A stretch of DNA of 64,000 nucleotides, from contig NZ_FLSP01000005.1 in NCBI RefSeq assembly GCF_900091315.1, positions 62,001 to 126,000 of the forward strand, given 5' to 3'. Both the position numbers and the translations under genes were made by a program. Source of the stretch: Streptomyces sp. DI166. Lineage in GTDB: Bacteria > Actinomycetota > Actinomycetes > Streptomycetales > Streptomycetaceae. The notes under the pieces are model-generated. The model was not told the origin of the DNA. It did no database searches and worked only from the letters and a program-made list of their open reading frames with translations. Shown in pieces: positions 1-64,000 of this stretch (its first letter is position 1; each line of letters starts with the position of its first letter).

Positions 1-1501
1 CGCCCGGGACATCGCCCGCGAGGTGCTGGCCGGGTCGACGGTGCCCGCCGAGCGGGTGCGGGCCTGGATCGTGGTGATCGAGACCGCGGGACACGCCATG
101 TCCGAGGTGGACGCGGTCTTCCCGCAGGCCCTCGCCGACGCGGGCAACGACCCGAGGCTGCTGGCCCGCATCCACTACCAGCTGGGCTGGCGGGCGCTGC
201 TGGTGGACGGCGACTTCGACCCGGCCCGCGAGGAGACGGCGTACTCCGCGCAGCTCGCCGCGCGCGGCGGCGACCGGTACACCGAGCTGATGGCGCTCGC
301 CTTCCAGGCGCAGATCGAGACCCTGATGGGCCACCCGGACGCGCCCGAGACCATCAAGCGGGCGCTGCGCGAGCCGCAGGACCCGCGGGTGGCCTGGCAC
401 CACAACGGCGCCGGGTACGCGCGGTTCCGCTGGCTGATGATGAGCGACCAGCTCGCCGAGGCGCGGGCCACGGTGACCGGGCTGCTGCGCGAGGTACGGC
501 GGCGCGGTTCGGTGGAGAGCGAGGTGCACTTCCTGCGCGGGCTCGCCGAGACCGAGCTGCGCACCGGGCACTGCGCCCGCGCCCTGGACCTGTCCCGGGA
601 GAGCCTGCGGCTGGCCCGGGACACCGGGATCGGCGAGGTGGCCTCCGCCGTGCTCACCTCGTTCGCCGAGGCGGCGGGCGGTTCGCTGGACCGGGCGCTG
701 GCGCTGGCCCGGGAGGCGCTGGACCACGCCGAGCAGGACGGCGACCAGATGTACGAGTCGCGTGCGCTGGCCGCGCTCGGGCACGCCCAGCTGGTGGCCG
801 GTGACACGCCCGCCGCGGTGACCTCGCTGCGCCGGGTGCGCGAGCTGGAGCAGGGGCTCGGCATCACCGACCCGGCGCGCGGGCGCTGGCACGGCGATCT
901 CGCCGAGGCACTGGTGCGGATCGGGGCGCTGGAGGAGGCGCAGGACGTCATCGACACGGCGCGGGCCCGTGCGCTGCGCCTGGGCCGGGAGTCGGTGCTG
1001 GCGGTACTGGACCGCGCCGAGGCGCTGGTGCGCGCGGCGCGGGGTGAACGGGAGCCCGCGCTGGACCGGTTGACATCGGTGCAGGACCGTTTGGCCAAGT
1101 TGGGCTACGGCCTGGAGGAGGCGCGCGCGGCGTTCGCGCTGGCGGCCCTGCGCACGCACCGGCCGGGGCCCACCTCGTACGACGAGGCGGCCCGGCTGTT
1201 CCGGCGGTGCCGGGCGCTGCCGTGGCTGGGCCAGGTCGAGGCGGCGGCCACCGCGCCCCCGGTCGAACCGGTGCGCGCCGAGGCCCCGGCCGCGACGCTG
1301 GACGCGCTGGACTCACTGGCCGCGATGGAGCGTCAGGTCGCGGCGCTGGTCATGGAGGGCGCCACCAACCGGGAGATAGCGGGGCGGCTGTTCATCAGCG
1401 TCAAGACGGTCGAGGCGACGCTGACCCGGGTCTACCGCAAGCTCGGGATCCGTTCGCGCGTCGACATCGTCAGACTGGCGGCGGGCCGTCCGGCCAACTG
1501 A
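1..1501 (+). CDS. LuxR-family transcriptional regulator (LAL-like), C-terminal part
   Basis: The reading frame is open from the window edge, so the start lies upstream; about 499 codons are visible. The visible part is Ala/Leu/Arg-rich helical repeat sequence resembling TPR units, typical of the sensor region of large ATP-binding LuxR (LAL) or MalT-like regulators. It ends with a LuxR-type helix-turn-helix in the last 60 residues, including EIAGRLFISVKTVEATL and the following YRKLGI. The ATPase domain expected at the N-terminus of the LAL class is not visible, so LAL membership is inferred. The protein should act in the cytoplasm as a DNA-binding activator; the target is unknown. The next gene downstream encodes a secreted trypsin, but no regulatory link can be shown. 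A short tandem duplication spans the stop codon. Confidence 0.85.
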   Translation, partial: ARDIAREVLAGSTVPAERVRAWIVVIETAGHAMSEVDAVFPQALADAGNDPRLLARIHYQLGWRALLVDGDFDPAREETAYSAQLAARGGDRYTELMALAFQAQIETLMGHPDAPETIKRALREPQDPRVAWHHNGAGYARFRWLMMSDQLAEARATVTGLLREVRRRGSVESEVHFLRGLAETELRTGHCARALDLSRESLRLARDTGIGEVASAVLTSFAEAAGGSLDRALALAREALDHAEQDGDQMYESRALAALGHAQLVAGDTPAAVTSLRRVRELEQGLGITDPARGRWHGDLAEALVRIGALEEAQDVIDTARARALRLGRESVLAVLDRAEALVRAARGEREPALDRLTSVQDRLAKLGYGLEEARAAFALAALRTHRPGPTSYDEAARLFRRCRALPWLGQVEAAATAPPVEPVRAEAPAATLDALDSLAAMERQVAALVMEGATNREIAGRLFISVKTVEATLTRVYRKLGIRSRVDIVRLAAGRPAN

Positions 1502-1548
1502 GGCGCCGTCGGCCTACCGGCTGTCCCGCCAACTGAGGCGCCGTCGGC
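1494..1548. repeat. 35-bp-period tandem duplication across a stop codon
   Basis: A 20-bp sequence beginning CCAACTGAGG occurs at 1494-1513 and again, identically, at 1529-1548. The first copy contains the TGA of the LuxR gene. A further CCGGCTGT match (1517-1524 and 1565-1572) suggests a partial third unit. The rest of the 1502-1802 intergenic stretch holds only a weak promoter candidate. Confidence 0.8.
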
Positions 1549-1667
1549 TCGGCGGGCCGGCTCACCGGCTGTTCGGCAAGCGCGGAACCGCGGATTCACC
1601 GGCACCGGGGGTTTGGCCGGGCCGACCGAGGGTTTTCCCTGCCCAACTCCCTTAGGGGGTTCCCCTC

Positions 1668-1697
1668 TTGGGAAGGGGTCCGGTCCGGTTCTAGCGT
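1668..1697 (+). promoter_or_regulatory. Possible promoter of the trypsin gene
   Basis: TTGGGA (1668-1673) and TAGCGT (1692-1697) are separated by 18 bp, resembling a streptomycete sigma-70 promoter, with a leader of about 100 nt before the trypsin start. The match is weak and rests on pattern alone. Confidence 0.3.
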
Positions 1698-1802
1698 ATG
1701 CCTCGTGCCGCTCGCCGGGCATACGGGGGTCGGTCCCGCGACCCCCGTGCAAGACCCCCCACCTCCCGTGCGACCCCCCACCGGCAATTCCCCAGGAGAC
1801 TC

Positions 1803-2597
1803 ATGTTCGGGCTCACCCGTGCCAGGAAGGCCGCGACCGTGCTCGCGGTCGGCGCAGCCGCCGCGGCCACCGCGCTGATCGGCCCCGCCCCCGCCGCCGT
1901 CGCGGCTCCTCAGCCCATCGTGGGCGGTTCGACGACCACGACCTCCGCGTACCCGTTCATGATGCAGATCACCGACTCCGGGCAGAACCAGTTCTGCGGC
2001 GGCACCCTCGTCTCCCCGACGAAGGTCGTCACCGCCGCGCACTGCATGGTCGGCGAGACCACCAGCACCGTCCGGGTCGTGGGCGGCCGCACCTACCGCA
2101 ACGGCACCAACGGCACCGTCAGCCGGGTCAGCAGGATCTGGATCCACCCGAGCTACACCGACGCCACCAACGGCGACGACGTGGCCGTGCTGACCCTGTC
2201 GACGTCGATGCCGTACACCCCGGCGCCGTACGTCTCCTCGACCCAGACCGGCGTGTACGCGGCGGGCACCACCGCGCGGATCCTCGGCTGGGGCACCACC
2301 CGCTCGAACGGCAGCTCCTCCAACCAGCTGCGCACGGCGACGGTGCCGATCGTCTCCAGCTCCAGCTGTGCGAACTCCTACGGCTCGGACTACATCGCGT
2401 CCGACATGGTCTGCGCCGGATACACCTCCGGCGGCGTTGACACCTGCCAGGGCGACAGCGGCGGTCCCCTGCTTGTCGGGGGCGTCCTGGCAGGGATCAC
2501 TTCCTGGGGAGAGGGCTGCGCGGCGGCCGGCCACCCGGGCGTCTACACCCGGCTGACCACGTTCTCCAGCCTGGTCACGGCGCAGGTCAACTCGTGA
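1803..2597 (+). CDS. Secreted trypsin-like serine protease (S1 family)
   Basis: 264 residues. The ATG at 1803 follows an AGGAG-type ribosome site and opens a Sec signal peptide (two Arg/Lys residues, then an Ala/Val core) ending near residues 34-35. The mature chain probably starts at IVGG (39-42), as in trypsin zymogens with a very short propeptide. The catalytic triad is visible as His80 (TAAHC), Asp126 (DDVAVL) and Ser219 (GDSGGP). Asp213, six residues before the catalytic Ser, corresponds to chymotrypsin Asp189 and predicts cleavage after Lys/Arg. Cysteines are placed for at least three disulfides. It resembles Streptomyces griseus trypsin and is probably an extracellular nutrient-scavenging or protease-cascade enzyme. 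A strong terminator follows. Confidence 0.95.
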   Translation: MFGLTRARKAATVLAVGAAAAATALIGPAPAAVAAPQPIVGGSTTTTSAYPFMMQITDSGQNQFCGGTLVSPTKVVTAAHCMVGETTSTVRVVGGRTYRNGTNGTVSRVSRIWIHPSYTDATNGDDVAVLTLSTSMPYTPAPYVSSTQTGVYAAGTTARILGWGTTRSNGSSSNQLRTATVPIVSSSSCANSYGSDYIASDMVCAGYTSGGVDTCQGDSGGPLLVGGVLAGITSWGEGCAAAGHPGVYTRLTTFSSLVTAQVNS

Positions 2598-2636
2598 CCT
2601 GAGAAGACTCCTGAGTATCCCTCAGGTGACAAACCC

Positions 2637-2677
2637 GGGGGCGTTGCGGGCCTCCACGAGCGGCCCGCAACGCCCCC
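2637..2677. terminator. Bidirectional hairpin terminator
   Basis: A perfect 16-bp stem (2637-2652 with 2662-2677) with a 9-nt loop lies between the convergent trypsin and winged-helix genes. A smaller stem, CCTGAG/CTCAGG (2610-2626), lies just before it. There is no U-tract, as is usual for Streptomyces terminators. Confidence 0.9.
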
Positions 2678-2692
2678 GATCCATGTCCGCCG

Positions 2693-3796
2693 TCAGGGCA
2701 GCACCTTCCCGAACCGGATGTCGTACGACGTCTCGGGGTGCATGACCTTGAGCATGTACTCCCCCTCCGCGACGACCTCGGCGCGCTGGGCCCTGGTGAG
2801 GTCCTGGAACGGCTCGATGACCAGCGAGCCGTCGCTGATCAGCCAGACGCCCGCGAGGAAACCGTCGACGAGGAGCGGGCAGAAGACGGTGTTCACCTGC
2901 CAGGTGCGGCCCTTGTTCGCGGGCGGGACCACCCGGGTGCGGTCCGCGTGGGAGAGCAGCAGGTTGTCGAACTCTGGCAGGAAGCGGGGCGGCGCCGGGG
3001 TCCCGGGGTCCGGGCGCGGGGCGTCGGGGAGGTCGAAGAGCTCGACGCCGTTCTCGTCGCGGAAGGTGACCAGGTCGGGGCGCAGCCGCTCGAAGGCGGG
3101 GCGGGTCCGGGTGAGCCCGCACCAGGTCTGGAAGTCCTTCACCGAGGCCGGGCCGAAGGCGGCGAGGTAGCGCAGCACGGTGGCGTCGAGGTCCGCGGCG
3201 GGCTCGGCGTCCCGGCCCAGCCAGTGTTCGGCGGTGGTGAGGCGGACCTGGGCGCTCCTGCCCCACACCCCGCGCGGGGTGATCTGCACCAGCGGCAGCT
3301 TGCAGCGGGCGGCGATGGCGAGGGCCTGCGGATCGGCGTCCGGCCACTGGGGGCCCAGCGCCTCCCGCAGCTGCTTCATGGTGCGCGGCTCCTCCTCGAC
3401 CAGGTCGCGGGCGAGGGCGGCGAGCCGGTCCAGGTCGACGCCGACGAGGCCCTTGCGGAAGATGCCGATCTCCCGGTCCCGGGCGGGCTGCACGAGGGGA
3501 CGCAGCGCGAGGCTGTCGTCGGCGGTGTGCAGATGAATGGTGGACCGGACGGTGACGATCCGCACGGTCTCGCGCCGCTCCAGCGTCCCGGCCAGCTCCT
3601 CGGGCGTGAAGCCGTCGAGGCGGGCGGCGAGCGCGTAGTACGGCGGCTTGACCTCCTGCGCCTGCAGGCCGACCAGGTGCTCCACGGCCGCCCGCGCGGA
3701 CATCGGGGTGCGGCGCAGCAGCAGTTGCCGGTCGAGGGTGGCGCGGTTGAGGGCGCGGGTGCCGAGAACGGGGCCTTGGGCGGTCGTCTTCGTCAT
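2693..3796 (-). CDS. AlkZ-like (HTH_42 family) winged-helix protein, possible DNA glycosylase
   Basis: 367 residues from the ATG at 3796; there is no better start upstream in the frame. The sequence matches the HTH_42/YcaQ-AlkZ family, which folds as tandem winged helices. The family includes AlkZ, the azinomycin self-resistance glycosylase, and E. coli YcaQ, which unhook interstrand crosslinks. The characteristic LQAQ motif is present (Gln45 and Gln47), matching the QxQ catalytic motif of the AlkZ-like subgroup rather than the QxD of YcaQ. It would act on DNA in the cytoplasm. It stands alone, divergent from corA, and no toxin cluster is nearby, so a general repair role is more likely than self-resistance. 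Family assignment is firm; glycosylase activity is inferred from the motif. Confidence 0.8.
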   Translation of the reverse strand: MTKTTAQGPVLGTRALNRATLDRQLLLRRTPMSARAAVEHLVGLQAQEVKPPYYALAARLDGFTPEELAGTLERRETVRIVTVRSTIHLHTADDSLALRPLVQPARDREIGIFRKGLVGVDLDRLAALARDLVEEEPRTMKQLREALGPQWPDADPQALAIAARCKLPLVQITPRGVWGRSAQVRLTTAEHWLGRDAEPAADLDATVLRYLAAFGPASVKDFQTWCGLTRTRPAFERLRPDLVTFRDENGVELFDLPDAPRPDPGTPAPPRFLPEFDNLLLSHADRTRVVPPANKGRTWQVNTVFCPLLVDGFLAGVWLISDGSLVIEPFQDLTRAQRAEVVAEGEYMLKVMHPETSYDIRFGKVLP

Positions 3797-3818
3797 GCTC
3801 CGCACGCTAGTACCGATT

Positions 3819-3837
3819 GCGGACAGATACGGTCCGC
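3819..3837. promoter_or_regulatory. Inverted repeat in the divergent winged-helix/corA region
   Basis: GCGGAC and GTCCGC are separated by 7 bp, 23 bp upstream of the winged-helix start. TATAGC at 3890-3895 may be the corA -10 element. This could be a repressor site or simply structure; there is no other support. Confidence 0.3.
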
Positions 3838-3926
3838 GATCGCGCCGCGCCCGGTCGCGCCCGGCCACCGAGGTGCCCGTATAGCCTGACGCGAGATCAC
3901 CCGGGCATCGGCCGAGAGGCAGCACG

Positions 3927-5057
3927 ATGGCGAAGAGCAACCGGAAGTCCGTCTGGCGCCGCGCCCTGACCGCCCCCGCCGGCATACCGCGCCCCGCGCG
4001 TCCCGACGACGGTCCCCCGCCCGCCGAGCCGGAACCGCCGAGCATCGTGCAGGCGGTGCTCTACCGGGACGGGGTGCGGGTCTCCTCCCCCGCCACGCTC
4101 GCCGAGACCTACCGCGCCCTGCGCGAACAGCCCTCCGGCATGGCCTGGATCGGCCTGGCCCGCCCTCCGGCCGCCGAACTGAAGTCGCTCGCCGCCGAGT
4201 TCGACCTGCATCCGCTGGCCGTCGAGGACGCGCTGGAGGCCCACCAGCGCCCGAAGCTGGAACGCTACGGCGACACCCTCTTCGTCGTCCTGCGGGCGGC
4301 CCGCTACCTGGACGCGCCCGAGCAGGTCGACTTCGCCGAGCTGCACGTGTTCGTCGGCCCCGACTTCGTGATCACGGTCCGGCACGGCGCGGCACCCGAC
4401 CTGTCGGCGGTGCGCCGCCGGATGGAGGAGACACCGGAACTGCTGCGGCTGGGCCCGGAGGCGGTGCTGTACGCGATCCTCGACGCGGTGGTCGACGGCT
4501 ACGCTCCGGTCGTCGAGGGCGTCCAGAACGACATCGACGAGATCGAGACGGAGGTCTTCAGCGGCGATCCGGAGGTGTCCCGCCGCATCTACGAACTCTC
4601 CCGCGAAATGGTCGAGTTCCAGCGCGCCACCCGCCCCCTGGTCGGCATGCTGCACGGCCTGATGGCGGGTTTCGCCAAGTACGGCACGGACGAGGAGCTC
4701 CAGCGCTACCTCCGCGACGTCGCCGACCATGTCACGCACACCAGTGAGCGCGTCGACTCCTTCCGCCAGGCCCTGACCGAGATCCTCACCGTCAACGCCA
4801 CCCTGGTCACCCAGCAACAGAACGCGGAGATGCGGGCGTTGGCCGAGGCGGGCTTCGAACAGAACGAGGAGATCAAGCGCATCTCCTCGTGGGCGGCGAT
4901 CCTGTTCGCGCCCACCCTGGTCGGCACGATCTACGGCATGAACTTCGAGCACATACCGGAACTGCGCTGGCTGTTCGGCTACCCCTTCGCCCTGCTCCTG
5001 ATGGGGGTGGTGTGCACCGGCCTGTACGCGGTCTTCAAGCGGCGCGACTGGCTGTGA
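3927..5057 (+). CDS. corA: CorA-family magnesium/cobalt transporter
   Basis: 376 residues, the normal length for CorA. A long charged cytoplasmic domain (about 1-310) is followed by two membrane helices near the C-terminus. The signature YGMN sits at about 332-335, at the end of the first helix, where it forms the pentameric pore mouth. The C-terminus is positively charged (KRRDWL), as is usual for CorA. It imports Mg2+, and Co2+ or Ni2+, through the plasma membrane, driven by membrane potential. The start at 3927 has a GAGG ribosome site. The gene is monocistronic and converges on the DUF1801 gene with a 14-nt gap. Confidence 0.93.
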   Translation: MAKSNRKSVWRRALTAPAGIPRPARPDDGPPPAEPEPPSIVQAVLYRDGVRVSSPATLAETYRALREQPSGMAWIGLARPPAAELKSLAAEFDLHPLAVEDALEAHQRPKLERYGDTLFVVLRAARYLDAPEQVDFAELHVFVGPDFVITVRHGAAPDLSAVRRRMEETPELLRLGPEAVLYAILDAVVDGYAPVVEGVQNDIDEIETEVFSGDPEVSRRIYELSREMVEFQRATRPLVGMLHGLMAGFAKYGTDEELQRYLRDVADHVTHTSERVDSFRQALTEILTVNATLVTQQQNAEMRALAEAGFEQNEEIKRISSWAAILFAPTLVGTIYGMNFEHIPELRWLFGYPFALLLMGVVCTGLYAVFKRRDWL

Positions 5058-5071
5058 ACCCCGGGCAGGGC

Positions 5072-5539
5072 TCAGCTCACGGCCTTGGAGACCAGTTCCG
5101 CGATCCGGGTCTCGTCGGCCGGGGTGAGGCGGGCGAGGGCGAAGTAGGTGGGCCACATGTTTCCCTCGTCGAGGGCCGCGGTGTCGCTGAAACCGAGCAT
5201 CGCGTAGCGGGAGTTGAACTTCTGCGCGCTCTGGAAGAAGCAGACGACCTTGCCGTTCCTGGCGTAGGCCGGCATGCCGTACCAGAGCTTCGGGGCCAGT
5301 TCGGGGGCGGTGGAGGTGACGACGGCGTGGACGCGCTCGGCCAGCTCCCGGTCCGACTCGCCCATCTCGCCGATCTTCTCCAGTACGGCCGCCCGGTCCT
5401 GGGCCTCCTTCTCGGCGCGCGAGGTGCGGCGGGAGGAGGCCTTCACTTCCTTGGCGCGCTCCTTCATCGCGGCGCGCTCCTGCGCGGTCCACTCCTGGGT
5501 GTCGCTGTCGCGGTCCGCGGTCTGCCGGGTGCTGGTCAT
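5072..5539 (-). CDS. DUF1801 (iron chaperone-like) protein
   Basis: 155 residues. The C-terminal two thirds match the DUF1801/YdhG fold, with LWYGMPAYARNGKVVCFF and GFSDTAALDEG visible. The N-terminal 60 residues are charged and probably coiled-coil (many Arg, Lys and Glu). Family members are small cytoplasmic alpha/beta proteins; one relative is proposed to act as a frataxin-like iron chaperone, but most have no proven function. Its ATG overlaps the stop of the upstream AhpD-like gene by 4 bp, so the two are translationally coupled and probably work together. Confidence 0.85.
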   Translation of the reverse strand: MTSTRQTADRDSDTQEWTAQERAAMKERAKEVKASSRRTSRAEKEAQDRAAVLEKIGEMGESDRELAERVHAVVTSTAPELAPKLWYGMPAYARNGKVVCFFQSAQKFNSRYAMLGFSDTAALDEGNMWPTYFALARLTPADETRIAELVSKAVS

Positions 5540-6012
5540 GACGGGTTCCTTCCGTTGCTGTCGTTCGCGGGGACGCTCTGGCGCGTGATGGCGCCGAGCC
5601 GGTTGAGCAGGTTGGTGGTGCCGATCAGCAGGATCAGCGCGGCGAGCCTGCGCTCGTCGTAGTAGGTGGCCGCCCGGTCCCAGGTGCGGTCGTCGACCGC
5701 GTCGGGCCGGTCGGCGAGCCGGGTGGCGGTCTCGGCCAGTTCCAGGGCCGCCCGTTCCGCCGGGGTGAACCAGGCGGTGTCCCGCCAGGCGGCGAGGGCG
5801 TGCAGGCGTTCGTCGCTGACGCCGGCCGCGCGGGCCGCCGTGACCCCGGCGTGGACATCGGATCCGCAGCCGTTGATCTGGCTGATCCGCAGCCGTACCA
5901 GGGCCAGCGTCCGCGGGTCCGGGCCGGCTGAGTGCACGGCGCGGAGGATCTCCGTCAGGGGCCGGGCCGTGTCCGGCAGGACATCGGCGGGGTTCCGCAT
6001 ACGGGGCCGCAT
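5536..6012 (-). CDS. Carboxymuconolactone decarboxylase/AhpD-like protein lacking the CxxC pair
   Basis: 158 residues, the standard size for the AhpD-like CMD family. The recognisable core is RISQINGCGSDVHAG, where active AhpD-type proteins carry a Cys-x-x-Cys pair and a nearby His. Here the first Cys and the His remain, but the second Cys is replaced (C-G-S-D), so the classical thiol-disulfide chemistry is unlikely. The C-terminal helix (ALILLIGTTNLLNRLGAI) is typical. The start at 6012 has an AAGGGAG ribosome site. It is the first gene of a two-gene unit with the DUF1801 protein. Fold assignment is good; function is uncertain. Confidence 0.85.
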   Translation of the reverse strand: MRPRMRNPADVLPDTARPLTEILRAVHSAGPDPRTLALVRLRISQINGCGSDVHAGVTAARAAGVSDERLHALAAWRDTAWFTPAERAALELAETATRLADRPDAVDDRTWDRAATYYDERRLAALILLIGTTNLLNRLGAITRQSVPANDSNGRNPS

Positions 6013-6210
6013 CGTTCTCTCCCTTCTCTTCCGGTCCGGTTCTCGGTGCCCCGTTTCCGTCGGGGTGTGGCTCCATCACAGCCCGGCCCGGACGTACCGA
6101 CCATGCGCGTGGGACGGCGTGGGACAGCGGAACGGCCCTTGACCTGCGTGGACCGGGGCGGAAAGACTTCTGCGGCGATGGGACGGACGGCGCTTCTGTC
6201 CCGGGATGAA

Positions 6211-6313
6211 CAGTGCTTCCGCCCGGGGGACGGACCGTGCTTCCGCGCCCCGGGGGACGGACAGTGCTTCCGCGCCCCGGGGGAAGGACAGTGCTTCCGC
6301 CCGGGGGACGGCA
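6211..6313 (+). repeat. Four tandem 24-27-bp repeats upstream of the NB-ARC regulator gene
   Basis: Four adjacent copies start at 6211, 6235, 6262 and 6289, each built on CAGTGCTTCCGC, then CCGGGGGACGG, with an optional extra GCC in copies 2 and 3. A more degenerate unit precedes them (about 6190-6210). Because the changes are in threes, the frame continuous with the downstream gene stays open and would encode a repeated CFR-PG-DG motif. The repeats end 17 bp before the probable start codon. They could be an operator array or an N-terminal extension of the protein. Confidence 0.85.
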
Positions 6314-6330
6314 ACGACGGGGGAACAGTC

Positions 6331-8769
6331 ATGAACGCATCCACGAACGATCCGCAGGAAGAACTGGCGGCCCGGCTGCGGATGCTCCAGGAGCTGTCCG
6401 GGCTCGGCGTCCGCGCGCTCGCCCGGGAGGCGGGGCTCAGCTCCTCGTCCCTGTCCCGGTACCTCAACGGGCAGACCGTGCCGCCGTGGCCGGCCGTGGT
6501 CGCCCTGTGCCGGCTGGTCAAGCGCGACCCGCGCCCGCTGCGGCCCCTGTGGGAGCGGATCTCCAGCCCGCTGCCCGCGCCCCCGAAGAGCAGCCGCCAG
6601 GCCCGCCCGCGCCCCCGCAACGACCTGCCGCGCGACGTGCCCGACTTCACCGGCCGTGCGGAGGAGCTGGCCGCGGTGTTCGCCGCCGTCGACAGCCACC
6701 GCGCGGTCTCCGTGGACGGGATGGCGGGCGTCGGCAAGACCTCCCTCGCCGTGCACGCCGCGCACCGCCTGGCCGACGGCTTCCCCGACGGACAGCTCTA
6801 CGTCGACCTGCACGGCTTCACCGAGGGCCGCCTCCCGCTCGACCCCGACTCGGCGCTGCGGATGCTGCTCGGCGCGCTGGACGTCCCGTCCGAGCGGGTC
6901 CCGCAGGAGGGGCTGGAGCAACTGGCCGCCTGTTGGCGCGCGGAGCTGGCGGACCGTCGGGTCGTGGTGGTCCTCGACAACGCCGCCGACGCGGACCAGG
7001 TACGGCCGCTGCTGCCCGGCGCCGGGGACTCCGTCGCCCTGATCACCAGCCGCAACCGGCTGTTCGGCCTGGACGAGGTGCCGCCGGTCTCCCTGGACGT
7101 GCTCGGCCCCGAGGAGGGCGCGCAGTTGCTGGCGCGGGCGAGCGGGGAGAGCGGCGGCCCCGAGGGCAGGCTGGCCCGTGACCCGGAGTCGGCGGCCGAG
7201 GTGCTTCGGCTGTGCGGGCGGTTGCCGCTGGCGCTGCGGCTGGCAGGGGCCCGGCTGCGGCACCGGCCGGGCTGGACCGTGGGCATCCTGGCCGAGCGGC
7301 TCGCCGAGGGGACGGGCGAGTTCGACACCGCGTTCGCGATGTCGGTGCGTCAACTGGACCGCCCGCACGCCCGTTTGTTCCGGCTGCTGGGCCTGCTGCC
7401 CGGGGAGTCCTTCGACGAGTACGTGGCGGCGGCACTGGCGGACGTGCCGGTGCGCACGGCGCGGGCCATGCTGGAGGACCTGGTCGACGCCCACCTCGTA
7501 CAGCAGCCGTCGGCGGGCCGCTACCGGCTGCACGATCTGGTGCACCAGCACGCGCGCCGCGCCTCGGCCGAGGAGGACCCGGCGGCCGAGCGGGAACGGG
7601 CCCTGGTGCGGGTGCTGGACTTCTACGTCCACACGGCGGCCGCCGCCGACGCCGCGATGCCGTTCGTGTCACCGGACCGCGCGGTCGCGGTGGGGCCCGC
7701 CCCGGCCGAACTCCCCCGATTCGCCGACAAAAACGCCGCCTTCGGCTGGCTCACCACGGAGTACGGCAACCTCGTCGCGGTGTTCGAGACCGCCGCGGCG
7801 ATCGGCGCGGACGCTCATGTCTGCGAACTGCCGCGCTACTTGAGGTCGTACTTCGCGCGCCGGTGCGGCACGACCCACCTCAACGCCCTCTTCGAGCGGG
7901 CGCTTGCCGCCGCGGAACGGCTGGGCGAGCCGCTGCGGCTGGCGGAGGCGTACAGCGATCTGGGTTTCGCCCGCTACAACGCGGGCCGTACGGCGGAGGC
8001 GGCCGAGGCGTACGCGGCGGCCCGGCTCCGCCTCAAGGAGGCGGGGGACGGCCGTGCCGAGGCGGAACTGACGTTGCGCCGGGGCTATTTGAGCTGGGAC
8101 GCGGGACACGTCGAGGAGCCGCTTGAGCTGTTCCGGCTCGCGGGGAAGCTGTACACCGACGCGGGCTGTCCCGAGGGCGCCGCGCACGCGGCCGCCGCCG
8201 AGTCCTGGGCACTGCTGCAACTGGGGCAGTCCGAGGAGGCGGCGCGGCTGGCCCGCGAGGTGCTGGAGGTTCCGCACGCCGACGCCGCGTGGCCGCCCGC
8301 GCTGACCGCGCGGATCGTACTCGGGGTGGCGCTGTCCCGGGAGACCCCCGAGGCGGCCTCGGACCACCTCCGGCAGGCGCTGTCGCTGGCCCGGGAGGAC
8401 GGCCATCTGCACAACCAGGCGTGGTGTCTGAACTGCCGGGGTGTGGCACTGCGGCACATGGGCCGGTACGAGGAGGCGCTTGCCAGCCACCGTGAGGCCT
8501 TCGAGCTGCTGGACGAGCTGTTCGAGGAGCACTGGAAGATCCACTTCCTCAACGGCTACGCCGAGACCTGCCGGCTGGCCGGGCTGCCCGACGAGGCGCT
8601 GGGACTGCACCGGCAGGCCCTCGAACTGGGCCCGAGGCTCGGCAACCGGCACGAGGAGGCCGAGGCACACGAGGGCATCGCACGCGTACTGGACGGAACG
8701 GACCCGGAGCGGGCGGCTGAACACCGGGCGGCGGCACGGGTGGTGAGGGAGTCGCTGACAGCGGTGTGA
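6331..8769 (+). CDS. XRE/NB-ARC/TPR transcriptional regulator
   Basis: 812 residues from the ATG at 6331, which has a GGGGGA ribosome site. The order is: a Cro/XRE-type helix-turn-helix (about 12-65, with VRALAREAGLSSSSLSRYL), a proline/arginine linker, an NB-ARC ATPase with P-loop GMAGVGKTS (130-138) and Walker B-like VVVVLDNAAD, a winged-helix region, then TPR-like repeats to the end. This is an AfsR-like layout with an XRE domain in place of the SARP domain. Such proteins are nucleotide-switched cytoplasmic regulators whose TPRs receive a signal; the targets are unknown. In-frame upstream ATGs, such as 6178, would add Cys-rich repeats; I prefer 6331 because of its ribosome site and conventional N-terminus. 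It is a single-gene unit. Confidence 0.9.
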   Translation: MNASTNDPQEELAARLRMLQELSGLGVRALAREAGLSSSSLSRYLNGQTVPPWPAVVALCRLVKRDPRPLRPLWERISSPLPAPPKSSRQARPRPRNDLPRDVPDFTGRAEELAAVFAAVDSHRAVSVDGMAGVGKTSLAVHAAHRLADGFPDGQLYVDLHGFTEGRLPLDPDSALRMLLGALDVPSERVPQEGLEQLAACWRAELADRRVVVVLDNAADADQVRPLLPGAGDSVALITSRNRLFGLDEVPPVSLDVLGPEEGAQLLARASGESGGPEGRLARDPESAAEVLRLCGRLPLALRLAGARLRHRPGWTVGILAERLAEGTGEFDTAFAMSVRQLDRPHARLFRLLGLLPGESFDEYVAAALADVPVRTARAMLEDLVDAHLVQQPSAGRYRLHDLVHQHARRASAEEDPAAERERALVRVLDFYVHTAAAADAAMPFVSPDRAVAVGPAPAELPRFADKNAAFGWLTTEYGNLVAVFETAAAIGADAHVCELPRYLRSYFARRCGTTHLNALFERALAAAERLGEPLRLAEAYSDLGFARYNAGRTAEAAEAYAAARLRLKEAGDGRAEAELTLRRGYLSWDAGHVEEPLELFRLAGKLYTDAGCPEGAAHAAAAESWALLQLGQSEEAARLAREVLEVPHADAAWPPALTARIVLGVALSRETPEAASDHLRQALSLAREDGHLHNQAWCLNCRGVALRHMGRYEEALASHREAFELLDELFEEHWKIHFLNGYAETCRLAGLPDEALGLHRQALELGPRLGNRHEEAEAHEGIARVLDGTDPERAAEHRAAARVVRESLTAV

Positions 8770-8805
8770 CCAGCGTCATTGCCGCCATCAGGGCATGATC
8801 AACCC

Positions 8806-8839
8806 ACTATACATAGCGTGTATACACGCTATGTATAGT
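8806..8839. promoter_or_regulatory. Perfect 34-bp AT-rich palindrome overlapping the deacetylase promoter
   Basis: All 17 base pairs of each arm match, with the centre between 8822 and 8823 (core GTGTATACAC). It is far more AT-rich than its surroundings. The right end supplies TATAGT (8834-8839), which is exactly at -12 to -7 if transcription starts at the A of the ATG at 8846. No Shine-Dalgarno sequence is present, so a leaderless mRNA repressed by a dimeric regulator is a good model. A GntR- or TetR-type repressor is likely. Confidence 0.85.
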
Positions 8840-8845
8840 CGCCGC

Positions 8846-9619
8846 ATGCCTCTTGCGACCAAGAAGATGAAGAAAACGGGGACCGCGTTCCTCGCGGCCG
8901 CGCTCCTGTGCACCGTGACGGCGCTCACGGGGTGCACGCGGCTGGAGACGACCTCCCCGGCCTCGGTGCGCGAGGACGCCTCGGCCGACGTCCAGGCCCG
9001 GGTCGGGACCGTCGACTGCCGCCAGGCCAAGTGCATAGCGCTGACCTTCGACGCGGGGCCGAGCGAGAACTCGCCCCGGCTGCTGGACATACTCAAGGAG
9101 GAACAGGTCCCGGCGACCTTCTTCCTCCTCGGCAAGCGGCACATCGAGAAGTACCCGGAGCTGGTGAAGCGGATGGCCGACGAGGGCCACGAACTGGCCA
9201 GCCACACCTGGGACCACAAGATCCTCACCGATCTCGGCGAGGACGAGATACGCGAGGAACTGGAGCGCCCGAACAAGGAGATAGAGCGCCTGACCGGGCA
9301 CCGCCCCACACTGATGCGCCCGCCGCAGGGCCGCACGAACGACACCGTGCACGACGTCTGCCGCGAGCTGGGGATGTCCGAGGTGCTGTGGAGCGTCACG
9401 GCGAAGGACTACAAGACCACCGACTCCGAGCTGATCAAGGAGCGCGTGCTGGAGCAGTCGGACCGGGACGGCATCATCCTGCTGCACGACATCTACCGCG
9501 GCACGGTCCCCGCGGTCCCCGGCATCATCAAGGCCCTGAAGAAGCAGGGCTACACCTTCGTGACGGTGCCGCAACTGCTCGCGCCGGGCAAGGCGGAGCC
9601 CGGCGAGGTGTACCGCTAG
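8846..9619 (+). CDS. Lipoprotein polysaccharide deacetylase (NodB/CE4)
   Basis: 257 residues. The start at 8846 is chosen because it gives a clean lipoprotein signal: Lys-rich N-terminus, hydrophobic core and lipobox LTGC with Cys30. Upstream in-frame ATGs would place the palindrome inside the gene. The CE4 motifs are visible: TFDAGP (69-72 region) with the catalytic Asp69, SHTWDH with zinc-binding His120 and His124, RPPQG and ILLHD. The usual second Asp of TFDDG, a metal ligand, is Ala70. Enzymes of this family remove N- or O-acetyl groups from peptidoglycan, chitin or xylan. As a membrane-anchored lipoprotein it probably modifies the cell wall. Expression is probably controlled by the 34-bp palindrome. 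Confidence 0.9.
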   Translation: MPLATKKMKKTGTAFLAAALLCTVTALTGCTRLETTSPASVREDASADVQARVGTVDCRQAKCIALTFDAGPSENSPRLLDILKEEQVPATFFLLGKRHIEKYPELVKRMADEGHELASHTWDHKILTDLGEDEIREELERPNKEIERLTGHRPTLMRPPQGRTNDTVHDVCRELGMSEVLWSVTAKDYKTTDSELIKERVLEQSDRDGIILLHDIYRGTVPAVPGIIKALKKQGYTFVTVPQLLAPGKAEPGEVYR

Positions 9620-9686
9620 CGCCGACGCGTCCGCGCGCCGTATACGGCCAAGCCGTTGAACTGGCCGGATTCCATAGGATCGGTGA

Positions 9687-10127
9687 GTGGTCTACTTTCA
9701 GTTCGCGCGTACGGTCCCGCTGCCCCTCGACGAGGCCTGGCGCCGCCTCACCGACTGGCCCCGCCACGGACAGGTCGTCCCCCTGACCCGGGTCACCGTC
9801 GAGCCATCCGGCCCGACCCGGCAGGGCACGGTCGTCCTCGCGCGCACCGGCCTGGGCCCGCTGGCCTTCGACGACCGCATGCAGATCACCACCTGGCACC
9901 CGCCCACCGAGGACACCCCCGGCCTGTGCCGCCTGGAGAAACGCGGCCGGGTCGTCCTGGGCTGGGCCGAGATCGAGGTCCGCCACGGCCCCGGCGGCCG
10001 CGCCCGAGTCCTGTGGCGCGAGGACCTACGGCTCCGCTTCCTCCCGGGCCTGTTCGACGCACCGGTCCGAACGACGGCGCAGTTGGTCTTCGGACGGGCA
10101 GTGAACCGGTTGCTGCGGATGCCCTGA
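9687..10127 (+). CDS. SRPBCC-fold protein (polyketide cyclase/dehydrase-like)
   Basis: 146 residues from a GTG at 9687 with AGGAT upstream. The N-terminus (YFQFARTVPLPLDEAWRRLTDW) and the alternating beta pattern match the START/Bet v1 (SRPBCC) helix-grip fold. Family members bind hydrophobic ligands or act as cyclases or lipid-binding chaperones; no residue here identifies a ligand. It lies 67 nt after the deacetylase gene and may be co-transcribed. It converges on the XdhC gene with a 31-nt gap. Function is unknown. Confidence 0.8.
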   Translation: MVYFQFARTVPLPLDEAWRRLTDWPRHGQVVPLTRVTVEPSGPTRQGTVVLARTGLGPLAFDDRMQITTWHPPTEDTPGLCRLEKRGRVVLGWAEIEVRHGPGGRARVLWREDLRLRFLPGLFDAPVRTTAQLVFGRAVNRLLRMP

Positions 10128-10158
10128 GACCGGGCTGCCACACTGGGGCGCCCGTCGC

Positions 10159-11313
10159 TCAGGCCACCGAACCGATCCGGCCCGCCGGGGCCGGCGCCGG
10201 TTCGTGATGGATCGGGGTGTGGGCGCCGGTCAGGGAGACGCCTGTGCCGCCGCGGCGGTTGGCGACGATTTCCGAGGCGATGGACAGGGCCGTCTCCTCG
10301 GGGGTGCGGGCGCCCAGGTCGAGGCCGATCGGGGAGCGCAGGCGGGCCAGTTCCAGGTCGGTGACGCCCACCTCGCGCAGGCGCTTGTTGCGGTCCAGGT
10401 GGGTGCGGCGGGAGCCCATCGCGCCGACGTAGGCGACCGGCAGGCGCAGGGCCAGCTTCAGCAGCGGGACGTCGAACTTGGCGTCGTGGGTGAGGACGCA
10501 CAGGACGGTGCGGGCGTCGACCTCGGTGCGCTCCAGGTAGCGGTGCGGCCAGTCGACGACGATCTCGTCGGCCTCCGGGAAGCGGGACTTGGTCGCGAAG
10601 ACGGGGCGCGCGTCGCACACCGTCACGTGGTAGCCGAGGAACTTGCCGATCCGTACCAGCGCCGAGGCGAAGTCGATCGCCCCGAAGACGATCATCCGGG
10701 GCGGCGGCACGGACGACTCCACCAGCACCGTGAGCGGTGCTCCGCAGCGAGAGCCCTGCTCTCCGATCTCCAGGGTGCCGGTCCGGCCGGCGTCCAGGAA
10801 GGCGCCCGCCTCGGCGGCCACCGTGCGGTCCAGTTCGGGGTGGGCGCCGAAGCCGCCCACATAGCCAGTGGGCTCGGGGCCGATCAGCATGGCCCGGCCC
10901 AGGAGTTCCGTGGGGCCCGAGACTATGCGTGCCAGTGCTGCCGGGCGGCCGGAAGCTGCGGCTTCCAGCGCCGCCGTGATCACCGGGCGGGCCGGATCGG
11001 TGGCCCGTACCGGGGTGATGAGGATGTCGATGATGCCGCCGCAGGTCAGGCCGACCGCGAAGGCGTCCTCGTCGCTGTAGCCGAACCGCTCAAGGACGGT
11101 TTCGCCGTCCGCGAGGGCCTGTTGGCACAGTTCGTACACCGCGCCCTCCACACAACCGCCGGAGACCGAGCCGATCGCCGTGCCGTCGGTGTCGACCGCG
11201 AGCGCGGCGCCGGGCTGGCGGGGCGCGCTGCCGCCGACCGCGACCACGGTCGCCACGGCGAAGTCACGGCCCTGCTCGACCCACCGGTGCAGCTCCTCGG
11301 CGATGTCCAGCAT
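10159..11313 (-). CDS. xdhC: XdhC/CoxI-family molybdenum cofactor maturation protein
   Basis: 384 residues. The N-terminal XdhC/CoxI domain shows GGSAPRQPGAALAV and GSVSGGCVEGAVYE. The C-terminal Rossmann-like XdhC domain contains VFGAIDFASALVRIGKFLG and YVGAMGSRRTH. XdhC binds molybdenum cofactor, promotes its sulfuration and delivers it to xanthine dehydrogenase; it acts in the cytoplasm. It is the last gene of the purine-degradation unit, after the xanthine dehydrogenase subunit genes and the permease, which fits that role. Confidence 0.92.
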   Translation of the reverse strand: MLDIAEELHRWVEQGRDFAVATVVAVGGSAPRQPGAALAVDTDGTAIGSVSGGCVEGAVYELCQQALADGETVLERFGYSDEDAFAVGLTCGGIIDILITPVRATDPARPVITAALEAAASGRPAALARIVSGPTELLGRAMLIGPEPTGYVGGFGAHPELDRTVAAEAGAFLDAGRTGTLEIGEQGSRCGAPLTVLVESSVPPPRMIVFGAIDFASALVRIGKFLGYHVTVCDARPVFATKSRFPEADEIVVDWPHRYLERTEVDARTVLCVLTHDAKFDVPLLKLALRLPVAYVGAMGSRRTHLDRNKRLREVGVTDLELARLRSPIGLDLGARTPEETALSIASEIVANRRGGTGVSLTGAHTPIHHEPAPAPAGRIGSVA

Positions 11314-11360
11314 GTCTCGGTCTCCTTACGGCAGTTGAGGGAGGACGCAGCCTTCGGCGG

Positions 11361-12818
11361 CTAGTGCACGCCCATCCAGCTCTCGATCGGGTTGAGGGCG
11401 AAGAACACCAGGAAGATCGCGGTCAGGGCCCACATGAAGGCCCCGATCTCCCGGAACCTGCCCTGCGCGGTCTTGATGGCGACGTACGAGATGACGCCGG
11501 CCGCGACGCCCGCGGTGATGGAGTAGGTGAACGGCATGATGACGACGGTCAGGAAGACCGGGATCGCGGTGGCGCGGTCGCCCCAGTCCACGTGCCGGGC
11601 GTTCATCATCATCATGGCGCCGATGACCACCAGGGCCGCCGCGGCCACCTCGCCGGGCACGATCGCCGTCAGCGGGGTGAAGAACAGGCAGGCCGCGAAG
11701 AACAGGCCCGTCACCACCGAGGACAGTCCCGTACGGGCGCCCTCGCCGACACCGGTGGCCGACTCGACGAACACGGTCTGGCCGGAGGCACCGGCGACTC
11801 CGCCGACGGCCCCGCCCGCGCCGTCGATGAAGAGCGCCTTGGACAGGCCCGGCATCCGGCCCTTGTCGTCGGCGAGCTTGGCCTCGGTGCCGACGCCGAT
11901 GATGGTGGCCATCGCGTCGAAGAACCCGGCGAGCACCAGCGTGAACACGATCATGCCGACCGTCATCGCGCCGACCTCGCCCCAGCCGCCGAACTCGACG
12001 TCGCCGAAGAGCGAGAAGTCCGGCATCGAGACCGCGCTGCCGTGCAGTTCCGGAGCGCCGCTCGCCCACTGCTTGGGGTCGATGACGTTCATCGCGTTCA
12101 GCGCGACGGCGAGCACGGTGCCGCCGACGATGCCGATCAGGATGGCGCCCGGCACTCCGCGGGCCTGGAGCATGAAGATGGCCAGCAGGGTCGCCGCGAA
12201 CAGCAGCACCGGCCAGCCGGCCAGTTCGCCCGCCGGGCCGAGGGTGACCGGGGTCGCCTCGCCCTGGTGCACGAACCCGGCCTTGTAGAAGCCGATCAGG
12301 GCGACGAACAGGCCGATGCCCATGGTGATGGCGTGCTTGAGCGCCAGCGGGATGGCGTTCATGATCATCTCGCGCAGGCCGGTGACGACCAGCAGCATGA
12401 TGACCACGCCGTACATCACGCACATGCCCATGGCCTGCGGCCAGGTCATCTGCGGGGCGACCTGCGAGGCGAGCACACCGGAGACGGACAGGCCGGCGGC
12501 CAGGGCGAGCGGCACCTTGCCGAAGAAGCCCATCAGCAGCGTGGAGAGGGCCGCCGCGAACGCCGTCGCGGTGATCAGTGCCTGCTGTCCGAGGGTGCCC
12601 CCGGCCACGTCCTTGCCGGACAGGATCAGGGGGTTGAGCAGGAGGATGTACGCCATCGCCATGAAGGTCGTGACGCCACCGCGGACTTCTCTCGCGACGG
12701 TGGATCCCCGGTGGGAGATGTGGAAGTACCGGTCGAGCCAGCCCCGTCCGGCCGGGACGCGGGTTCCTTCTCCCGCGTCTTCGGCGACGGTCTGCGGCTC
12801 TGTGGACTGCTGGGTCAT
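11361..12818 (-). CDS. NCS2-family purine permease (AzgA-like)
   Basis: 485 residues with about 12-14 predicted membrane helices, the standard size for AzgA-type NCS2 proton symporters of adenine, guanine and hypoxanthine. The family signatures near the start (EVRGGVTTFMAMAYILLLNP) and GASGQTVFVESATGVGEGAR in the middle are present. It would bring purines across the plasma membrane for the adjacent xanthine dehydrogenase. Its start at 12818 lies 256 nt downstream of the molybdenum subunit gene, so it may have its own promoter in that gap. It is followed by xdhC after 47 nt. Confidence 0.92.
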   Translation of the reverse strand: MTQQSTEPQTVAEDAGEGTRVPAGRGWLDRYFHISHRGSTVAREVRGGVTTFMAMAYILLLNPLILSGKDVAGGTLGQQALITATAFAAALSTLLMGFFGKVPLALAAGLSVSGVLASQVAPQMTWPQAMGMCVMYGVVIMLLVVTGLREMIMNAIPLALKHAITMGIGLFVALIGFYKAGFVHQGEATPVTLGPAGELAGWPVLLFAATLLAIFMLQARGVPGAILIGIVGGTVLAVALNAMNVIDPKQWASGAPELHGSAVSMPDFSLFGDVEFGGWGEVGAMTVGMIVFTLVLAGFFDAMATIIGVGTEAKLADDKGRMPGLSKALFIDGAGGAVGGVAGASGQTVFVESATGVGEGARTGLSSVVTGLFFAACLFFTPLTAIVPGEVAAAALVVIGAMMMMNARHVDWGDRATAIPVFLTVVIMPFTYSITAGVAAGVISYVAIKTAQGRFREIGAFMWALTAIFLVFFALNPIESWMGVH

Positions 12819-12965
12819 GTGGGCCTACTCCCAAGGTTCATAGGGGCACCCGCGGTTGCTCTCGGCGGTTGGTGCGGGATTTGGGAAGGTGCCCGACCCG
12901 GGGGACGGCCCGAGACGAACGTGGAACTTGCGTCACCCTGGGCCGGGATGGCCGCTCGGTGAGGT

Positions 12966-13016
12966 GTTGCCCGGCGCCGGGCGTGGCCGTGGAGTGTGCT
13001 GTTGCCCGGCGCCGGG
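12966..13016. repeat. Direct repeat of a 12-bp palindrome between xanthine dehydrogenase and permease genes
   Basis: GTTGCCCGGCGCCGGG occurs at 12966-12981 and 13001-13016, exactly 35 bp apart. Each copy contains the perfect palindrome CCCGGCGCCGGG. They lie in the 256-nt gap 12819-13074, which otherwise holds no gene. They could be paired operators for the permease, a terminator, or slipped duplication. Confidence 0.7.
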
Positions 13017-13074
13017 GTGCCGTTGCGCCCACCCGTGCCGCCCTGCGGCTCGGGTGCCCGCAACCGCGCGGACG

Positions 13075-15459
13075 TTACGCGGTGCCCGTGAGGTGTTCCG
13101 GGCGTACCGGGGTCCGGTTGAGCTCCAGGCCCGTCGCGTTGCGGATTGCCGCGAGGACGGCCGGGGTCGAGGAGAGGGTGGGGGCCTCGCCGATGCCGCG
13201 CAGCCCGTACGGGGCGTGGTCGTCGGCGAGTTCGAGCACGTCGACGGGGATGATCGGCGTGTCGAGGATCGTGGGGAGCAGATAGTCCGTGAAGGACGGG
13301 TTGCGGACCTTCGCGGTCTTGGGGTCGACGACGATCTCCTCCATCACCGCGACGCCCATGCCCTGGAGCGTGCCGCCCTGGATCTGGCCGAGGACGGAGA
13401 GCGGGTTGAGGGCCTTGCCGACGTCCTGGGCGCAGGCCAGCTCGATGACCTTGACCAGGCCCAGCTCGGTGTCCACCTCCACGACCGCGCGGTGCGCGGC
13501 GAAGGAGTACTGGACATGGCCGTTGCCCTGGCCGGTGCGCAGGTCGAAGGGCTCGGTCGGCCGGTGCCGCCACTCCTCCTCGACCTCCACGGCCTCGCCC
13601 TCCAGGACGTCCGCGAGGTCGGCGAGGACCTCGCCGCCGTCGGTGACGACCTTGCCGCCCTCCAGCAGGAGTTCGGCGGTGGCCCAGGCGGGGTGGTAGG
13701 AGCCGAACTTGCGGCGCCCGATCTCCAGGACCTTCTCGCGGACGAGTTCGCAGGCGTTCTTCACGGCGCCGCCGGTGACGTACGTCTGACGGGAGGCGGA
13801 GGTGGAGCCGGCGCTGCCGACCTGGGTGTCGGCCGGGTGGATGGTCACCTGGGTGACGCCCAGTTCGGTGCGGGCGATCTGCGCGTGGACGGTGACGCCG
13901 CCCTGGCCGACCTCCGCCATCGCGGTGTGCACGGTGGCGACGGGCTCGCCGCCGATGACCTCCATGCGCACCTTGGCGGTGGAGTAGTCGTCGAAGCCCT
14001 CGGAGAAGCCGACGTTCTTGATGCCGACGGCGTAGCCGATGCCGCGGACGACGCCCTCGCCGTGGGTGGTGTTGGACAGACCGCCCGGCAGCTGCCGTAC
14101 GTCGGCGCCCTCGCTGGACTCCCACTGGCGCTCCGGCGGCAGCGGCATCGCCTTGACGCGGCGCAGCAGTTCGGCGACCGGCGCCGGGGAGTCGACGGGC
14201 TGCCCGGTCGGCATGATGGTGCCCTGTTCCATGGCGTTGAGCTGCCGGAACTCCACCGGGTCCATGCCCAGCTTCTTGGCCAGCTTGTCCATCTGCGCCT
14301 CGTAGGCGAAGCACGCCTGGACCGCGCCGAAGCCGCGCATGGCGCCGCAGGGCGGGTTGTTGGTGTAGAGGGCGACGGCCTCGATGTCGACGTCGTCGAT
14401 GACGTACGGGCCGACGGAGAGCGAGGAGGCGTTGCCGACGACGGCCGGGGAGGCGGAGGCGTAGGCGCCGCCGTCCAGGACGATCCGGCACTTCATGTGC
14501 GTGATCTTCCCGTCCTTGGTGGCGCCGTGCTCGTAGTACAGCTTCGCCGGGTGGCGGTGGACGTGGCCGAAGAAGGACTCGAACCGGTTGTAGACGATCT
14601 TGACGGGCTTGCCGGTGCGCATCGCCAGCAGGCAGGCGTGGATCTGCATCGACAGGTCCTCGCGGCCGCCGAAGGCGCCGCCGACGCCCGCCAGGGTCAT
14701 GCGCACCTTCTCCTCGGGCAGGCCGAGGACGGGCGCGATCTGGCGCAGGTCGGAGTGGAGCCACTGGGTGGCGATGTAGAGGTGGACGCCGCCGTCCTCC
14801 TCGGGCACCGCGAGTCCGGACTCGGGGCCGAGGAAGGCCTGGTCCTGCATGCCGAAGGTGTACTCGCCCTGGACGATGACGTCGGCCCGCTTGCGCGCCT
14901 CCTCCACGTTGCCGCGGATGATCGGCTGGCGGTGGACGATGTTGGGGTGCGGGACGTGGCCGATGTGGTGGTCGTCGCGGTTCTCGTGGACCAGGATCGC
15001 GTCGGGGGCGGTCGCGGACTTCTCGTCGGTGATGACGGGCAGTTCGCGGTAGTCGACCTTGATCTTGGCGGCGGCGCGGCGCGCGGTCTCCGGGTGGTCG
15101 GCGGCGACGATGGCGACCGGTTCGCCGTGGTGGCGTACCTTGCCGTGCGCGAGGACCGGGGTGTCCTGGATCTCCAGGCCGTAGTTCTTCACGTCGGTCG
15201 GCAGGTCGTCGTAGGTCATGACGGCGTAGACGCCGGGCATGGCCAGGGCCTCGCTGGTGTCGATGGACACGATCTCGGCGTGGGCGACCGTGGAGCGCAG
15301 GATCTGGCCCCAGAGCATGTCCTCGTGCCACATGTCGGAGGAGTACGCGAACTCTCCGGTGACCTTGAGGGTGCCGTCGGGGCGGAGCGTGGACTCGCCG
15401 ATACCGCCCTTGGTGCGGTAGCCCTGGGTGAGCTTGGTGGGAGCGCCGTTGGTGGGCAT
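13075..15459 (-). CDS. Xanthine dehydrogenase, molybdopterin-binding subunit
   Basis: 794 residues, standard for the separate large subunit of three-part xanthine dehydrogenases. The aldehyde oxidase/xanthine dehydrogenase hammerhead domain (about 30-150) is followed by the molybdopterin-binding domains, with GPESG, GGAFGGRED (260 onward), GAMRGFG and, near the end, RGIGEAP. The Glu there (about 758) is the expected catalytic base. The enzyme hydroxylates hypoxanthine and xanthine to uric acid. The start at 15459 lies 5 nt after the iron-sulfur subunit gene stops. It is third in the operon: FAD subunit, Fe-S subunit, molybdenum subunit. Confidence 0.95.
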   Translation of the reverse strand: MPTNGAPTKLTQGYRTKGGIGESTLRPDGTLKVTGEFAYSSDMWHEDMLWGQILRSTVAHAEIVSIDTSEALAMPGVYAVMTYDDLPTDVKNYGLEIQDTPVLAHGKVRHHGEPVAIVAADHPETARRAAAKIKVDYRELPVITDEKSATAPDAILVHENRDDHHIGHVPHPNIVHRQPIIRGNVEEARKRADVIVQGEYTFGMQDQAFLGPESGLAVPEEDGGVHLYIATQWLHSDLRQIAPVLGLPEEKVRMTLAGVGGAFGGREDLSMQIHACLLAMRTGKPVKIVYNRFESFFGHVHRHPAKLYYEHGATKDGKITHMKCRIVLDGGAYASASPAVVGNASSLSVGPYVIDDVDIEAVALYTNNPPCGAMRGFGAVQACFAYEAQMDKLAKKLGMDPVEFRQLNAMEQGTIMPTGQPVDSPAPVAELLRRVKAMPLPPERQWESSEGADVRQLPGGLSNTTHGEGVVRGIGYAVGIKNVGFSEGFDDYSTAKVRMEVIGGEPVATVHTAMAEVGQGGVTVHAQIARTELGVTQVTIHPADTQVGSAGSTSASRQTYVTGGAVKNACELVREKVLEIGRRKFGSYHPAWATAELLLEGGKVVTDGGEVLADLADVLEGEAVEVEEEWRHRPTEPFDLRTGQGNGHVQYSFAAHRAVVEVDTELGLVKVIELACAQDVGKALNPLSVLGQIQGGTLQGMGVAVMEEIVVDPKTAKVRNPSFTDYLLPTILDTPIIPVDVLELADDHAPYGLRGIGEAPTLSSTPAVLAAIRNATGLELNRTPVRPEHLTGTA

Positions 15460-15464
15460 CGGGG

Positions 15465-16049
15465 TCAGACCGCCTCTCCCTGCCGGGCGGCCGCGAGGCG
15501 GACCGCGTCCATGATCTTCTCGTAGCCGGTGCAGCGGCACAGGTTGCCCGAGAGGGCCTCGCGGATGTCCGCGTCGCTGGGGTTGGGGTTGCGCTCCAGC
15601 ATCTCGTCGGCGGCGACCAGCAGTCCGGGGGTGCAGAAGCCGCACTGGACGGCGCCGGCGTCGATGAACGCCTGCTGGATCGGGGAGAGTTCGGTGCCCT
15701 CGCCGGTCTGCGAGTCCTGGCCCCTGGCCTGCCAGCGCTGGGCCTCGTCGACCGAGGTGCCGCAGGCGCCGGAGGCGCAGCCGCCGTGCTCGGCGCGCTG
15801 CTTGGCGTAGTCGGCGAGGCCTTCGACGGTGACGACCTCGCGGCCCTCGACCTGTCCGGCGGCGACCAGACAGGCGCACACCGGCACACCGTCCAGGCGG
15901 ACCGTGCAGGAGCCGCACTCGCCCTGCTCGCAGGCGTTCTTCGAGCCGGGCAGACCGAGCCGCTCGCGCAGCACGTACAGCAGGGACTCGCCCTCCCACA
16001 CGTCGTCGGCTTCCTGCGGACGTCCGTTGACAGTGAAGTTGACGCGCAT
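15465..16049 (-). CDS. Xanthine dehydrogenase, [2Fe-2S] subunit with a Cys-containing insertion
   Basis: 194 residues. The plant ferredoxin-type cluster is held by Cys40, Cys45, Cys48 and Cys60. The helical second cluster domain uses Cys136, Cys139, Cys171 and Cys173 (CGFCTPG and CRCTGY). It is longer than the usual 155-170 residues because of an extra segment at about 86-122, rich in Gly, Gln and Glu, which carries two more cysteines (91 and 96). The subunit passes electrons from the molybdenum centre to FAD. Its ATG shares one base with the stop of the FAD subunit gene (TGATG), so the two are coupled. Confidence 0.93.
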   Translation of the reverse strand: MRVNFTVNGRPQEADDVWEGESLLYVLRERLGLPGSKNACEQGECGSCTVRLDGVPVCACLVAAGQVEGREVVTVEGLADYAKQRAEHGGCASGACGTSVDEAQRWQARGQDSQTGEGTELSPIQQAFIDAGAVQCGFCTPGLLVAADEMLERNPNPSDADIREALSGNLCRCTGYEKIMDAVRLAAARQGEAV

Positions 16050-16939
16050 CAGGCGACTCCCTCCGTGCGGGCGGCGGTGCCGCGGTACGACTCCCAGGTC
16101 CAGGTCAGCGTGCGGCGGGCCATGACGCCGACCGCGTGGCGCCGGTAGCTAGCGGTGCCCCGGACGTCGTCGATCGGGTTGCAGGCACCGGAGCACAGCT
16201 CGGCGAACTGCTTGGCGACCGAGGGGGTGATGATCTTGCCGTTGTCCCAGAAGCCGCCCTCCTCCAGCGCGGCGTTCAGGAATTCCTCGGCGGCCTTGGC
16301 CCGAATGGGGGTCGGCGCGGCCGAGCCGATGCCGGTGCGCACGGTCCGCGTCCCGGGGTGCAGGGCGAGGCCGAAGGCGCACACCGCGATGACCATGGCG
16401 TTGCGGGTGCCGACCTTCGAGTACTGCTGAGGGCCGTCGGCCTTGTTGATGTGGACGGCGCGGATCAGCTCGTCGGGCGCGAGCGCGTTGCGCTTCACGC
16501 CGGTGTAGAACTCGTCGATCGGGATACGGCGGCTGCCGCGCACCGACTCGACCTCGACCTCGGCGCCGGCCGCCAGCAGGGCGGGGTGGGCGTCGCCGGC
16601 CGGGGAGGCGGTGCCGAGGTTGCCGCCGACGCCGCCGCGGTTGCGGATCTGCGGGGAGGCGACCGTGTGCGAGGCGAGGGCGAGCCCCGGCAGTTCGGTG
16701 CGCAGGTGCTCCATGATCTGCGTGTACGGAACGGAGGCGCCGAGCCGCACACTCTCCTCGCCGACCTCCCATTCGTAGAGGTCTCCGACACGGTTCAGGT
16801 CGAGGAGGTACTCGGGCCGGCGGTGGTCGAAGTTGATCTCGACCATCACATCGGTGCCACCCGCAATCGGCACAGCGGTGGGGTGCTCGGCCTTCGCGGC
16901 GAGCGCCTCCTCCCAGCTGGCGGGGCGAAGGAAGTCCAT
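16049..16939 (-). CDS. Xanthine dehydrogenase, FAD-binding subunit
   Basis: 296 residues from the ATG at 16939, which has an AAGAGAG ribosome site. It shows the CODH/XDH flavoprotein medium-chain pattern: FLRPASWEEALA at the start, PIAGGTDVM for the first FAD loop (25-32) and RNRGGVGGNLGTASPAGD for the second. The last third matches the CO dehydrogenase flavoprotein C-terminal domain. It takes electrons from the [2Fe-2S] clusters and reduces NAD+. First gene of the minus-strand purine unit, divergent from the PucR-family regulator. Confidence 0.94.
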   Translation of the reverse strand: MDFLRPASWEEALAAKAEHPTAVPIAGGTDVMVEINFDHRRPEYLLDLNRVGDLYEWEVGEESVRLGASVPYTQIMEHLRTELPGLALASHTVASPQIRNRGGVGGNLGTASPAGDAHPALLAAGAEVEVESVRGSRRIPIDEFYTGVKRNALAPDELIRAVHINKADGPQQYSKVGTRNAMVIAVCAFGLALHPGTRTVRTGIGSAAPTPIRAKAAEEFLNAALEEGGFWDNGKIITPSVAKQFAELCSGACNPIDDVRGTASYRRHAVGVMARRTLTWTWESYRGTAARTEGVA

Positions 16940-16970
16940 GACCGGCTCTCTTCTTCGTCTCGTGGGTCGT

Positions 16971-16989
16971 ACAGATTGAGCCAATCCGT
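16971..16989. promoter_or_regulatory. Candidate operator of the xanthine dehydrogenase operon
   Basis: ACAGATTG and CAATCCGT form an inverted repeat (7 of 8 matches) around AGC, 32 nt upstream of the FAD-subunit start. The position, in the divergent region shared with a PucR-type regulator, fits a regulator-binding site. The remainder of 16940-17314 holds the 17042 palindrome and two similar GTAGATT-type stretches (about 17114 and 17282), and no gene that I can support. Confidence 0.45.
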
Positions 16990-17041
16990 GTGCGGCGGGC
17001 GCGGCTCGTTCATGTGCTGTTTACGCGGAGTGAGGTCAGTA

Positions 17042-17053
17042 CACAGCGCTGTG
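17042..17053. promoter_or_regulatory. 12-bp palindrome in the purine divergent region
   Basis: CACAGCGCTGTG is a perfect palindrome, 103 nt upstream of the FAD-subunit start and 262 nt upstream of the PucR-family gene. It is a possible site for the PucR-family protein or another purine-responsive regulator. Confidence 0.35.
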
Positions 17054-17314
17054 CTCCGCGGGGGTCAGTCACGGAAACCATGAAGGAGTTGGCTGGCCAG
17101 GTCGGTCATCTTGTAGATTCGTATGAACGGAGGGCCTCAGTAACCTCCTGGTTTTGCTGTGGAAACGTGCGACGCACACCACGTGACCTGGGACACAGCC
17201 GAAACGCGCCCCTCGGGGCGGCGAGCCCTGCTCACCGGCCCGCCGGACGGGCCGGGGCGTCACCCATACCTGGATCCATCGTAGATTTCGAGACAAGGAA
17301 CGGCGGCGACGAGA

Positions 17315-18988
17315 ATGCGGCTGCGCGCACTGCTGGACACCGACGCGCTGGGCCTGAAGCTGCTCGGCGGCGAGGAGGAGCTGGACCGCACCGTCCGGGG
17401 CGTGATGACCACGGACCTGCGCGACCCCAGCCGCTATCTGGCGGGCGGCGAGCTGGTGCTGACGGGCCTGGCCTGGCGCCGGGACGCCGCGGACTCCGAG
17501 CCGTTCGTACGGATCCTGGCGCAGGCCGGGGTGGCCGCCCTCGCCGCCGGTGAGGCCGAGCTGGGGCCGGTTCCCGAGGATCTGGTGGCGGCCTGCGCCA
17601 AGCACCGGCTGCCGCTGTTCGCGGTGCACGAGTCGGTCGCCTTCGCCACCATCACCGAGCATGTCGTCCGGCAGGTCTCCGGCGAGCGCGCCGGGGACCT
17701 CGCGGCGGTCGTGGACCGGCACCGCCGGATGATGACCTCGGGCCCGGCGGGCGGCGGCCCGGACGTGGTGCTGGACCTGCTGGGCTCGGACCTGGACCTG
17801 CGGGCCTGGGTGCTCTCCCCCACCGGCCGGCTGATCGCGGGGCCGAAGGTGGGCGGCCCGGCACTCGGGGCCGACCTGTGCGCCAAGCTCGCCGCCGAGC
17901 ACCTGGCGGCGGCCCGCACCGGACGGCGCGGCCCGCACCGGGTGACGCTCGGCGCGACGCCGTACTCCCTGTTCCCGATCCGCAGCACCGGGCGCGCCCC
18001 GCAGGCCTCGCGGGACGTGCGCGAGACGGTGCTGTCGGACTGGCTGCTGGCCGTGGAGGCGGACGCCGGGGACTGGCCCGAGGAGCGGCTGGACCTGCTC
18101 CAGGGCGTCACCCAGCTGATCGCGGTGGAGCGGGACCGCCGGGACGCCGCCCGCACGGTGCGGCGCAGACTCGCCCAGGAGGTGCTGGAGCTGGTCCAGA
18201 CGGGCGCGGCGCCCGCCGAGATCGCCGCACGGCTCAGGGTCGCCGCGCCGGTGCTGCTGCCGGGTCTCGGCGCTGCCCCGCACTGGCAGGTCGTGGTGGC
18301 CAGGGTCGAGTGGGAGGGCGGCGAGGTGGAGGGCGGTCCGGTCGCCCAGTCGCTGCTGGAGGAGATCCTCGTCGACCCGCTGACCACCGGCCCGGAGCCC
18401 TCGGACCGGATCGCCGTCGCGCACACCGGGGACGAGGCGATCGCGCTGGTGCCCCTGCCGGCGGTGTCCGCCGAGCACGACGGCTCGGAGGAGGGAATCC
18501 TCGCCGACCTGCTGCTGGAGTCCGTACGGGACCCCCTGTCGGCCGGGCTCGACGACGACGGCCGGGTCACGCTCGGCGTCAGCGCCGCCGTCCACTCCGC
18601 GGAGGGGCTGCGCGGGGCGCTGGAGGAGGCGCGGCACGCCCGCCGGGTCGCCGCCGCCCGCCCCGGACGGGTCTGCGCGGCCGGGCACCAGGAGCTGGCC
18701 TCGCACGTGCTGCTGCTGCCGTTCGTCCCCGACGACGTGCGGCGCGCCTTCACCGCGCGGCTGCTGGACCCGCTGCGCGACTACGACCGGCGCCACCGGG
18801 CGGAGTTGATCCCGACGCTGGAGGCGTTCCTGGACTGCGACGGCTCCTGGACGCGCTGCGCGACCCGGCTGCACCTGCACGTCAACACACTGCGCTACCG
18901 GGTCGGGCGAATCGAGCAGTTGACAAGCCGGGACCTGTCCCGACTTGAGGACAAGCTGGATTTCTTCCTGGCGCTGCGCATGAGTTGA
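17315..18988 (+). CDS. PucR-family transcriptional regulator of purine catabolism
   Basis: 557 residues. The N-terminal PucR domain (about 1-125, RLRALLDTDALGLKLLGGEE) is a ligand-sensing module. The middle resembles the GGDEF-like/CdaR region. The C-terminus carries the PucR helix-turn-helix, with HLHVNTLRYRVGRIEQLTS and final EDKLDFFLALR. In Bacillus, PucR activates purine catabolism genes in response to allantoin-type intermediates. Here it is divergent from the xanthine dehydrogenase genes, so it very probably controls them; whether it activates or represses cannot be told. The start at 17315 has an AAGGA ribosome site, rather far upstream. Confidence 0.9.
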   Translation: MRLRALLDTDALGLKLLGGEEELDRTVRGVMTTDLRDPSRYLAGGELVLTGLAWRRDAADSEPFVRILAQAGVAALAAGEAELGPVPEDLVAACAKHRLPLFAVHESVAFATITEHVVRQVSGERAGDLAAVVDRHRRMMTSGPAGGGPDVVLDLLGSDLDLRAWVLSPTGRLIAGPKVGGPALGADLCAKLAAEHLAAARTGRRGPHRVTLGATPYSLFPIRSTGRAPQASRDVRETVLSDWLLAVEADAGDWPEERLDLLQGVTQLIAVERDRRDAARTVRRRLAQEVLELVQTGAAPAEIAARLRVAAPVLLPGLGAAPHWQVVVARVEWEGGEVEGGPVAQSLLEEILVDPLTTGPEPSDRIAVAHTGDEAIALVPLPAVSAEHDGSEEGILADLLLESVRDPLSAGLDDDGRVTLGVSAAVHSAEGLRGALEEARHARRVAAARPGRVCAAGHQELASHVLLLPFVPDDVRRAFTARLLDPLRDYDRRHRAELIPTLEAFLDCDGSWTRCATRLHLHVNTLRYRVGRIEQLTSRDLSRLEDKLDFFLALRMS

Positions 18989-19054
18989 GGTCGTGGCGGT
19001 CGCCCCGGACCGTCGCGGCGGCGGTCCCGGACCGGGGCCAAGATCCCACGACTT

Positions 19055-19069
19055 TGTGAAATCTTTCAC
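19055..19069. promoter_or_regulatory. Crp-like binding site
   Basis: TGTGA-N6-TCAC (19055-19069) matches the core of the Crp consensus and lies 82 bp before the start of the TPR-protein gene. Streptomyces has a Crp homologue with broadly similar specificity. Assignment is by pattern alone. Confidence 0.4.
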
Positions 19070-19150
19070 CTACCCTCTTGGCCCGCACGGTCCGCAGATG
19101 CTGAAATGCGGCCACCACCAAAGCTCAATGGCGTGCTCGGGGAGGGCAAC

Positions 19151-19942
19151 GTGGCGCATACCGCCATGTCTGGTAACGGAACGACCGCCGGTGACGATCC
19201 ACTCCAGACCGCGGTATGGCGGCTGCGCTCGCGCGGATGCTGGGACGACGCGGCCGCCCTGCTGCGGCCCGACACCCCGGCGGCGGCCCTGCAACGGGCC
19301 GCTCTGCTGGTGGAACGGTGCCTGTACACCGAGCAGGGCTGGCAGGACGCGGAGGACGCGCTGCGTACCGCGGAGGCCACCGCGCACACCGACGAGGAGC
19401 GCGGGGCGGCCGCTTGTGAACGGGGGCAACTTGCCTACGCCTCCACGCTGCACACGGTCCGCGACCGGGCCGACGAGGCGCGGGCGGCGCTGGGCCGGGC
19501 GGCGGCGCTGATCCCTCCGGGGGCGCCGGGACGGGCGCTGCTGGACTACCGGCGGGGCCTGCTGGCGGAGAACGTCGCACGCTCGCCCCAGGCGGCACGC
19601 GCGGCCTACCGCCGCGCACACGCGGCGGCGACGGCGCACGCCGACCCGCTGCTGCTCTCCTTCACCTGGCGGCACCTGGCCGGACTGGCGCTGCGGGAGG
19701 GCGAGTTGGCGGAGGCCCGGCACGGCTTCGCCGAATCCCTGCGGATCCGCGAGGAGTTGGGCTACCTGGTGGGCACGGCTCCGGCGCTGGCCTCGCTGGC
19801 CGACACCGAGCCGGAACCGGAGGCGTCCCGGCTGCGCGAGGAGGCCCGCCGGCTGTTCCGCCTGCTGGGCGGCGTACCGACGTGGCTGGCCCGCCATCTG
19901 TCGACGCCGGGGACACCGACGCCGGGGGCGGCCACGGCCTGA
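19151..19942 (+). CDS. TPR-like helical repeat protein of unknown function
   Basis: 263 residues from a GTG at 19151 preceded by a GGAGGG ribosome site; an upstream ATG at 19106 lacks one. The protein is almost entirely Ala/Leu/Arg/Glu helices in pairs of about 34 residues, consistent with degenerate TPRs (for example AALLRPDTPAAALQRAALLV and LAGLALREGELAEARHGFAE). There is no signal peptide, membrane segment or catalytic motif. Such proteins usually act as protein-binding scaffolds in the cytoplasm. A Crp-like site lies upstream and a hairpin terminator directly follows. Confidence 0.75.
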   Translation: MAHTAMSGNGTTAGDDPLQTAVWRLRSRGCWDDAAALLRPDTPAAALQRAALLVERCLYTEQGWQDAEDALRTAEATAHTDEERGAAACERGQLAYASTLHTVRDRADEARAALGRAAALIPPGAPGRALLDYRRGLLAENVARSPQAARAAYRRAHAAATAHADPLLLSFTWRHLAGLALREGELAEARHGFAESLRIREELGYLVGTAPALASLADTEPEPEASRLREEARRLFRLLGGVPTWLARHLSTPGTPTPGAATA

Positions 19943-19959
19943 GCGGGGCGGGGGCTTCC

Positions 19960-19979
19960 CCGGTGCCGCCCGGCACCGG
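19960..19979. terminator. Hairpin terminator between convergent genes
   Basis: CCGGTGCC and GGCACCGG form a perfect 8-bp stem with a GCCC loop, filling the gap between the TPR gene and the GntR gene. It probably serves both strands. Confidence 0.75.
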
Positions 19980-20771
19980 TCAGGACGCCCCCGCGAAGTG
20001 CTCCCCCACCAGCACCCGCACCGCGTCCAGGTCGCGGGCGGCCAGGGCGTCCAGCAGGGTCGTGTGCTGGGACGCGTCGGCGAGGAGTTCAGCCCGGACC
20101 AGGGCCGGGGGTGTGCCGTAGAGCGGCCACTGGGAGCGGCGGTGCAAGTCCTCGGCCACGTGGACCAGTTGTTCGTTGCCGGAGAGGGAGAGGATCGCGG
20201 CGTGGAAGACGCGGTCGGTCTCGGCGTAGGTCGCGCGGCAGCCGACCGCCGCCGCGCGTACCGTCGCCTCCGCCAGGGGGCGCAGGTCCGCCCAGCGCTC
20301 CGGGGCCACCGTGCGGGCCAGGCGCAGGATGACCGGGGTCTCGATCAGGGACCGCACCTCGGCCAGTTCGGCCAGCTCGCGGGCGCCGCGCTTCACGACC
20401 CGGAAGCCGCGGTTGGGCACGACCTCCACCGCGCCCTCCAGGGCCAGTTGCTGCATCGCCTCCCGGACCGGGGTGGCGGAGACGCCGAAGCGGTCGCCGA
20501 GGGCGGGGGCCGAGTAGACCTGACCCGGGGTCAGCTCGCCGGTCACCAGGGCCGTGCGCAGGGCGTCGAGGATCTGGCCGCGCACCGAGGAGCGCTGCAC
20601 GGCGGCCCGGGGCCGCGGGATGGGGGTCTCGCTGTGGGTGTGCTCGCCGCGTACCCGGTCCGGGGCGTCGGCGGCGTGCCGGTCCGGGACCCGGGCGGCA
20701 TCCCTCGACCGGGGCACTCCGGGGTTCTCGGCGGCCCGCGCCGCGGCGGAGCCCTGCGCAGCCTGATTCAC
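19980..20771 (-). CDS. GntR-family regulator (FadR subfamily, FCD domain)
   Basis: 263 residues from a GTG at 20771 with a GGAGGAGGAG ribosome site. The first 50 residues are a disordered, low-complexity stretch. A GntR winged helix follows (about 60-125, with SAPALGDRFGVSATPVREAMQQLALEGAVE). The C-terminal FCD domain is helical, with RSLIETPVILRLAR, and Asp and His residues able to hold a metal. FadR-type regulators bind small organic acids and usually repress transport or catabolic genes. No neighbouring catabolic gene indicates the ligand; the divergent neighbour is the iron reductase. Confidence 0.88.
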   Translation of the reverse strand: MNQAAQGSAAARAAENPGVPRSRDAARVPDRHAADAPDRVRGEHTHSETPIPRPRAAVQRSSVRGQILDALRTALVTGELTPGQVYSAPALGDRFGVSATPVREAMQQLALEGAVEVVPNRGFRVVKRGARELAELAEVRSLIETPVILRLARTVAPERWADLRPLAEATVRAAAVGCRATYAETDRVFHAAILSLSGNEQLVHVAEDLHRRSQWPLYGTPPALVRAELLADASQHTTLLDALAARDLDAVRVLVGEHFAGAS

Positions 20772-20882
20772 GGGCTCCTCCTCCGGACGTTTCGGTACTT
20801 GGGGTCATTACGGCGGGTTGTTACTCGTCCGTCAAGCACCATAAGCGCACGGGGCGTCAGTTCAAATCCCGGCGATCTTGGG

Positions 20883-20901
20883 TAAGGTAAGGCTTACCTC
20901 A
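20883..20901. promoter_or_regulatory. Iron box (DmdR1/IdeR-type operator)
   Basis: TAAGGTAAGGCTTACCTCA matches the actinobacterial iron-box consensus TTAGGTTAGGCTAACCTAA at most positions, and its AGGTAAG/CTTACCT arms are perfectly symmetrical. It lies 25 bp before the FhuF-like gene, where an iron-loaded DtxR-family repressor would block transcription. Confidence 0.88.
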
Positions 20902-20926
20902 AACGACCTCGACTCGGGAGTCCCGG

Positions 20927-21778
20927 ATGCCTGTGCCCCGTTCGGCCACATCGGACGCGTACTCACGGCTCACCGAGGTCCTCCCGTCACTCGGAGTCAC
21001 CGAGCTGGGCCCCGCGGACCCCATGCCCACCGGCTCCGGCTGGATCCACACCGCCGACCTCGCCGCCGGAGTCGCCCTCGACTCCTTCCTGGCCTGGGAC
21101 GACGCCCAGATACTGCGTGACTACGAGCAGCACGCCCGCCCGGACGTCACCGCCACCTTCGGCCTGCACCGGTACGCCTGGCCCGTCTGCCTGCTGATCA
21201 CCCTCCCCTGGTTCCTGCACCGCCGCGTCCCGCGTCTGCCCGTGACGCATGTCTCCTACAACCGCACGGCCCCCGACTACGCCATGGGTCACCTCGCGGT
21301 CCGCCCCACCGCCGGTTTCGTCTGTCTGCCGGACGACCCCGCCGCCGCCCTGCCGGGCGCCCGGGTGGTCCCCGACGAGGAGGCCCTGCGCGCCGAGGTC
21401 CGCGCGGCCGTGGCCGAACACCTCGAACCCGTGCTCGACGGATTCGGCCCGCGCATGCGCCGCCGCGGCCGCGCCCTGTGGGGCATGGCGACCGACGAGA
21501 TCGTCGAGAGCCTGTGGTACGTCGCCGGCCTGTTCGGCGAGCACGAGCGCGAGCGCGCCACCCGCGAACTGGAACTCCTGCTGCCCGGCTCGACCAAGCC
21601 GTACGCCGGCTCCGCCGCCTTCCGCGTGCTGACCGGCCCGAACGGCGAGTCGCTGCCCACCCGGGACCGGGTGAGCTGCTGCATGTTCTACACCCTGCGC
21701 CCCGAGGACACCTGCGCCGGCTGCCCCCGCACCTGTGCCTCCGACCGCGTCAGCAAGCTTCTGGCGACGGCGAGTTGA
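20927..21778 (+). CDS. FhuF-like ferric-siderophore reductase with C-terminal [2Fe-2S] motif
   Basis: 283 residues. The C-terminus has the FhuF-type motif, with Cys251-Cys252 and Cys263-x-x-Cys266 (SCCMFYTLRPEDTCAGCP). The two adjacent cysteines followed by CxxC hold the unusual [2Fe-2S] cluster of E. coli FhuF, a cytoplasmic reductase that frees iron from hydroxamate siderophores. The rest is the IucA/FhuF reductase-like fold. The start at 20927 has CGGGAG upstream. The iron box in the promoter independently supports a role in iron uptake. No siderophore synthesis or transport gene is adjacent. Confidence 0.9.
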   Translation: MPVPRSATSDAYSRLTEVLPSLGVTELGPADPMPTGSGWIHTADLAAGVALDSFLAWDDAQILRDYEQHARPDVTATFGLHRYAWPVCLLITLPWFLHRRVPRLPVTHVSYNRTAPDYAMGHLAVRPTAGFVCLPDDPAAALPGARVVPDEEALRAEVRAAVAEHLEPVLDGFGPRMRRRGRALWGMATDEIVESLWYVAGLFGEHERERATRELELLLPGSTKPYAGSAAFRVLTGPNGESLPTRDRVSCCMFYTLRPEDTCAGCPRTCASDRVSKLLATAS

Positions 21779-21898
21779 GCCCCCGCGCGCGGTCATGAGC
21801 ACCCCGCGCGCCCCGTAAGATCGAGACCCCTGGACCGCGCGCCCGGTTACGGGGGTTTCACAATTTTCTCACTCGTTGCGGGAACTTTCCGTGGAACC

Positions 21899-21910
21899 AC
21901 CCGTACGGGT
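21899..21910. promoter_or_regulatory. 12-bp palindrome within a probable DUF2637 gene promoter
   Basis: ACCCGTACGGGT is a perfect palindrome lying between TTTCCG (21886-21891) and TAGTCT (21910-21915), so it would sit between -35 and -10 and could be an operator. GGAAC words at 21881 and 21893 also leave an ECF-type promoter possible. The 21779-22084 gap has no gene. Confidence 0.4.
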
Positions 21911-22031
21911 AGTCTTATTCGAACTCAACTCCCGCCCCTCAAGCGGCAGTTCGAGCAGAAAGCCGTCCTGGGTATCCCCCTCGCACTTCCTTGGCGGCCT
22001 CTTGCCCCGAAACCCCCTGAGGGCCGCTGGG

Positions 22032-22069
22032 ATTGGGCCACTATGGCGGGCGTTACGCCCTATCCCAAT
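22032..22069 (+). promoter_or_regulatory. Nested hairpin in the DUF2637 gene leader
   Basis: ATTGGG/CCCAAT (22032-22037 with 22064-22069) encloses GGGCG-TTA-CGCCC (22048-22060), just before the ribosome-binding region. It could affect translation, or be incidental. Confidence 0.35.
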
Positions 22070-22084
22070 GCAAGGGACCCCTAG

Positions 22085-23131
22085 ATGAGACTGACCGACA
22101 TATCGCTGAACTGGCTGCTTCCGGGCGCCGTACTGCTCCTGGGCACGCTGGCGGCGGTGGCGGTGCTCGCGCGCGGAAAGCGCTCCTCGGGGAAGGACAC
22201 GAGTGCCGACGACTCGTGGGAGCGCAGCGAGGAGCGACGCAGGCGCAAGGAGGCCATATACGGCACCGTCTCCTACGTGCTCCTGTTCTGCTGCGCCGCG
22301 GTGGCCGCGGCACTCTCCTTCCACGGCCTGGTCGGCTTCGGCGAGCAGAACCTCGGCCTCACCAACGGCTGGCAGTACCTGGTCCCGTTCGGCCTGGACG
22401 GTGCCGCGATGTTCTGCTCCGTGCTCGCGGTGCGCGAGGCGAGCCACGGCGACGCGGCGCTCGGCTCCCGGATACTCGTGTGGACCTTCGCGTTCGCCGC
22501 GGCCTGGTTCAACTGGGTGCACGCGCCGCGCGGTGTCGGGCACGACGGCGCCCCGCACTTCTTCGCCGGCATGTCCCTGTCGGCGGCGGTGCTCTTCGAC
22601 CGCGCGCTGAAGCAGACCCGCCGGGCCGCCCTGCGCGAGCAGGGCCTGGTGCCCAGGCCGCTGCCGCAGATCCGTATCGTCCGCTGGCTGCGGGCCCCGC
22701 GCGAGACCTACAAGGCATGGTCCCTGATGCTCCTGGAGGGCGTGCGCAGCCTCGACGAGGCCGTCGAGGAGGTCCGCGAGGACAAGGTCAAGAAGGAGGA
22801 GCAGCGCAGGCTGCGCCGGGAGGCGGAGCGCGTGGAGCGCGCCCAGCTGCGGGCCATCAGCCGCGGCCACCGCGGCTTCGTGGGCCGCGGCGGCGGACGG
22901 GAGGTCGAGGTGGAGGTAGCGGTCGAGCGCGGCTCGGACCGGGCCGCCGCGGAGCCTGCCATATCGGCGCCGGAACAGCTGCCCGTCCGTACCCGTCCCT
23001 CGCTTCAGCCCGTGCGCAAAGGGTCTGAGTCCGTGACCGTCGACCTCACCGCGGAGGACGACACAATGGCCCTGCCGCGCCTTGACTCCCTGGAGCGCAA
23101 GCTCAAGGACCTGGAGCAGCAGTTCGGCTGA
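22085..23131 (+). CDS. DUF2637 membrane protein
   Basis: 348 residues. One membrane helix lies at the N-terminus (about 10-30). After a charged loop come three or four more helices (about 60-180, including ALSFHGLVGFGEQNLGLTNG and SRILVWTFAFAAAWFNWVHA), which match DUF2637. The C-terminal half is cytoplasmic and highly charged (KKEEQRRLRREAERVERAQL, probably coiled coil) and ends in a short leucine-rich helix. DUF2637 proteins are common in Streptomyces chromosomes and on conjugative plasmids, where relatives of Spd proteins aid plasmid spread. No other plasmid function is present here. Role unknown. Confidence 0.85.
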   Translation: MRLTDISLNWLLPGAVLLLGTLAAVAVLARGKRSSGKDTSADDSWERSEERRRRKEAIYGTVSYVLLFCCAAVAAALSFHGLVGFGEQNLGLTNGWQYLVPFGLDGAAMFCSVLAVREASHGDAALGSRILVWTFAFAAAWFNWVHAPRGVGHDGAPHFFAGMSLSAAVLFDRALKQTRRAALREQGLVPRPLPQIRIVRWLRAPRETYKAWSLMLLEGVRSLDEAVEEVREDKVKKEEQRRLRREAERVERAQLRAISRGHRGFVGRGGGREVEVEVAVERGSDRAAAEPAISAPEQLPVRTRPSLQPVRKGSESVTVDLTAEDDTMALPRLDSLERKLKDLEQQFG

Positions 23132-23156
23132 AAACCGCTCCTCCGGAACCGGTTGC

Positions 23157-23191
23157 GGGAGGGGCCGGGGCACGTGCCCCGGCCCCCTCCC
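23157..23191. terminator. Hairpin terminator between convergent genes
   Basis: A 17-bp G/C-rich arm from 23157 pairs with its complement up to 23191, with one bulged C, centred on CACGTG. It separates the DUF2637 gene from the convergent ATPase gene. Confidence 0.85.
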
Positions 23192-23195
23192 GTCG

Positions 23196-23675
23196 TTACG
23201 CGGCCTCCGCGTCCAGCTCGAACCACACGGACTTGCCCACCCCGTGCGGCCGTACCCCCCAGGCGTCCGCCAGCGACTCCACCAGCACCAGACCCCTGCC
23301 GTGCGTACCGTCATCGGCGTCCGGTACGCGCAGCCTCGGCCGGCGTGCCACGAAGTCCCGCACCTCCACCCGCAGCGCGCTCGGGCTCACGGTCGCGGTC
23401 AGCACCGCTTCCCGGTCGGTGTGGACGAGCGCGTTGGTGACGAGTTCGCTGGTCAGCAGCTCCGCTATCGCCGAGCGTCCGGGCCTGCCCCAGTCGTGCA
23501 GCAGCTCCCTGAGCTCCTTGCGGGCCTCGGGCACCGCACTGAGGTCGGCGCGCCCGAGTCTGCGCCTGAGCCCGCAGGTCGCCGCCGGTCGCCCGGCTCC
23601 GTCCGCCCGTTCCTCCGTGTCCGCCGAGAAGGCCCCGATCGCGCTGGGACCGCCCCCTCGTGCCTGCCTCTTCAT
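23196..23675 (-). CDS. Anti-sigma-like ATP-binding protein (RsbW-type HATPase)
   Basis: 159 residues. The N-box ELLTSELVTNALVH and G-box GTHGRGLVLVESLADAWGV define a GHKL ATPase of the RsbW/SpoIIAB type, which is very numerous in Streptomyces. Such proteins bind and sometimes phosphorylate anti-sigma antagonists, or hold sigma factors inactive. About 45 disordered residues precede the domain. The ATG at 23675 has only a weak ribosome site. No sigma factor or antagonist is adjacent, so its partner is unknown. Confidence 0.87.
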   Translation of the reverse strand: MKRQARGGGPSAIGAFSADTEERADGAGRPAATCGLRRRLGRADLSAVPEARKELRELLHDWGRPGRSAIAELLTSELVTNALVHTDREAVLTATVSPSALRVEVRDFVARRPRLRVPDADDGTHGRGLVLVESLADAWGVRPHGVGKSVWFELDAEAA

Positions 23676-23797
23676 GACCCCCGCCCGCGTGCCGATGTCC
23701 GTTCCCCTCCTCGAACACGTTCACGGGATCCATGCCCGTTCGGGCACGCGGCAGTCATGTCGAATCATCAACTACCGGGCGTTCGGCCACGAGATCA

Positions 23798-23838
23798 GGC
23801 CGCGTCCCTCCCGCCCCCGTGGCGGAAGGGACGCGGCC
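23798..23838. terminator. Hairpin terminator of the secreted-protein gene
   Basis: A perfect 12-bp stem (23798-23809 with 23827-23838) contains an inner CCGCC/GGCGG stem. It lies just past the stop of the minus-strand gene that ends at 23860. Confidence 0.85.
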
Positions 23839-23859
23839 GACGCCCCCCGGCGGTGCTGG

Positions 23860-24474
23860 TCAGTAGAGCTTGTTGACCGCCCTCTTGGTGGTCTTCTTGA
23901 ACGCGGCGAGCGGGGCGTCGGACAGGTCGCCCATCTGCGACCAGTGCACGACGGTCACCGTGCGGCCGTCCCGGCCGACGGAGAGCAGCTCGACGTCGTT
24001 GGCGCCCCAGGAGGTCTCGATGTGCATGCCGTGCACACGGGCGCCCTCCTCCACGGACAGCGAGCCGTACGACTTGTACGTCGCCTCCAGGTCCGGCTGG
24101 GCGTCGGCGCGCTTGGCGCACTTCTTGTACGCCTTGTTGAGGCTGTCCGCCAGCGCCTTCGCCTTGGCCTTGGTGCCGACCACGACCGTCAGCTGGCGGG
24201 CGGTGGTGTCCAGGTCGGTGCGGAAGGCGCGGTAGCTCATGTCGTAGGCGAGCAGCGGCTCCTCCAGGCAGTACCGCAGCTCGTCCGGCATACCGGGCTT
24301 GACCTTGTCGGCGGTCCAGCCGGAGGGGTGCGGCGGGAGTTCGGAGGCGGCCAGGAAGCGGGGCGCGCTGCCCACCCGCGGTGAGGCTCCGGCCGGTACG
24401 GTGAGGGCCGCGCCGGCGGCGACGGCGGCGACGGTGACTGCGGCTACGGCGCCTGCTCGGGTGCGCTTGTGCAT
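23860..24474 (-). CDS. Secreted protein of unknown function
   Basis: 204 residues. A clear Sec signal peptide (MHKRTRAG, then an Ala/Val core ending near GAS at about 30) is present, with no lipobox or membrane anchor. The mature part is a small alpha/beta domain with Cys residues near YCLEEP and KKCAKR that may form a disulfide. It has a pattern like bacterial sensor or PknH-type extracellular domains (TARQLTVVVGTKAKAKALAD). I do not recognise a named family with certainty. It is divergent from the frameshifted XRE-transmembrane gene, 191 nt away, so the two may be functionally linked. Confidence 0.75.
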   Translation of the reverse strand: MHKRTRAGAVAAVTVAAVAAGAALTVPAGASPRVGSAPRFLAASELPPHPSGWTADKVKPGMPDELRYCLEEPLLAYDMSYRAFRTDLDTTARQLTVVVGTKAKAKALADSLNKAYKKCAKRADAQPDLEATYKSYGSLSVEEGARVHGMHIETSWGANDVELLSVGRDGRTVTVVHWSQMGDLSDAPLAAFKKTTKRAVNKLY

Positions 24475-24665
24475 GGGTGTCCCCCGTGAGTGATGTGTGG
24501 GTGCGAGATGTCGTCACCGCGCCGCGGGCTGGTCGGTCCGGCGGCCGTCGGTGCGACACCAAGAGCATCGGTGGCCCTCGCAACCGGACGCAAGCGGGGA
24601 TGGCACTTCTCCGGCGGTGGAACCATCCCATGCCGTCTGACGTGCAGGTATATGAGGTGCCTGGG

Positions 24666-26043
24666 ATGCCGTCCCGGGCCGGACGACACGGGGGAATGGT
24701 GTCGGGACAGGACGAGGTCGCCGAGTTCGCCGGTCTGCTGCGGCAGTTCAAGGAGCGGACCGACCGCAGTTACGGCTCGCTGGCGCGCCGGCTCGGGATG
24801 AACACCTCCACGCTGCACCGCTACTGCGCCGGGGACGCGGTCCCCCAGGACTTCGCCCCGGTGGAACGCTTCGCCGCGCTGTGCGGGGCGTCGGCGGAGG
24901 AGCGGATGGAACTCCACCGACTGTGGCTGCTGGCGGTCGCGGCCAGACAGCGGCCAAAGGGGGCGGCGGAATCCAAGGAAGAGGCGGAGGAGCCTGCGGC
25001 CCCCGAGGAAGCCGCCGCGACGGAGACGGAGACGGAGACGGAGACACCTCCGGAAGTCGAGGACGCCACCCCGCCCCCAACCGCACAGGCCCCCGCCTCC
25101 CGGCCCCCGCCCCTGGTACCGCCGCCGCAGGGCCACCGTCGTCGCCGCCGTGGTCGCCGTCCTGCTCGCCACCCTGGGCACGCTCGCCGCCCTGGACACC
25201 GACCGGGGCGGGCGCGGGGCCGACGGACGGCGTACCGGGGCCGGACCGGGCACCTCGGCGCCCGCCGACCCGCGGGGCACCTCCCCCGCCCCCACGACCA
25301 CCTCGCCGTCGCCCTCCACGTCCAAGTCCCATTCCAAGTCCGAGGACGGCTCGACGAAACCGTCGTCCCCGCAGGACGGGCCGACCACGGGCGCGCAGTC
25401 CACGCAGAAGGGCAAGCCCGTCGGCGGGCTCCCGCTGACCTGGAGCGCCGATTCCCACGTCTGGGCGGAGGGCTGCGGGCACGACTACGTCATCAACCGT
25501 CCCCCGGCGCAGGTGGCGCCGCCCCCGCCGGCGCAGGACGCCCGTACCTGGGCCGGTGCGCAGGGCGCGGTGCACGGGCGGGAGACCATCGTGCGGGTCA
25601 CGGTGCAGGGCCGGACGTCCACGGCCGTGGTGCTGGAGGCGCTGCGGGTCCGGGTGGTCGGCCGCACGGCCCCGCTCAAGGGCAACGCGTACGCCATGAA
25701 CCAGGGCTGCGGTGGCGCGCTGACCCCGCGCTTCTTCGCGGTCGACCTGGACAAGGACCGGCCGATCGCCCGCCCGATGGCCGGCAGCGACGCGGGCACG
25801 CCCATCCCGGCGATGCGCCTGCCCTACCGAGTCTCCGCCGAGGACCCGGAGGTCCTGCTGGTCACCGCCCGCACCGCGGGCTGCGCCTGCGACTGGTACC
25901 TGGAGCTGGACTGGTCCTCCCAGGGCCGCACCGGCACGATCCGCATCGACGACGACGGCCGCCCGTTCCGCACGACCGCCATCAAGGGCCTGCCCCGGTA
26001 CATGTACGACACCGAGGCCCGCGAGTGGGGGCCGTACGCCTGA
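24666..26043 (+). pseudogene. XRE regulator with transmembrane helix and extracellular domain, frameshifted
   Basis: The first part (24666 to about 25110, GAGGTG ribosome site) encodes an XRE helix-turn-helix (YGSLARRLGMNTSTLHRYCA), then a Glu/Ala and Thr-Glu repeat linker. The second part is in the +1 frame and continues from about 25110 to 26043. It starts with WYRRRRATVVAAVVAVLLA, a membrane helix behind a positive cluster, then a Ser/Thr/Pro-rich stalk and a domain of about 200 residues with several cysteines. Dropping one C from the C-rich run at 25103-25113 joins both into one protein of about 458 residues. Intact, it would be a one-component membrane regulator: DNA binding inside, sensing outside. 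Base composition stays coding-like in both halves, so this is a recent mutation or an assembly error. Confidence 0.75.
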
Positions 26044-26046
26044 CCG

Positions 26047-27789
26047 TCAGGGCCTCGGGACGTTGCGGAGGTTGGAGCGGGCCATCTGGAGCATGCGGCC
26101 GACTCCGCCGTCCAGGACGATCTTCGAGGCGGACAGGGCGAAGCCGGTGACCATCTCGGCACTGATCTTCGGCGGGATGGACAGGGCGTTGGGGTCGGTG
26201 ACGATGTCGACGAGCGCCGGGCCCTTGTGCTTGAAGGCGGCCTTCAGGGCGCCCGCGAGCTGCTTGGGCTTCTCCACGCGGATGCCGTGGGCGCCGCAGG
26301 CGCGGGCCACGGCCGCGAAGTCGGGGTTCTTGTTGGCGGTGCCGTAGGAGGGCAGTCCGGCGACCAGCATCTCCAGCTCGACCATGCCGAGCGAGGAGTT
26401 GTTGAAGAGGATCACCTTCACCGGCAGGTCGTACTGGACCAGGGTGAGGAAGTCGCCCATCAGCATGGCGAATCCGCCGTCACCGGACATCGACACGACC
26501 TGGCGGCCGCGGTCGGTGAACTGGGCGCCGATCGCCATGGGCAGCGCGTTCGCCATGGATCCGTGGGAGAAGGAACCGATCACCCGGCGGCGGCCGTTGG
26601 GGGTGATGTACCGGGCGGCCCAGACGTTGCACATGCCGGTGTCGACGGTGAAGACGGCGTCGTCGTCGGCGAGTTCGTCCAGTACGGAGGCGACGTACTC
26701 GGGGTGGATCGGGACGTGCTTCTCGACCTTCCTGGTGTACGCCTTGACCACGCCCTCCAGCGCGTCCGCGTGTTTCTTCAGCATCTTGTCCAGGAAGCGC
26801 CTGCTGCTCTTCGTCCGCACGCGCGGGATGACACAGCGCAGGGTCTCGCGGACGTCGCCCCAGACCGCGAGGTCCAGCTTGGAGCGGCGGCCGAGGTGTT
26901 CGGGCCGGACGTCGACCTGGGCGATCCTGACGTCGTCGGGCAGGAAGGCGTTGTACGGGAAGTCCGTGCCGAGCAGGATCAGCAGATCGCACTCGTGGGT
27001 GGCCTCGTAGGCGGCGCCGTACCCGAGCAGCCCGCTCATCCCCACATCGAACGGATTGTCGAACTGAATCCATTCCTTGCCCCGCAGGGCATGGCCGACC
27101 GGCGACTTGATCTTCTCCGCCAGCTGCATGACCTCGGCGTGCGCGCCCTTGGTGCCGCTGCCGCAGAAGAGGGTGACCTTCTCGGCGGCGTCGATCATCT
27201 CCACCAGCCGGTCGATCTCGGCGTCGCCGGGGCGGACCGTGGGCCGGGTGGTGACCAGGGCGGTCTCGACGGGCTTGGCGGGGGCGGGCTGGTCGGCGAT
27301 GTCCCCGGGCAGGGAGACGACACTGACGCCGGAGCGGCCGATCGCGTGCTGGATGGCGGTCTGCAGCAGGCGCGGCATCTGCTGCGGATGGGAGATCATC
27401 TCGCAGTAGTGACTGCACTCCTGGAACAGCCGGTCCGGGTGGGTCTCCTGGAAGTAGCCCAGGCCGATCTCGCTGGACGGGATGTGCGAGGCGAGGGCGA
27501 GGACGGGCGCCATGGACCGGTGGGCGTCGTAGAGGCCGTTGATGAGGTGCAGGTTGCCGGGGCCGCAGGAGCCCGCGCAGGCCGTCAGCTTCCCGGTGAT
27601 CTGCGCCTCCGCGCCGGCCGCGAAGGCGGCGGTCTCCTCGTGCCGGACGTGCACCCATTCGATGCCACGGTGGCGGCGCACGGCGTCCACGACGGGGTTG
27701 AGGCTGTCGCCGACGACCCCGTACAGGCGTTCCACCCCGGCGCGGGCGAGGATGTCGACGAACTGTTCCGCGACGTTCTGCTTGGCCAT
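26047..27789 (-). CDS. poxB: Thiamine-diphosphate pyruvate oxidase/dehydrogenase (PoxB-like)
   Basis: 580 residues in the usual three-domain order. The N-terminal pyrimidine-binding domain carries the catalytic Glu51 (HVRHEETAAFAAGA). The middle FAD/NAD-like domain contains LFCGSGTKGAHAEV. The pyrophosphate domain shows MSGDGGFAMLMGDF with the following NN, the GDG-NN thiamine site. Best fit is pyruvate:quinone oxidoreductase, which converts pyruvate to acetate and CO2 with electrons passing to the quinone pool. Acetolactate synthase-like relatives cannot be fully excluded. Start at 27789. The 3' end lies 3 nt from the convergent gene, and the PP2C-like gene is 77 nt upstream on the same strand. 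Confidence 0.88.
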   Translation of the reverse strand: MAKQNVAEQFVDILARAGVERLYGVVGDSLNPVVDAVRRHRGIEWVHVRHEETAAFAAGAEAQITGKLTACAGSCGPGNLHLINGLYDAHRSMAPVLALASHIPSSEIGLGYFQETHPDRLFQECSHYCEMISHPQQMPRLLQTAIQHAIGRSGVSVVSLPGDIADQPAPAKPVETALVTTRPTVRPGDAEIDRLVEMIDAAEKVTLFCGSGTKGAHAEVMQLAEKIKSPVGHALRGKEWIQFDNPFDVGMSGLLGYGAAYEATHECDLLILLGTDFPYNAFLPDDVRIAQVDVRPEHLGRRSKLDLAVWGDVRETLRCVIPRVRTKSSRRFLDKMLKKHADALEGVVKAYTRKVEKHVPIHPEYVASVLDELADDDAVFTVDTGMCNVWAARYITPNGRRRVIGSFSHGSMANALPMAIGAQFTDRGRQVVSMSGDGGFAMLMGDFLTLVQYDLPVKVILFNNSSLGMVELEMLVAGLPSYGTANKNPDFAAVARACGAHGIRVEKPKQLAGALKAAFKHKGPALVDIVTDPNALSIPPKISAEMVTGFALSASKIVLDGGVGRMLQMARSNLRNVPRP

Positions 27790-27866
27790 GACTGCCGGGT
27801 GCCCCTTCGGTCGCCTTCGATCCCTCTGGGTTCCATTGGAGGCACAGCGGCGCGGTGTTCGCTCGG

Positions 27867-29159
27867 TCAGCTCTCCCAGACGGCGGCAGCCGTACGGTCG
27901 TCGGCGTAGCCCTTGACCCGGACCTGGACGTCGGCCAGGAAGGCGGCCAGGCCGGGCGGGGCGGGGTCCGACCAGCGGTCGGTGAGGTGGGCGGCGAGGT
28001 CCGGCTCGCCGCGCAGGGGTTCGGCGAGCCCGCTGGTGCACATCAGCAGCGTGTCACCCGGCCGGGCTACCGAGGCCCGGAACCGGAAGGGCTCCCGCGG
28101 CGGCTCGGGGGCCGGTTCGTACGGGCTCGGCGGCTTGGGGATGCCCAGGTCCATGGTGAGCCGGTCGCCCTCGGGGGTCTCGGCGGGCAGCGAGCCGAAG
28201 CCGACGACCGCGTCCCCGGTGGCGTCGACGACCCGCGGCTCGATGTCCTGCCACTCGCCGTCCCGGAGCCGGAACAGGCCGCCCGCGCCGACGCCGAAGA
28301 AGACCCGGATACGGCAGTCGGGGTCGGCGGGCAGCAGCAGGCAGCGCAGGGTGGCCGCGTACTCCTCCGGGTCGACGCCCTGTTCGGAGGCGCTGGCACG
28401 GAGTTTGCCGAGGCTGCGGTCGGTGAGCCGGTGCAGGCCCGACTTCAGGTCGCCGCGGCGGGCGGCGCGGATGTCCTCGGCGAGCCGGGCGTGGCTGCGG
28501 CCGACGGCCCTGCCGATCCACTGGCAGGCCTCGGCGGCGGCGCGGTGGGCGCCGGGGGTGGCGCGGGCGCCGGTGGCCATGGCGACGAGGAGCAGTGCGC
28601 TGTCGCCGGTGCCGAAGCGGGCGGTGAGCAGGGAGTCGCGGCGGGGTTCGCCCCGGAAGCGGGCGGAGTCGCCGCGGAGGGAGGCGGCGCGCAGGGTGCA
28701 GGCGCCGTAGCGGGCGCCGTCCAGGACGGTGTCGGCGACGAGGTCGTCCAGGTCCTCGGGGTCGGCGGGCGGCAGGGCGGTGGGTTCGGCGTCGTAGGTG
28801 GGCGGGCCGGAGCCGACGTAGTCGACGGTGGCGGGCACCGGGGGCGCGGCGGGGCGGTCGTCCGGCGGCGGGGCGGAGGGCTGCTCGGTGTGCAGGGGCG
28901 GCTTGCCGAAGCGGACGGGCGGCTCCTCGAAACGCGTCGGCGCTTGCTCGGCCGGGGCCGGTGGGGAGGTCTGGCGGGGTGTGGGGATGCGCGGTTCGAG
29001 GTCCGGAACGGTTCTGCCCAGCGTGCCGGACGCGGACACGAACCGGTCGTCCACCGAGTCCGGGGCCGCGGTGGGCCCGGTGTCCTGGGTGGAGTCGTCG
29101 TACAGCTGTGTCCACCAGTCGTCCTCGCGGCCGGTGGACCTACCCCCCTGCTGGCTCAT
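27867..29159 (-). CDS. PP2C-like phosphatase family protein, probably catalytically degenerate
   Basis: 430 residues. A Pro-rich disordered N-terminus (about 1-135) precedes a PP2C_2-type domain (about 140-425). The expected metal-binding motifs are altered. Where active members have ADG there is ATG (VAMATGARA), where GDG is common there is GAG (FFGVGAGGLFRL), and SDG/TDG is TSG (CTSGLAEPL). Only the last DDR motif (YADDRTAAAVW) is kept. This suggests a pseudophosphatase that may bind phosphoproteins or other partners. No kinase gene is adjacent. The family match is clear; loss of activity is inferred from the missing Asp residues. Confidence 0.78.
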   Translation of the reverse strand: MSQQGGRSTGREDDWWTQLYDDSTQDTGPTAAPDSVDDRFVSASGTLGRTVPDLEPRIPTPRQTSPPAPAEQAPTRFEEPPVRFGKPPLHTEQPSAPPPDDRPAAPPVPATVDYVGSGPPTYDAEPTALPPADPEDLDDLVADTVLDGARYGACTLRAASLRGDSARFRGEPRRDSLLTARFGTGDSALLLVAMATGARATPGAHRAAAEACQWIGRAVGRSHARLAEDIRAARRGDLKSGLHRLTDRSLGKLRASASEQGVDPEEYAATLRCLLLPADPDCRIRVFFGVGAGGLFRLRDGEWQDIEPRVVDATGDAVVGFGSLPAETPEGDRLTMDLGIPKPPSPYEPAPEPPREPFRFRASVARPGDTLLMCTSGLAEPLRGEPDLAAHLTDRWSDPAPPGLAAFLADVQVRVKGYADDRTAAAVWES

Positions 29160-29253
29160 GCCCCTAATTGTCCACCGGGCGGGCCGGATGAAAACGGGGC
29201 AAGCCGAAATCGGGTGAGGGTGCGAACAGCGTTGCGATTATGGCGGGATGGGA

Positions 29254-29297
29254 GTCGCCGGACGGCCCTACCCCCCACAGGAGGACCGTCCGGCGAC
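29254..29297. terminator. Hairpin terminator after the S8 protease gene
   Basis: GTCGCCGGACGG and CCGTCCGGCGAC form a perfect 12-bp stem with a 20-nt loop, directly downstream of the protease stop on the minus strand. Confidence 0.85.
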
Positions 29298-29311
29298 GAC
29301 TTGGCGACCGG

Positions 29312-32300
29312 TCAGCGCACGTCGTAGGCGCGGTGCACGGTCTGGGTGACGGAGGCGCCCTTGGCGTCCGTCAGTTCGGCCTTCAGCGTGACCTGCTTCC
29401 CGCTCGCGCCTTCGTGGTCCACGAGCGCCTCCCACGCGCCGTCGCGCCGGACGGTGCGCGCCTCGGTCCAGGTCTCGCCCTCGTCGTACGAGTAGGAGAG
29501 CCGTACCTCGGTCAACTCACCGGGGTGGTAGCCCGCGTGGCCGGTCGCGGAGAGGGTGATGCGCTGCCCGTCCGCGGCGGGGAGCGTCTTCAGCCCGTCC
29601 TCGGCGAGGCCGTAGCGGGGGAAGAGCAGCGGGATGCCCTGCGAGTACGTGTCCTCGTCACGCGCGGAGCGGAAGGACCAGGTGGTCGTGGTGGCCGTGG
29701 ACCGGTTCCACGCCCGTGCGGGCTGGCCGAACTTGGTGGTGCTCAGGGTCAGTTCGTAAGCGGACTCCTCGGGCGGGACCTCGAACACCCCGAACGGGTA
29801 CGGGCTTTCGCCGAGGATCTCCCCGTTCCGCTTGAGCACCATGGAGCCGATGTCACCGAAGCTGCCCTGGATGCCCTGGTGTTGACCGTCGCCCCACATG
29901 GCGGGCGCGACGCCGATCAGGTCGCCCTGGCGTTCACCGGCGAGCGCCTGGCGGCCCTGCTCGTCGAGCGGGGCGACCGGTGTGACGACCCCGCCGTACC
30001 ACTCCTCGGTGCCGTGCTCGCCCTTCTTGTACGTGCGCGCCGGGTCGGTGAGGAACTCGCCCCACGGGAAGCTGCTGGAGACGTCCTGCCGCCAGGCGGT
30101 GCCGCCGGTGGAGTGGTACTCGGTGCGGGTGAAGGGCGCGGGCACGGTCTCGATCTGGCCGAAGGCGGCGGACAGTCCGCCCGGCCGGGTCGCCGACTCC
30201 AGGTCGACGTGGTCGGTTCCGGTGCCCGCCATCGAGCGGTACGTCGCCCGGGTCGACGCCAGGTGCGCGTCCCGCACCCGGTAGGCACGGTCCGACCGGA
30301 TCTGGCCCGTCTCGGGGAAGGCGAGGTTGTAGACGTACGGGCTCTTGGCGGTGGCCTTCCAGCGCAGGGTCACGTCACCCGCCGCGAGCAGGGCGGTGGC
30401 CTCGTCGGCCGGTACGGCGAGCACGGGCAGCGGTCCGCCGGCGAAGCCGAACAGCGGGTACCAGGTGCCCGGCGCGTCCCGGTACACCAGCAGCGCGACG
30501 GCTCCCGCGGCCTCGGCGCGCGCGGCGACCGTCCCGACGCCCTCGCCGTCCGGCAGGCGCACCAGCGCGACCTTGCCCTTGACTCCCGAAAGCTCCTCCT
30601 CCGTACCGGACTTGGCGTCGAAGAGAGCGGCCCTGCCGGTGCCGTCGAGGTTGGCCGAGCCGAGGTGGCCGGTGGTCGGGTGGAGCTTCTCGCCGCCCAC
30701 GACGGCGAGTTCGGAGATCTGCGGGGCCGAGGCCCGCCAGAAGCTGGTGAACTCGAAGTCCCCGTCGCGGGCTTCGCCGCTGACGGAGGCGTAGTAGCCG
30801 CCGATGGTCCGGTTGCCCGAGACGGTGCCCGCGTGCAGCCAGGTGCCGTCCCAGCTGCGAGCGAACCCGAGGGTGGCGCCGCGGACTTCGGACGGTCGGT
30901 CGGTGCGCATGCTCAGCCGGTGCGCCTTGCGGGCGTCGAGGACGACGGTCGTGTCGTCGCGGATCTCCAGCTGGGAACGGGCGAGATAGGTGAGGGAGTC
31001 CACCGCCGTCCCCCCGTCCCGCGGGGTGGTGACGAAGGAGGAGAGGAAGTAGCTGCCGGGGCGGACGGCGTACGTCTGGTCCGTGGCGCCCTCGTTGAAG
31101 CGGCGCTCCCCGCTCGCGTCGTCGGTGCCGATCAGGTCGACCGAGGAGGCGCCGGAGGCGGGCTCACCGAGCCGGTCGAGAAGCTTGACCCGCAGGGTGA
31201 CCGTCTCGGGCTGCACGTACAGCGCGAACGGCGTGGAGACGGAGACGCCGTCCGCCGTGGCGAGAACGCGGCCGGTGATGTCGCCGTACTGGGCTCGGGT
31301 GAGGGCGGCCGTGGGGTCGACGGTCAGCGGGACCTCGGCGGTACCGCCCGCCGGGACGGTGACCGTGCGGTCGGTGAGGCGCGCGACCGGCGAGCGGACG
31401 GCGGAGCCGTCGTTGCCGGTGACGCCGGTGACCGACAGCTTCAACCGCACCGGCTTGTCGGTGGTGTTGGTGTACGGCACCGCCACCTCGGTACGGTCGC
31501 CGCGGTGCTGCGGCCAGTCGAAGGCGCCGCCCTGCACCGCGGGCGCGCCGAGCACCGTCTGCCCGAGTGCGGCCCGTACGTCCAGGCGTCCGCCGCCGGT
31601 CTCGCGCACATCGCCCGGGATGCCGGTGTCGGCGGAGGAGACCAGGGCCGCCTTGAGCTGCCGGGCGTTCCAGTTTGGGTGCCGTTGCCGGAGGATGGCG
31701 GCGGCGCCCGCGACGTGCGGGGTCGCCATGGACGTACCGCTCAGCGCCTGGTAGGCGTACACGCCCCGGCCGCCCGCCCTGGCGGCCGAGATGCCGACTC
31801 CGGGGGCGGTGATCTCGGGCTTGAGGGTGTGCGCGCCGTAGACCGGGCCGCGGCTGGAGAAGGCGGCGGTGGAGTCGTCGCGGTCGACGGCGCCGACGGT
31901 GAGCACGCCGGGGGCGCAACCGGGCGAGGAGACCGTGTTGTTGCCGGGCCCGGTGTTGCCCGCGGCGATGACGAACAGGGTGTGCTCGCTGGTGCGGGCC
32001 AGCTCCTCGGCGGCCTGGGCCATCGGGTCGGAGCAGTCGGTGCGGGCGGGGTTGCCGAGGCTCATGGAGACGACGTCGGCGCCTTCGTCGACCGCCCACT
32101 GCATCCCGGCGATGATCCAGGAGGTCTCGCCGTAGCCGTAGTCGTTGAGGACCTTGCCGTTGAGCAGGTCCGCGCCCGGTGCGACGCCCTTGTTCCTGCC
32201 GCCGCTCGCGGCGCCGGTGCCGCCGACGGTGGAGGTGGTGTGGGTGCCGTGGCCGTCGCGGTCATCCGCGTCCGCGGAGTCGGTGAAGTTCTTCGAGGCG

Positions 32301-33004
32301 GCGATCCGGCCCCTGAGGTCGGGGTGTTCGGCGTCGGCGCCGGTGTCCAGGACGGCGACCTTGGTGCCCGTGCCGTCGTAACCGGCCGCCCACGCCTGCG
32401 GGGCGTTGACCTGGCCGGTCGAACGGTCCAGCGCGGCCTCGACCTTGGCGTCGAGCCACAGCTTCTCCAGCGGGCCGCGGGTCTTGGTGACCTCGTTCCA
32501 GAATCCGGCGGCCCGGTCCTTGTCCGCCTCCAGGGCGACGCCGTCGATGGCGTCGAGGACGAGCCCGCGTTCGGCGCCGCGCGGCGCGGAGCGCGGGACG
32601 GCGCCGGAGCCGTAGACGGCGATCAGCGGGAGGGTGTCGCGGTGGGCGTCGTCGTAGCCCTGGCGCACCAGGCCCGTGACGTTGAACAGTTCCTCGTCGA
32701 CCCGGCCCGAGGCGAGCGCGGCGACGGCGCTCTCGGGGTAGACGTACAGGTCGTCGCCGGATCTGCGGGTCTGCACGAGCGGGGTCCGGCCGTCGTCGCC
32801 GGGCAGGGCCACGGCCCCGTCACCCGTGACCAGGACCCGGTCCCCGGTGACGAGGGTGACGACGGAACCGGCGTCGGCGGCGGCCCGGCTGCCGGTGGGC
32901 GCCGTCGGCCTGTCGTCGGCCGCTTGCGCGGGTACGGCTGTCGTGACGGCCAGGACGGCGGCGGTCGCCGCTCCGAGGGCCGTCCTCGGTATCGCTCTCC
33001 CCAA
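29312..33004 (-). CDS. Large secreted subtilisin-family (S8) serine protease
   Basis: 1230 residues from a TTG at 33004, chosen because it follows a GAAGAAGG ribosome site and begins a textbook signal peptide (MGRAIPRTALG, hydrophobic core, cut near AQA-ADD). No ATG or GTG fits upstream. The catalytic triad is Asp220 (VLDTGAD), His252 (GHGTH) and Ser425 (GTSMATPHVAG), with the oxyanion Asn in AAGNTGPGN. An inhibitor-like propeptide is suggested before residue 200. After the catalytic domain come long beta-rich modules, one resembling a protease-associated (PA) domain (KVALVRLPDGEG to VALLVYRD). It should be exported and degrade extracellular protein. It is divergent from a TrmB-like regulator whose probable operator array lies between them. 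Confidence 0.92.
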   Translation of the reverse strand: MGRAIPRTALGAATAAVLAVTTAVPAQAADDRPTAPTGSRAAADAGSVVTLVTGDRVLVTGDGAVALPGDDGRTPLVQTRRSGDDLYVYPESAVAALASGRVDEELFNVTGLVRQGYDDAHRDTLPLIAVYGSGAVPRSAPRGAERGLVLDAIDGVALEADKDRAAGFWNEVTKTRGPLEKLWLDAKVEAALDRSTGQVNAPQAWAAGYDGTGTKVAVLDTGADAEHPDLRGRIAASKNFTDSADADDRDGHGTHTTSTVGGTGAASGGRNKGVAPGADLLNGKVLNDYGYGETSWIIAGMQWAVDEGADVVSMSLGNPARTDCSDPMAQAAEELARTSEHTLFVIAAGNTGPGNNTVSSPGCAPGVLTVGAVDRDDSTAAFSSRGPVYGAHTLKPEITAPGVGISAARAGGRGVYAYQALSGTSMATPHVAGAAAILRQRHPNWNARQLKAALVSSADTGIPGDVRETGGGRLDVRAALGQTVLGAPAVQGGAFDWPQHRGDRTEVAVPYTNTTDKPVRLKLSVTGVTGNDGSAVRSPVARLTDRTVTVPAGGTAEVPLTVDPTAALTRAQYGDITGRVLATADGVSVSTPFALYVQPETVTLRVKLLDRLGEPASGASSVDLIGTDDASGERRFNEGATDQTYAVRPGSYFLSSFVTTPRDGGTAVDSLTYLARSQLEIRDDTTVVLDARKAHRLSMRTDRPSEVRGATLGFARSWDGTWLHAGTVSGNRTIGGYYASVSGEARDGDFEFTSFWRASAPQISELAVVGGEKLHPTTGHLGSANLDGTGRAALFDAKSGTEEELSGVKGKVALVRLPDGEGVGTVAARAEAAGAVALLVYRDAPGTWYPLFGFAGGPLPVLAVPADEATALLAAGDVTLRWKATAKSPYVYNLAFPETGQIRSDRAYRVRDAHLASTRATYRSMAGTGTDHVDLESATRPGGLSAAFGQIETVPAPFTRTEYHSTGGTAWRQDVSSSFPWGEFLTDPARTYKKGEHGTEEWYGGVVTPVAPLDEQGRQALAGERQGDLIGVAPAMWGDGQHQGIQGSFGDIGSMVLKRNGEILGESPYPFGVFEVPPEESAYELTLSTTKFGQPARAWNRSTATTTTWSFRSARDEDTYSQGIPLLFPRYGLAEDGLKTLPAADGQRITLSATGHAGYHPGELTEVRLSYSYDEGETWTEARTVRRDGAWEALVDHEGASGKQVTLKAELTDAKGASVTQTVHRAYDVR

Positions 33005-33168
33005 GGTCGCCTTCTTCCGGTGCTGCCGTATGCCCGGCGAGTGCGTGGAACGCGCAGGCCGAAGCGGCCCAATGCGGGCATGACGGGCGGTGGTTGATGC
33101 TGCGGTGGCGTCACCTTGGCAGAGCGGCGGGCGGTACGGCGATGATGTGCCGAGGCGGTTTTGCGCCG

Positions 33169-33236
33169 TGGCCGTTTCCCGCCAGGGGACCGTCGGCCGT
33201 TCCCCGCCGTGGAACCGTCGTGGCCGTTCCCCGCCA
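33169..33236. promoter_or_regulatory. Three-copy TGGC-N8-GCCA operator array
   Basis: TGGCCGTTTCCCGCCA (33169-33184), CGGCCGTTCCCCGCCG (33194-33209) and TGGCCGTTCCCCGCCA (33221-33236) are spaced 25 and 27 bp apart, and all show the 4-bp inverted arms or close variants. They end 20 bp before the TrmB-like regulator start and lie in the divergent region with the S8 protease. They are probably autoregulatory sites of that regulator, shared with the protease promoter. Confidence 0.7.
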
Positions 33237-33255
33237 TGGACCGACTGGGAGAGTG

Positions 33256-34239
33256 ATGCTGGCAGCGATAGGGCTGGACGAGAGGCACGAGTCGGCGTAC
33301 CGGGCGCTGGTGTCGGTGGGCGCGGCCGATGTCGCCGATCTCGCGCGGCGGCTGACGCTCGGCGAGCGGGAGACCGAGCGTGCCCTGCGGCTGCTGGAGC
33401 GGCAGGGACTGGCCGCGCAGTCCTCGGCCCGGCCCGGTCGCTGGGTCGCCGCACCGCCCGGGGTGGCGCTCGGGGCGCTGCTCACCCAGCAGCGGCACGA
33501 GCTGGAGAAGGCCGAGCTGGCGGCGGCGCTGCTCGCGGAGGAGTACCGGGCGGGGGCCGCCGAGGCCGCGGTGCACGATCTGGTGGAGGTGGTGACCGGC
33601 GCGGACGCGGTCGCCCGGCGGTTCCTGCAGATCCAGCTCGGGGCGGCGCAGGAGGTGTGCGCGCTGGTGACCGGCGATCCGGTGGTGGTGTCCGGGACGG
33701 AGAACGACGCCGAGGAGCGGGCCGCCGACCGCGGGGTTCGCTACCGGGTGGTCGTGGAGCGCTCGGTGTTCGACCTGCCGCAGGGCATCACCGAGCTGTC
33801 GGCGGCGCTGGGCCGGGACGAGCAGGTGCGGGTGGTGGACCAGGTGCCGACGAAGCTGGTGATCGCCGACGGGACGCTGGCGCTGGTGCCGCTGACCGCG
33901 CCCGCGACGGAGCCGGCCGCGCTGGTGGTGCACGCGAGCGGCCTGCTGGAACTGCTCTCCGGCCTGTTCGAGTCGGTGTGGCGGGACGCGCTGCCGCTCA
34001 GGCTCGGCGAGTCCGGGGTGACCGAGGAGGAACCGGACGGCCCGGACGCCACCGATCTGGAGGTGCTCTCGCTGCTGCTGGCGGGGCTGACCGACGCGAG
34101 CGTGGCGAAGCAACTGGATCTGGGCCTGCGGACCGTGCAGCGGCGCGTGAAGCGGCTCATGGAGCTGACCGGGGTGACCACCCGGCTCCAGCTCGGCTGG
34201 CACGCCTACGAGCGGGGCTGGGTGGCCCGTAACCGCTGA
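33256..34239 (+). CDS. TrmB-like regulator with C-terminal LuxR-type DNA-binding helix
   Basis: 327 residues from the ATG at 33256 (GGGAGAG ribosome site); longer versions would run through the operator array. The N-terminal winged helix (ERHESAYRALVSVGAADVAD, then LARRLTLGERETERALRLLE) matches the TrmB/ArsR-like fold. The middle is an effector domain like that of TrmB (about 100-250). The C-terminus (LLLAGLTDASVAKQLDLGLR, then TVQRRVKRLMELTGVTTRLQ) is a LuxR-type helix-turn-helix. Two DNA-binding modules in one chain are characteristic of a Streptomyces family found beside secreted subtilisins. It probably controls the divergent protease. The signal is unknown. Confidence 0.85.
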   Translation: MLAAIGLDERHESAYRALVSVGAADVADLARRLTLGERETERALRLLERQGLAAQSSARPGRWVAAPPGVALGALLTQQRHELEKAELAAALLAEEYRAGAAEAAVHDLVEVVTGADAVARRFLQIQLGAAQEVCALVTGDPVVVSGTENDAEERAADRGVRYRVVVERSVFDLPQGITELSAALGRDEQVRVVDQVPTKLVIADGTLALVPLTAPATEPAALVVHASGLLELLSGLFESVWRDALPLRLGESGVTEEEPDGPDATDLEVLSLLLAGLTDASVAKQLDLGLRTVQRRVKRLMELTGVTTRLQLGWHAYERGWVARNR

Positions 34240-34275
34240 CCTGCGGGGATCCCGGGACTCCTGCACTCTGGTCAG

Positions 34276-34758
34276 ATGGGAGTGTGGGATCTCCTGCTGG
34301 TCGGCATGGTCATCCTGCTCGGCCTGTGCGGAGTGCTCGTACCCGGCGTACCGGGCTCGTGGCTGGTGTGGGCCGCGGTGATGTGGTGGGCGCTGAAGGA
34401 TCCCCGCCCGGAGGCCTGGCTGCTGCTGGTCTCGGCCACGGCCGCCCTGTTCCTCTCCCAGGTCGTCCGCTGGGTGCTGCCACCGCGCCGCCTGCGCGAG
34501 AGCGGCGCCTCCCGCCGCATGGGCGCGTACGCCGGGGCGGGGGCGGTCCTCGGCTTCTTCCTGATCCCCGTGATCGGCGCGATCCCCGGTTTCATGGCCG
34601 GCATCTACCTGGAGGAACGCCACCGCCTGGGCCGCCACGCGGAGGCCATGGCCGCCCTGCGCACAGCCATGCGCTCGGGCGGCTCCAGCGTCCTGGCGGA
34701 GTTCTTCACCTGCCTGCTGATCGCGGCGGCGTGGGTGGGGGTGGTGGTGTGGGGGTAG
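34276..34758 (+). CDS. DUF456 small membrane protein
   Basis: 160 residues with four or five hydrophobic helices. GLCGVLVPGVPGSWLVW near the start and GAVLGFFLIPVIGAIPGFMA in the middle match DUF456, whose Gly-rich helices resemble glycine-zipper proteins. Its role in the cell membrane is unknown. It starts 36 nt after the TrmB-like gene and may be co-transcribed with it. The MITE-like element begins 12 nt after its stop. Confidence 0.85.
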   Translation: MGVWDLLLVGMVILLGLCGVLVPGVPGSWLVWAAVMWWALKDPRPEAWLLLVSATAALFLSQVVRWVLPPRRLRESGASRRMGAYAGAGAVLGFFLIPVIGAIPGFMAGIYLEERHRLGRHAEAMAALRTAMRSGGSSVLAEFFTCLLIAAAWVGVVVWG

Positions 34759-34770
34759 GGCCGGGGTCCT

Positions 34771-34974
34771 GGGGCCTTTCGTTTGGATCAGCCTGGCTCT
34801 GATCGACGGTCCGTCGTGACTGAGCCGAGCGGGGTCTGGTGCGTGCAGCTGCAAGGCGGAGGAGGGAGTCGACGCGGAGCGTCGGCGACCGACGACAACG
34901 CGGCTGGGGGTCCCCCCTCTGGGGGAGTGCGTGCCAGACCCCGCGACGCCGGGATGATCCAAACGACAGGCCCT
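34771..34974. mobile_element. MITE-like palindromic element, 204 bp
   Basis: The ends are imperfect 20-bp inverted repeats (34771-34790 and 34955-34974, 18 of 20 matches; GTTTGGATCA against TGATCCAAAC). Inside are an 11-bp inverted pair GCGGGGTCTGG/CCAGACCCCGC (34829-34839 and 34934-34944) and hairpins CGACGG-T-CCGTCG, CGACGC-GGA-GCGTCG, GTCGG-CGA-CCGAC and GGGGGTCCCCC. There is no open frame of note. The layout fits a non-autonomous transposable or REP-like element moved in trans. I recall similar terminal sequences from other Streptomyces genomes but cannot verify this here. No target-site duplication is obvious. Confidence 0.65.
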
Positions 34975-35024
34975 AGGGCGGTGTGCCGATGTGCGGGGCG
35001 CGGGGGCCGTGCTTGGCCGGCGGC

Positions 35025-35245
35025 ATGACCGGATTCAGCGAGGCGGAACCGGCGTACCTGCGGACGCAGCGGATCGGCGGCAGCTGCGCCTCGCCGCGGA
35101 TGTCGGCCCCGCGCACCTTCCACGGCCGTACGCTCACCACGTCGTCCACGACCAGACCGGCCCGCACGAGCTGGGTACGCACTTCAGCCAGGAGGTGATC
35201 CGGATCCGTCCGCGCCGGATCCACAGCTGGGGGCTCGAAGGCTAG
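35025..35245 (+). pseudogene. PPOX-class (F420-dependent) oxidoreductase remnant with an inverted middle
   Basis: Plus-strand pieces give the two ends of a PPOX-class flavin/F420 protein: MTGFSEAEPAYLRTQRIG from 35025, and EVIRIRPRRIHSWGLEG up to the stop at 35243-35245. Between them the plus strand makes no family-like sequence, but the minus strand over about 35081-35173 reads AGLVVDDVVSVRPWKVRG and ADIRGEAQL. That is the conserved central motif of the same family (VVDD, PW-VRG, RGEA). So the middle has been inverted, and roughly half the gene (the flavin-binding part) deleted. CAGCT/AGCTG words at both joints could have served as microhomology. It cannot make an active enzyme. The MITE-like element ends 50 bp upstream. 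Its last bases overlap the ogt stop. Confidence 0.72.
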
Positions 35246-35727
35246 AGCGCGTGTTCGAGGGTCAGCAGGGTCGTTTTGCGGGTGAGGCCGCCCGCGTAGC
35301 CCGTCAGGGTGCCGTTCGCGCCGATGACCCGGTGGCAGGGGCGGAGGATCAGGAGGGGGTTGGCGCCGATGGCGCCGCCCACCGCGCGTACGGCTGCCCG
35401 GGGAGCGCCGATGCGGGCCGCGACAGCGCCGTAGGTGGTGGTGACGCCGTAGGGCACGGCGTCGAGGGCGGACCAGACCCTGCGGCGGAATTCGGTGCCC
35501 TCGGGCTGGAGGGGGAGGTCGAATTCCTTCAGGTCGCCGGCGAAGTAGGCGGACAGTTGCTCGGCGGCGGTACGGAAGGCCGCCGGGTCGTGGCGCCAGG
35601 TCTCCTCGACGACCGGGGCGTTCCTCTGGTCGGGGACCGAGAGGGAGGTCAGGGCTCCGGTGCTCGCGTCCGCCGTGAGCAGGAGCGGGCCGAGGGGGCT
35701 GTCCAGGCTCGTCCAGAGCGTGGTCAT
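35242..35727 (-). CDS. ogt: Methylated-DNA--protein-cysteine S-methyltransferase
   Basis: 161 residues. The C-terminal domain contains the invariant active-site motif PCHRV, with the acceptor Cys131. The helix-turn-helix region VPYGVTTTYGAVAARIG is also present. The protein removes O6-alkyl groups from guanine in a single suicidal transfer. Its ATG shares a base with the stop of the upstream Ada-AlkA gene (TGATG), so the two are coupled and form an alkylation-repair unit. Its stop codon overlaps the stop of the PPOX pseudogene on the other strand. Confidence 0.95.
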   Translation of the reverse strand: MTTLWTSLDSPLGPLLLTADASTGALTSLSVPDQRNAPVVEETWRHDPAAFRTAAEQLSAYFAGDLKEFDLPLQPEGTEFRRRVWSALDAVPYGVTTTYGAVAARIGAPRAAVRAVGGAIGANPLLILRPCHRVIGANGTLTGYAGGLTRKTTLLTLEHAL

Positions 35728-37115
35728 CAGCGGTTCTCCAACTCTCCTGCGGCGCGCAGGTGCAGTAGGGCGTAGGAGCGCCAGGGGCGCCAGGTGTCGG
35801 GGACGGCCGCTCCGGGCGGGGCGACGTCCGGGTCGCCGAGGGCACGGGTGCGCACCACGGCCACGGTACGGGCGTGAAGGCCGGGCAGGGCGAGCAGTGC
35901 CGCCTCCGCGTCGTCCCGGTCGGCGCCCGGGTCCAGGCGTACCGTGCCGTCGGCGAGGGCGGCGCACAGGGCGCCCAGGGGGCCGTGCCGCTCCGCCTCG
36001 GCGATCACGGCCGGTTCCGGGAAGAGGTGGGTGAGGCTGCCGCAGGGCGCGTCCAGCGCCTTTCCGCACGCCCGGACCAGCCGCTCGGCCTCGGCGGACC
36101 CCACCAGCGCCCGTACGGCGAGTTCCTCGGGGTCGGCGGCGCCGGGCGACCTCAGCCCCGGCCGGGCGGCGACCAGCGGGGCGAGCCGTGGGTCGGTGCC
36201 GAGCCGTTCGTCGACGGCGTAGGGGTCGGCGTCCAGGTCGAACAGGCGGCGCAGGCGCTGGACGGCGGTGGTGAGGTCGCGGGGGTCGGTGAGGTGGAGC
36301 CGGGCGTCCAGCCAGCCGCCGGGGTGGGTGCCCCCGCCGGTGCCGCCGGGCTGTTCGTCGACGGCGACGATGCCGTTGCCGTGCGGCAGGCGCAGGGTGC
36401 GCCGGTAGGTGCGGCGGCCCGGCTCACCGCTGACGTCCTCCACGCCGGGCACCGCCTCGGCCTGGAGCAGGTCGAAGACGGCACCGGACTGGTAGGGACC
36501 GCGATGGGCGAGCCGGAGCGGGATGCCCGCGGTCGGGGCGGCGGCCCTGCGGGCGGAGCGGCCTGCCGCGCGGCGCAGCTCGCTGGGGGTGCGGGCGTAG
36601 ACGGCCCGGACGGTGTCGTTGAACTGCCGGACGCTGGCGAAGCCGGCCGCGAAGGCGATCTCGGTGATCGGCAGGTCGGTGGTCTGGAGCAGCACGCGCG
36701 CGGTGTGCGCCCGCTGGGCGCGGGCCAGCGCGACGGGCCCGGCGCCCAGCTCGCCGGTGAGCTGCCGCTGCACCTGACGGGGGCTGTAGCCGAGGCGTGC
36801 GGCGAGCCCGGCCACGCCCTCGCGGTCGACGACGCCGTCGCCGATGAGCCGCATGGCCCGGCCGACGACGTCCGCGCGGACGTTCCAGTCGGCCGAGCCG
36901 GGCGCGGCGTCCGGTCGGCACCGCCGGCAGGCCCGGAACCCGGAGCCCTGCGCGGCGGCGGCCGTCGCGAAGAAGCGCACGTTGCGGCGCTTGGGGGTGA
37001 CGGCGGGGCAGCTGGGCCGGCAGTAGATGCCGGTGGTCTCGACGGCGAAGTAGAACACGCCGTCGAACCGGGCGTCCCGGCTGCGCACCGCCTCGTACCT
37101 GGTGTCCTCGTCCAT
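35727..37115 (-). CDS. Ada-AlkA fusion: methylation-sensing AraC regulator with degenerate glycosylase domain
   Basis: 462 residues from the ATG at 37115 (a GTG sits one codon upstream). The Ada zinc domain carries all four cysteines (32, 36, 63 and 66; GIYCRPSCPA and ACRRC), where one Cys accepts methyl from phosphotriesters. An AraC-type helix-turn-helix follows (about 85-190). Then come the AlkA N-terminal domain and the helix-hairpin-helix glycosylase domain. In the last, the hairpin is altered (LPGLHARTV in place of LPGIG-WT). The segment after RALGDPDV jumps straight to WRPWRSYALLH, losing about 20 residues that normally hold the catalytic Asp. Sensing of methylation and activation of ogt are likely to survive; base excision probably does not. 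Confidence 0.85.
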   Translation of the reverse strand: MDEDTRYEAVRSRDARFDGVFYFAVETTGIYCRPSCPAVTPKRRNVRFFATAAAAQGSGFRACRRCRPDAAPGSADWNVRADVVGRAMRLIGDGVVDREGVAGLAARLGYSPRQVQRQLTGELGAGPVALARAQRAHTARVLLQTTDLPITEIAFAAGFASVRQFNDTVRAVYARTPSELRRAAGRSARRAAAPTAGIPLRLAHRGPYQSGAVFDLLQAEAVPGVEDVSGEPGRRTYRRTLRLPHGNGIVAVDEQPGGTGGGTHPGGWLDARLHLTDPRDLTTAVQRLRRLFDLDADPYAVDERLGTDPRLAPLVAARPGLRSPGAADPEELAVRALVGSAEAERLVRACGKALDAPCGSLTHLFPEPAVIAEAERHGPLGALCAALADGTVRLDPGADRDDAEAALLALPGLHARTVAVVRTRALGDPDVAPPGAAVPDTWRPWRSYALLHLRAAGELENR

Positions 37116-37191
37116 CACACGGTCCAGTCTCGGTCAGTTCCGGGACCGGCGCTGGCGGGATTCGGACACCGCGCCGGCGCCCCGCGGGCCG

Positions 37192-38283
37192 TCACCGCCA
37201 GCCGTTGCGCTTGGCCTCCATGGCCGCCCTCCCCTCGGCGCCCCGGCGCTTCCAGTCCCGCCGGATCTCCGCGCGCAACCGGGCGTCCGTCTTGGCGACG
37301 ATGCGCTGGTTCTCCCGGATCAGCTTGCGGTAGCTCTCCAGCCGTCGCACCGGCAGCTCCCCGGAGTCGATCGCGGCGAGCACCGCGCACCCCGGCTCGC
37401 TGGTGTGGGCGCAGTCGTGGAACCGGCACCGCCCGGCCAGCTCCTCGATCTCGGCGAAGACCTGCCCGACCCCGCTCTCCGCGTCGAACAGCCCGACGCC
37501 GCGCAGTCCCGGGGTGTCGATGAGCACCCCGCCCGCGGGCATGACCAGCAGGTTCCGGGTGGTCGTGGTGTGCCGCCCCTTGCCGTCCACGTCCCGGATG
37601 GCCTGCACGTCCATGACGTCCTCACCGAGCAGCGCGTTGGCGAGGGTGGACTTGCCCGCGCCGGACTGGCCGAGCAGCACGGACGTACCGCCGCCGATGA
37701 CGGAGGTGAGCACGTCGAGCCCCTCGTCGAGGTGGGCGCTGACGGTCAGCACCGGCACGCCGGGCGCGGTCGTCTCGACGTCCTGCACCAGGTGCGCGAG
37801 CGTCACCGGGTCCGGCACCAGGTCCGCCTTGGTCAGCACGACCACGGGCTGCGCCCCGGACTCCCAGGCCAGGGCCAGGAACCGTTCGATGCGCCCGAGG
37901 TCGAGCTCGACGGCGAGGGACACGGCGACGACCGCGTGGTCGACGTTGGCGGCGAGGATCTGCCCCTCGGACCGCTGGGAGGAGGTGGAGCGCACGAAGG
38001 CGGTACGGCGCGGCAGATACGCGCGTACGTAGCGGGGGTTGCCGCCGGGTTCGACGGCGACCCAGTCCCCGGTGCACACGACCCGCATCGGGTCGTTCGG
38101 GGTGACGAAGGCGGTGTCGGCGCGCAGCGGTCCGTCGGCGGTGACGACGTCGCACTGCCCGCGGTCGACCCGTACGACCCGGCCGGGCAGCAGCCCTTCG
38201 GCCTCGTACGGGGTGAACGCGTCGGCCCAGTCGGCGTCCCAGCCGTAAGGAGCCAGCGCGGAGGAGACAGAGGTGGAAGTCAA
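37192..38283 (-). CDS. rsgA: Ribosome small-subunit-dependent GTPase A
   Basis: 363 residues. The circularly permuted GTPase order is clear: G4-type VLTKADL, then G1 LLGQSGAGKST, then G3 DTPGLRG. An OB-fold domain precedes it and a C-terminal zinc site with CRFHDCAHTSEPGC follows. RsgA assists 30S subunit maturation near the decoding site. The start is a TTG at 38283 (AAGGG ribosome site 9 nt upstream); no ATG or GTG in frame gives a better N-terminus. A 23-codon ORF with a strong ribosome site lies just upstream, in the same transcript. Confidence 0.93.
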   Translation of the reverse strand: MTSTSVSSALAPYGWDADWADAFTPYEAEGLLPGRVVRVDRGQCDVVTADGPLRADTAFVTPNDPMRVVCTGDWVAVEPGGNPRYVRAYLPRRTAFVRSTSSQRSEGQILAANVDHAVVAVSLAVELDLGRIERFLALAWESGAQPVVVLTKADLVPDPVTLAHLVQDVETTAPGVPVLTVSAHLDEGLDVLTSVIGGGTSVLLGQSGAGKSTLANALLGEDVMDVQAIRDVDGKGRHTTTTRNLLVMPAGGVLIDTPGLRGVGLFDAESGVGQVFAEIEELAGRCRFHDCAHTSEPGCAVLAAIDSGELPVRRLESYRKLIRENQRIVAKTDARLRAEIRRDWKRRGAEGRAAMEAKRNGWR

Positions 38284-38330
38284 CGAGGTGACCCTTCACA
38301 AAGGTCGGGCCCCGGCGAGGTTCGGTGGGT

Positions 38331-38402
38331 TCAGCCGGTGGCCGCGGAGGTGGACGTGATGGATTCCTGGATGCGGGCAGCGCCCGTCGCAATGACAGCC
38401 AT
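38331..38402 (-). CDS. Small upstream ORF (23 residues), possible leader peptide of rsgA
   Basis: ATG at 38402 with an AAGGAGGT ribosome site (38411-38418) at 8-nt spacing, the best ribosome site I noted in the window. The ORF begins MAVIATGAARIQES, continues Ser/Thr-rich and ends TGA at 38331. Its stop is 47 nt before the TTG of rsgA. It may be a translated leader that regulates rsgA, or a small protein in its own right. There is no signal peptide or membrane segment. A promoter-like pair stands 57 nt upstream. Confidence 0.55.
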   Translation of the reverse strand: MAVIATGAARIQESITSTSAATG

Positions 38403-38458
38403 CGGTCGACACCTCCTTCGCACGCTCGTTGTTTCACGCATCGCTGTGATGCGCCGCC

Positions 38459-38489
38459 ACTGTAGCCGGGGGGCGGGTCGGCGCGTCAA
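38459..38489 (-). promoter_or_regulatory. Probable promoter of the leader ORF and rsgA
   Basis: On the minus strand, TTGACG (38489-38484) and TACAGT (38464-38459) are 19 bp apart, close to the HrdB-type consensus. Transcription would start near 38452 and give a 50-nt leader to the small ORF. Confidence 0.55.
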
Positions 38490-38511
38490 CAGGTTTTCCC
38501 GGCCCGGCCGC

Positions 38512-40008
38512 TCAGACCGCGCGGCACTCCTCGCCGTTCAGCTCGAAGTCGTACGCGGGGCGGTTGCCGCCCTGCCACGAGCCGATGAAACCGAAGGTCA
38601 CGGAGCCGTCCGCGGGCACCGCCCTGTTGTAGGAGGCGGCGGAGGCGGTGACCCGGGAGCCCTCCTGGACGAAGGTGGCGTCCCACATCTGGCCGATGTG
38701 CTGGCCGTCGTGGAAGGACCAGGCGAGCTGCCAGGTGTCCAGGGGCCGTTCGGTGGTGACGGTGAGGGTGGCCTGGAAGCCGTCGGGCCACTGGTTGTCC
38801 AGGCCGTAGTGGACCTTGCAGGTGGGCGGTGCCTCGGTCGTCGGCCGGGCGGTGGTGGAGGACTTGCCCTGGGGCTCGGGGTCGGTGTCCCGCGCGCTCT
38901 TCCCGGCGGGCTCGGTGGCGTCCGCGGAGGGCGTCGGGGAGGTCTTCGCGGAGTCGCCCGGGACGGTGCTGTCGTCCGCGGAGGGCTCGAAGGAGGCGCC
39001 GGGGTTGTCCGCGACCGGCTGGCGGTCCGCGAGGTCCCCCGTGGCGCGGTTCTCCGGGCCGGTTCCCGAGCCGCCGAACGGCATCATCGACACCCCGAGG
39101 GCGAGCAGGGAGACCAGGGCCGCCGCGACGAGCAGCCCGCCGCGCACCGCCTTCGCCCTCTGCGCGCCCGGATCGGCGTGGTCGTGGTCGGCACCGGGTG
39201 CGTCGGGGCGTCCGGCGCCCAGCCGGACCTCGGCGGCCCGGCGGCGGCGCTCCAGGTAGGCGAGTCCGCCCCAGCCGATGACGCCGCCGACCAGGGCGGC
39301 GGGCAGGCCCAGGCCGTGCAGGCGCAGACAGGCGGCGGCCTCGGAGCAGTCCTGGCAGGTGGCCAGGTGCCGGGAGAGGTCGTCCGGGGTCTCGGCGATC
39401 GGGGAGCGGGTCACCGCGTCGAGGAGGCGGACGTAGCCGCGGCACTCGGGTTCCTTCGGCGCGTCCAGGTGGTTGCGGTGACAGCGGTCCCGGAACAGGC
39501 CGCGCACCTGGGCGAGTTCGTCGGCGACGGTGTCCGGGTCCAGGCCGAGCCGACGGGCGGCGACGGCCAGCGGCAGCGCCTCCACCTCGGCCAGCCACAG
39601 CAGTTCGGCGTCCGGCTGCTGCATGTCGCGCAGGGCGCGCAGGGCGAGCGGGCGGGTCTGCGGGGGGCCGGCGTAGCGGGCGGCCTTCTCCGAGTTGAGC
39701 CACAGCCGCAGTTCGGGGTCGAGCCGGTTGCCGCGCCCGGTGACCTCCCAGTCGGCCGCCGTGGTGCGAACGGCGGTCAACAGCAGGGGTATCCGGGGCA
39801 GCCGGGGTGAGCGGCGGCCGGTGTGGCGGGTGCCGTACGCCTCGGCGGCACGGATCTCCCGCATACCGGCCGAGAACGCCTCCGCGGCCAGTTCGTTGGC
39901 GGCGGTGGAACCGGCCGTGCACAGGTCGGCGTACGAGAGCACCGCGTCCCAGCACTCGGAGAACAGCGCGGCCTCGGCGGCGTCCTGGGGGGTCGGCAGG
40001 TCGGGCAT
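38512..40008 (-). CDS. Sigma-like/zinc-finger/transmembrane protein with extracellular cellulose-binding (CBM2) domain
   Basis: 498 residues from the ATG at 40008 (GGAG ribosome site). The N-terminal 180 residues look like a degenerate ECF sigma factor (AAEAALFSECWDAVLSYADL; SIG4-like helix VEALPLAVAARRLGLDPDTV). Next is a putative zinc-finger anti-sigma motif (LSRHLATCQDCSEAAACL), a hydrophobic segment (about 230-250), an Arg-rich loop, and a second hydrophobic segment (GGLLVAAALVSLLALGVSMM). Outside follow a Ser/Thr/Pro-rich stalk and a CBM2 domain (about 395-498; KVHYGLDNQWPDGFQATLTV) with conserved Trp residues. The arrangement suggests a membrane protein linking carbohydrate contact outside to transcription inside. 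No partner is adjacent. Confidence 0.8.
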   Translation of the reverse strand: MPDLPTPQDAAEAALFSECWDAVLSYADLCTAGSTAANELAAEAFSAGMREIRAAEAYGTRHTGRRSPRLPRIPLLLTAVRTTAADWEVTGRGNRLDPELRLWLNSEKAARYAGPPQTRPLALRALRDMQQPDAELLWLAEVEALPLAVAARRLGLDPDTVADELAQVRGLFRDRCHRNHLDAPKEPECRGYVRLLDAVTRSPIAETPDDLSRHLATCQDCSEAAACLRLHGLGLPAALVGGVIGWGGLAYLERRRRAAEVRLGAGRPDAPGADHDHADPGAQRAKAVRGGLLVAAALVSLLALGVSMMPFGGSGTGPENRATGDLADRQPVADNPGASFEPSADDSTVPGDSAKTSPTPSADATEPAGKSARDTDPEPQGKSSTTARPTTEAPPTCKVHYGLDNQWPDGFQATLTVTTERPLDTWQLAWSFHDGQHIGQMWDATFVQEGSRVTASAASYNRAVPADGSVTFGFIGSWQGGNRPAYDFELNGEECRAV

Positions 40009-40135
40009 GAGTCTCCTGCATCCACGAGCGAGGTCAACTCGCCATATTGGCAGTGGAGTTGGGGGGAACCTCGCGGCAGGGCACGAGCTTTTCACGTCTT
40101 CGACACAACTGACAAGCGCGCTATTCAAATGACAC

Positions 40136-40188
40136 AGGCGCCCGTTCGCCGTCCCAACTCCGAGGAATGGTACGGATCCCGGGCGCCT
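40136..40188 (-). terminator. Possible terminator of the radical SAM gene
   Basis: AGGCGCCCG and CGGGCGCCT form a perfect 9-bp stem around a 35-nt loop, downstream of the minus-strand radical SAM stop. The loop is long, so this is moderate evidence. The rest of 40009-40224 shows no gene. Confidence 0.45.
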
Positions 40189-40199
40189 CTTGTTCAACG

Positions 40200-40224
40200 T
40201 CCGTCACACGGCGTTGATCATCCG

Positions 40225-40234
<10 letters not shown>
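40200..40234. repeat. 21-bp-period tandem duplication across a stop codon
   Basis: TCCGTCACACGGCG occurs at 40200-40213 and 40221-40234. The second copy contains the stop codon of the radical SAM gene (40225-40227). This is the same kind of 3'-end duplication as at 1494-1548. Confidence 0.7.
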
Positions 40235-42935
<2,701 letters not shown>

Positions 42936-43028
42936 CCCCTTGTCGAAAGTCCCGCGCAGGCCATAGCCTTGCGCCCGCGCCGGTGCCGCCCTGGGCCCGG
43001 CCCGCGAGAAGGGACGGGGGACGACCTC

Positions 43029-44258
43029 ATGAAGCGCACCTCACGTGACATTCGCACCGCGAACCGCTACGAGGTGCTGCGCCAGATCATCGCCGCGTCG
43101 CCCACCTCACGGCAGGAGCTGGCGGCCGCCACGGGGCTGAGCCTCGCCACGGTCGCCACGCTCGTCGGGGAACTGCTCGACCTGCGGATGATCACCGAGG
43201 TCGGCTTCGAGGACTCCGCGGGCGGGCGCCCGCGCGGGCTGGTCGCCGTCAACGCGTCGGGGGGCGCGTTGATCGGCGTCGACATCGCGGAGACCTACGT
43301 CCACGTAGAACTGTTCGACCTCGCGCTGAACGTGCTGGCCCGCGCCGAGGAGGACGTGCGGCCCGGCGAGAGTCTGCCCGAGCAGGTGGTCGCCCATGTC
43401 GCCTCGGCGGTCGGCTCGGTCGTCGCGCAGGCCGGCGTGGAGGGCTCGCGGGTGCTCGGCGTCGGGGTGAGCGTGCCGGGGCAGGTGGACCGCGCCACCG
43501 GCACCTCCGAGTACGCGCCCAACTGGGACTGGCACGAGGTGCCCCTGCTCGACCTGCTCACCGAGCACATCGCCTACCCGCTGTACCTGGACAACCCGCT
43601 GCGCGCCTCGGCCGTCGCCGAGTTGTGGTTCGGGGCCGCGCGCGGACGCGGCGACGCCGTGGTGGTCAACCTCGGCACCGGCGTGGGCGCCGGGCTGGTC
43701 CTCGGCGGCGCGCTGCACCGGGGCGTGAGCAACAGCGCGGGCGAGTGGGGCCACACCACGATCGTGCTGGACGGGCGGCTGTGCCGGTGCGGCAAGAACG
43801 GCTGTGTGGAGGCCTACGTCGGCGCCTCCGGGATCATGCTGACGCTGCGCGAGCTGAGCGCGGACAGCGCGCTGCTGCACCCCGAGGACCAGACGGCGAC
43901 CATCGCCGCGCTGGCCCGGGGCGTCGAGGCGGGCGACCCGGTGGCGCTGAAGGCGCTCCGGGACACCGTGCGCTACCTCGGCGCCGGTATCGCCGACCTG
44001 GTCAATCTGTTCAACCCCGAAGTGGTCGTGCTCAGCAGCTGGGTGGCGACCGCGCTCGGCGAGCCGCTGGTCGCCCAGGTGCGCGAGGCCGTAGCTCGGC
44101 ACGCGCTGCCCCGGCCGATGGCCGCCACCGAGATCGTCCTCTCCCCGATCCCCACCGATCCGGTGTGCCTGGGCGCGGCCACGTTCGCGCTGGAAGGGGC
44201 CCTGCGGTCCGTCGGGCAGAGGCAGCACAAGAGGAGCCGTACCGCACCACCTTCATGA
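43029..44258 (+). CDS. ROK-family transcriptional regulator
   Basis: 409 residues. An N-terminal winged helix (RQELAAATGLSLATVATLVG) precedes a ROK sugar-kinase-like domain. The ROK zinc motif is complete (GEWGHTTI followed by CRCGKNGCVEAYVG), and an ATP-site-like DIAETYVHVELFD is present. ROK regulators of this type (NagC/XylR) sense a sugar or sugar phosphate and usually repress the neighbouring catabolic operon. The next gene starts 17 nt downstream and encodes a galactanase, so galactose-containing oligosaccharides are the likely signal. Start ATG at 43029. Confidence 0.92.
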   Translation: MKRTSRDIRTANRYEVLRQIIAASPTSRQELAAATGLSLATVATLVGELLDLRMITEVGFEDSAGGRPRGLVAVNASGGALIGVDIAETYVHVELFDLALNVLARAEEDVRPGESLPEQVVAHVASAVGSVVAQAGVEGSRVLGVGVSVPGQVDRATGTSEYAPNWDWHEVPLLDLLTEHIAYPLYLDNPLRASAVAELWFGAARGRGDAVVVNLGTGVGAGLVLGGALHRGVSNSAGEWGHTTIVLDGRLCRCGKNGCVEAYVGASGIMLTLRELSADSALLHPEDQTATIAALARGVEAGDPVALKALRDTVRYLGAGIADLVNLFNPEVVVLSSWVATALGEPLVAQVREAVARHALPRPMAATEIVLSPIPTDPVCLGAATFALEGALRSVGQRQHKRSRTAPPS

Positions 44259-44275
44259 CGACGGAAGGGATGCAT

Positions 44276-46099
44276 GTGACTCACCCCCGCAGACCGGCGC
44301 TCCTGACGGCCGTGGCCGCACTGGCCGTCGCCGGCCCCCTCATCTGCGTTCCCCCCGCTTCGGCCGCTCCCCCCATGGCGGCCGAGGTGTCCCCGCACGC
44401 GGCACAGACCATCGACAACATCGGCGCGTCCGGCGCCTGGTGGGTCAACGACCTGACGAACTTCGACCCGAAGGTGCAGGCCAGGGTCGGCAAGCTGCTC
44501 TTCTCGAAGGAGGGCCTGGACCTCAGCGCGTACCGGTACAACATCGGCGGCGGCGGAACGGCGGTGACCACGCCGTCCCGGGCCCCGGAGGACTTCCTCT
44601 CCGACGAGGGAGGCTACGACTGGAGCCGGGACAAGGGCGGCCGTACCTTCCTCTCCTACGCCGCGAAGTACGGCGTGGAGGACCTGATCGCCTTCGTCAA
44701 CAGCGCCCCGGCCGAGTGGAAGACCAACGGGCAGAGCTGCGGCGGCTACTTGAAGGCGGAGCACGAGCAGGACTTCGCCCGCTACATCGCCGATGTCACC
44801 GACCACTTCGCGCGCAAGGGGCAGCGCTTCGACTACATCAGCCCCTTCAACGAGCCCACCAACAGCTTCGACTCCTGCGGCCAGGAGGGCATGCTCGTCG
44901 ATGTCTCCCAGCGCGACGACATCGTCCGCGCCCTCGGCGCCGAGCAGCGGGCGCGCGGGCAGCGCACCGGGATCATCGCCGACGAGTCCACCAGCACGGT
45001 GAAGTTCAACGACGAGCTGCCGCGCTGGATAGCGGAGCCGGGCACGGCCCAGTACGTGGACCGGCTCGCGCACCACACCTACGACAACCCCTCCGACGCC
45101 AACCGCGCGAAGGTCTACGAGACCGCGAAGAAGGCCGGCATCGCCTCCTGGTCGACGGAGATCTGCTGCTTCGGCAAGGGCGGCACCGGCTGGGCGCAGG
45201 AGTACGACCCGGGCATCGACGGCGGGCTGAACCTCTCCCGTATCGTCCACAAGGACTTCGCCGTCGCCCATGACTCCGCGTTCCACTGGTGGGTGGCCCT
45301 GTCGGAGATGATCGGCACCGACCCGTACGAGAAGAACGACGCGGGCTGGAACGACGGCCTGATCTACTACGACCCCGACTACGCGACCAACGGCAACCAG
45401 ACCCTGTACTTCACCAAGCGGTACTACGCGCTCGGCCAGTACAGCAGGTTCGTCCGGCCGGGTTCGGCCCTCCACAACGTGACCGGGGTGCCGGACGGGG
45501 TCGAGGTCAGCGCCTACGACCACAAGGGCAAGTGGGTCGTGGTGGTCAACAACCACAACACCAGCGCCAGTTCGCTCGACCTGCACTTCAACAGCGGGAC
45601 ACCGGTACGGGCCACGCAGGCCGTGCGGACCTCGGCGACCGAGAACTGGGCGCGGGTCGCCAAGCCGTCCGTCAAGCGCGGCACGCTCTCCGCCGCGCTG
45701 CCCGCCCGGTCCGTCACGACGTACGTGCTCGATCAGAAGGGCAGGGGCGGTTCGGCCCTCACCGGGGCCTGGCAGGGCGCGCAGTCCGGGAAGTGCCTCG
45801 CGCCCGACGTGACGATCCGGGCCTGTACGGGCGCCGCCGAGCAGGAGTGGTCGTACGACGCCAGGGGCGCGCTGAGGAGCGCCGACGGCTATCTGACGGC
45901 CGGGAGTTCGGGGCTGGCCGTCAGTCCCGGCTTCACCGGGGACGCCTCGCAGCGGTGGCTGCTGAACGGCAACGGACAGATCGTCAGCGAGGCCTCGGGC
46001 CAGTGTCTGGACGTGGCCGGACAGGCCACGGCGGACGGCAGCAGGGTGGGTCTGTGGACCTGTAACGGCGGGGCCAACCAGAGCTGGTCCCGGCAGTAA
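44276..46099 (+). CDS. Secreted GH30 glycosidase (endo-beta-1,6-galactanase-like) with ricin-type CBM13
   Basis: 607 residues from a GTG at 44276, which has a GGAAGGG ribosome site 6 nt upstream and starts a Sec signal peptide (about 1-34); upstream in-frame ATGs are too close to or before that site. The GH30 barrel holds the acid/base Glu193 (FNEPTNSFD) and nucleophile Glu295 (SWSTEICC). A beta-sandwich follows, then a ricin B-like module (about 490-607; QSGKCLAPDV and SGQCLDVAGQ, QSW). Subfamily resemblance points to endo-beta-1,6-galactanase, acting on arabinogalactan side chains. The downstream sugar transporter and beta-galactosidase support this. Confidence 0.88.
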   Translation: MTHPRRPALLTAVAALAVAGPLICVPPASAAPPMAAEVSPHAAQTIDNIGASGAWWVNDLTNFDPKVQARVGKLLFSKEGLDLSAYRYNIGGGGTAVTTPSRAPEDFLSDEGGYDWSRDKGGRTFLSYAAKYGVEDLIAFVNSAPAEWKTNGQSCGGYLKAEHEQDFARYIADVTDHFARKGQRFDYISPFNEPTNSFDSCGQEGMLVDVSQRDDIVRALGAEQRARGQRTGIIADESTSTVKFNDELPRWIAEPGTAQYVDRLAHHTYDNPSDANRAKVYETAKKAGIASWSTEICCFGKGGTGWAQEYDPGIDGGLNLSRIVHKDFAVAHDSAFHWWVALSEMIGTDPYEKNDAGWNDGLIYYDPDYATNGNQTLYFTKRYYALGQYSRFVRPGSALHNVTGVPDGVEVSAYDHKGKWVVVVNNHNTSASSLDLHFNSGTPVRATQAVRTSATENWARVAKPSVKRGTLSAALPARSVTTYVLDQKGRGGSALTGAWQGAQSGKCLAPDVTIRACTGAAEQEWSYDARGALRSADGYLTAGSSGLAVSPGFTGDASQRWLLNGNGQIVSEASGQCLDVAGQATADGSRVGLWTCNGGANQSWSRQ

Positions 46100-46116
46100 C
46101 GCCGCACGCCCGAAAG

Positions 46117-46153
46117 GGGGTTGCGGGTCGCTGGTGCGGCGGCCCGCGACCCC
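46117..46153 (+). terminator. Hairpin after the GH30 gene
   Basis: GGGGTTGCGGG pairs with CCCGCGACCCC (one G-U pair) and the stem extends inward to a short loop. It lies 18 nt past the GH30 stop and before a new promoter, so it may end or weaken the ROK-GH30 transcript. Confidence 0.7.
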
Positions 46154-46184
46154 GTATGTCCGTGATTCCGAACAACACACAACG

Positions 46185-46230
46185 CTTCGAACAGACTTCG
46201 TCCAACCCCTTGCCGAAGCCTTAGCCGAAG
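46185..46230. promoter_or_regulatory. CTTCG/CGAAG array over the transporter promoter
   Basis: CTTCG at 46185-46189 and 46196-46200 is followed by CGAAG at 46214-46218 and 46226-46230. The pairs are 11 and 12 bp apart (about one helical turn) and form an overall inverted arrangement covering the -35. A likely operator for the ROK regulator. Confidence 0.5.
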
Positions 46231-46238
46231 GTTAACGT
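46210..46238 (+). promoter_or_regulatory. Probable promoter of the sugar transporter operon
   Basis: TTGCCG (46210-46215) and TAACGT (46233-46238) are separated by 17 bp, leaving a leader of about 36 nt to the binding-protein start. Confidence 0.55.
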
Positions 46239-46280
46239 CCCGCACCGCAAGCGCAGCCGCACGAGAGACAAGGACGTCAG

Positions 46281-47546
46281 ATGTCGGCAATGAGGAACAC
46301 CAACTGGGACCGCCGCACCGTTCTGCGCGCCGCCATGGGCCTGGCCGCCGCCGGCGGTCTCGCCGCGTGCGGCAGCAACAACGGCCGCGGCGGCGGCTCG
46401 GGTTCGGGCACCAGCCTGACTCAGTACTTCCACGCCTACGGCGAGGCGGGCACCGAGCAGGCGGTCAAGCGGTACGCGAAGGCGTACGACAAGGCGGACG
46501 TGTCCACGCAGTGGATCACCGGCTCCAACTTCGAGAGCAAGCTGTTCTCCGCGCTGCTCACCGACAACGCGCCCGACGTCTTCGAGTTCCACCCGCAGAT
46601 ACAGCTCGTCAAGAGCGGCCAGGTGGCCGATCTCACCGACATCATCGAACCCGTCAAGGACGACTTCAACCAGGCCGACATCGCCTCGCACACCATCGAC
46701 GGCAAGATCTGGGGCGTCCGCATGATCGACGACCCGCAGTTCTTCTACTACCGCAAGTCCATGCTGGAGGACGCCGGCATCGAACCCCCCACCACGCTGG
46801 ACGAGTTGGTGGAGGCCGCCGCCAAGCTCACCACCAGCAAGGTCAAGGGCGTCTTCCTCGGCAACTCCGTCACCCCGGTGATGAACCCGCTGATCTGGTC
46901 CACCGGCGCGGACACCCTGGACGACAAGAACCAGATCGCCTACCACACCGACGCGGTCGCCGACGGCCTCGGCAAGCTGCGCACCATGTTCAAGGAGGGC
47001 CACCTCCTGCTGGACGCGCCCGCCGACTGGTGGGACCCCTCCGCGATCACCCAGGGCCTGGTCGCCATCCAGTGGTGCGGCATGTGGGCGATGCCGGTCA
47101 TCGAGAAGGCGCTCGGCGACGACGTCGGCATCATCCCGTTCCCGGCCTCCGGTCCGGGCGGCAAGCAGGCGGTCACCAACGGCGGCTGGTCGATGTTCGT
47201 CAACGCCAAGTCCAAGCACCTGGACGAGGCGAAGGAGTACGTCAAGTGGCTGTGGATCGACCAGAAGGAGTACCAGGAGGACTGGGCGCTGTCCTACGGC
47301 TTCCACATCCCGCCGCGCACCTCGCTCGCCGAGTCCGCCGACAAGCTCAAGACGGGCCTGGCCGCGGAGGGCGTGAAGCTCTTCAACGAGTTCGGCCACT
47401 TCGACAACCCGGCCTGGACCCAGGCCATGATCGTCGCCCTGGAGGGCGTCGTCGCCGACGCCGTACGCAAGGGCGGCAGCGCCGAGGCGGCCCTCGACAA
47501 GGCCGACAGGACGGTCAACCGCGAGCTGAAGAAGCTGTTCGGATAG
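46281..47546 (+). CDS. ABC sugar transporter, substrate-binding lipoprotein
   Basis: 421 residues. The N-terminus combines a twin-arginine motif (RRTVLR, 11-16) with lipobox LAAC (Cys30), so it is exported folded and lipid-anchored, as are many Streptomyces binding proteins. The rest is a family 1 solute-binding fold (GVRMIDDPQFFYYRKSMLED; the Trp-rich CGMWAMP and WLWID segments are likely sugar-stacking sites). It should capture galacto-oligosaccharides released by the GH30 enzyme. First gene of a four-gene transporter/beta-galactosidase unit. Confidence 0.92.
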   Translation: MSAMRNTNWDRRTVLRAAMGLAAAGGLAACGSNNGRGGGSGSGTSLTQYFHAYGEAGTEQAVKRYAKAYDKADVSTQWITGSNFESKLFSALLTDNAPDVFEFHPQIQLVKSGQVADLTDIIEPVKDDFNQADIASHTIDGKIWGVRMIDDPQFFYYRKSMLEDAGIEPPTTLDELVEAAAKLTTSKVKGVFLGNSVTPVMNPLIWSTGADTLDDKNQIAYHTDAVADGLGKLRTMFKEGHLLLDAPADWWDPSAITQGLVAIQWCGMWAMPVIEKALGDDVGIIPFPASGPGGKQAVTNGGWSMFVNAKSKHLDEAKEYVKWLWIDQKEYQEDWALSYGFHIPPRTSLAESADKLKTGLAAEGVKLFNEFGHFDNPAWTQAMIVALEGVVADAVRKGGSAEAALDKADRTVNRELKKLFG

Positions 47547-47570
47547 GCCGGCGGAAGAGAACACCACGCC

Positions 47571-48536
47571 ATGTCGACGACCACCGCGCGCGGTGTCGCC
47601 AAGAGCCCCGCCGCCGAAGGGACCCCACCGGTCCCCCGGCGGCGCGGGGTCCGCGGCCGCACCCTCAACTTCTGGCTGTTCACCGGCCCGTTCCTGACCG
47701 GGCTCGTGATCTTCGTCTATGTGCCGATCGGCTGGAGCGCGTACCTGTCCTTCTTCGACGCGCGCTACACCGTCACCCCGAGTGAGTTCATCGGCTTCGA
47801 CAACTACACGTACATGCTGACCAACGACAAGTTCGTCGAGTCGCTGGTCACCTTCACCGTCTTCGCCGCCCTCGTCGTCCCCGTCACCTGGGCGCTCTCG
47901 CTGGGCCTGGCGCTGCTGGTGAACCGGATCCGGTTCATGCAGGCGTTCTTCCGGTCGGTGTTCTTCCTGCCGACCGCGGTCAGCTTCGTGGCCGCCTCGC
48001 TGATCTGGAAGATGTCCGTCTTCAGCGGCGTCCGCTTCGGCCTCGCCAACACCGTGCTCGGCTGGTTCGGCGTGGAGAACATCGCCTGGCTCGCCGACCC
48101 CAACCCGCCCTGGTACTGGCTGGTCATCGTCACCGTACGGCTGTGGCTCCAGTCCGGCTTCTACATGATCCTGTTCCTGGCGGCCCTGCAGAACATCCCG
48201 CCGGAGCTGTACGAGGCCGCCGCCATCGACGGCGCCAAACCCGGCTGGCAGACCTTCCGTTACGTCACCCTGCCCCAACTGCGGGCCACGTCCACCGCCG
48301 TGATCCTGCTGCTGCTCGTCGCCGCCTACCAGGCCTTCGACGAGTTCTTCAACCTGCTCGCCAAGACCACCTGGGGCAGGCCGCCCCTGGTCGAGCTGTA
48401 CTACACGGCGCTCGGCGAGAACCAGGACTACGGCGCGGGCAGCGCGGGGGCCATGATCCTCACCCTGCTGATCTGCGTCGTCACCCTGCTCCAGGGCAGG
48501 CTCATGGGCTTCGGACGAGGGGAGGAGACCAAGTGA
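47571..48536 (+). CDS. ABC sugar transporter permease (MalF-like)
   Basis: 321 residues with six predicted membrane helices. The cytoplasmic EAA loop (YEAAAIDGAKPGWQTFRYVT) contacts the ATPase and is well conserved. It begins 24 nt after the binding-protein gene and overlaps the next permease by 4 bp. Forms the membrane pore with that second permease. The N-terminal 30 residues are a cytoplasmic tail. Confidence 0.93.
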   Translation: MSTTTARGVAKSPAAEGTPPVPRRRGVRGRTLNFWLFTGPFLTGLVIFVYVPIGWSAYLSFFDARYTVTPSEFIGFDNYTYMLTNDKFVESLVTFTVFAALVVPVTWALSLGLALLVNRIRFMQAFFRSVFFLPTAVSFVAASLIWKMSVFSGVRFGLANTVLGWFGVENIAWLADPNPPWYWLVIVTVRLWLQSGFYMILFLAALQNIPPELYEAAAIDGAKPGWQTFRYVTLPQLRATSTAVILLLLVAAYQAFDEFFNLLAKTTWGRPPLVELYYTALGENQDYGAGSAGAMILTLLICVVTLLQGRLMGFGRGEETK

Positions 48537-49369
48537 GGACCCGCCGCACCACCACCGGCAGCACCGGCCTGTACCTCGCCACCGGCATCGCCGCCTTCCT
48601 CTTCCTCGTCCCCTTCTATCTGATCGTCCGCAACGCCCTGTCCACGGACGCCGAGATCACCGGCGAGAACTGGAAGTTCTTCCCCACCGACATCCAATGG
48701 GGCAACTTCACCGAGCTGTTCGACGATCCGACCGTCCCCTTCGGGCAGTCCCTGTGGAACTCCGCGGTCGTCGGCGTCCTGCACACCCTCGGCACCCTGC
48801 TGGTGTGCTCGCTCGCCGGGTACGGCCTGGCCCGCATCCCGTACCGGCACGCCAACAAGATCTTCTACGCCGTCCTGGTGACGCTGATGGTGCCGACCGC
48901 CGTCACCTTCGTGCCCAGCTTTGTGCTGGTCTCCTCGCTGGGCTGGGTCTCCACCCTGCGCGGACTGGTCATACCGGGGCTGTTCAGCGGTTTCACCTGC
49001 TTCCTGTTCCGGCAGTACTTCCTGGGGTTCCCCCGGGAGCTGGAGGAGGCGGCACGGGTGGACGGGCTCGGTTACTGGGGCGCGTACTGGCGGATCGTGG
49101 TGCCCAACTCGCTGAACTTCTTCGCGGCCATCGCCACCATCACCTTCATCAGCGGCTGGAACGCCTTCCTGTGGCCCCTGGTCATCGGCCAGGACCAGCA
49201 GGCGTGGACGGTGCAGGTGGCGCTCTCCTCGTACATGACCAACCAGACCGTCAACTTCCATCTGATCTTCATGGCCACCGCCGTGTCCATCCTGCCCCTG
49301 GTGTTCGTGTTCCTGTTCCTCCAGCGCTGGCTGGTGCAGGGCGTCGCGCAGACCGGCATCAAGGGCTGA
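48533..49369 (+). CDS. ABC sugar transporter permease (MalG-like)
   Basis: 278 residues from a GTG at 48533 that overlaps the upstream stop (GTGA), indicating translational coupling. Six membrane helices; the EAA loop is EEAARVDGLGYWGAYWRIVV. No ATP-binding gene follows, so the importer must borrow an ATPase such as MsiK, as is common for Streptomyces oligosaccharide transporters. The beta-galactosidase gene starts 12 nt downstream. Confidence 0.92.
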   Translation: MRTRRTTTGSTGLYLATGIAAFLFLVPFYLIVRNALSTDAEITGENWKFFPTDIQWGNFTELFDDPTVPFGQSLWNSAVVGVLHTLGTLLVCSLAGYGLARIPYRHANKIFYAVLVTLMVPTAVTFVPSFVLVSSLGWVSTLRGLVIPGLFSGFTCFLFRQYFLGFPRELEEAARVDGLGYWGAYWRIVVPNSLNFFAAIATITFISGWNAFLWPLVIGQDQQAWTVQVALSSYMTNQTVNFHLIFMATAVSILPLVFVFLFLQRWLVQGVAQTGIKG

Positions 49370-52243
<2,874 letters not shown>

Positions 52244-52250
52244 TGACCCC

Positions 52251-52276
52251 GGGGCGGCACCCCCGGGTGCCGCCCC
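52251..52276 (+). terminator. Hairpin terminator of the galactan operon
   Basis: GGGGCGGCACCC and GGGTGCCGCCCC pair perfectly with almost no loop, beginning 8 nt after the beta-galactosidase stop. Confidence 0.85.
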
Positions 52277-52303
52277 CCGACACCGAGAGAGGCACCCCCC
52301 ACC

Positions 52304-53617
52304 ATGAGACGGCTCCTCGGCACCCTCACCGCCGCCGCGCTGGCCCTCACCGGCCTCGCCGCCACTCCGGCGGCGGCAGCATCCGACTCCGGCTCGTTCA
52401 ACGTGCTCACCTACAACATCGCGGGCCTGCCCCTCGGCCTCGGTGACAGCGACCCGGAGACGAACACCCCGCTGATCGGCCGGCGGCTCGGCCCGTACGA
52501 CATCGTCAATGTGCAGGAGGACTTCAACTACCACGCCTCCCTGTACGCCAACGACACCCACCCGTACCGCACACCGACCAGCGGCGGTGCGGGCTTCGGC
52601 GACGGTCTCAACACGCTGTCCGACTTCGTCTTCGAGGACTTCCAGCGAGTCCGCTGGAGCGACTGCACCGGCACCAACTGCCTCACCCCCAAGGGCTTCT
52701 CGCTCGCCCGGGTGCGGCTCGCCGAGGGCGTGTTCGTCGACCTGTACAACGTGCACACCAACGCCGACACCGACGACGCGGCCCTCGCCGCCCGCCGCGC
52801 CAACATCGAGCAGCTGTCGGCCTTCGTCCGGGCCAACTCGGCCGGGAACGCGGTGATCGTCATGGGCGACACCAACACCCGGTACACCCGCGAGGGCGAC
52901 AACATCCGTACCCTGCTCGCCGAGAACGGTCTGCGCGACCCGTGGGTCGACCTGGTCAGGGGCGGTGCGGCACCCGCGCCGGGCAGCGAGCCGCTGGTCT
53001 GCGACGCCGAGGCGCCGACCGACGACTGCGAGGTCGTCGACAAGGTCCTCTACCGGGGCAGCGGCCTGGTCTCCCTCGACGCCACCCGCTACGCCAACGA
53101 GTGGGCGTCCTTCCTGCGCTCCGACGGAGAGCACCTCTCGGACCACTTCCCGCACACCGTCGGCTTCTCCTACACCCTCAACCCGTCCCTGCGGGCCAGT
53201 GACTTCTTCGGCGGCCCGCACGGCACCGCCTTCAACGACGCGGACGACCTCCCGGCCACCCCGGCTCCGCGCACCCTCACCCTGCGCGGCGGCTCCCGCC
53301 TGGACGCCGTGTCGCTCACCCACGACGGCGGTACGACGCTCGCCCACGGCGGCACGGGCGGCACCGCGACCTCGCTGACCCTGGCCTCCGGCGAGCACCT
53401 GACCTCGGTGCGGCTGACGCAGGGTCAGAAGGACGGCCGTACAAGGATCTTCTCGGCGTCCTTCGGCACGGACGCGGGCCGCACGCTGTCCGCCGGTACG
53501 GCGACGGCCGACGCGAGGACCTTCACCGCGCCGGCCGGCTGGCAGATCGTGGGCTTCACGGGAAGGGCCGGGGACGAGATCGACAAGCTGGGGGTGCTGT
53601 ACGCGCCGATCGGCTGA
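52304..53617 (+). CDS. Secreted endonuclease/exonuclease/phosphatase-fold protein
   Basis: 437 residues. A Sec signal peptide (about 1-27, cut near AAA) is followed by an EEP domain. Its conserved residues are visible: Asn in VLTYNIAG, Glu in NVQEDF, His in NVHTNAD, Asp/Asn in MGDTNTRY, and Asp-His in LSDHFPH. The closest functional types are bacterial sphingomyelinases and secreted nucleases; the residues do not distinguish them. The last 110 residues form a beta-rich module resembling a jacalin-like lectin (LRGGSRLDAVSLTHDGGTTL and the final LGVLYAPIG), which may bind carbohydrate. It starts just after the galactan terminator, so it is probably a separate unit. It converges on the exporter gene with a 6-nt gap. 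Confidence 0.82.
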   Translation: MRRLLGTLTAAALALTGLAATPAAAASDSGSFNVLTYNIAGLPLGLGDSDPETNTPLIGRRLGPYDIVNVQEDFNYHASLYANDTHPYRTPTSGGAGFGDGLNTLSDFVFEDFQRVRWSDCTGTNCLTPKGFSLARVRLAEGVFVDLYNVHTNADTDDAALAARRANIEQLSAFVRANSAGNAVIVMGDTNTRYTREGDNIRTLLAENGLRDPWVDLVRGGAAPAPGSEPLVCDAEAPTDDCEVVDKVLYRGSGLVSLDATRYANEWASFLRSDGEHLSDHFPHTVGFSYTLNPSLRASDFFGGPHGTAFNDADDLPATPAPRTLTLRGGSRLDAVSLTHDGGTTLAHGGTGGTATSLTLASGEHLTSVRLTQGQKDGRTRIFSASFGTDAGRTLSAGTATADARTFTAPAGWQIVGFTGRAGDEIDKLGVLYAPIG

Positions 53618-53623
53618 CGGCGT

Positions 53624-55939
53624 TCACTCGTTGCGCAGCACCTCCGCCGCGGTCAGCCGCCCGGCCCGCCGCGCCGGGACCAGCGCTCCCAGCACCGCGA
53701 TGACGATCCCGGCGAGGGCCAGTCCCGCCAGGGCCGGGGCCTGCCACACATCGGTCATGTACGAGGGCAGGGTGATGTCCACGGCGTCCGCCATGCGCGG
53801 TACGACCATCCGGTGCCCGGCGACGCCGAGCGGCACCCCGAGCAGGGAGCCGAGCGCCCCGAGCACCGCCATCGAGGTCACCTTCATCACCGTGACCTGG
53901 GCCGGAGTCATGCCGATCGACTTCAGCATGCCCAAGTCCCGGCGGCGGTCGCGGGTGTTGAGGACGACCGTGTGGAAGACGCCGAGGGCGGCGACCAGGG
54001 CCAGCAGTGTGGTGAGCGCGGCGGCCGAGCCGACGACGGTCTGCGTGACGGAGTTGGGGCCGGTGAGGGCCGGTGACAGGCCCCGGTCGGCGGCGCGCGC
54101 GGCGCGGGCGTAGGCGTCCGCGTCGGCTCCGGGGCGCAGCAGCACGTGGTAGGCGATGGGGTCCTCGTCCGGTGCCAGTGCCCTCAGCGTCCGCCAATCT
54201 CCCACGATCATCCGGGAGTTGGTCTGCATCACCTCCCCGACCACGCGTACCCGTTCGCTCCGTCCGCCGCGCTCCAGGCGCACGGTGTCGCCGACGCGCA
54301 GTCCGTTCTGCCGTAGGAAGGCCGATCCTGCGACGATCTCGCCGGGGGCCCGGTGCCAACGCCCGTCGGTGAGCATGTCGTCCAGGCGCGGCCGGTCACC
54401 CCGGCGCCCTTCGAGCATCACCTCCTGCGCGGAGCCCGCCATCCCGACCTCGACATCGGCCCGCGCGGTGACCTCGCGCGCCCCCGGCAGCCCGGCGAGC
54501 AGTTCGTGCAGGGCGCGGTCGCCGTGCTCGGGGCGGATCTCGCGGCCGTCCTCGTGTGCGCCGACGTACACCGTGAGGTCGTAGGCGCCGCGCCCCGCGT
54601 TGCCGAAGCGGTCCATGGTGGTGGCGAGGCCGGTCGCGAAGGTGACGGTCGCCGCGCCGAGGACGACGGCGGCGAGGGTGAGCGCGCTGCGTCCCGGCCG
54701 GGCGAACGGCAGCCCCATGCCGAGGCTCACCGGCCGGGGCAGCGGGCTCCCGGCCAGCCTCCGCTGGACGGCGAGCGCCCGCCCGGCGCGGGGCGCGCTG
54801 CCCGCGCTGATGGCCCGCGCCGCCGACATGCGGTGGGCGCGCAGTGCCGGGGCGAGCGCGGCCAGGACGCAGACGGCGGGCATGCCGAGCAGGGCGACGG
54901 CGTTCACCCAGGGGGCGATGGACACACTGCCGTGCAGGATGCCGGCGTCGGGCCCGGAGAAGACGAAGTCGAAGAAGGGGCGTGCCAGCAGGTTGCCCGC
55001 CGCCGCGCCGAGGGCGCAGCCCAGCACGGACGGGACGGAGATCATCGTGAGGTAGACGGCGACGACCTGACCGGGCGTGAACCCGATCGACTTCAGTACG
55101 CCGATGTGCCGGAACCCGGAGATCACGGCGCCGCTGACGACGTTGCCGATGATGAGCACGGAGACCGAGATCCCGAGCACGCCGAAGGCCATGAGGTAGG
55201 GCGTGTACGCGCGGGCCGAGCCGCTCACCCGCTCCTTGAGTCCGAGGTAGGTGCGGGCGGCGGTCAGGGCGTCGGCGGGGAGTTCCTCGGTGACCGTGGC
55301 GAGTCCGGCGCGCAGGCGGTCCTCGGAGGACGTGCCGTCGGTGAGGCGCAGCAGCAGTTGGGACGCCCGCGGGGCGAGGGCGTCGGCCTGGCCGGGGGTC
55401 ACCCAGGCGTCGGCGGTGCCGCTGAGGCCGTAGGCGAAGCCGACGACGGTGAGGCGGGGGCCCGAGGGGATGGTGAGGGTCTTGCCGAGGTCGTCGGGGG
55501 CCCAGTCGCGGTCCCGGTTGAGGACGACCTCGCCGGGCCGGGTGGCCCAGCGTCCCGCCCACACGTCGAGCCGGTCCACGTCGGCGTCGGGGTCGGCGCG
55601 TCCGACCACGGTGATCTGCCGTCCGAGGCCGAAGGTCATGGCGTCCTGCGGCAGGGCGACGGAGGCTTCCGGATACGGGCCCGCGACGGCCTCGACGCCG
55701 GGCTGCCGGGCCGCCCGCGCGAGCGCCGCGTCGGAGGCGGCGGCGCGGTCGAAGGAGGCGACGACATGAGGGCCGCGCTGCTGGGCGAAGGCCTTGTCGA
55801 AGGGGGCGGAGGCGGCGTCGACCAGGCCGAGGGCGACCACGAGCGCGGCCGTGGAGGTGAGGGTGACCAGGGCGATCACGGTCGTCTGGAGCAGGCGCCG
55901 CCGTACGGCCGCGCGTGCGGTCCGCCACACGGCCCTCAT
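53624..55939 (-). CDS. FtsX-like ABC transporter permease
   Basis: 771 residues. There is an N-terminal membrane helix, a large extracytoplasmic MacB-type domain, then two sets of three helices with FtsX repeats (GVLKSIGFTPGQVVAVYLTM, and GMLKSIGMTPAQVTVMKVTS). This duplicated layout is typical of Streptomyces MacB/LolC-like exporters or of mechanotransmitter systems. Substrate unknown; possibly lipid-linked compounds, or antimicrobial peptide resistance. Its ATG overlaps the ATPase stop by 4 bp. Confidence 0.9.
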   Translation of the reverse strand: MRAVWRTARAAVRRRLLQTTVIALVTLTSTAALVVALGLVDAASAPFDKAFAQQRGPHVVASFDRAAASDAALARAARQPGVEAVAGPYPEASVALPQDAMTFGLGRQITVVGRADPDADVDRLDVWAGRWATRPGEVVLNRDRDWAPDDLGKTLTIPSGPRLTVVGFAYGLSGTADAWVTPGQADALAPRASQLLLRLTDGTSSEDRLRAGLATVTEELPADALTAARTYLGLKERVSGSARAYTPYLMAFGVLGISVSVLIIGNVVSGAVISGFRHIGVLKSIGFTPGQVVAVYLTMISVPSVLGCALGAAAGNLLARPFFDFVFSGPDAGILHGSVSIAPWVNAVALLGMPAVCVLAALAPALRAHRMSAARAISAGSAPRAGRALAVQRRLAGSPLPRPVSLGMGLPFARPGRSALTLAAVVLGAATVTFATGLATTMDRFGNAGRGAYDLTVYVGAHEDGREIRPEHGDRALHELLAGLPGAREVTARADVEVGMAGSAQEVMLEGRRGDRPRLDDMLTDGRWHRAPGEIVAGSAFLRQNGLRVGDTVRLERGGRSERVRVVGEVMQTNSRMIVGDWRTLRALAPDEDPIAYHVLLRPGADADAYARAARAADRGLSPALTGPNSVTQTVVGSAAALTTLLALVAALGVFHTVVLNTRDRRRDLGMLKSIGMTPAQVTVMKVTSMAVLGALGSLLGVPLGVAGHRMVVPRMADAVDITLPSYMTDVWQAPALAGLALAGIVIAVLGALVPARRAGRLTAAEVLRNE

Positions 55940-56637
55940 GCGGACGGCTCCAGGGTGTGCTCGCCGGTGACCCGGCCGTCGGCGAACTCGACGATCCGGC
56001 CGGCGCAGCGCCTGGCCAGGTGCTCGTCGTGGGTGACCAGGATGAGTGTCTGGCCGATCTGGTTGAGGTCGATCAGCAGGTCCATCACCTGTTCCCCGGA
56101 CCGGCTGTCCAGGGCGCCGGTCGGCTCGTCGGCGAGCAGCAGCGCGGGACGGTTCATCAACGCCCGCGCCACGGCGACGCGTTGGCGTTCGCCGCCGCTG
56201 AGGAGCGCCGGGTAGGCGTTGCGCCGGTCGGCGATGCCGAGTTCCTCGAACAGCTCCAGGGCGCGGCGGCGGGCCTGGCGGGCCGGGGTGCCGGTCAACT
56301 GGGCGGCCAGGGCCACGTTGTCGAGCGCCGAGAGGTCGTCGATGAGGTTGAAGAACTGGAAGATCATGCCGATCCGCCGCCGCCGGTACAGGGCGAGCTG
56401 CTTCTCGGACAGCTCGCCCACGTTCTCCCCCTGCACGACGACGGACCCCGCGGTCGGCCGGTCGAGCCCGGCGATCATGTTGAGCAGCGTCGACTTGCCG
56501 CACCCCGAGGGGCCCATCACGGCGACGGCCTCCCCCGCGCCGATCCGCAGTGACACCCCGTCCAGTGCCGTGGTCTCGCCGTACTCCTTGCGCACTCCGT
56601 CGAGTTGAACGACGGCCCCGCTGTCCTGTGCTGTCAT
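55936..56637 (-). CDS. ABC transporter ATP-binding protein (LolD/MacB type)
   Basis: 233 residues from the ATG at 56637. Walker A GPSGCGKST (42-50), signature LSGGERQRVAVARAL and Walker B LLLADEPTGALD are all intact. It drives the coupled FtsX-like permease. The gene pair is divergent from a histidine kinase and response regulator, the common bacterial arrangement in which the two-component system senses cell-envelope stress or a toxin and induces the exporter. Confidence 0.94.
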   Translation of the reverse strand: MTAQDSGAVVQLDGVRKEYGETTALDGVSLRIGAGEAVAVMGPSGCGKSTLLNMIAGLDRPTAGSVVVQGENVGELSEKQLALYRRRRIGMIFQFFNLIDDLSALDNVALAAQLTGTPARQARRRALELFEELGIADRRNAYPALLSGGERQRVAVARALMNRPALLLADEPTGALDSRSGEQVMDLLIDLNQIGQTLILVTHDEHLARRCAGRIVEFADGRVTGEHTLEPSA

Positions 56638-56775
56638 GCCGAGGACGCTACGGCGCACCGGCGGAGCGGACATCCCTCCGGGGATGGCACCTGGGGCGGC
56701 TGCTCATCCCGGGGATGCAGGGCGCTGCATCCCCCGGCCGATGCGCGGGCGGCGGACGTCTGCGAAGGTGGACCC

Positions 56776-57588
56776 GTGTGGGAGTCGACGGCGTTGGTCA
56801 CGGGGTGGGTCGCGGTGGTGTGCCTGGCGGTGGAGCTGGTACGGACCCGGCGGCGCTGGCGGGCGGCCGTCGGGGAACGCGGCTGGCTGCTGGAACGGGA
56901 GCGGGAGAACGCGGCGCAGGCGGCGGTGGAGGCCGAACGGGACCGTATCGCCCGCGAGTTGCACGACATCGTGAGCCACAACGTCAGCCTCATGGTGGTG
57001 CAGGCCGGGGCGGCGCGCGAGGTGCTCGGCACCATGCCGGACGAGGCGGTGACGGCGCTGCGCGCGGTGGAGGACGCGGGCCGCGGGGCGATGACGGACC
57101 TGCGGCATCTGCTGGGCGTCCTGGCCCCGGCACAGGACGGCGCGGACGGCGAGGACGGCGGCCCGGGGAGCACGGCCCCGCAGCCGGGACTCGACCGGCT
57201 CGGCACCCTCGTCGACCGGATCTCCTTCGCCGGGCTGCCGGTCGAGGTGCGGATCTCCGGGGAGCCGCGCCCGCTGCCGCAGGGGGTGGACGTGACGGCG
57301 TACCGCATCGTGCAGGAGGCCCTCACCAACGCGCTGCGGCACGGCGACGGCGGCAAGGCCGAGGTGACCGTGCGGTACGCGGACCACGCCCTGCGGGTGG
57401 AGGTCCTCAGCACCGGCCCGAGCGTGCTGACCGGCCAGGCCCCGCCCCCGCCGACCCGGCAGGGGACGGGACGCGGGCTGCTGGGACTGCGCGAGAGGGT
57501 CGCGGTGTACGGCGGTGACCTGGACGCCCGACGGCGCCTCGGCGGCGGTTTCCGGGTCCGCGCGCGCATCCCGCTGGACCGGCCGTGA
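56776..57588 (+). CDS. Two-component sensor histidine kinase (NarL-type partner)
   Basis: 270 residues from a GTG at 56776 with AAGGTG upstream. A single N-terminal membrane helix (about 5-22) is followed by a HisKA_3 dimerisation domain with the phosphoacceptor His63 (ARELHDIVSHNVSL), and a HATPase domain (IVQEALTNALRHG; GRGLLGLRERVAVYGG). Almost no extracellular part exists, so it is an intramembrane-sensing type of kinase that may sense through the divergent exporter. It overlaps the regulator gene by 4 bp. Confidence 0.92.
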   Translation: MWESTALVTGWVAVVCLAVELVRTRRRWRAAVGERGWLLERERENAAQAAVEAERDRIARELHDIVSHNVSLMVVQAGAAREVLGTMPDEAVTALRAVEDAGRGAMTDLRHLLGVLAPAQDGADGEDGGPGSTAPQPGLDRLGTLVDRISFAGLPVEVRISGEPRPLPQGVDVTAYRIVQEALTNALRHGDGGKAEVTVRYADHALRVEVLSTGPSVLTGQAPPPPTRQGTGRGLLGLRERVAVYGGDLDARRRLGGGFRVRARIPLDRP

Positions 57589-58241
57589 CGGCGCCCCGGG
57601 TACTGGTCGTCGACGACCAGACGCTGATCCGCACCGGTTTCCGGCTGATCCTCACCGCGCGCGGCATCGAGGTGGTGGGCGAGGCCGCGGACGGCGCCGA
57701 AGCGGTGTCCGCGGCGCGGGAGTTGCGGCCGGACGTCACCCTGATGGACATCCGCATGCCGACGATGGACGGCCTGGAGGCGACCCGCCGTATCCTCCAG
57801 CACCTGCCGGACTGCCGGGTGTTGATGCTGACCACCTTCGACCTGGACCACTACGTCTACACGGCCCTGTCGATGGGCGCGAGCGGCTTCCTCCTCAAGG
57901 ACGTCACGCCCGAGCACCTGGCGTCCGCGGTACGCCTGGTGAACACCGGCGACGCCCTGCTGGCCCCCTCCATCACCCGCCGCCTGGTGGAGCGCTTCGC
58001 CGACACCGCGCCCGCGCCGCCGCCCCCCGCCCTGTCGAACCTCACCCCCAGGGAACGGGAGGTCCTGGCCCTCCTCGGCCGGGGGCTGTCCAACACGGAG
58101 CTGGCCGAGCACCTCACCCTCAGCGAGGCGACGGTGAAGTCCCATGTGGCCCGTATCTTCGCCAAACTGTCCCTGCGCGACCGGGCGCAGGCGGTGGTGC
58201 TGGCGTACGAGACGGGGCTGGTGAAGCCGGGATCGGTGTGA
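57585..58241 (+). CDS. Two-component response regulator (NarL/LuxR type)
   Basis: 218 residues from a GTG overlapping the kinase stop (GTGA). The receiver domain contains Asp10-Asp11, the phosphoacceptor Asp55 (LMDIRMP) and Lys in LLKDV. The C-terminal LuxR helix-turn-helix includes LTPREREVLALLGRGLSNTE and ATVKSHVARIFAKL. It probably controls the divergent ABC exporter genes. Confidence 0.94.
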   Translation: MTAPRVLVVDDQTLIRTGFRLILTARGIEVVGEAADGAEAVSAARELRPDVTLMDIRMPTMDGLEATRRILQHLPDCRVLMLTTFDLDHYVYTALSMGASGFLLKDVTPEHLASAVRLVNTGDALLAPSITRRLVERFADTAPAPPPPALSNLTPREREVLALLGRGLSNTELAEHLTLSEATVKSHVARIFAKLSLRDRAQAVVLAYETGLVKPGSV

Positions 58242-58305
58242 GACGCCGGATACCCTAGACCCCTTAGTTTCACGGCTAGTACCACCAGCATCCGGAGGGA
58301 GCCCC

Positions 58306-58899
58306 ATGGCCCGCGCGGGTCTCACCGCCGACCGCGTCACCGCGGCCGCCGCCGACCTGGCCGACGAGGTCGGCTTCGAGAAGGTCAGCCTGTCGGCGCT
58401 GGCCCGGCACTTCGGCGTCAAGGACGCGAGCCTGTACTCCCACGTCCGCAACCTTGAGGACCTGCGCACCCGGATCGCGCTGCTCGCGGGCGGGGAGCTG
58501 ATCGACCGCATCGCGCTGGCGGTCGCGGGCCGGGCGGGCAAGGACGCGCTCAGGGCCTTCGCCGACGCCTACCGGGAGTACGCCCTGGAACACCCCGGCC
58601 GCTACGCCGCCACCCAGATCCGCGTCGACCAGGCCCTGATCGCCGACACCCCGGCCCTGCGCCGCACCGCCGAGATCACCTACGGCGTGCTGCGCGCCTA
58701 CGGCCTGGACGAACCCGATCTGACGGACGCCGTCCGCCTGCTGCGCAGCACCTTCCACGGCTACTGCGCCCTGGAGTCGGCGGGCGCCTTCGGCGCGCCC
58801 AGGGACGTACGGGCCTCCTGGGACCGCGCGGTGGAGGCACTGCACGTGGCACTGGAGCACTGGCCGAAGCGGGAACAATCAGTCGGCGGCCCTGGCTAG
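58306..58899 (+). CDS. TetR-family regulator (WHG-type C-terminal domain)
   Basis: 197 residues, ribosome site CGGAGGGAG. The N-terminal TetR helix-turn-helix is VSLSALARHFGVKDASLYSH. The C-terminal domain (about 80-190, with STFHGYCALESAGAFG) matches the TetR_C/WHG group. The ligand is unknown. The end of the gene overlaps the end of the convergent ICL/PEPM gene by 21 bp, an unusual arrangement that may couple their expression through antisense transcription. Confidence 0.88.
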   Translation: MARAGLTADRVTAAAADLADEVGFEKVSLSALARHFGVKDASLYSHVRNLEDLRTRIALLAGGELIDRIALAVAGRAGKDALRAFADAYREYALEHPGRYAATQIRVDQALIADTPALRRTAEITYGVLRAYGLDEPDLTDAVRLLRSTFHGYCALESAGAFGAPRDVRASWDRAVEALHVALEHWPKREQSVGGPG

Positions 58900-59640
58900 C
58901 GCTTGCACCTCGGCGTACGTGGGCGCCGCGCCGCGCGGGCTCCGGCCGGCGCGGATCCCGGTGGCCGTCTCCACCGCCGCGGCCAGTGCGCGCCGGTAGA
59001 GCAGTGAGCCGAGGCTGACGCGGTGCACGCCGAGGTCGGTGAGGTGCGCGAGGGTGGGTCCGGTGGGCGAGTAGAGGATGTTCAGGGGGACCTGGACCTG
59101 GCGGACGAGGGCCGCGATGCGCGCCGGGTCGGTCAGGCCGGGCACGAACACGCCGTCCGCGCCCGCCTGTTGGTAGGCGTCCAGGCGGCGGAGGGTGTCG
59201 CGCTCGTCCCCTTCGCCGAGCCAGTGCGTGTCGGTGCGCGCGTTGACGAAGAGGTCCGGTGCCGCCGCCTTCACGGCCGCGATCTTCGCCGCGTGCACCG
59301 GCACCGGGCCCAGTCCGTCCTCCAGGTTCAGACCGACGGCCCCGACAGCGGCCAGTTGCCGGGCGAACTCCCCCACCTCGTCCGGGTCGTCGCTGAAGCC
59401 GCCCTCCGCGTCGACGGAGAGCAGGAACGGCCCGCTGCCCAGGGTGAGGGCCAGCCGCAGCGTCTCGTCCTGGGTCGCCGAGGCACCGTCCGGCAGCCCC
59501 GCCCCCGCGGCGACGGCGAGGCTCGTGGTGGCGACGGCCGGGAAGCCCTCGGCGGCCAGCGCCAGGGCGGAGGCGTGGTCCCAGGCGTTGGGGAGGAGCA
59601 GCGGCGCGCCGGTGCGGTGGAGGCGGGCGAAAGGCGTCAT
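58879..59640 (-). CDS. Isocitrate lyase/phosphoenolpyruvate mutase family protein
   Basis: 253 residues, the short single-domain form. LLLPNAWDHASALALAAEGF is the characteristic start. LLSVDAEGGF contains the metal-binding Asp, and GLNLEDG and NARTDT complete the barrel pattern. The catalytic Cys loop of true isocitrate lyase (KKCGH) is absent, so it is more likely a carbon-carbon lyase or a phosphonate-type enzyme acting on an unknown alpha-ketoacid. Cytoplasmic. No phosphonate genes are nearby. Confidence 0.87.
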   Translation of the reverse strand: MTPFARLHRTGAPLLLPNAWDHASALALAAEGFPAVATTSLAVAAGAGLPDGASATQDETLRLALTLGSGPFLLSVDAEGGFSDDPDEVGEFARQLAAVGAVGLNLEDGLGPVPVHAAKIAAVKAAAPDLFVNARTDTHWLGEGDERDTLRRLDAYQQAGADGVFVPGLTDPARIAALVRQVQVPLNILYSPTGPTLAHLTDLGVHRVSLGSLLYRRALAAAVETATGIRAGRSPRGAAPTYAEVQALARAAD

Positions 59641-59691
59641 GAGGGCACCGTAGGGCCGGGTCGCTTCGGTACCGGCCGAACCGTCGCGCCC

Positions 59692-61383
59692 TCAGCCGCC
59701 GCTCGTCACCTCCACCCGGCCGTCCTCGATCCGCATCCGGCTCTCCCCTCCGCCCGCCCAGCGCACCAGCAGGCCCCCCTCGCCGTCCGGGCTCACCTCG
59801 GCCAGCCGGGACAGGTCCGCCGGTTCCGGTTCCGCCGTCAGGCGGGCCAGCGCCACGAAGAGGGCCGGGGTGTCGCCCACCGTCCCGGTGAGGGCGCCCG
59901 TCAGACCCAGGGCCGGGGTCAGGTCGGCGCGCAGCTCGGCGGGCGGCGACCAGCCCGTGACCCGGATCTCCGTACCGGCTTCCGCCCCCGCCACCAGATA
60001 CGCCCTGACCTCCACCGCGCCCCGCACCAGCACCGCGCAGGTGACCCGGGCGCCGCGGGCCGCGGTGTGTCGGGAGGCGGCCCAGCCCGGGCCGGTGCCC
60101 AGGGGTTCGATGGCGGTGCGGCTCGGGTCGCCGTCGACGAGGACGCTGTTGTCGCCGGACGGGGAGGGCCCGGTCGCCGTGGAGTAGGCGAGCCGGGAGT
60201 AGTAGGGGTCGTAGTCGGGGTGCTCGCTGCCGTGGTTGTGGAGGCGGACCAGACCGTCGGCGGTGGTGGACTGCAGCAGCCAGTTGGGCGGGGCGACGGG
60301 GTACGCCGCGTCCGGGCCCTCCGCCGGGGCCGGTTCCTCCGGTGCCGTCCAGACCTCGTGGTCCGCGGGGAGCAGCAGGCCGAGGAAGCCCTTGCTCGCC
60401 CAGTACGGGGACGCGGGGCCCGAGTAGTTCTGCAGCACCGCCGGGTTGGGACCGTGCCAGCCGAGGGTGAGCAGGCCGTGCTCGTCCAGCGCGCCGCGCT
60501 CCAGGAAGTGGCGCAGGGCGCCGGAGGCGAGGCGGCGGGTGCGGCCCGGGGGCAGCGGGGTGCGGCCGGTGAGGGCGCCGAGCCACAGCGGGGCCGTGGT
60601 CGCGAAGCGGTACGTCAGGGAGCGGCCCTGGTGCATGGGGGCGCCGTCGGCGGCGAACAGGCGCTCGTAGTCGGTCAGATGACGGTGCAGGCGGCGGCCG
60701 TAGAGGTCCAGCAGCCCGGCGTCGTCGGCGAGCCAGGCGTGCAGCACCGGGTAGAGGTGCATCGCCCAGCCGTTGTAGTAGTCGAACTTGCGGCCGTCGC
60801 CGTCGGTGTACCAGCCGTCGCCGAGGTACCACTGCTCGATGCGTTCCAGACCGCGGTCGATCGCCTTGCGCGACGCCTCCGGTTCGTGGCCCACCGACTC
60901 CAGGAAGCCGCCGACGGTCACCGGGAACAACTCCCAGTTGCACGGCCACGGTTCGGCGGTGAGGGCGTCGCCCAGCCATGCCGCGGCGCGCTGCCGTACC
61001 CGGTCGTCGAGGCGGTCCCACAGCAGCGGCCGGGTCAGCCGCAGGGCGAGGGCGATGGAGGCGGCCTCCACCAGCGGCTGGCTGCGGTGCCGCACCTCGG
61101 GCCAGACGCCGGCGGTACCGGCGGCGAGCCCGTCGGCGTAGCGCTCCAGTGCCGTCTCGTCACGGCGGAAGGCGGCCAGCAGGAGCGTACGGGCGTACCC
61201 CTCCAGGCCGTCGGAGAGCCGCCCGGACCAGCTCTGCCGGTCCCCTGGCAGGTGGTAGAGGGCGCGGTCGGCGGTGGCGTACGGCTCCACGGCGGCCAGC
61301 AGCGCGTCGGCGGCCGCCTCCCAGTGGGCGCGGGTGTAGCCGGTGCGGGGGCTGAGCGCGCGGTCGTCGGGGGGCAGGTCCAT
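59692..61383 (-). CDS. DUF2264 protein, probable pectin-oligosaccharide enzyme
   Basis: 563 residues. The N-terminal 350 residues form an alpha/alpha-barrel pattern with the DUF2264 motifs (YHLPGDRQSWSGRLSDGLEG; DGWYTDGDGRKFDYYNGWAM; PMHQGRSLTYRFA). The C-terminal part is beta-rich. There is no signal peptide, so it is cytoplasmic. DUF2264 genes commonly lie in pectin and rhamnogalacturonan loci, and here it follows a rhamnogalacturonan acetylesterase gene. A glycoside hydrolase or lyase acting on unsaturated oligosaccharides is a reasonable inference, not a demonstrated activity. Confidence 0.85.
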   Translation of the reverse strand: MDLPPDDRALSPRTGYTRAHWEAAADALLAAVEPYATADRALYHLPGDRQSWSGRLSDGLEGYARTLLLAAFRRDETALERYADGLAAGTAGVWPEVRHRSQPLVEAASIALALRLTRPLLWDRLDDRVRQRAAAWLGDALTAEPWPCNWELFPVTVGGFLESVGHEPEASRKAIDRGLERIEQWYLGDGWYTDGDGRKFDYYNGWAMHLYPVLHAWLADDAGLLDLYGRRLHRHLTDYERLFAADGAPMHQGRSLTYRFATTAPLWLGALTGRTPLPPGRTRRLASGALRHFLERGALDEHGLLTLGWHGPNPAVLQNYSGPASPYWASKGFLGLLLPADHEVWTAPEEPAPAEGPDAAYPVAPPNWLLQSTTADGLVRLHNHGSEHPDYDPYYSRLAYSTATGPSPSGDNSVLVDGDPSRTAIEPLGTGPGWAASRHTAARGARVTCAVLVRGAVEVRAYLVAGAEAGTEIRVTGWSPPAELRADLTPALGLTGALTGTVGDTPALFVALARLTAEPEPADLSRLAEVSPDGEGGLLVRWAGGGESRMRIEDGRVEVTSGG

Positions 61384-61408
61384 CAGCAGGCGTTCCTTCC
61401 AGCAGTGG

Positions 61409-61444
61409 CCTGGGGCGCCCCGGTTCCGGTCGGGACGCCCCAGG
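61409..61444 (-). terminator. Intercistronic hairpin between acetylesterase and DUF2264 genes
   Basis: CCTGGGGCG and CGCCCCAGG form a perfect 9-bp stem around an 18-nt loop in the 64-nt gap. It may be a partial terminator or an mRNA-stabilising element within the operon. Confidence 0.6.
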
Positions 61445-61447
61445 GGT

Positions 61448-62486
61448 TCATCCCACCCGCACCAGGCCCCTGGGCACCAGACCCTGGGCGAGCAGTTCGT
61501 CGCGGACGATCCCGGCGTAGGCGGTGGCGCCGCGCTCCGAGGTGTGGGTGTTGTCCCGTTTCTCGTTGTAGAGGTACAGCGCCTTGGAGCCCTCGACGCC
61601 GAGCGACTCGACGAGGGCCTTGGTGCGTGCGGTGAGGTCGACGAGCGGGACGTCCCGGTCGGCGGCGACCGCGCGGACGACCGCCGGGTGGTCCACCCCG
61701 AGTCCGTTGACCAGCAGGGCGGTGCCGTTGTTCAGGGTGCCGTCGGCGTTGAACCAGCGCCGCACGACCGGGGTGACCAGCACCGGCCGGCCGCCCCGCT
61801 CGCGGACCCCGGACACCAGGGGTTTCCAGGTTGGCGCGGTAGGTGGCCCCGTCGGTCGTCTTGTCGTTGTGCGCGAGCTGGATCAGTACCAGGTCGCCGC
61901 GCCGGATCCGCGGCCGGACCGTGTCCCACAGCCGGGGGTCGGCGAGATAACTGACCGTGCTCTCCCCGGAGTCGGCGTAATTGGCCACCGAGACTCCCTG
62001 GCGCAGGTACTGCGGGAGCTGCTGGCCCCAGCCGGTGTAGGGGTCGCCGGGCTGGTCGCAGACGGTGGAGTCGCCGATGAGGAAGATCTGCCGGGTGTGC
62101 CGGGCGGGGGTGACCCGGATGTCGGCGAGCGCGGGTGCCGAGCCGCCGATCGCCAGGTCAAGTCCGGGAGTTCCGTCGGGTCCGGTCGGTTCGCCCTCGG
62201 GGGTGCGGACGTCGACGGTGAAGGAGCGGGCGACGCGTGCCCCGGCGGGCGCGGCCGTCTCGGGGAGCAGGGCACGGCGGGTCTCGCCGCCGATGGCGGT
62301 GCTGGAGGCGGCCGGGCCGCCGAGGAGCACCCGTACGTCATAGGTGCCGGGCGGCAGGTCGAAGTGGCAGGCGGTGGCGGTGCAGTGGTCGATGTCCCGC
62401 ACCGGCGCGGCGGCCTGCGCGGGCCCGGCGGTCAGGGCGGTGCTCAGCGTCACCGCCGCCAGTACGGCGATGTCGAAACGTCTCAC
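61448..62486 (-). pseudogene. Rhamnogalacturonan acetylesterase (SGNH/GDSL), frameshifted
   Basis: The start is a GTG at 62486 behind GGAGGAG, giving a Sec signal peptide (RRFDIAVLAAVTLSTALTAG). A beta-rich N-terminal domain precedes the esterase. The first frame holds IFLIGDSTVCDQ (catalytic Ser) and HNDKTTDG, and runs to about YRANLET. The next frame resumes with SGVRERGGRPVLVTPVVRRW and carries the catalytic His (THTSERGATAYA) to the stop at 61448. Removing one base from the GGGG run at 61819-61822 (CCCC in the gene) restores one protein of about 346 residues. It would deacetylate rhamnogalacturonan I outside the cell. Either a true null mutation or an assembly error. Confidence 0.82.
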
Positions 62487-62552
62487 TCGCGGCTCCTCCG
62501 TCACGTCCGGCGCGATGGCCGGTCCTGGTGCCGGACCGTACCGCCGATCGGC

Positions 62553-62560
62553 AAGCGCTT
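62553..62560. promoter_or_regulatory. LacI-type operator candidate (AAGCGCTT)
   Basis: The palindrome AAGCGCTT, with flanking C and TC, resembles the core of CelR/LacI-type sites that control polysaccharide genes in actinomycetes. It lies 67 bp upstream of the acetylesterase start. Confidence 0.45.
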
Positions 62561-62622
62561 TCTAGATCCATACCGCAACTGACTGAATATCCAACACCAA
62601 ACGTGCGCAAGCCCTTTCGCAA

Positions 62623-62630
62623 AATCGATT
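62623..62630. promoter_or_regulatory. LacI-type operator candidate (AATCGATT)
   Basis: The perfect palindrome AATCGATT sits in the leader or promoter region of the rhamnogalacturonan lyase gene, 58 bp before its start. A related half-site GCAAGCCCTTTC lies just upstream (62607-62618). Confidence 0.4.
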
Positions 62631-62688
62631 CAACTGTCAGCCTCGGACCCACCGGCAACCCCCACACCTCCCGAAAGGGGCACCCCCC

Positions 62689-64000
62689 ATGCCCGCATCC
62701 GGACCGGTCGCCCGCCGTACCCTCGTCCTCGGCGCCGCCGCGGCGGCAGGCACCGCCGCCCTCGGCGGCACGGCCAGCGCCGCCGCCTTCGGCTGGAGCG
62801 ACGACGGCGCGAACTACGTCATCGACACCGGAGCCCAACTGGTCTTCAAGGTCGGCAAGTCCAACGGGGATCTGACCTCGCTGGTGTACCGGGGCGTGGA
62901 GTATCAGGGCTACGGCGGCAAGAACTCGCACATCGAATCCGGTCTCGGCTCCTCGACCGTGACGATCGGTCAGTCCGGCTCGACGATCCTGGTGTCCGTC
63001 ACCCACGGCACACTCCGGCACTACTACGCGGCCCGCAGCGGCGAGAACAACATCTACCTGTGGACCAACAAGGCCGACACCTCGGTCTCCGCGACCCGCT
63101 TCATCCTGCGCGTGAGGGCGGGCCTCTTCCTCAACGACGAGCCCGACTCCTACACCTACGCCCCCACCGCAATCGAGGCCTCCGACGTCTTCGCCAAGCC
63201 CGACGGCCAGACCCGCTCCAAGCACTACTCCAAGCTGCGCGTGGCGGACTACACCCACGTCGGCTGGTCGAGCGGCGGTGTCGGCCTGTGGATCGTGCGC
63301 AGCAACCACGAGAAGGCGTCCGGCGGCCCGTTCTACCGCTCCCTGCTGCGCCACCAGAGCGCCGACGGAGGCGGTCTGTACGAGATCCTCTACTACGGCC
63401 AGAACCAGACCGAGCCCGAGCGCTTCGGCCTCCAGGGCCCCTACGTCATCGCCCTGACCGACGGCGGCGCCCCCTCCGCGTCACTGTTCCCCGGCACGCT
63501 CACCACCCCGTGGGCGGACTCCCTCGGCATGGCGGGCTACGTCGGCGCGAGCGGCCGGGGCCGGGTCGCCGGGGTCGGCATCACCGGCCGCGACACTGCG
63601 TACGCGTACACCGTGGGCCTCGCCAACTCGGCCGCCCAGTACTGGGGTTCGGCCCGCGCCTCGGACGGCTACTTCTCCATCCCCGGAGTACTGCCGGGCA
63701 CGTACACCCTGACCGTGTACAAGGACGAACTCGCCGTCCACACCGGCACGGTGACGGTCACCGCGGGCACGACCACCACCCTCAACACGATCGCGGTCCC
63801 CGCCTCCAACGACCCCTCGAACGCGACCGCGATCTGGCGGATCGGCGACTGGACCGGCACCCCCCGGGGCTTCAAGAACGCCGAACTGATGACGTACGCC
63901 CACCCCTCCGACGTACGGGCCGCACCCTGGACCGGGAACGTGGTGATCGGCAGCGGGACGGAAACCTCCGCCTTCCCCTGCTACCTCTGGAAGGACGTCA
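62689..64000 (+). CDS. Secreted rhamnogalacturonan lyase (PL4), N-terminal part
   Basis: 437 codons are visible before the window ends. ATG at 62689 with a GAAAGGGG ribosome site opens a twin-arginine signal (ARRTLVLGAA) and Ala-rich core. The catalytic beta-sandwich begins AFGWSDDGANYVIDTGAQLV and continues with SLVYRGVEYQGYGGKNSHIE. A fibronectin-like domain (SDGYFSIPGVLPGTYTLTVY) and the start of the third, carbohydrate-binding domain (IWRIGDWTGTPRGFKN) follow, which is the PL4 domain order. It cleaves the rhamnogalacturonan I backbone by beta-elimination outside the cell. Divergent from the acetylesterase and DUF2264 genes, with which it forms a pectin locus. Confidence 0.9.
   Translation, partial: MPASGPVARRTLVLGAAAAAGTAALGGTASAAAFGWSDDGANYVIDTGAQLVFKVGKSNGDLTSLVYRGVEYQGYGGKNSHIESGLGSSTVTIGQSGSTILVSVTHGTLRHYYAARSGENNIYLWTNKADTSVSATRFILRVRAGLFLNDEPDSYTYAPTAIEASDVFAKPDGQTRSKHYSKLRVADYTHVGWSSGGVGLWIVRSNHEKASGGPFYRSLLRHQSADGGGLYEILYYGQNQTEPERFGLQGPYVIALTDGGAPSASLFPGTLTTPWADSLGMAGYVGASGRGRVAGVGITGRDTAYAYTVGLANSAAQYWGSARASDGYFSIPGVLPGTYTLTVYKDELAVHTGTVTVTAGTTTTLNTIAVPASNDPSNATAIWRIGDWTGTPRGFKNAELMTYAHPSDVRAAPWTGNVVIGSGTETSAFPCYLWKDV

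Follow-up and report, generated by a model that had tools for sequence, protein, structure and literature searches.

A putative membrane-tethered HTH_31 regulator, interrupted by a one-base frame offset in a Streptomyces genome, and the palindrome and divergent secreted-protein gene beside it

Transmembrane transcription regulators (TTRs), such as ToxR, CadC and TcpP, form a known and wide class, in which single-pass proteins and helix-turn-helix (HTH) domains are the commonest according to the sections of the survey drawn on here (PMC10269533). The regulator family described below shares with the TTRs of those sections a DNA-binding domain, a single transmembrane (TM) segment and an extracytoplasmic domain in one chain. 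It differs from them in its HTH_31 domain, an ectodomain without a Pfam match, an operator-like element and secreted targets. A term search of that survey returned neither XRE nor HTH_, and Streptomyces only within a reference (PMC10269533). SCO4439 of Streptomyces coelicolor is alike in combining a putative regulator domain, a middle TM segment and an outer domain; that outer domain, however, is a DD-carboxypeptidase, and the portions of the paper considered here describe no operator or divergent secreted gene (PMC4751497). Judged by titles and abstracts, the papers listed by our searches of one open library give no account of the regulator and its divergent secreted protein (hereafter S) as a pair, of the operator or of the target set, and a search there for DUF4232 in Streptomyces returned no paper.

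We analysed a stretch of 64,000 nucleotides from Streptomyces sp. DI166 (the window). An open reading frame (ORF) analysis of the window showed that the regulator gene at 24699-26043 (+ strand) consists of two coding-like stretches whose frames lie one base apart. The first half (24699-25112, +) encodes an HTH_31 domain (PF13560; E 1e-13, 51.8 bits against a Pfam cut-off of 27) and an Ala/Pro/Glu-rich linker, and is open in the frame of 24666 and 24699 within an ORF that reaches 26150. The second half (25114-26043, +), read in the other frame, encodes WYRRRR, a TM-like segment, a Ser/Pro/Thr-rich linker and the ectodomain; its ORF (25150-26043), one base on, begins at a GTG (25150) that is the earliest ATG, GTG or TTG after the preceding stop of that frame. 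With each half read in its own frame, GC at third positions is 0.878 (24696-25112) and 0.961 (25114-26043), and an ab initio frame model placed the switch at 25117, with scores of 33 and 76-77 on either side. Both results agree with the preliminary description of this locus, which had read the halves as coding-like in different frames, and the offset is one base.

The ORF frames, the frame of a WYRRR-type motif and the ab initio model delimit a C-rich offset zone at 25085-25113 (+). WYRRR-type residues stand just ahead of the TM segment in many relatives, and the window reads PWYRRRR in the second frame only, so the offset must be finished by about 25113. The preliminary description had placed the gene at 24666-26043 with a break in a C run; a C-rich tract does lie at the offset, but the start at 24666 is probably wrong. 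Judging from the sequence, translation probably starts at GTG 24699, which follows GGGGGA (GGGGGA..GTG is conserved in the upstream alignment), and 24666-24668 falls within the operator-like palindrome described below. The unshifted first frame continues to 26150 without a hydrophobic segment (best 19-mer hydropathy 0.35). The gene as assembled would therefore encode an HTH domain that runs into a nonsense tail and lacks a TM segment, and membrane control of S would be lost. Tail to tail with the regulator lies a gene at 26047-28041 (-), which we take to encode a pyruvate-oxidase-like TPP enzyme; it was matched, at 85-92% identity, in 12 of 53 relatives, many with short flanks.

The hydrophobic segment VVAAVVAVLLATLGTLAAL (25138-25194, +) is TM-like, with a Kyte-Doolittle mean of 2.58 over 19 residues, and in each of the 70 same-frame relatives, among them L033, a 19-mer with a hydropathy of at least 1.4 lies between HTH and ectodomain. 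The ectodomain (25429-26040, +; 204 residues) is predicted to be mostly a beta sandwich, Ig-like, with a model pLDDT of 95.7. Across its 75-row alignment, cysteines are found at Cys94 in every row, Cys16 in 74, Cys154 in 60 and Cys152 in 59. The ectodomain of the window had no match in Pfam or NCBIfam and no PDB sequence match, and the 75 members gave just weak, scattered Pfam matches (best E 0.038). The best structural rows for the model reached a Z of 7.3 or less, and hence we claim no family for this domain; the lack of a database match does not show that the fold is new.

Relatives of the regulator were searched for in 61 genomes (41 matched), in 150 genomes of the genus (132 matched) and in named GTDB contigs (23 loci); only the best-matching loci, about 30 from each genome search, were retrieved. 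Once identical ends had been removed, 76 distinct loci remained, including the window and paralogues. Three of them (L043, L059 and L074), in which contig ends cut before the HTH, were set aside, which left 73 loci, that is, the window and 72 relatives. HTH and ectodomain lie in a single open frame in 69 of the 72 relatives, all with both ends in view; L061 and L064 were counted as intact, as their alignment starts a few codons before the open frame and the conserved start lies inside it. The halves lie in different frames in the window, in L006, where the shift is inside the HTH, and in L054, which has several breaks and has lost the TM region, while in L033 (S. griseoruber) the start of the HTH is gone through a deletion. 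The genome of the window holds one more, distant copy (L002; 41% identity), in one frame. Thus, the comparison with orthologues supports an XRE regulator with a membrane segment and an ectodomain that is split by a frameshift, as had been proposed, and orthologues made of two genes with their own starts did not appear among the assessable relatives.

The same 69 relatives carry the TTR architecture of a DNA-binding domain, a TM segment and an outer domain in one chain, whereas the window's own chain is broken. The DNA-binding domain of ToxR and CadC is a winged helix. The OmpR-type winged helix, which we take to be the domain that Pfam names Trans_reg_C, was absent among the Pfam matches of the first half at E up to 1, and HTH_31 was present. 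The label ToxR-like, given to the protein previously, can be retained for its likely way of working only and not for its DNA-binding domain.

The disrupted relatives differ in what surrounds the damage. L006 (genome G027), with its frameshift within the HTH domain, has S and a perfect palindrome. In L054 (Streptomyces sp. 549), the regulator at 5600-6513 runs through several frames without a TM region, and S is present. In L033, S and the regulator both lack their 5' ends, apparently through a single deletion at about 5463-5516, and the remnant of S abuts the remnant of the HTH.

The break seen in the window was found in none of the 72 assessable relatives. At near-invariant columns, the window departs from the family at 1 of 60 positions in the ectodomain (75 rows) and at 1 of 25 in the HTH (70 rows), within the ranges of 0-8 and 0-6 over all rows; since these residues are kept and decay is not seen, the break would be recent or not real. 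In the GeneTack survey of frameshifts, the sections used here treat homology-validated singletons as errors or recent indels, with sequencing errors expected to be the larger share, and require a conserved shift site for programmed cases (PMC3711429). Our case is alike in being a homology-validated frame change in one genome only, and just its regulator context is different. As the aligned loci present it, the break is a one-genome event, either a recent mutation or an assembly error, and not programmed recoding or phase variation.

Within this reading, the sub-case in which assembly error alone accounts for the offset, and the cell carries an unbroken gene, comes close to an even chance. The source assembly is a draft (8.87 Mb, 242 contigs), the operator-like element and S are intact, and the survey cited above would lead one to expect mostly sequencing errors among such singletons (PMC3711429). 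A general excess of frame errors was checked with a Viterbi frame model, with G142 (1 contig) and G128 (2 contigs) as controls. A first pass (464 kb and 400 kb) gave 82 and 72 events, almost all of them where gene ends overlap, and a first filter left 7 and 13; the final filtered pass returned 10 switches in 1.264 Mb of the own genome versus 7 (G142) and 2 (G128) in 0.4 Mb each, all of them uncurated candidates and several weak. The rate of the own genome (7.9 per Mb) lies between those of the controls (17.5 and 5.0), which speaks against assembly error, and there is no clear general excess of frame switches in this assembly. As for direction, +1 switches make up 8 of the 10 in the own genome and 3 of the 9 in the controls, a bias that hints at an insertion-type assembly error, which would make the break unreal. 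A second +1 switch in the window, at about 61820, points the same way; it lies within 61454-62486 (-), read as a GDSL-like hydrolase, whose first half matches PF00657 just below the cut-off (E 1.6e-4) and whose second half has no match. On the other hand, L006, L033 and L054 also look disrupted, each differently. Programmed +1 frameshifting or transcriptional slippage that yields a full-length protein, or a phase-variable C tract, is very improbable, even though both halves are intact with their near-invariant residues, C runs lie at the junction, and L054, which also lacks the TM region, changes frame in the linker too. The 69 single-frame relatives need no shift, a C run of at least five just before the WYR-type motif occurs in 10 of 32 motif rows (window included), the shift site has no stop codon, the next frame-0 stop lies about 1 kb on, and a conserved shift site is what defines programmed cases in the part of the survey used (PMC3711429). 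The preliminary description had suggested looking for slippage or +1 recoding, and this idea is not supported, as the window's break is in no relative and the junction has neither a stop nor a long run. Least probable of all, by a small step, would be that the halves are genuine proteins in their own right, the first a soluble HTH protein and the second a secreted or membrane protein with its own start. The GTG at 25150 could open the second frame; however, it lies inside the hydrophobic segment, no earlier ATG, GTG or TTG follows the stop in that frame, and the relatives have a single frame.

We also compared the locus with two known classes of genes, and neither assignment was kept. As a programmed frameshift gene it lacks a conserved shift site, given that 69 of 72 relatives are unshifted, L006 breaks in the HTH and L054 in the linker after loss of the TM region. 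As a phase-variable gene it lacks a hypermutable long repeat at the switch, where the longest run is C5, against 66 C5 and 18 C6 runs in the whole window.

S is encoded divergently from the regulator at 23860-24474 (-) and has 204 residues and a signal-like N terminus (best 19-mer hydropathy 2.04). Its structural model (pLDDT 91.0) has the fold of the PknH extracellular domain: on re-alignment the top row was 4esq, the PknH ectodomain (Z 15.0, rmsd 3.4, 160 aligned), followed by TiME (13.6). In a Foldseek search with the same model, 4esq was the second row (E 9.7e-4), behind the unrelated-looking 3b18 (TM 0.21). S resembles the PknH extracellular domain family (PF14032; 4esq) in this predicted fold, but the PknH ectodomain is the sensor of a kinase and S is a free secreted protein with 13% identity to it. 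The S of the window did not match PF14032 (PknH_C) at E up to 0.1 and had no PDB sequence match, and 5 of 32 S members gave weak PF14032 matches (best E 0.0012).

An S-like gene or remnant lies divergently beside 44 of the 70 regulators with enough flank (window included; one is a remnant); no S was found beside the other 26, and three further loci had too little flank. On a 69-row tree, the presence of S requires 4 changes versus a mean of 20.7 after shuffling, and none of 500 shuffles was as low. The pairing is therefore conserved, which upholds the earlier view of the secreted protein as a possible partner of the regulator, and the evidence favours S as a regulatory target. Among the regulators without an adjoining S are L041 and L044-L052, of which L041 and L044-L051 form one tree clade and L052 is outside the tree. 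Palindrome-like sites stand before downstream secreted-protein genes in L046, L047, L048 and L050.

The intergenic footprint at 24616-24675 (identity 0.70-0.92 by tens) holds a perfect palindrome, CATCCCA-N31-TGGGATG, with arms at 24624-24630 and 24662-24668 and a central TGACGTG at 24638-24644 (+). Abutting it is GGAAC (24619-24623, +), in a stretch with an identity of 0.91 (24616-24625) and with CGTG 17-18 nt on in the rows listed; presumably, this GGAAC could be an ECF-type -35 box toward the regulator. In a local scan that allowed one-base variants, 40 of 44 loci with S had the GGAAC..GACGTG core together with the two arms, versus 3 of 26 loci without S. The scan did not find the core in L030, L053, L033 and L054, although S or its remnant is present, and some regulators without S retain the core in part but lack the full pair of arms. 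Co-variation of the arms is slight and clear in L042 only.

Within a selected set of 60 genomes, 23 of the 31 with a close regulator contain the pattern CATYCCA-N30..32-TGGRATG, versus 1 of the 29 others. The same pattern gave 36 sites in 30 of 150 Streptomyces genomes, and the reversed pattern matched 1 genome. Sites that the pattern misses include one-base arm variants. Moreover, 34 of the 36 sites carry (T/C)GAC(C/G)TG at the centre, which the pattern does not ask for and which occurs in 818 of 20,000 random 31-mers (4%); two sites (G111:C3 and G160) have the CGAC(C/G)TG form, and the two without the motif (G032:C512 and G064) look like chance matches. The own genome has one palindrome site, and a rescan with up to 3 mismatches returned just this one. 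Core sites occur in 29 genomes, each of which also matches the ectodomain, and in none of the 18 genomes that lack any such match. Among the 47 genomes whose best ectodomain match reached an E of 1e-80 or less, 27 have a core site, versus 2 of the 103 others. A core site is missing from 103 of the 132 genomes in which an ectodomain was matched, so this exact sequence is not the one that distant members use.

Of the 34 sites with the central motif, 26 lie between a regulator and S; most sites are thus homologous, and the counts over sites are not independent. The remaining eight precede genes for six further kinds of secreted protein: T2 (L198 and L204), DUF4232 proteins (L190/L046, E 4.8e-21; L215, E 9.8e-19), T3 (L210), a small secreted protein (L216), a phospholipase A2-type protein (L217, E 8.5e-12) and an unnamed secreted protein (L218). 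The mature parts of these proteins match within a kind only, and no match across kinds was better than E 0.5. A regulator adjoins five of these eight sites, and none was found for L198, L215 and L217 in 3-4.5 kb of flank. A signal-peptide-like gene was found on the S side at 31 of the 32 sites with flank, on the other side at 1 of 28 (four had too little DNA) and at 73 of 1000 random positions, by a crude test with thresholds set by eye on 13 loci; the single miss, L212, has S by profile.

The side toward S also carries promoter-like boxes, in the window TTGCGT (-35-like, 24588-24593, -) and GATGCT (-10-like, 24564-24569, -). A sigma70-like pair, TTG(A/C/T)NN-N16..19-(G/T)A(A/C/T)NCT, stands 29-30 nt from the S-side arm at 29 of 32 sites (misses: L204, L212 and L215). 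The opposite side never carries it, and it occurs in 4 of 5000 random windows; this test was not blind, as the pattern was written after the region had been seen in 15 of the 32 sites and in a consensus of 42 regions with S. Additionally, TCGCACC at 65-68 nt is common to the promoters of S, T2, DUF4232 and L217, and was found within 150 nt at 19 of 32 sites versus 43 of 5000 background windows.

From the frame offset, the single-frame relatives, the gene pairing, the palindrome and the promoter-like boxes on a fixed side, all read from the DNA itself, we consider it fairly likely that the window holds one broken gene for a membrane-tethered one-component regulator whose intact family binds the palindrome, activates S and controls itself. 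Our confidence is slightly lowered by the promoter region having been seen beforehand in 15 sites and by the lack of the site in most genomes with distant members. In the proposed mechanism, HTH_31 would lie in the cytosol, followed by one TM segment, with the Ig-like ectodomain outside. The intact regulator would most likely bind CATCCCA-N30/31-TGGGATG and, once bound, may activate the secreted-protein gene from the sigma70-like promoter 29-30 nt from one arm. With the transcription start of S placed just past GATGCT, the centre of the palindrome falls near -89, a position that would suit an activator. Because about 30 nt separate the end of the palindrome from the start codon of the regulator gene, the regulator may also control itself through the same element. 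The ectodomain might set activity by sensing the state of the envelope or the extracellular space, possibly the secreted product; such sensing, and S as its ligand, are guesses.

The palindrome could instead be the site of another regulator, with the HTH-TM protein merely one of its targets, which we regard as unlikely. Such a binder would account for L198, L215 and L217, the three sites without a regulator gene in the fetched DNA, and for the shared promoter module as well. Conversely, core sites are confined to genomes with an ectodomain match and concentrate in those with the closest matches, although this association is partly trivial, as the site lies upstream of the regulator. We infer the HTH_31 protein as the binder from that partly trivial linkage and from the 18 genomes without an ectodomain match, all of which lack sites.

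Taken together, the frameshift alone is ordinary, while the family, with its predicted operator, promoter and target, offers a concrete Gram-positive case of a membrane-tethered regulator. The operator-like pattern serves as a search handle, and through it we reached one regulon-like group of mutually unrelated secreted-protein genes. If the intact regulator binds the palindrome, the question arises of how a membrane-fixed DNA-binding domain gains access to a site whose arm centres are 38 bp apart. It is possible, though rather doubtful, that these loci belong to a widespread Streptomyces system, in which membrane HTH_31/Ig-like regulators would activate exchangeable secreted proteins, such as the PknH-ectodomain-like S, DUF4232 proteins, the phospholipase A2-type protein and others, via a long-spaced palindrome at a fixed promoter distance, and would read back the product or its effect on the envelope in a closed loop.

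Follow-up and report, generated by a model that had tools for sequence, protein, structure and literature searches.

Short-range template-switch mutations have been described with a four-point model in great ape genomes by comparison of close relatives (PMC7954356), and non-homologous end joining by Ku/LigD has been described for Streptomyces (PMC5124664). Both are relevant to a rearranged gene of the NCBIfam family TIGR04023, the PPOX-class F420-dependent oxidoreductases of the MSMEG_5819-type (Pfam PNPOx_N, PF01243). In many Streptomyces a TIGR04023 gene is located between a DUF456 gene and ogt, and the intact orthologs at this place have a length of approximately 122 aa and belong to both TIGR04023 and PNPOx_N. 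The curated whole-protein cut-off of TIGR04023 is 85.6 bits, and the ortholog of the best-matching relative (genome G183) scores 151.7 bits at the same place. Here, a stretch of 64,000 nt from contig NZ_FLSP01000005.1 of Streptomyces sp. DI166 (the window) was analysed, in which this place is very probably occupied by a TIGR04023 pseudogene of the order A-rc(B)-C, derived from an ancestral A-D-B-C with loss of D in what we infer to be a single complex event. A denotes the N-terminal piece, D the lost segment, B the centre and C the C-terminal piece.

The window copy lies in the conserved genomic context DUF456 - PPOX - ogt - AlkA. The upstream neighbour is the gene of a DUF456 protein (PF04306; 34276-34758, plus strand). 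The convergent downstream neighbour on the minus strand encodes a methylated-DNA--protein-cysteine methyltransferase (ogt; 35242-35730), the stop codon of which overlaps that of the pseudogene, and is followed by a gene for an AlkA/Ada-type DNA glycosylase/regulator (35727-37118, minus strand), which was used as anchor for finding the locus in relatives. Additionally, a minus-strand ORF of 290 aa (34973-35845) spans the pseudogene centre and, out of frame, ogt, and might be mis-annotated as a gene; no Pfam match was found for it.

Three remnants of the gene were identified. The N-terminal remnant (codons 1-18, MTGFSEAEPAYLRTQRIG) is located at 35025-35078 on the plus strand and starts with the ATG at 35025. 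The N-terminal region is 79% identical to the orthologs of genomes G183 and G351, with an end between 35077 and 35082 that varies with the ortholog compared, and past MTGFSEAEPAYLRTQRIG the family resemblance of the plus strand ends. The region upstream of this remnant (CCGATGTGCGG...GTGCTTGGC) is also conserved. The central remnant (LVVDDVVSVRPWKVRGADIRGEAQL; 25 codons, LVVDD...RGEAQL) is inverted, being read from the minus strand at 35080-35155, and on its own matches positions 66-89 of TIGR04023 with an E-value of 1.4e-7 and 31.5 bits. The C-terminal remnant (TGPHELGTHFSQEVIRIRPRRIHSWGLEG) follows on the plus strand at 35156-35245, ends with TAG at 35243-35245 and matches positions 99-115 of the family weakly (E 0.01, 15.8 bits). 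At the DNA level, blastn against single relatives yielded up to 93% identity for the centre (E down to 9e-22) and at most 94% identity over 81 bp for the C-terminal piece (E = 9e-29). The matches of these two pieces fall within one short locus but on opposite strands, a pattern that recurs across the genus, and a consensus ortholog matches the spot in the window on both strands, with 93% identity on the plus strand and 82% on the minus strand. Judged from these alignments, the resemblance of the pieces to the PPOX gene is not due to chance. Translations, blastn and the TIGR04023 match thus confirmed the earlier note, in which a PPOX/F420-type gene with both ends on the plus strand and its conserved centre on the minus strand had been proposed. 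It had also been considered that the minus-strand segment might belong to a different, intact protein family; the segment matches only TIGR04023, the same family as its flanks.

The window gene comprises 221 bp and the intact gene of G183 369 bp, a difference of 148 bp. In the intact orthologs in which both anchors were found, the spacing from the N-terminal piece to the centre amounts to 147 bp without indels, and relative to the intact gene approximately 147 bp (49 codons, 40% of the length) have been lost between these two pieces. When three ungapped pieces were fitted with 59 orthologs, the last N-terminal base was placed mainly at 35077-35081 and the last inverted base mostly at 35155. 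The left joint between the N-terminal piece and the inverted centre, at which the approximately 147 bp or 49 codons of the intact orthologs are gone, is therefore given as 35077-35082, and the right joint between the inverted centre and the C-terminal piece as 35155/35156, according to most orthologs. The inverted piece has a length of 76 bp (35080-35155) and directly adjoins, to a precision of about 3 nt, the piece that natively follows it on the right. Comparison of the pieces with the orthologs shows the change of a putative ancestral order A-D-B-C to A-rc(B)-C with loss of D, and the combined inversion and deletion originally supposed for a single short gene of PPOX/F420-type is supported by the intact orthologs. 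The inverted interval had been placed at 35081-35173, which the ortholog spacing and the three-piece fit corrected to approximately 35080-35155. The words AGCTG/CAGCT, reported at both joints and considered as recombination sites, were rejected as such: only CAGCTG is found near the left joint, and the AGCTG located at about 35169 belongs to normal coding sequence (E-L) of the C-terminal piece, 13 bp beyond the start of this piece. The inversion is therefore not flanked by these words. At either joint the shared sequence probably amounts to about 0-1 nt, and a single G is left unmatched at the left one, as judged from the codons of orthologs of which the nearest intact one (G183) is approximately 82% identical over the locus.

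The frame of the window copy is disrupted in comparison with the intact orthologs at the same place, and its pieces, scored separately, stay below the family cut-off with 31.5 bits for the centre and 15.8 bits for the C-terminal piece. The window copy is therefore a pseudogene of the family and not a working member; a working protein of the TIGR04023 family cannot be produced from it. No second, intact ortholog was found in the genome to which the window belongs, the next best matches being paralogs with 29-38% identity. In order to judge the age of the decay, the retained codons were inspected at near-invariant sites, and the window deviates at 2 of 30 of them (L12I and E86Q in alignment numbering), while leave-one-out analysis of 57 orthologs gave a mean of 0.14 deviations and a value of 2 for only one ortholog. 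For sites with at least 90% conservation the window deviates at 3 of 37, with a mean of 0.74 in the 57 orthologs. This small excess suggests a mild, recent decay. Most of the divergence would then predate the break, and the pseudogene is probably young.

The centre and the C-terminal piece have the orientation opposite to that in the window in all 70 loci from other genomes that hold both, a set in which a few genomes are counted twice, and the orientation of the N-terminal and C-terminal pieces agrees in 59 of 59 loci with both found. The sequence pattern of the right joint occurs once in the window and had no match in a collection of 84,980 species genomes, which possibly does not include the window's own genome, in an exact search tolerant at most synonymous sites. 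Neither the same rearrangement nor the same joint was found in sister species or other relatives among the compared loci, which also answers the earlier concern that relatives might carry this arrangement with an expressed gene. As far as the compared data show, the unmatched joint pattern and the reverse orientation in all 70 loci indicate a rearrangement private to this species or lineage. The distribution of the PPOX gene itself is patchy, 27 of 80 loci of relatives being with and 53 without it. Since the gene is absent from these 53 loci, it is most likely dispensable and its loss tolerated. In loci without the gene, the matches to DUF456 and ogt are often separated by only 13-100 bp.

The neighbour of the pseudogene is a MITE-like repeat at about 34770-34975 with the terminal inverted repeats CTTTCGTTTGGATCA ... 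TGATCCAAACGACAGG, which corresponds to the palindromic element noted before at a distance of about 50 bp and indeed ends approximately 50 bp upstream of the ATG. The genome contains around 10 more copies, complete or almost so, with lengths of roughly 190-285 bp, and the element was apparently inserted at a CTAG-like site. A member of the same family is located at 6375-6565 of the corresponding locus (L070) of Streptomyces sp. TSRI0107, at the matching position upstream of an intact PPOX gene. An interior stretch of this copy differs hardly at all from the window copy, and the similarity of the flanks is only about 80%. This may point to independent insertions into the same CTAG-like target or to constraint on the element. 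The best-matching relative (G183) is without the element. A part of the palindromic element in the break, as had been suspected, is unproven for a dispersed repeat with a similar copy beside an intact gene, and the inversion can be explained without the repeat.

Explanations other than a decayed PPOX gene were also weighed. A short inverted segment in coding sequence close to a palindromic repeat is reminiscent of a reversible DNA switch (inverton) turning the gene on and off, but no pair of inverted repeats with arms at 35080 and 35155 frames the segment, and flipping it back would leave 49 codons, about 40% of the gene, still missing. These two observations exclude a phase switch in practice, and the other state was seen in no relative compared. 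Similarly, there is next to no chance that a distinct minus-strand gene merely resembles the PPOX centre: although the 290-aa ORF crosses the region, it is without a Pfam family, overlaps ogt out of frame and has a reading frame that is not conserved in relatives, while the 25-aa PPOX centre matches TIGR04023 only and is flanked by sequence matching both termini of the PPOX gene. An assembly artefact, which could be considered for a draft genome of 242 contigs, is very improbable, as the spot is internal to a contig of 161,838 bp, a 76-bp inversion with a 147-bp deletion in unique sequence would be an unusual assembly error, and conserved sites in the pieces have been substituted, as expected of decay.

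More serious is a rival that competes only with the single-event part of the preferred explanation, namely that the same pseudogene arose by two events, an inversion of approximately 225 bp (D and B) and a later deletion of approximately 147 bp comprising the inverted D. This route leads to the same final order and fits nearly as well, and in one reconstruction the word CCAG would border the second deletion on both sides and might have guided slippage or annealing. Nevertheless, both events would have to use shared boundaries, 4-5 nt at the left joint are unexplained in the two-event reconstruction, and the intermediate was seen in no relative compared. Two events are a real possibility, and the less probable one. 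The simplest route would be a single event, by end joining or template switch, in which D was removed and B flipped in the ancestral A-D-B-C with almost no shared sequence at the joints. This could have occurred by breakage followed by Ku-type end joining of the flipped fragment, and Ku is encoded in the genome (PF02735, 166 bits). Alternatively, a replication template switch could have led to the copying of 76 bases from the opposite strand, followed by return to the original one. The three-fragment alignment fits the four-point template-switch model, the ancestor being too distant for scoring it against end joining. Since the nearest intact gene is approximately 18% diverged, the ancestral bases at the joints are reconstructed ones, and end joining, template switch and inversion before deletion are all candidate routes. 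It is doubtful, and slightly less probable than the two-event route, that the locus represents a fixed natural bacterial case of a single-event short-range template switch in a coding gene, with 76 bp reversed and 147 bp skipped.

The locus represents gene decay of an ordinary type in a clean form, and is real and well supported. Such a pseudogene would be missed by ordinary annotation, as the gene is not recognisable on either strand by itself, and a systematic search of ortholog sets for fragment pairs on opposite strands could reveal the frequency of inversion-deletions in bacteria.

In comparison with the TIGR04023 family, all three window pieces are homologous to its members and the cut-off is exceeded by the intact ortholog that G183 has at this place, whereas the window copy has lost approximately 49 of the 122 codons and carries the centre in reverse orientation, so that the protein is not encodable. 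With the four-point model (PMC7954356) the locus shares the arrangement of a fragment from L to 1, a reversed fragment from 2 to 3 and a fragment from 4 to R. In these terms points 2 and 4 would adjoin in the window, corresponding to an inversion with the interval from 1 to 3 lost. It differs from the described cases in that its ancestor is approximately 18% diverged, the switch points are rough and end joining is equally possible. To the latter process as described for Streptomyces (PMC5124664) the locus is similar in that the genome encodes Ku and that the joints, judged from ortholog codons, would have about 0-1 nt of homology.
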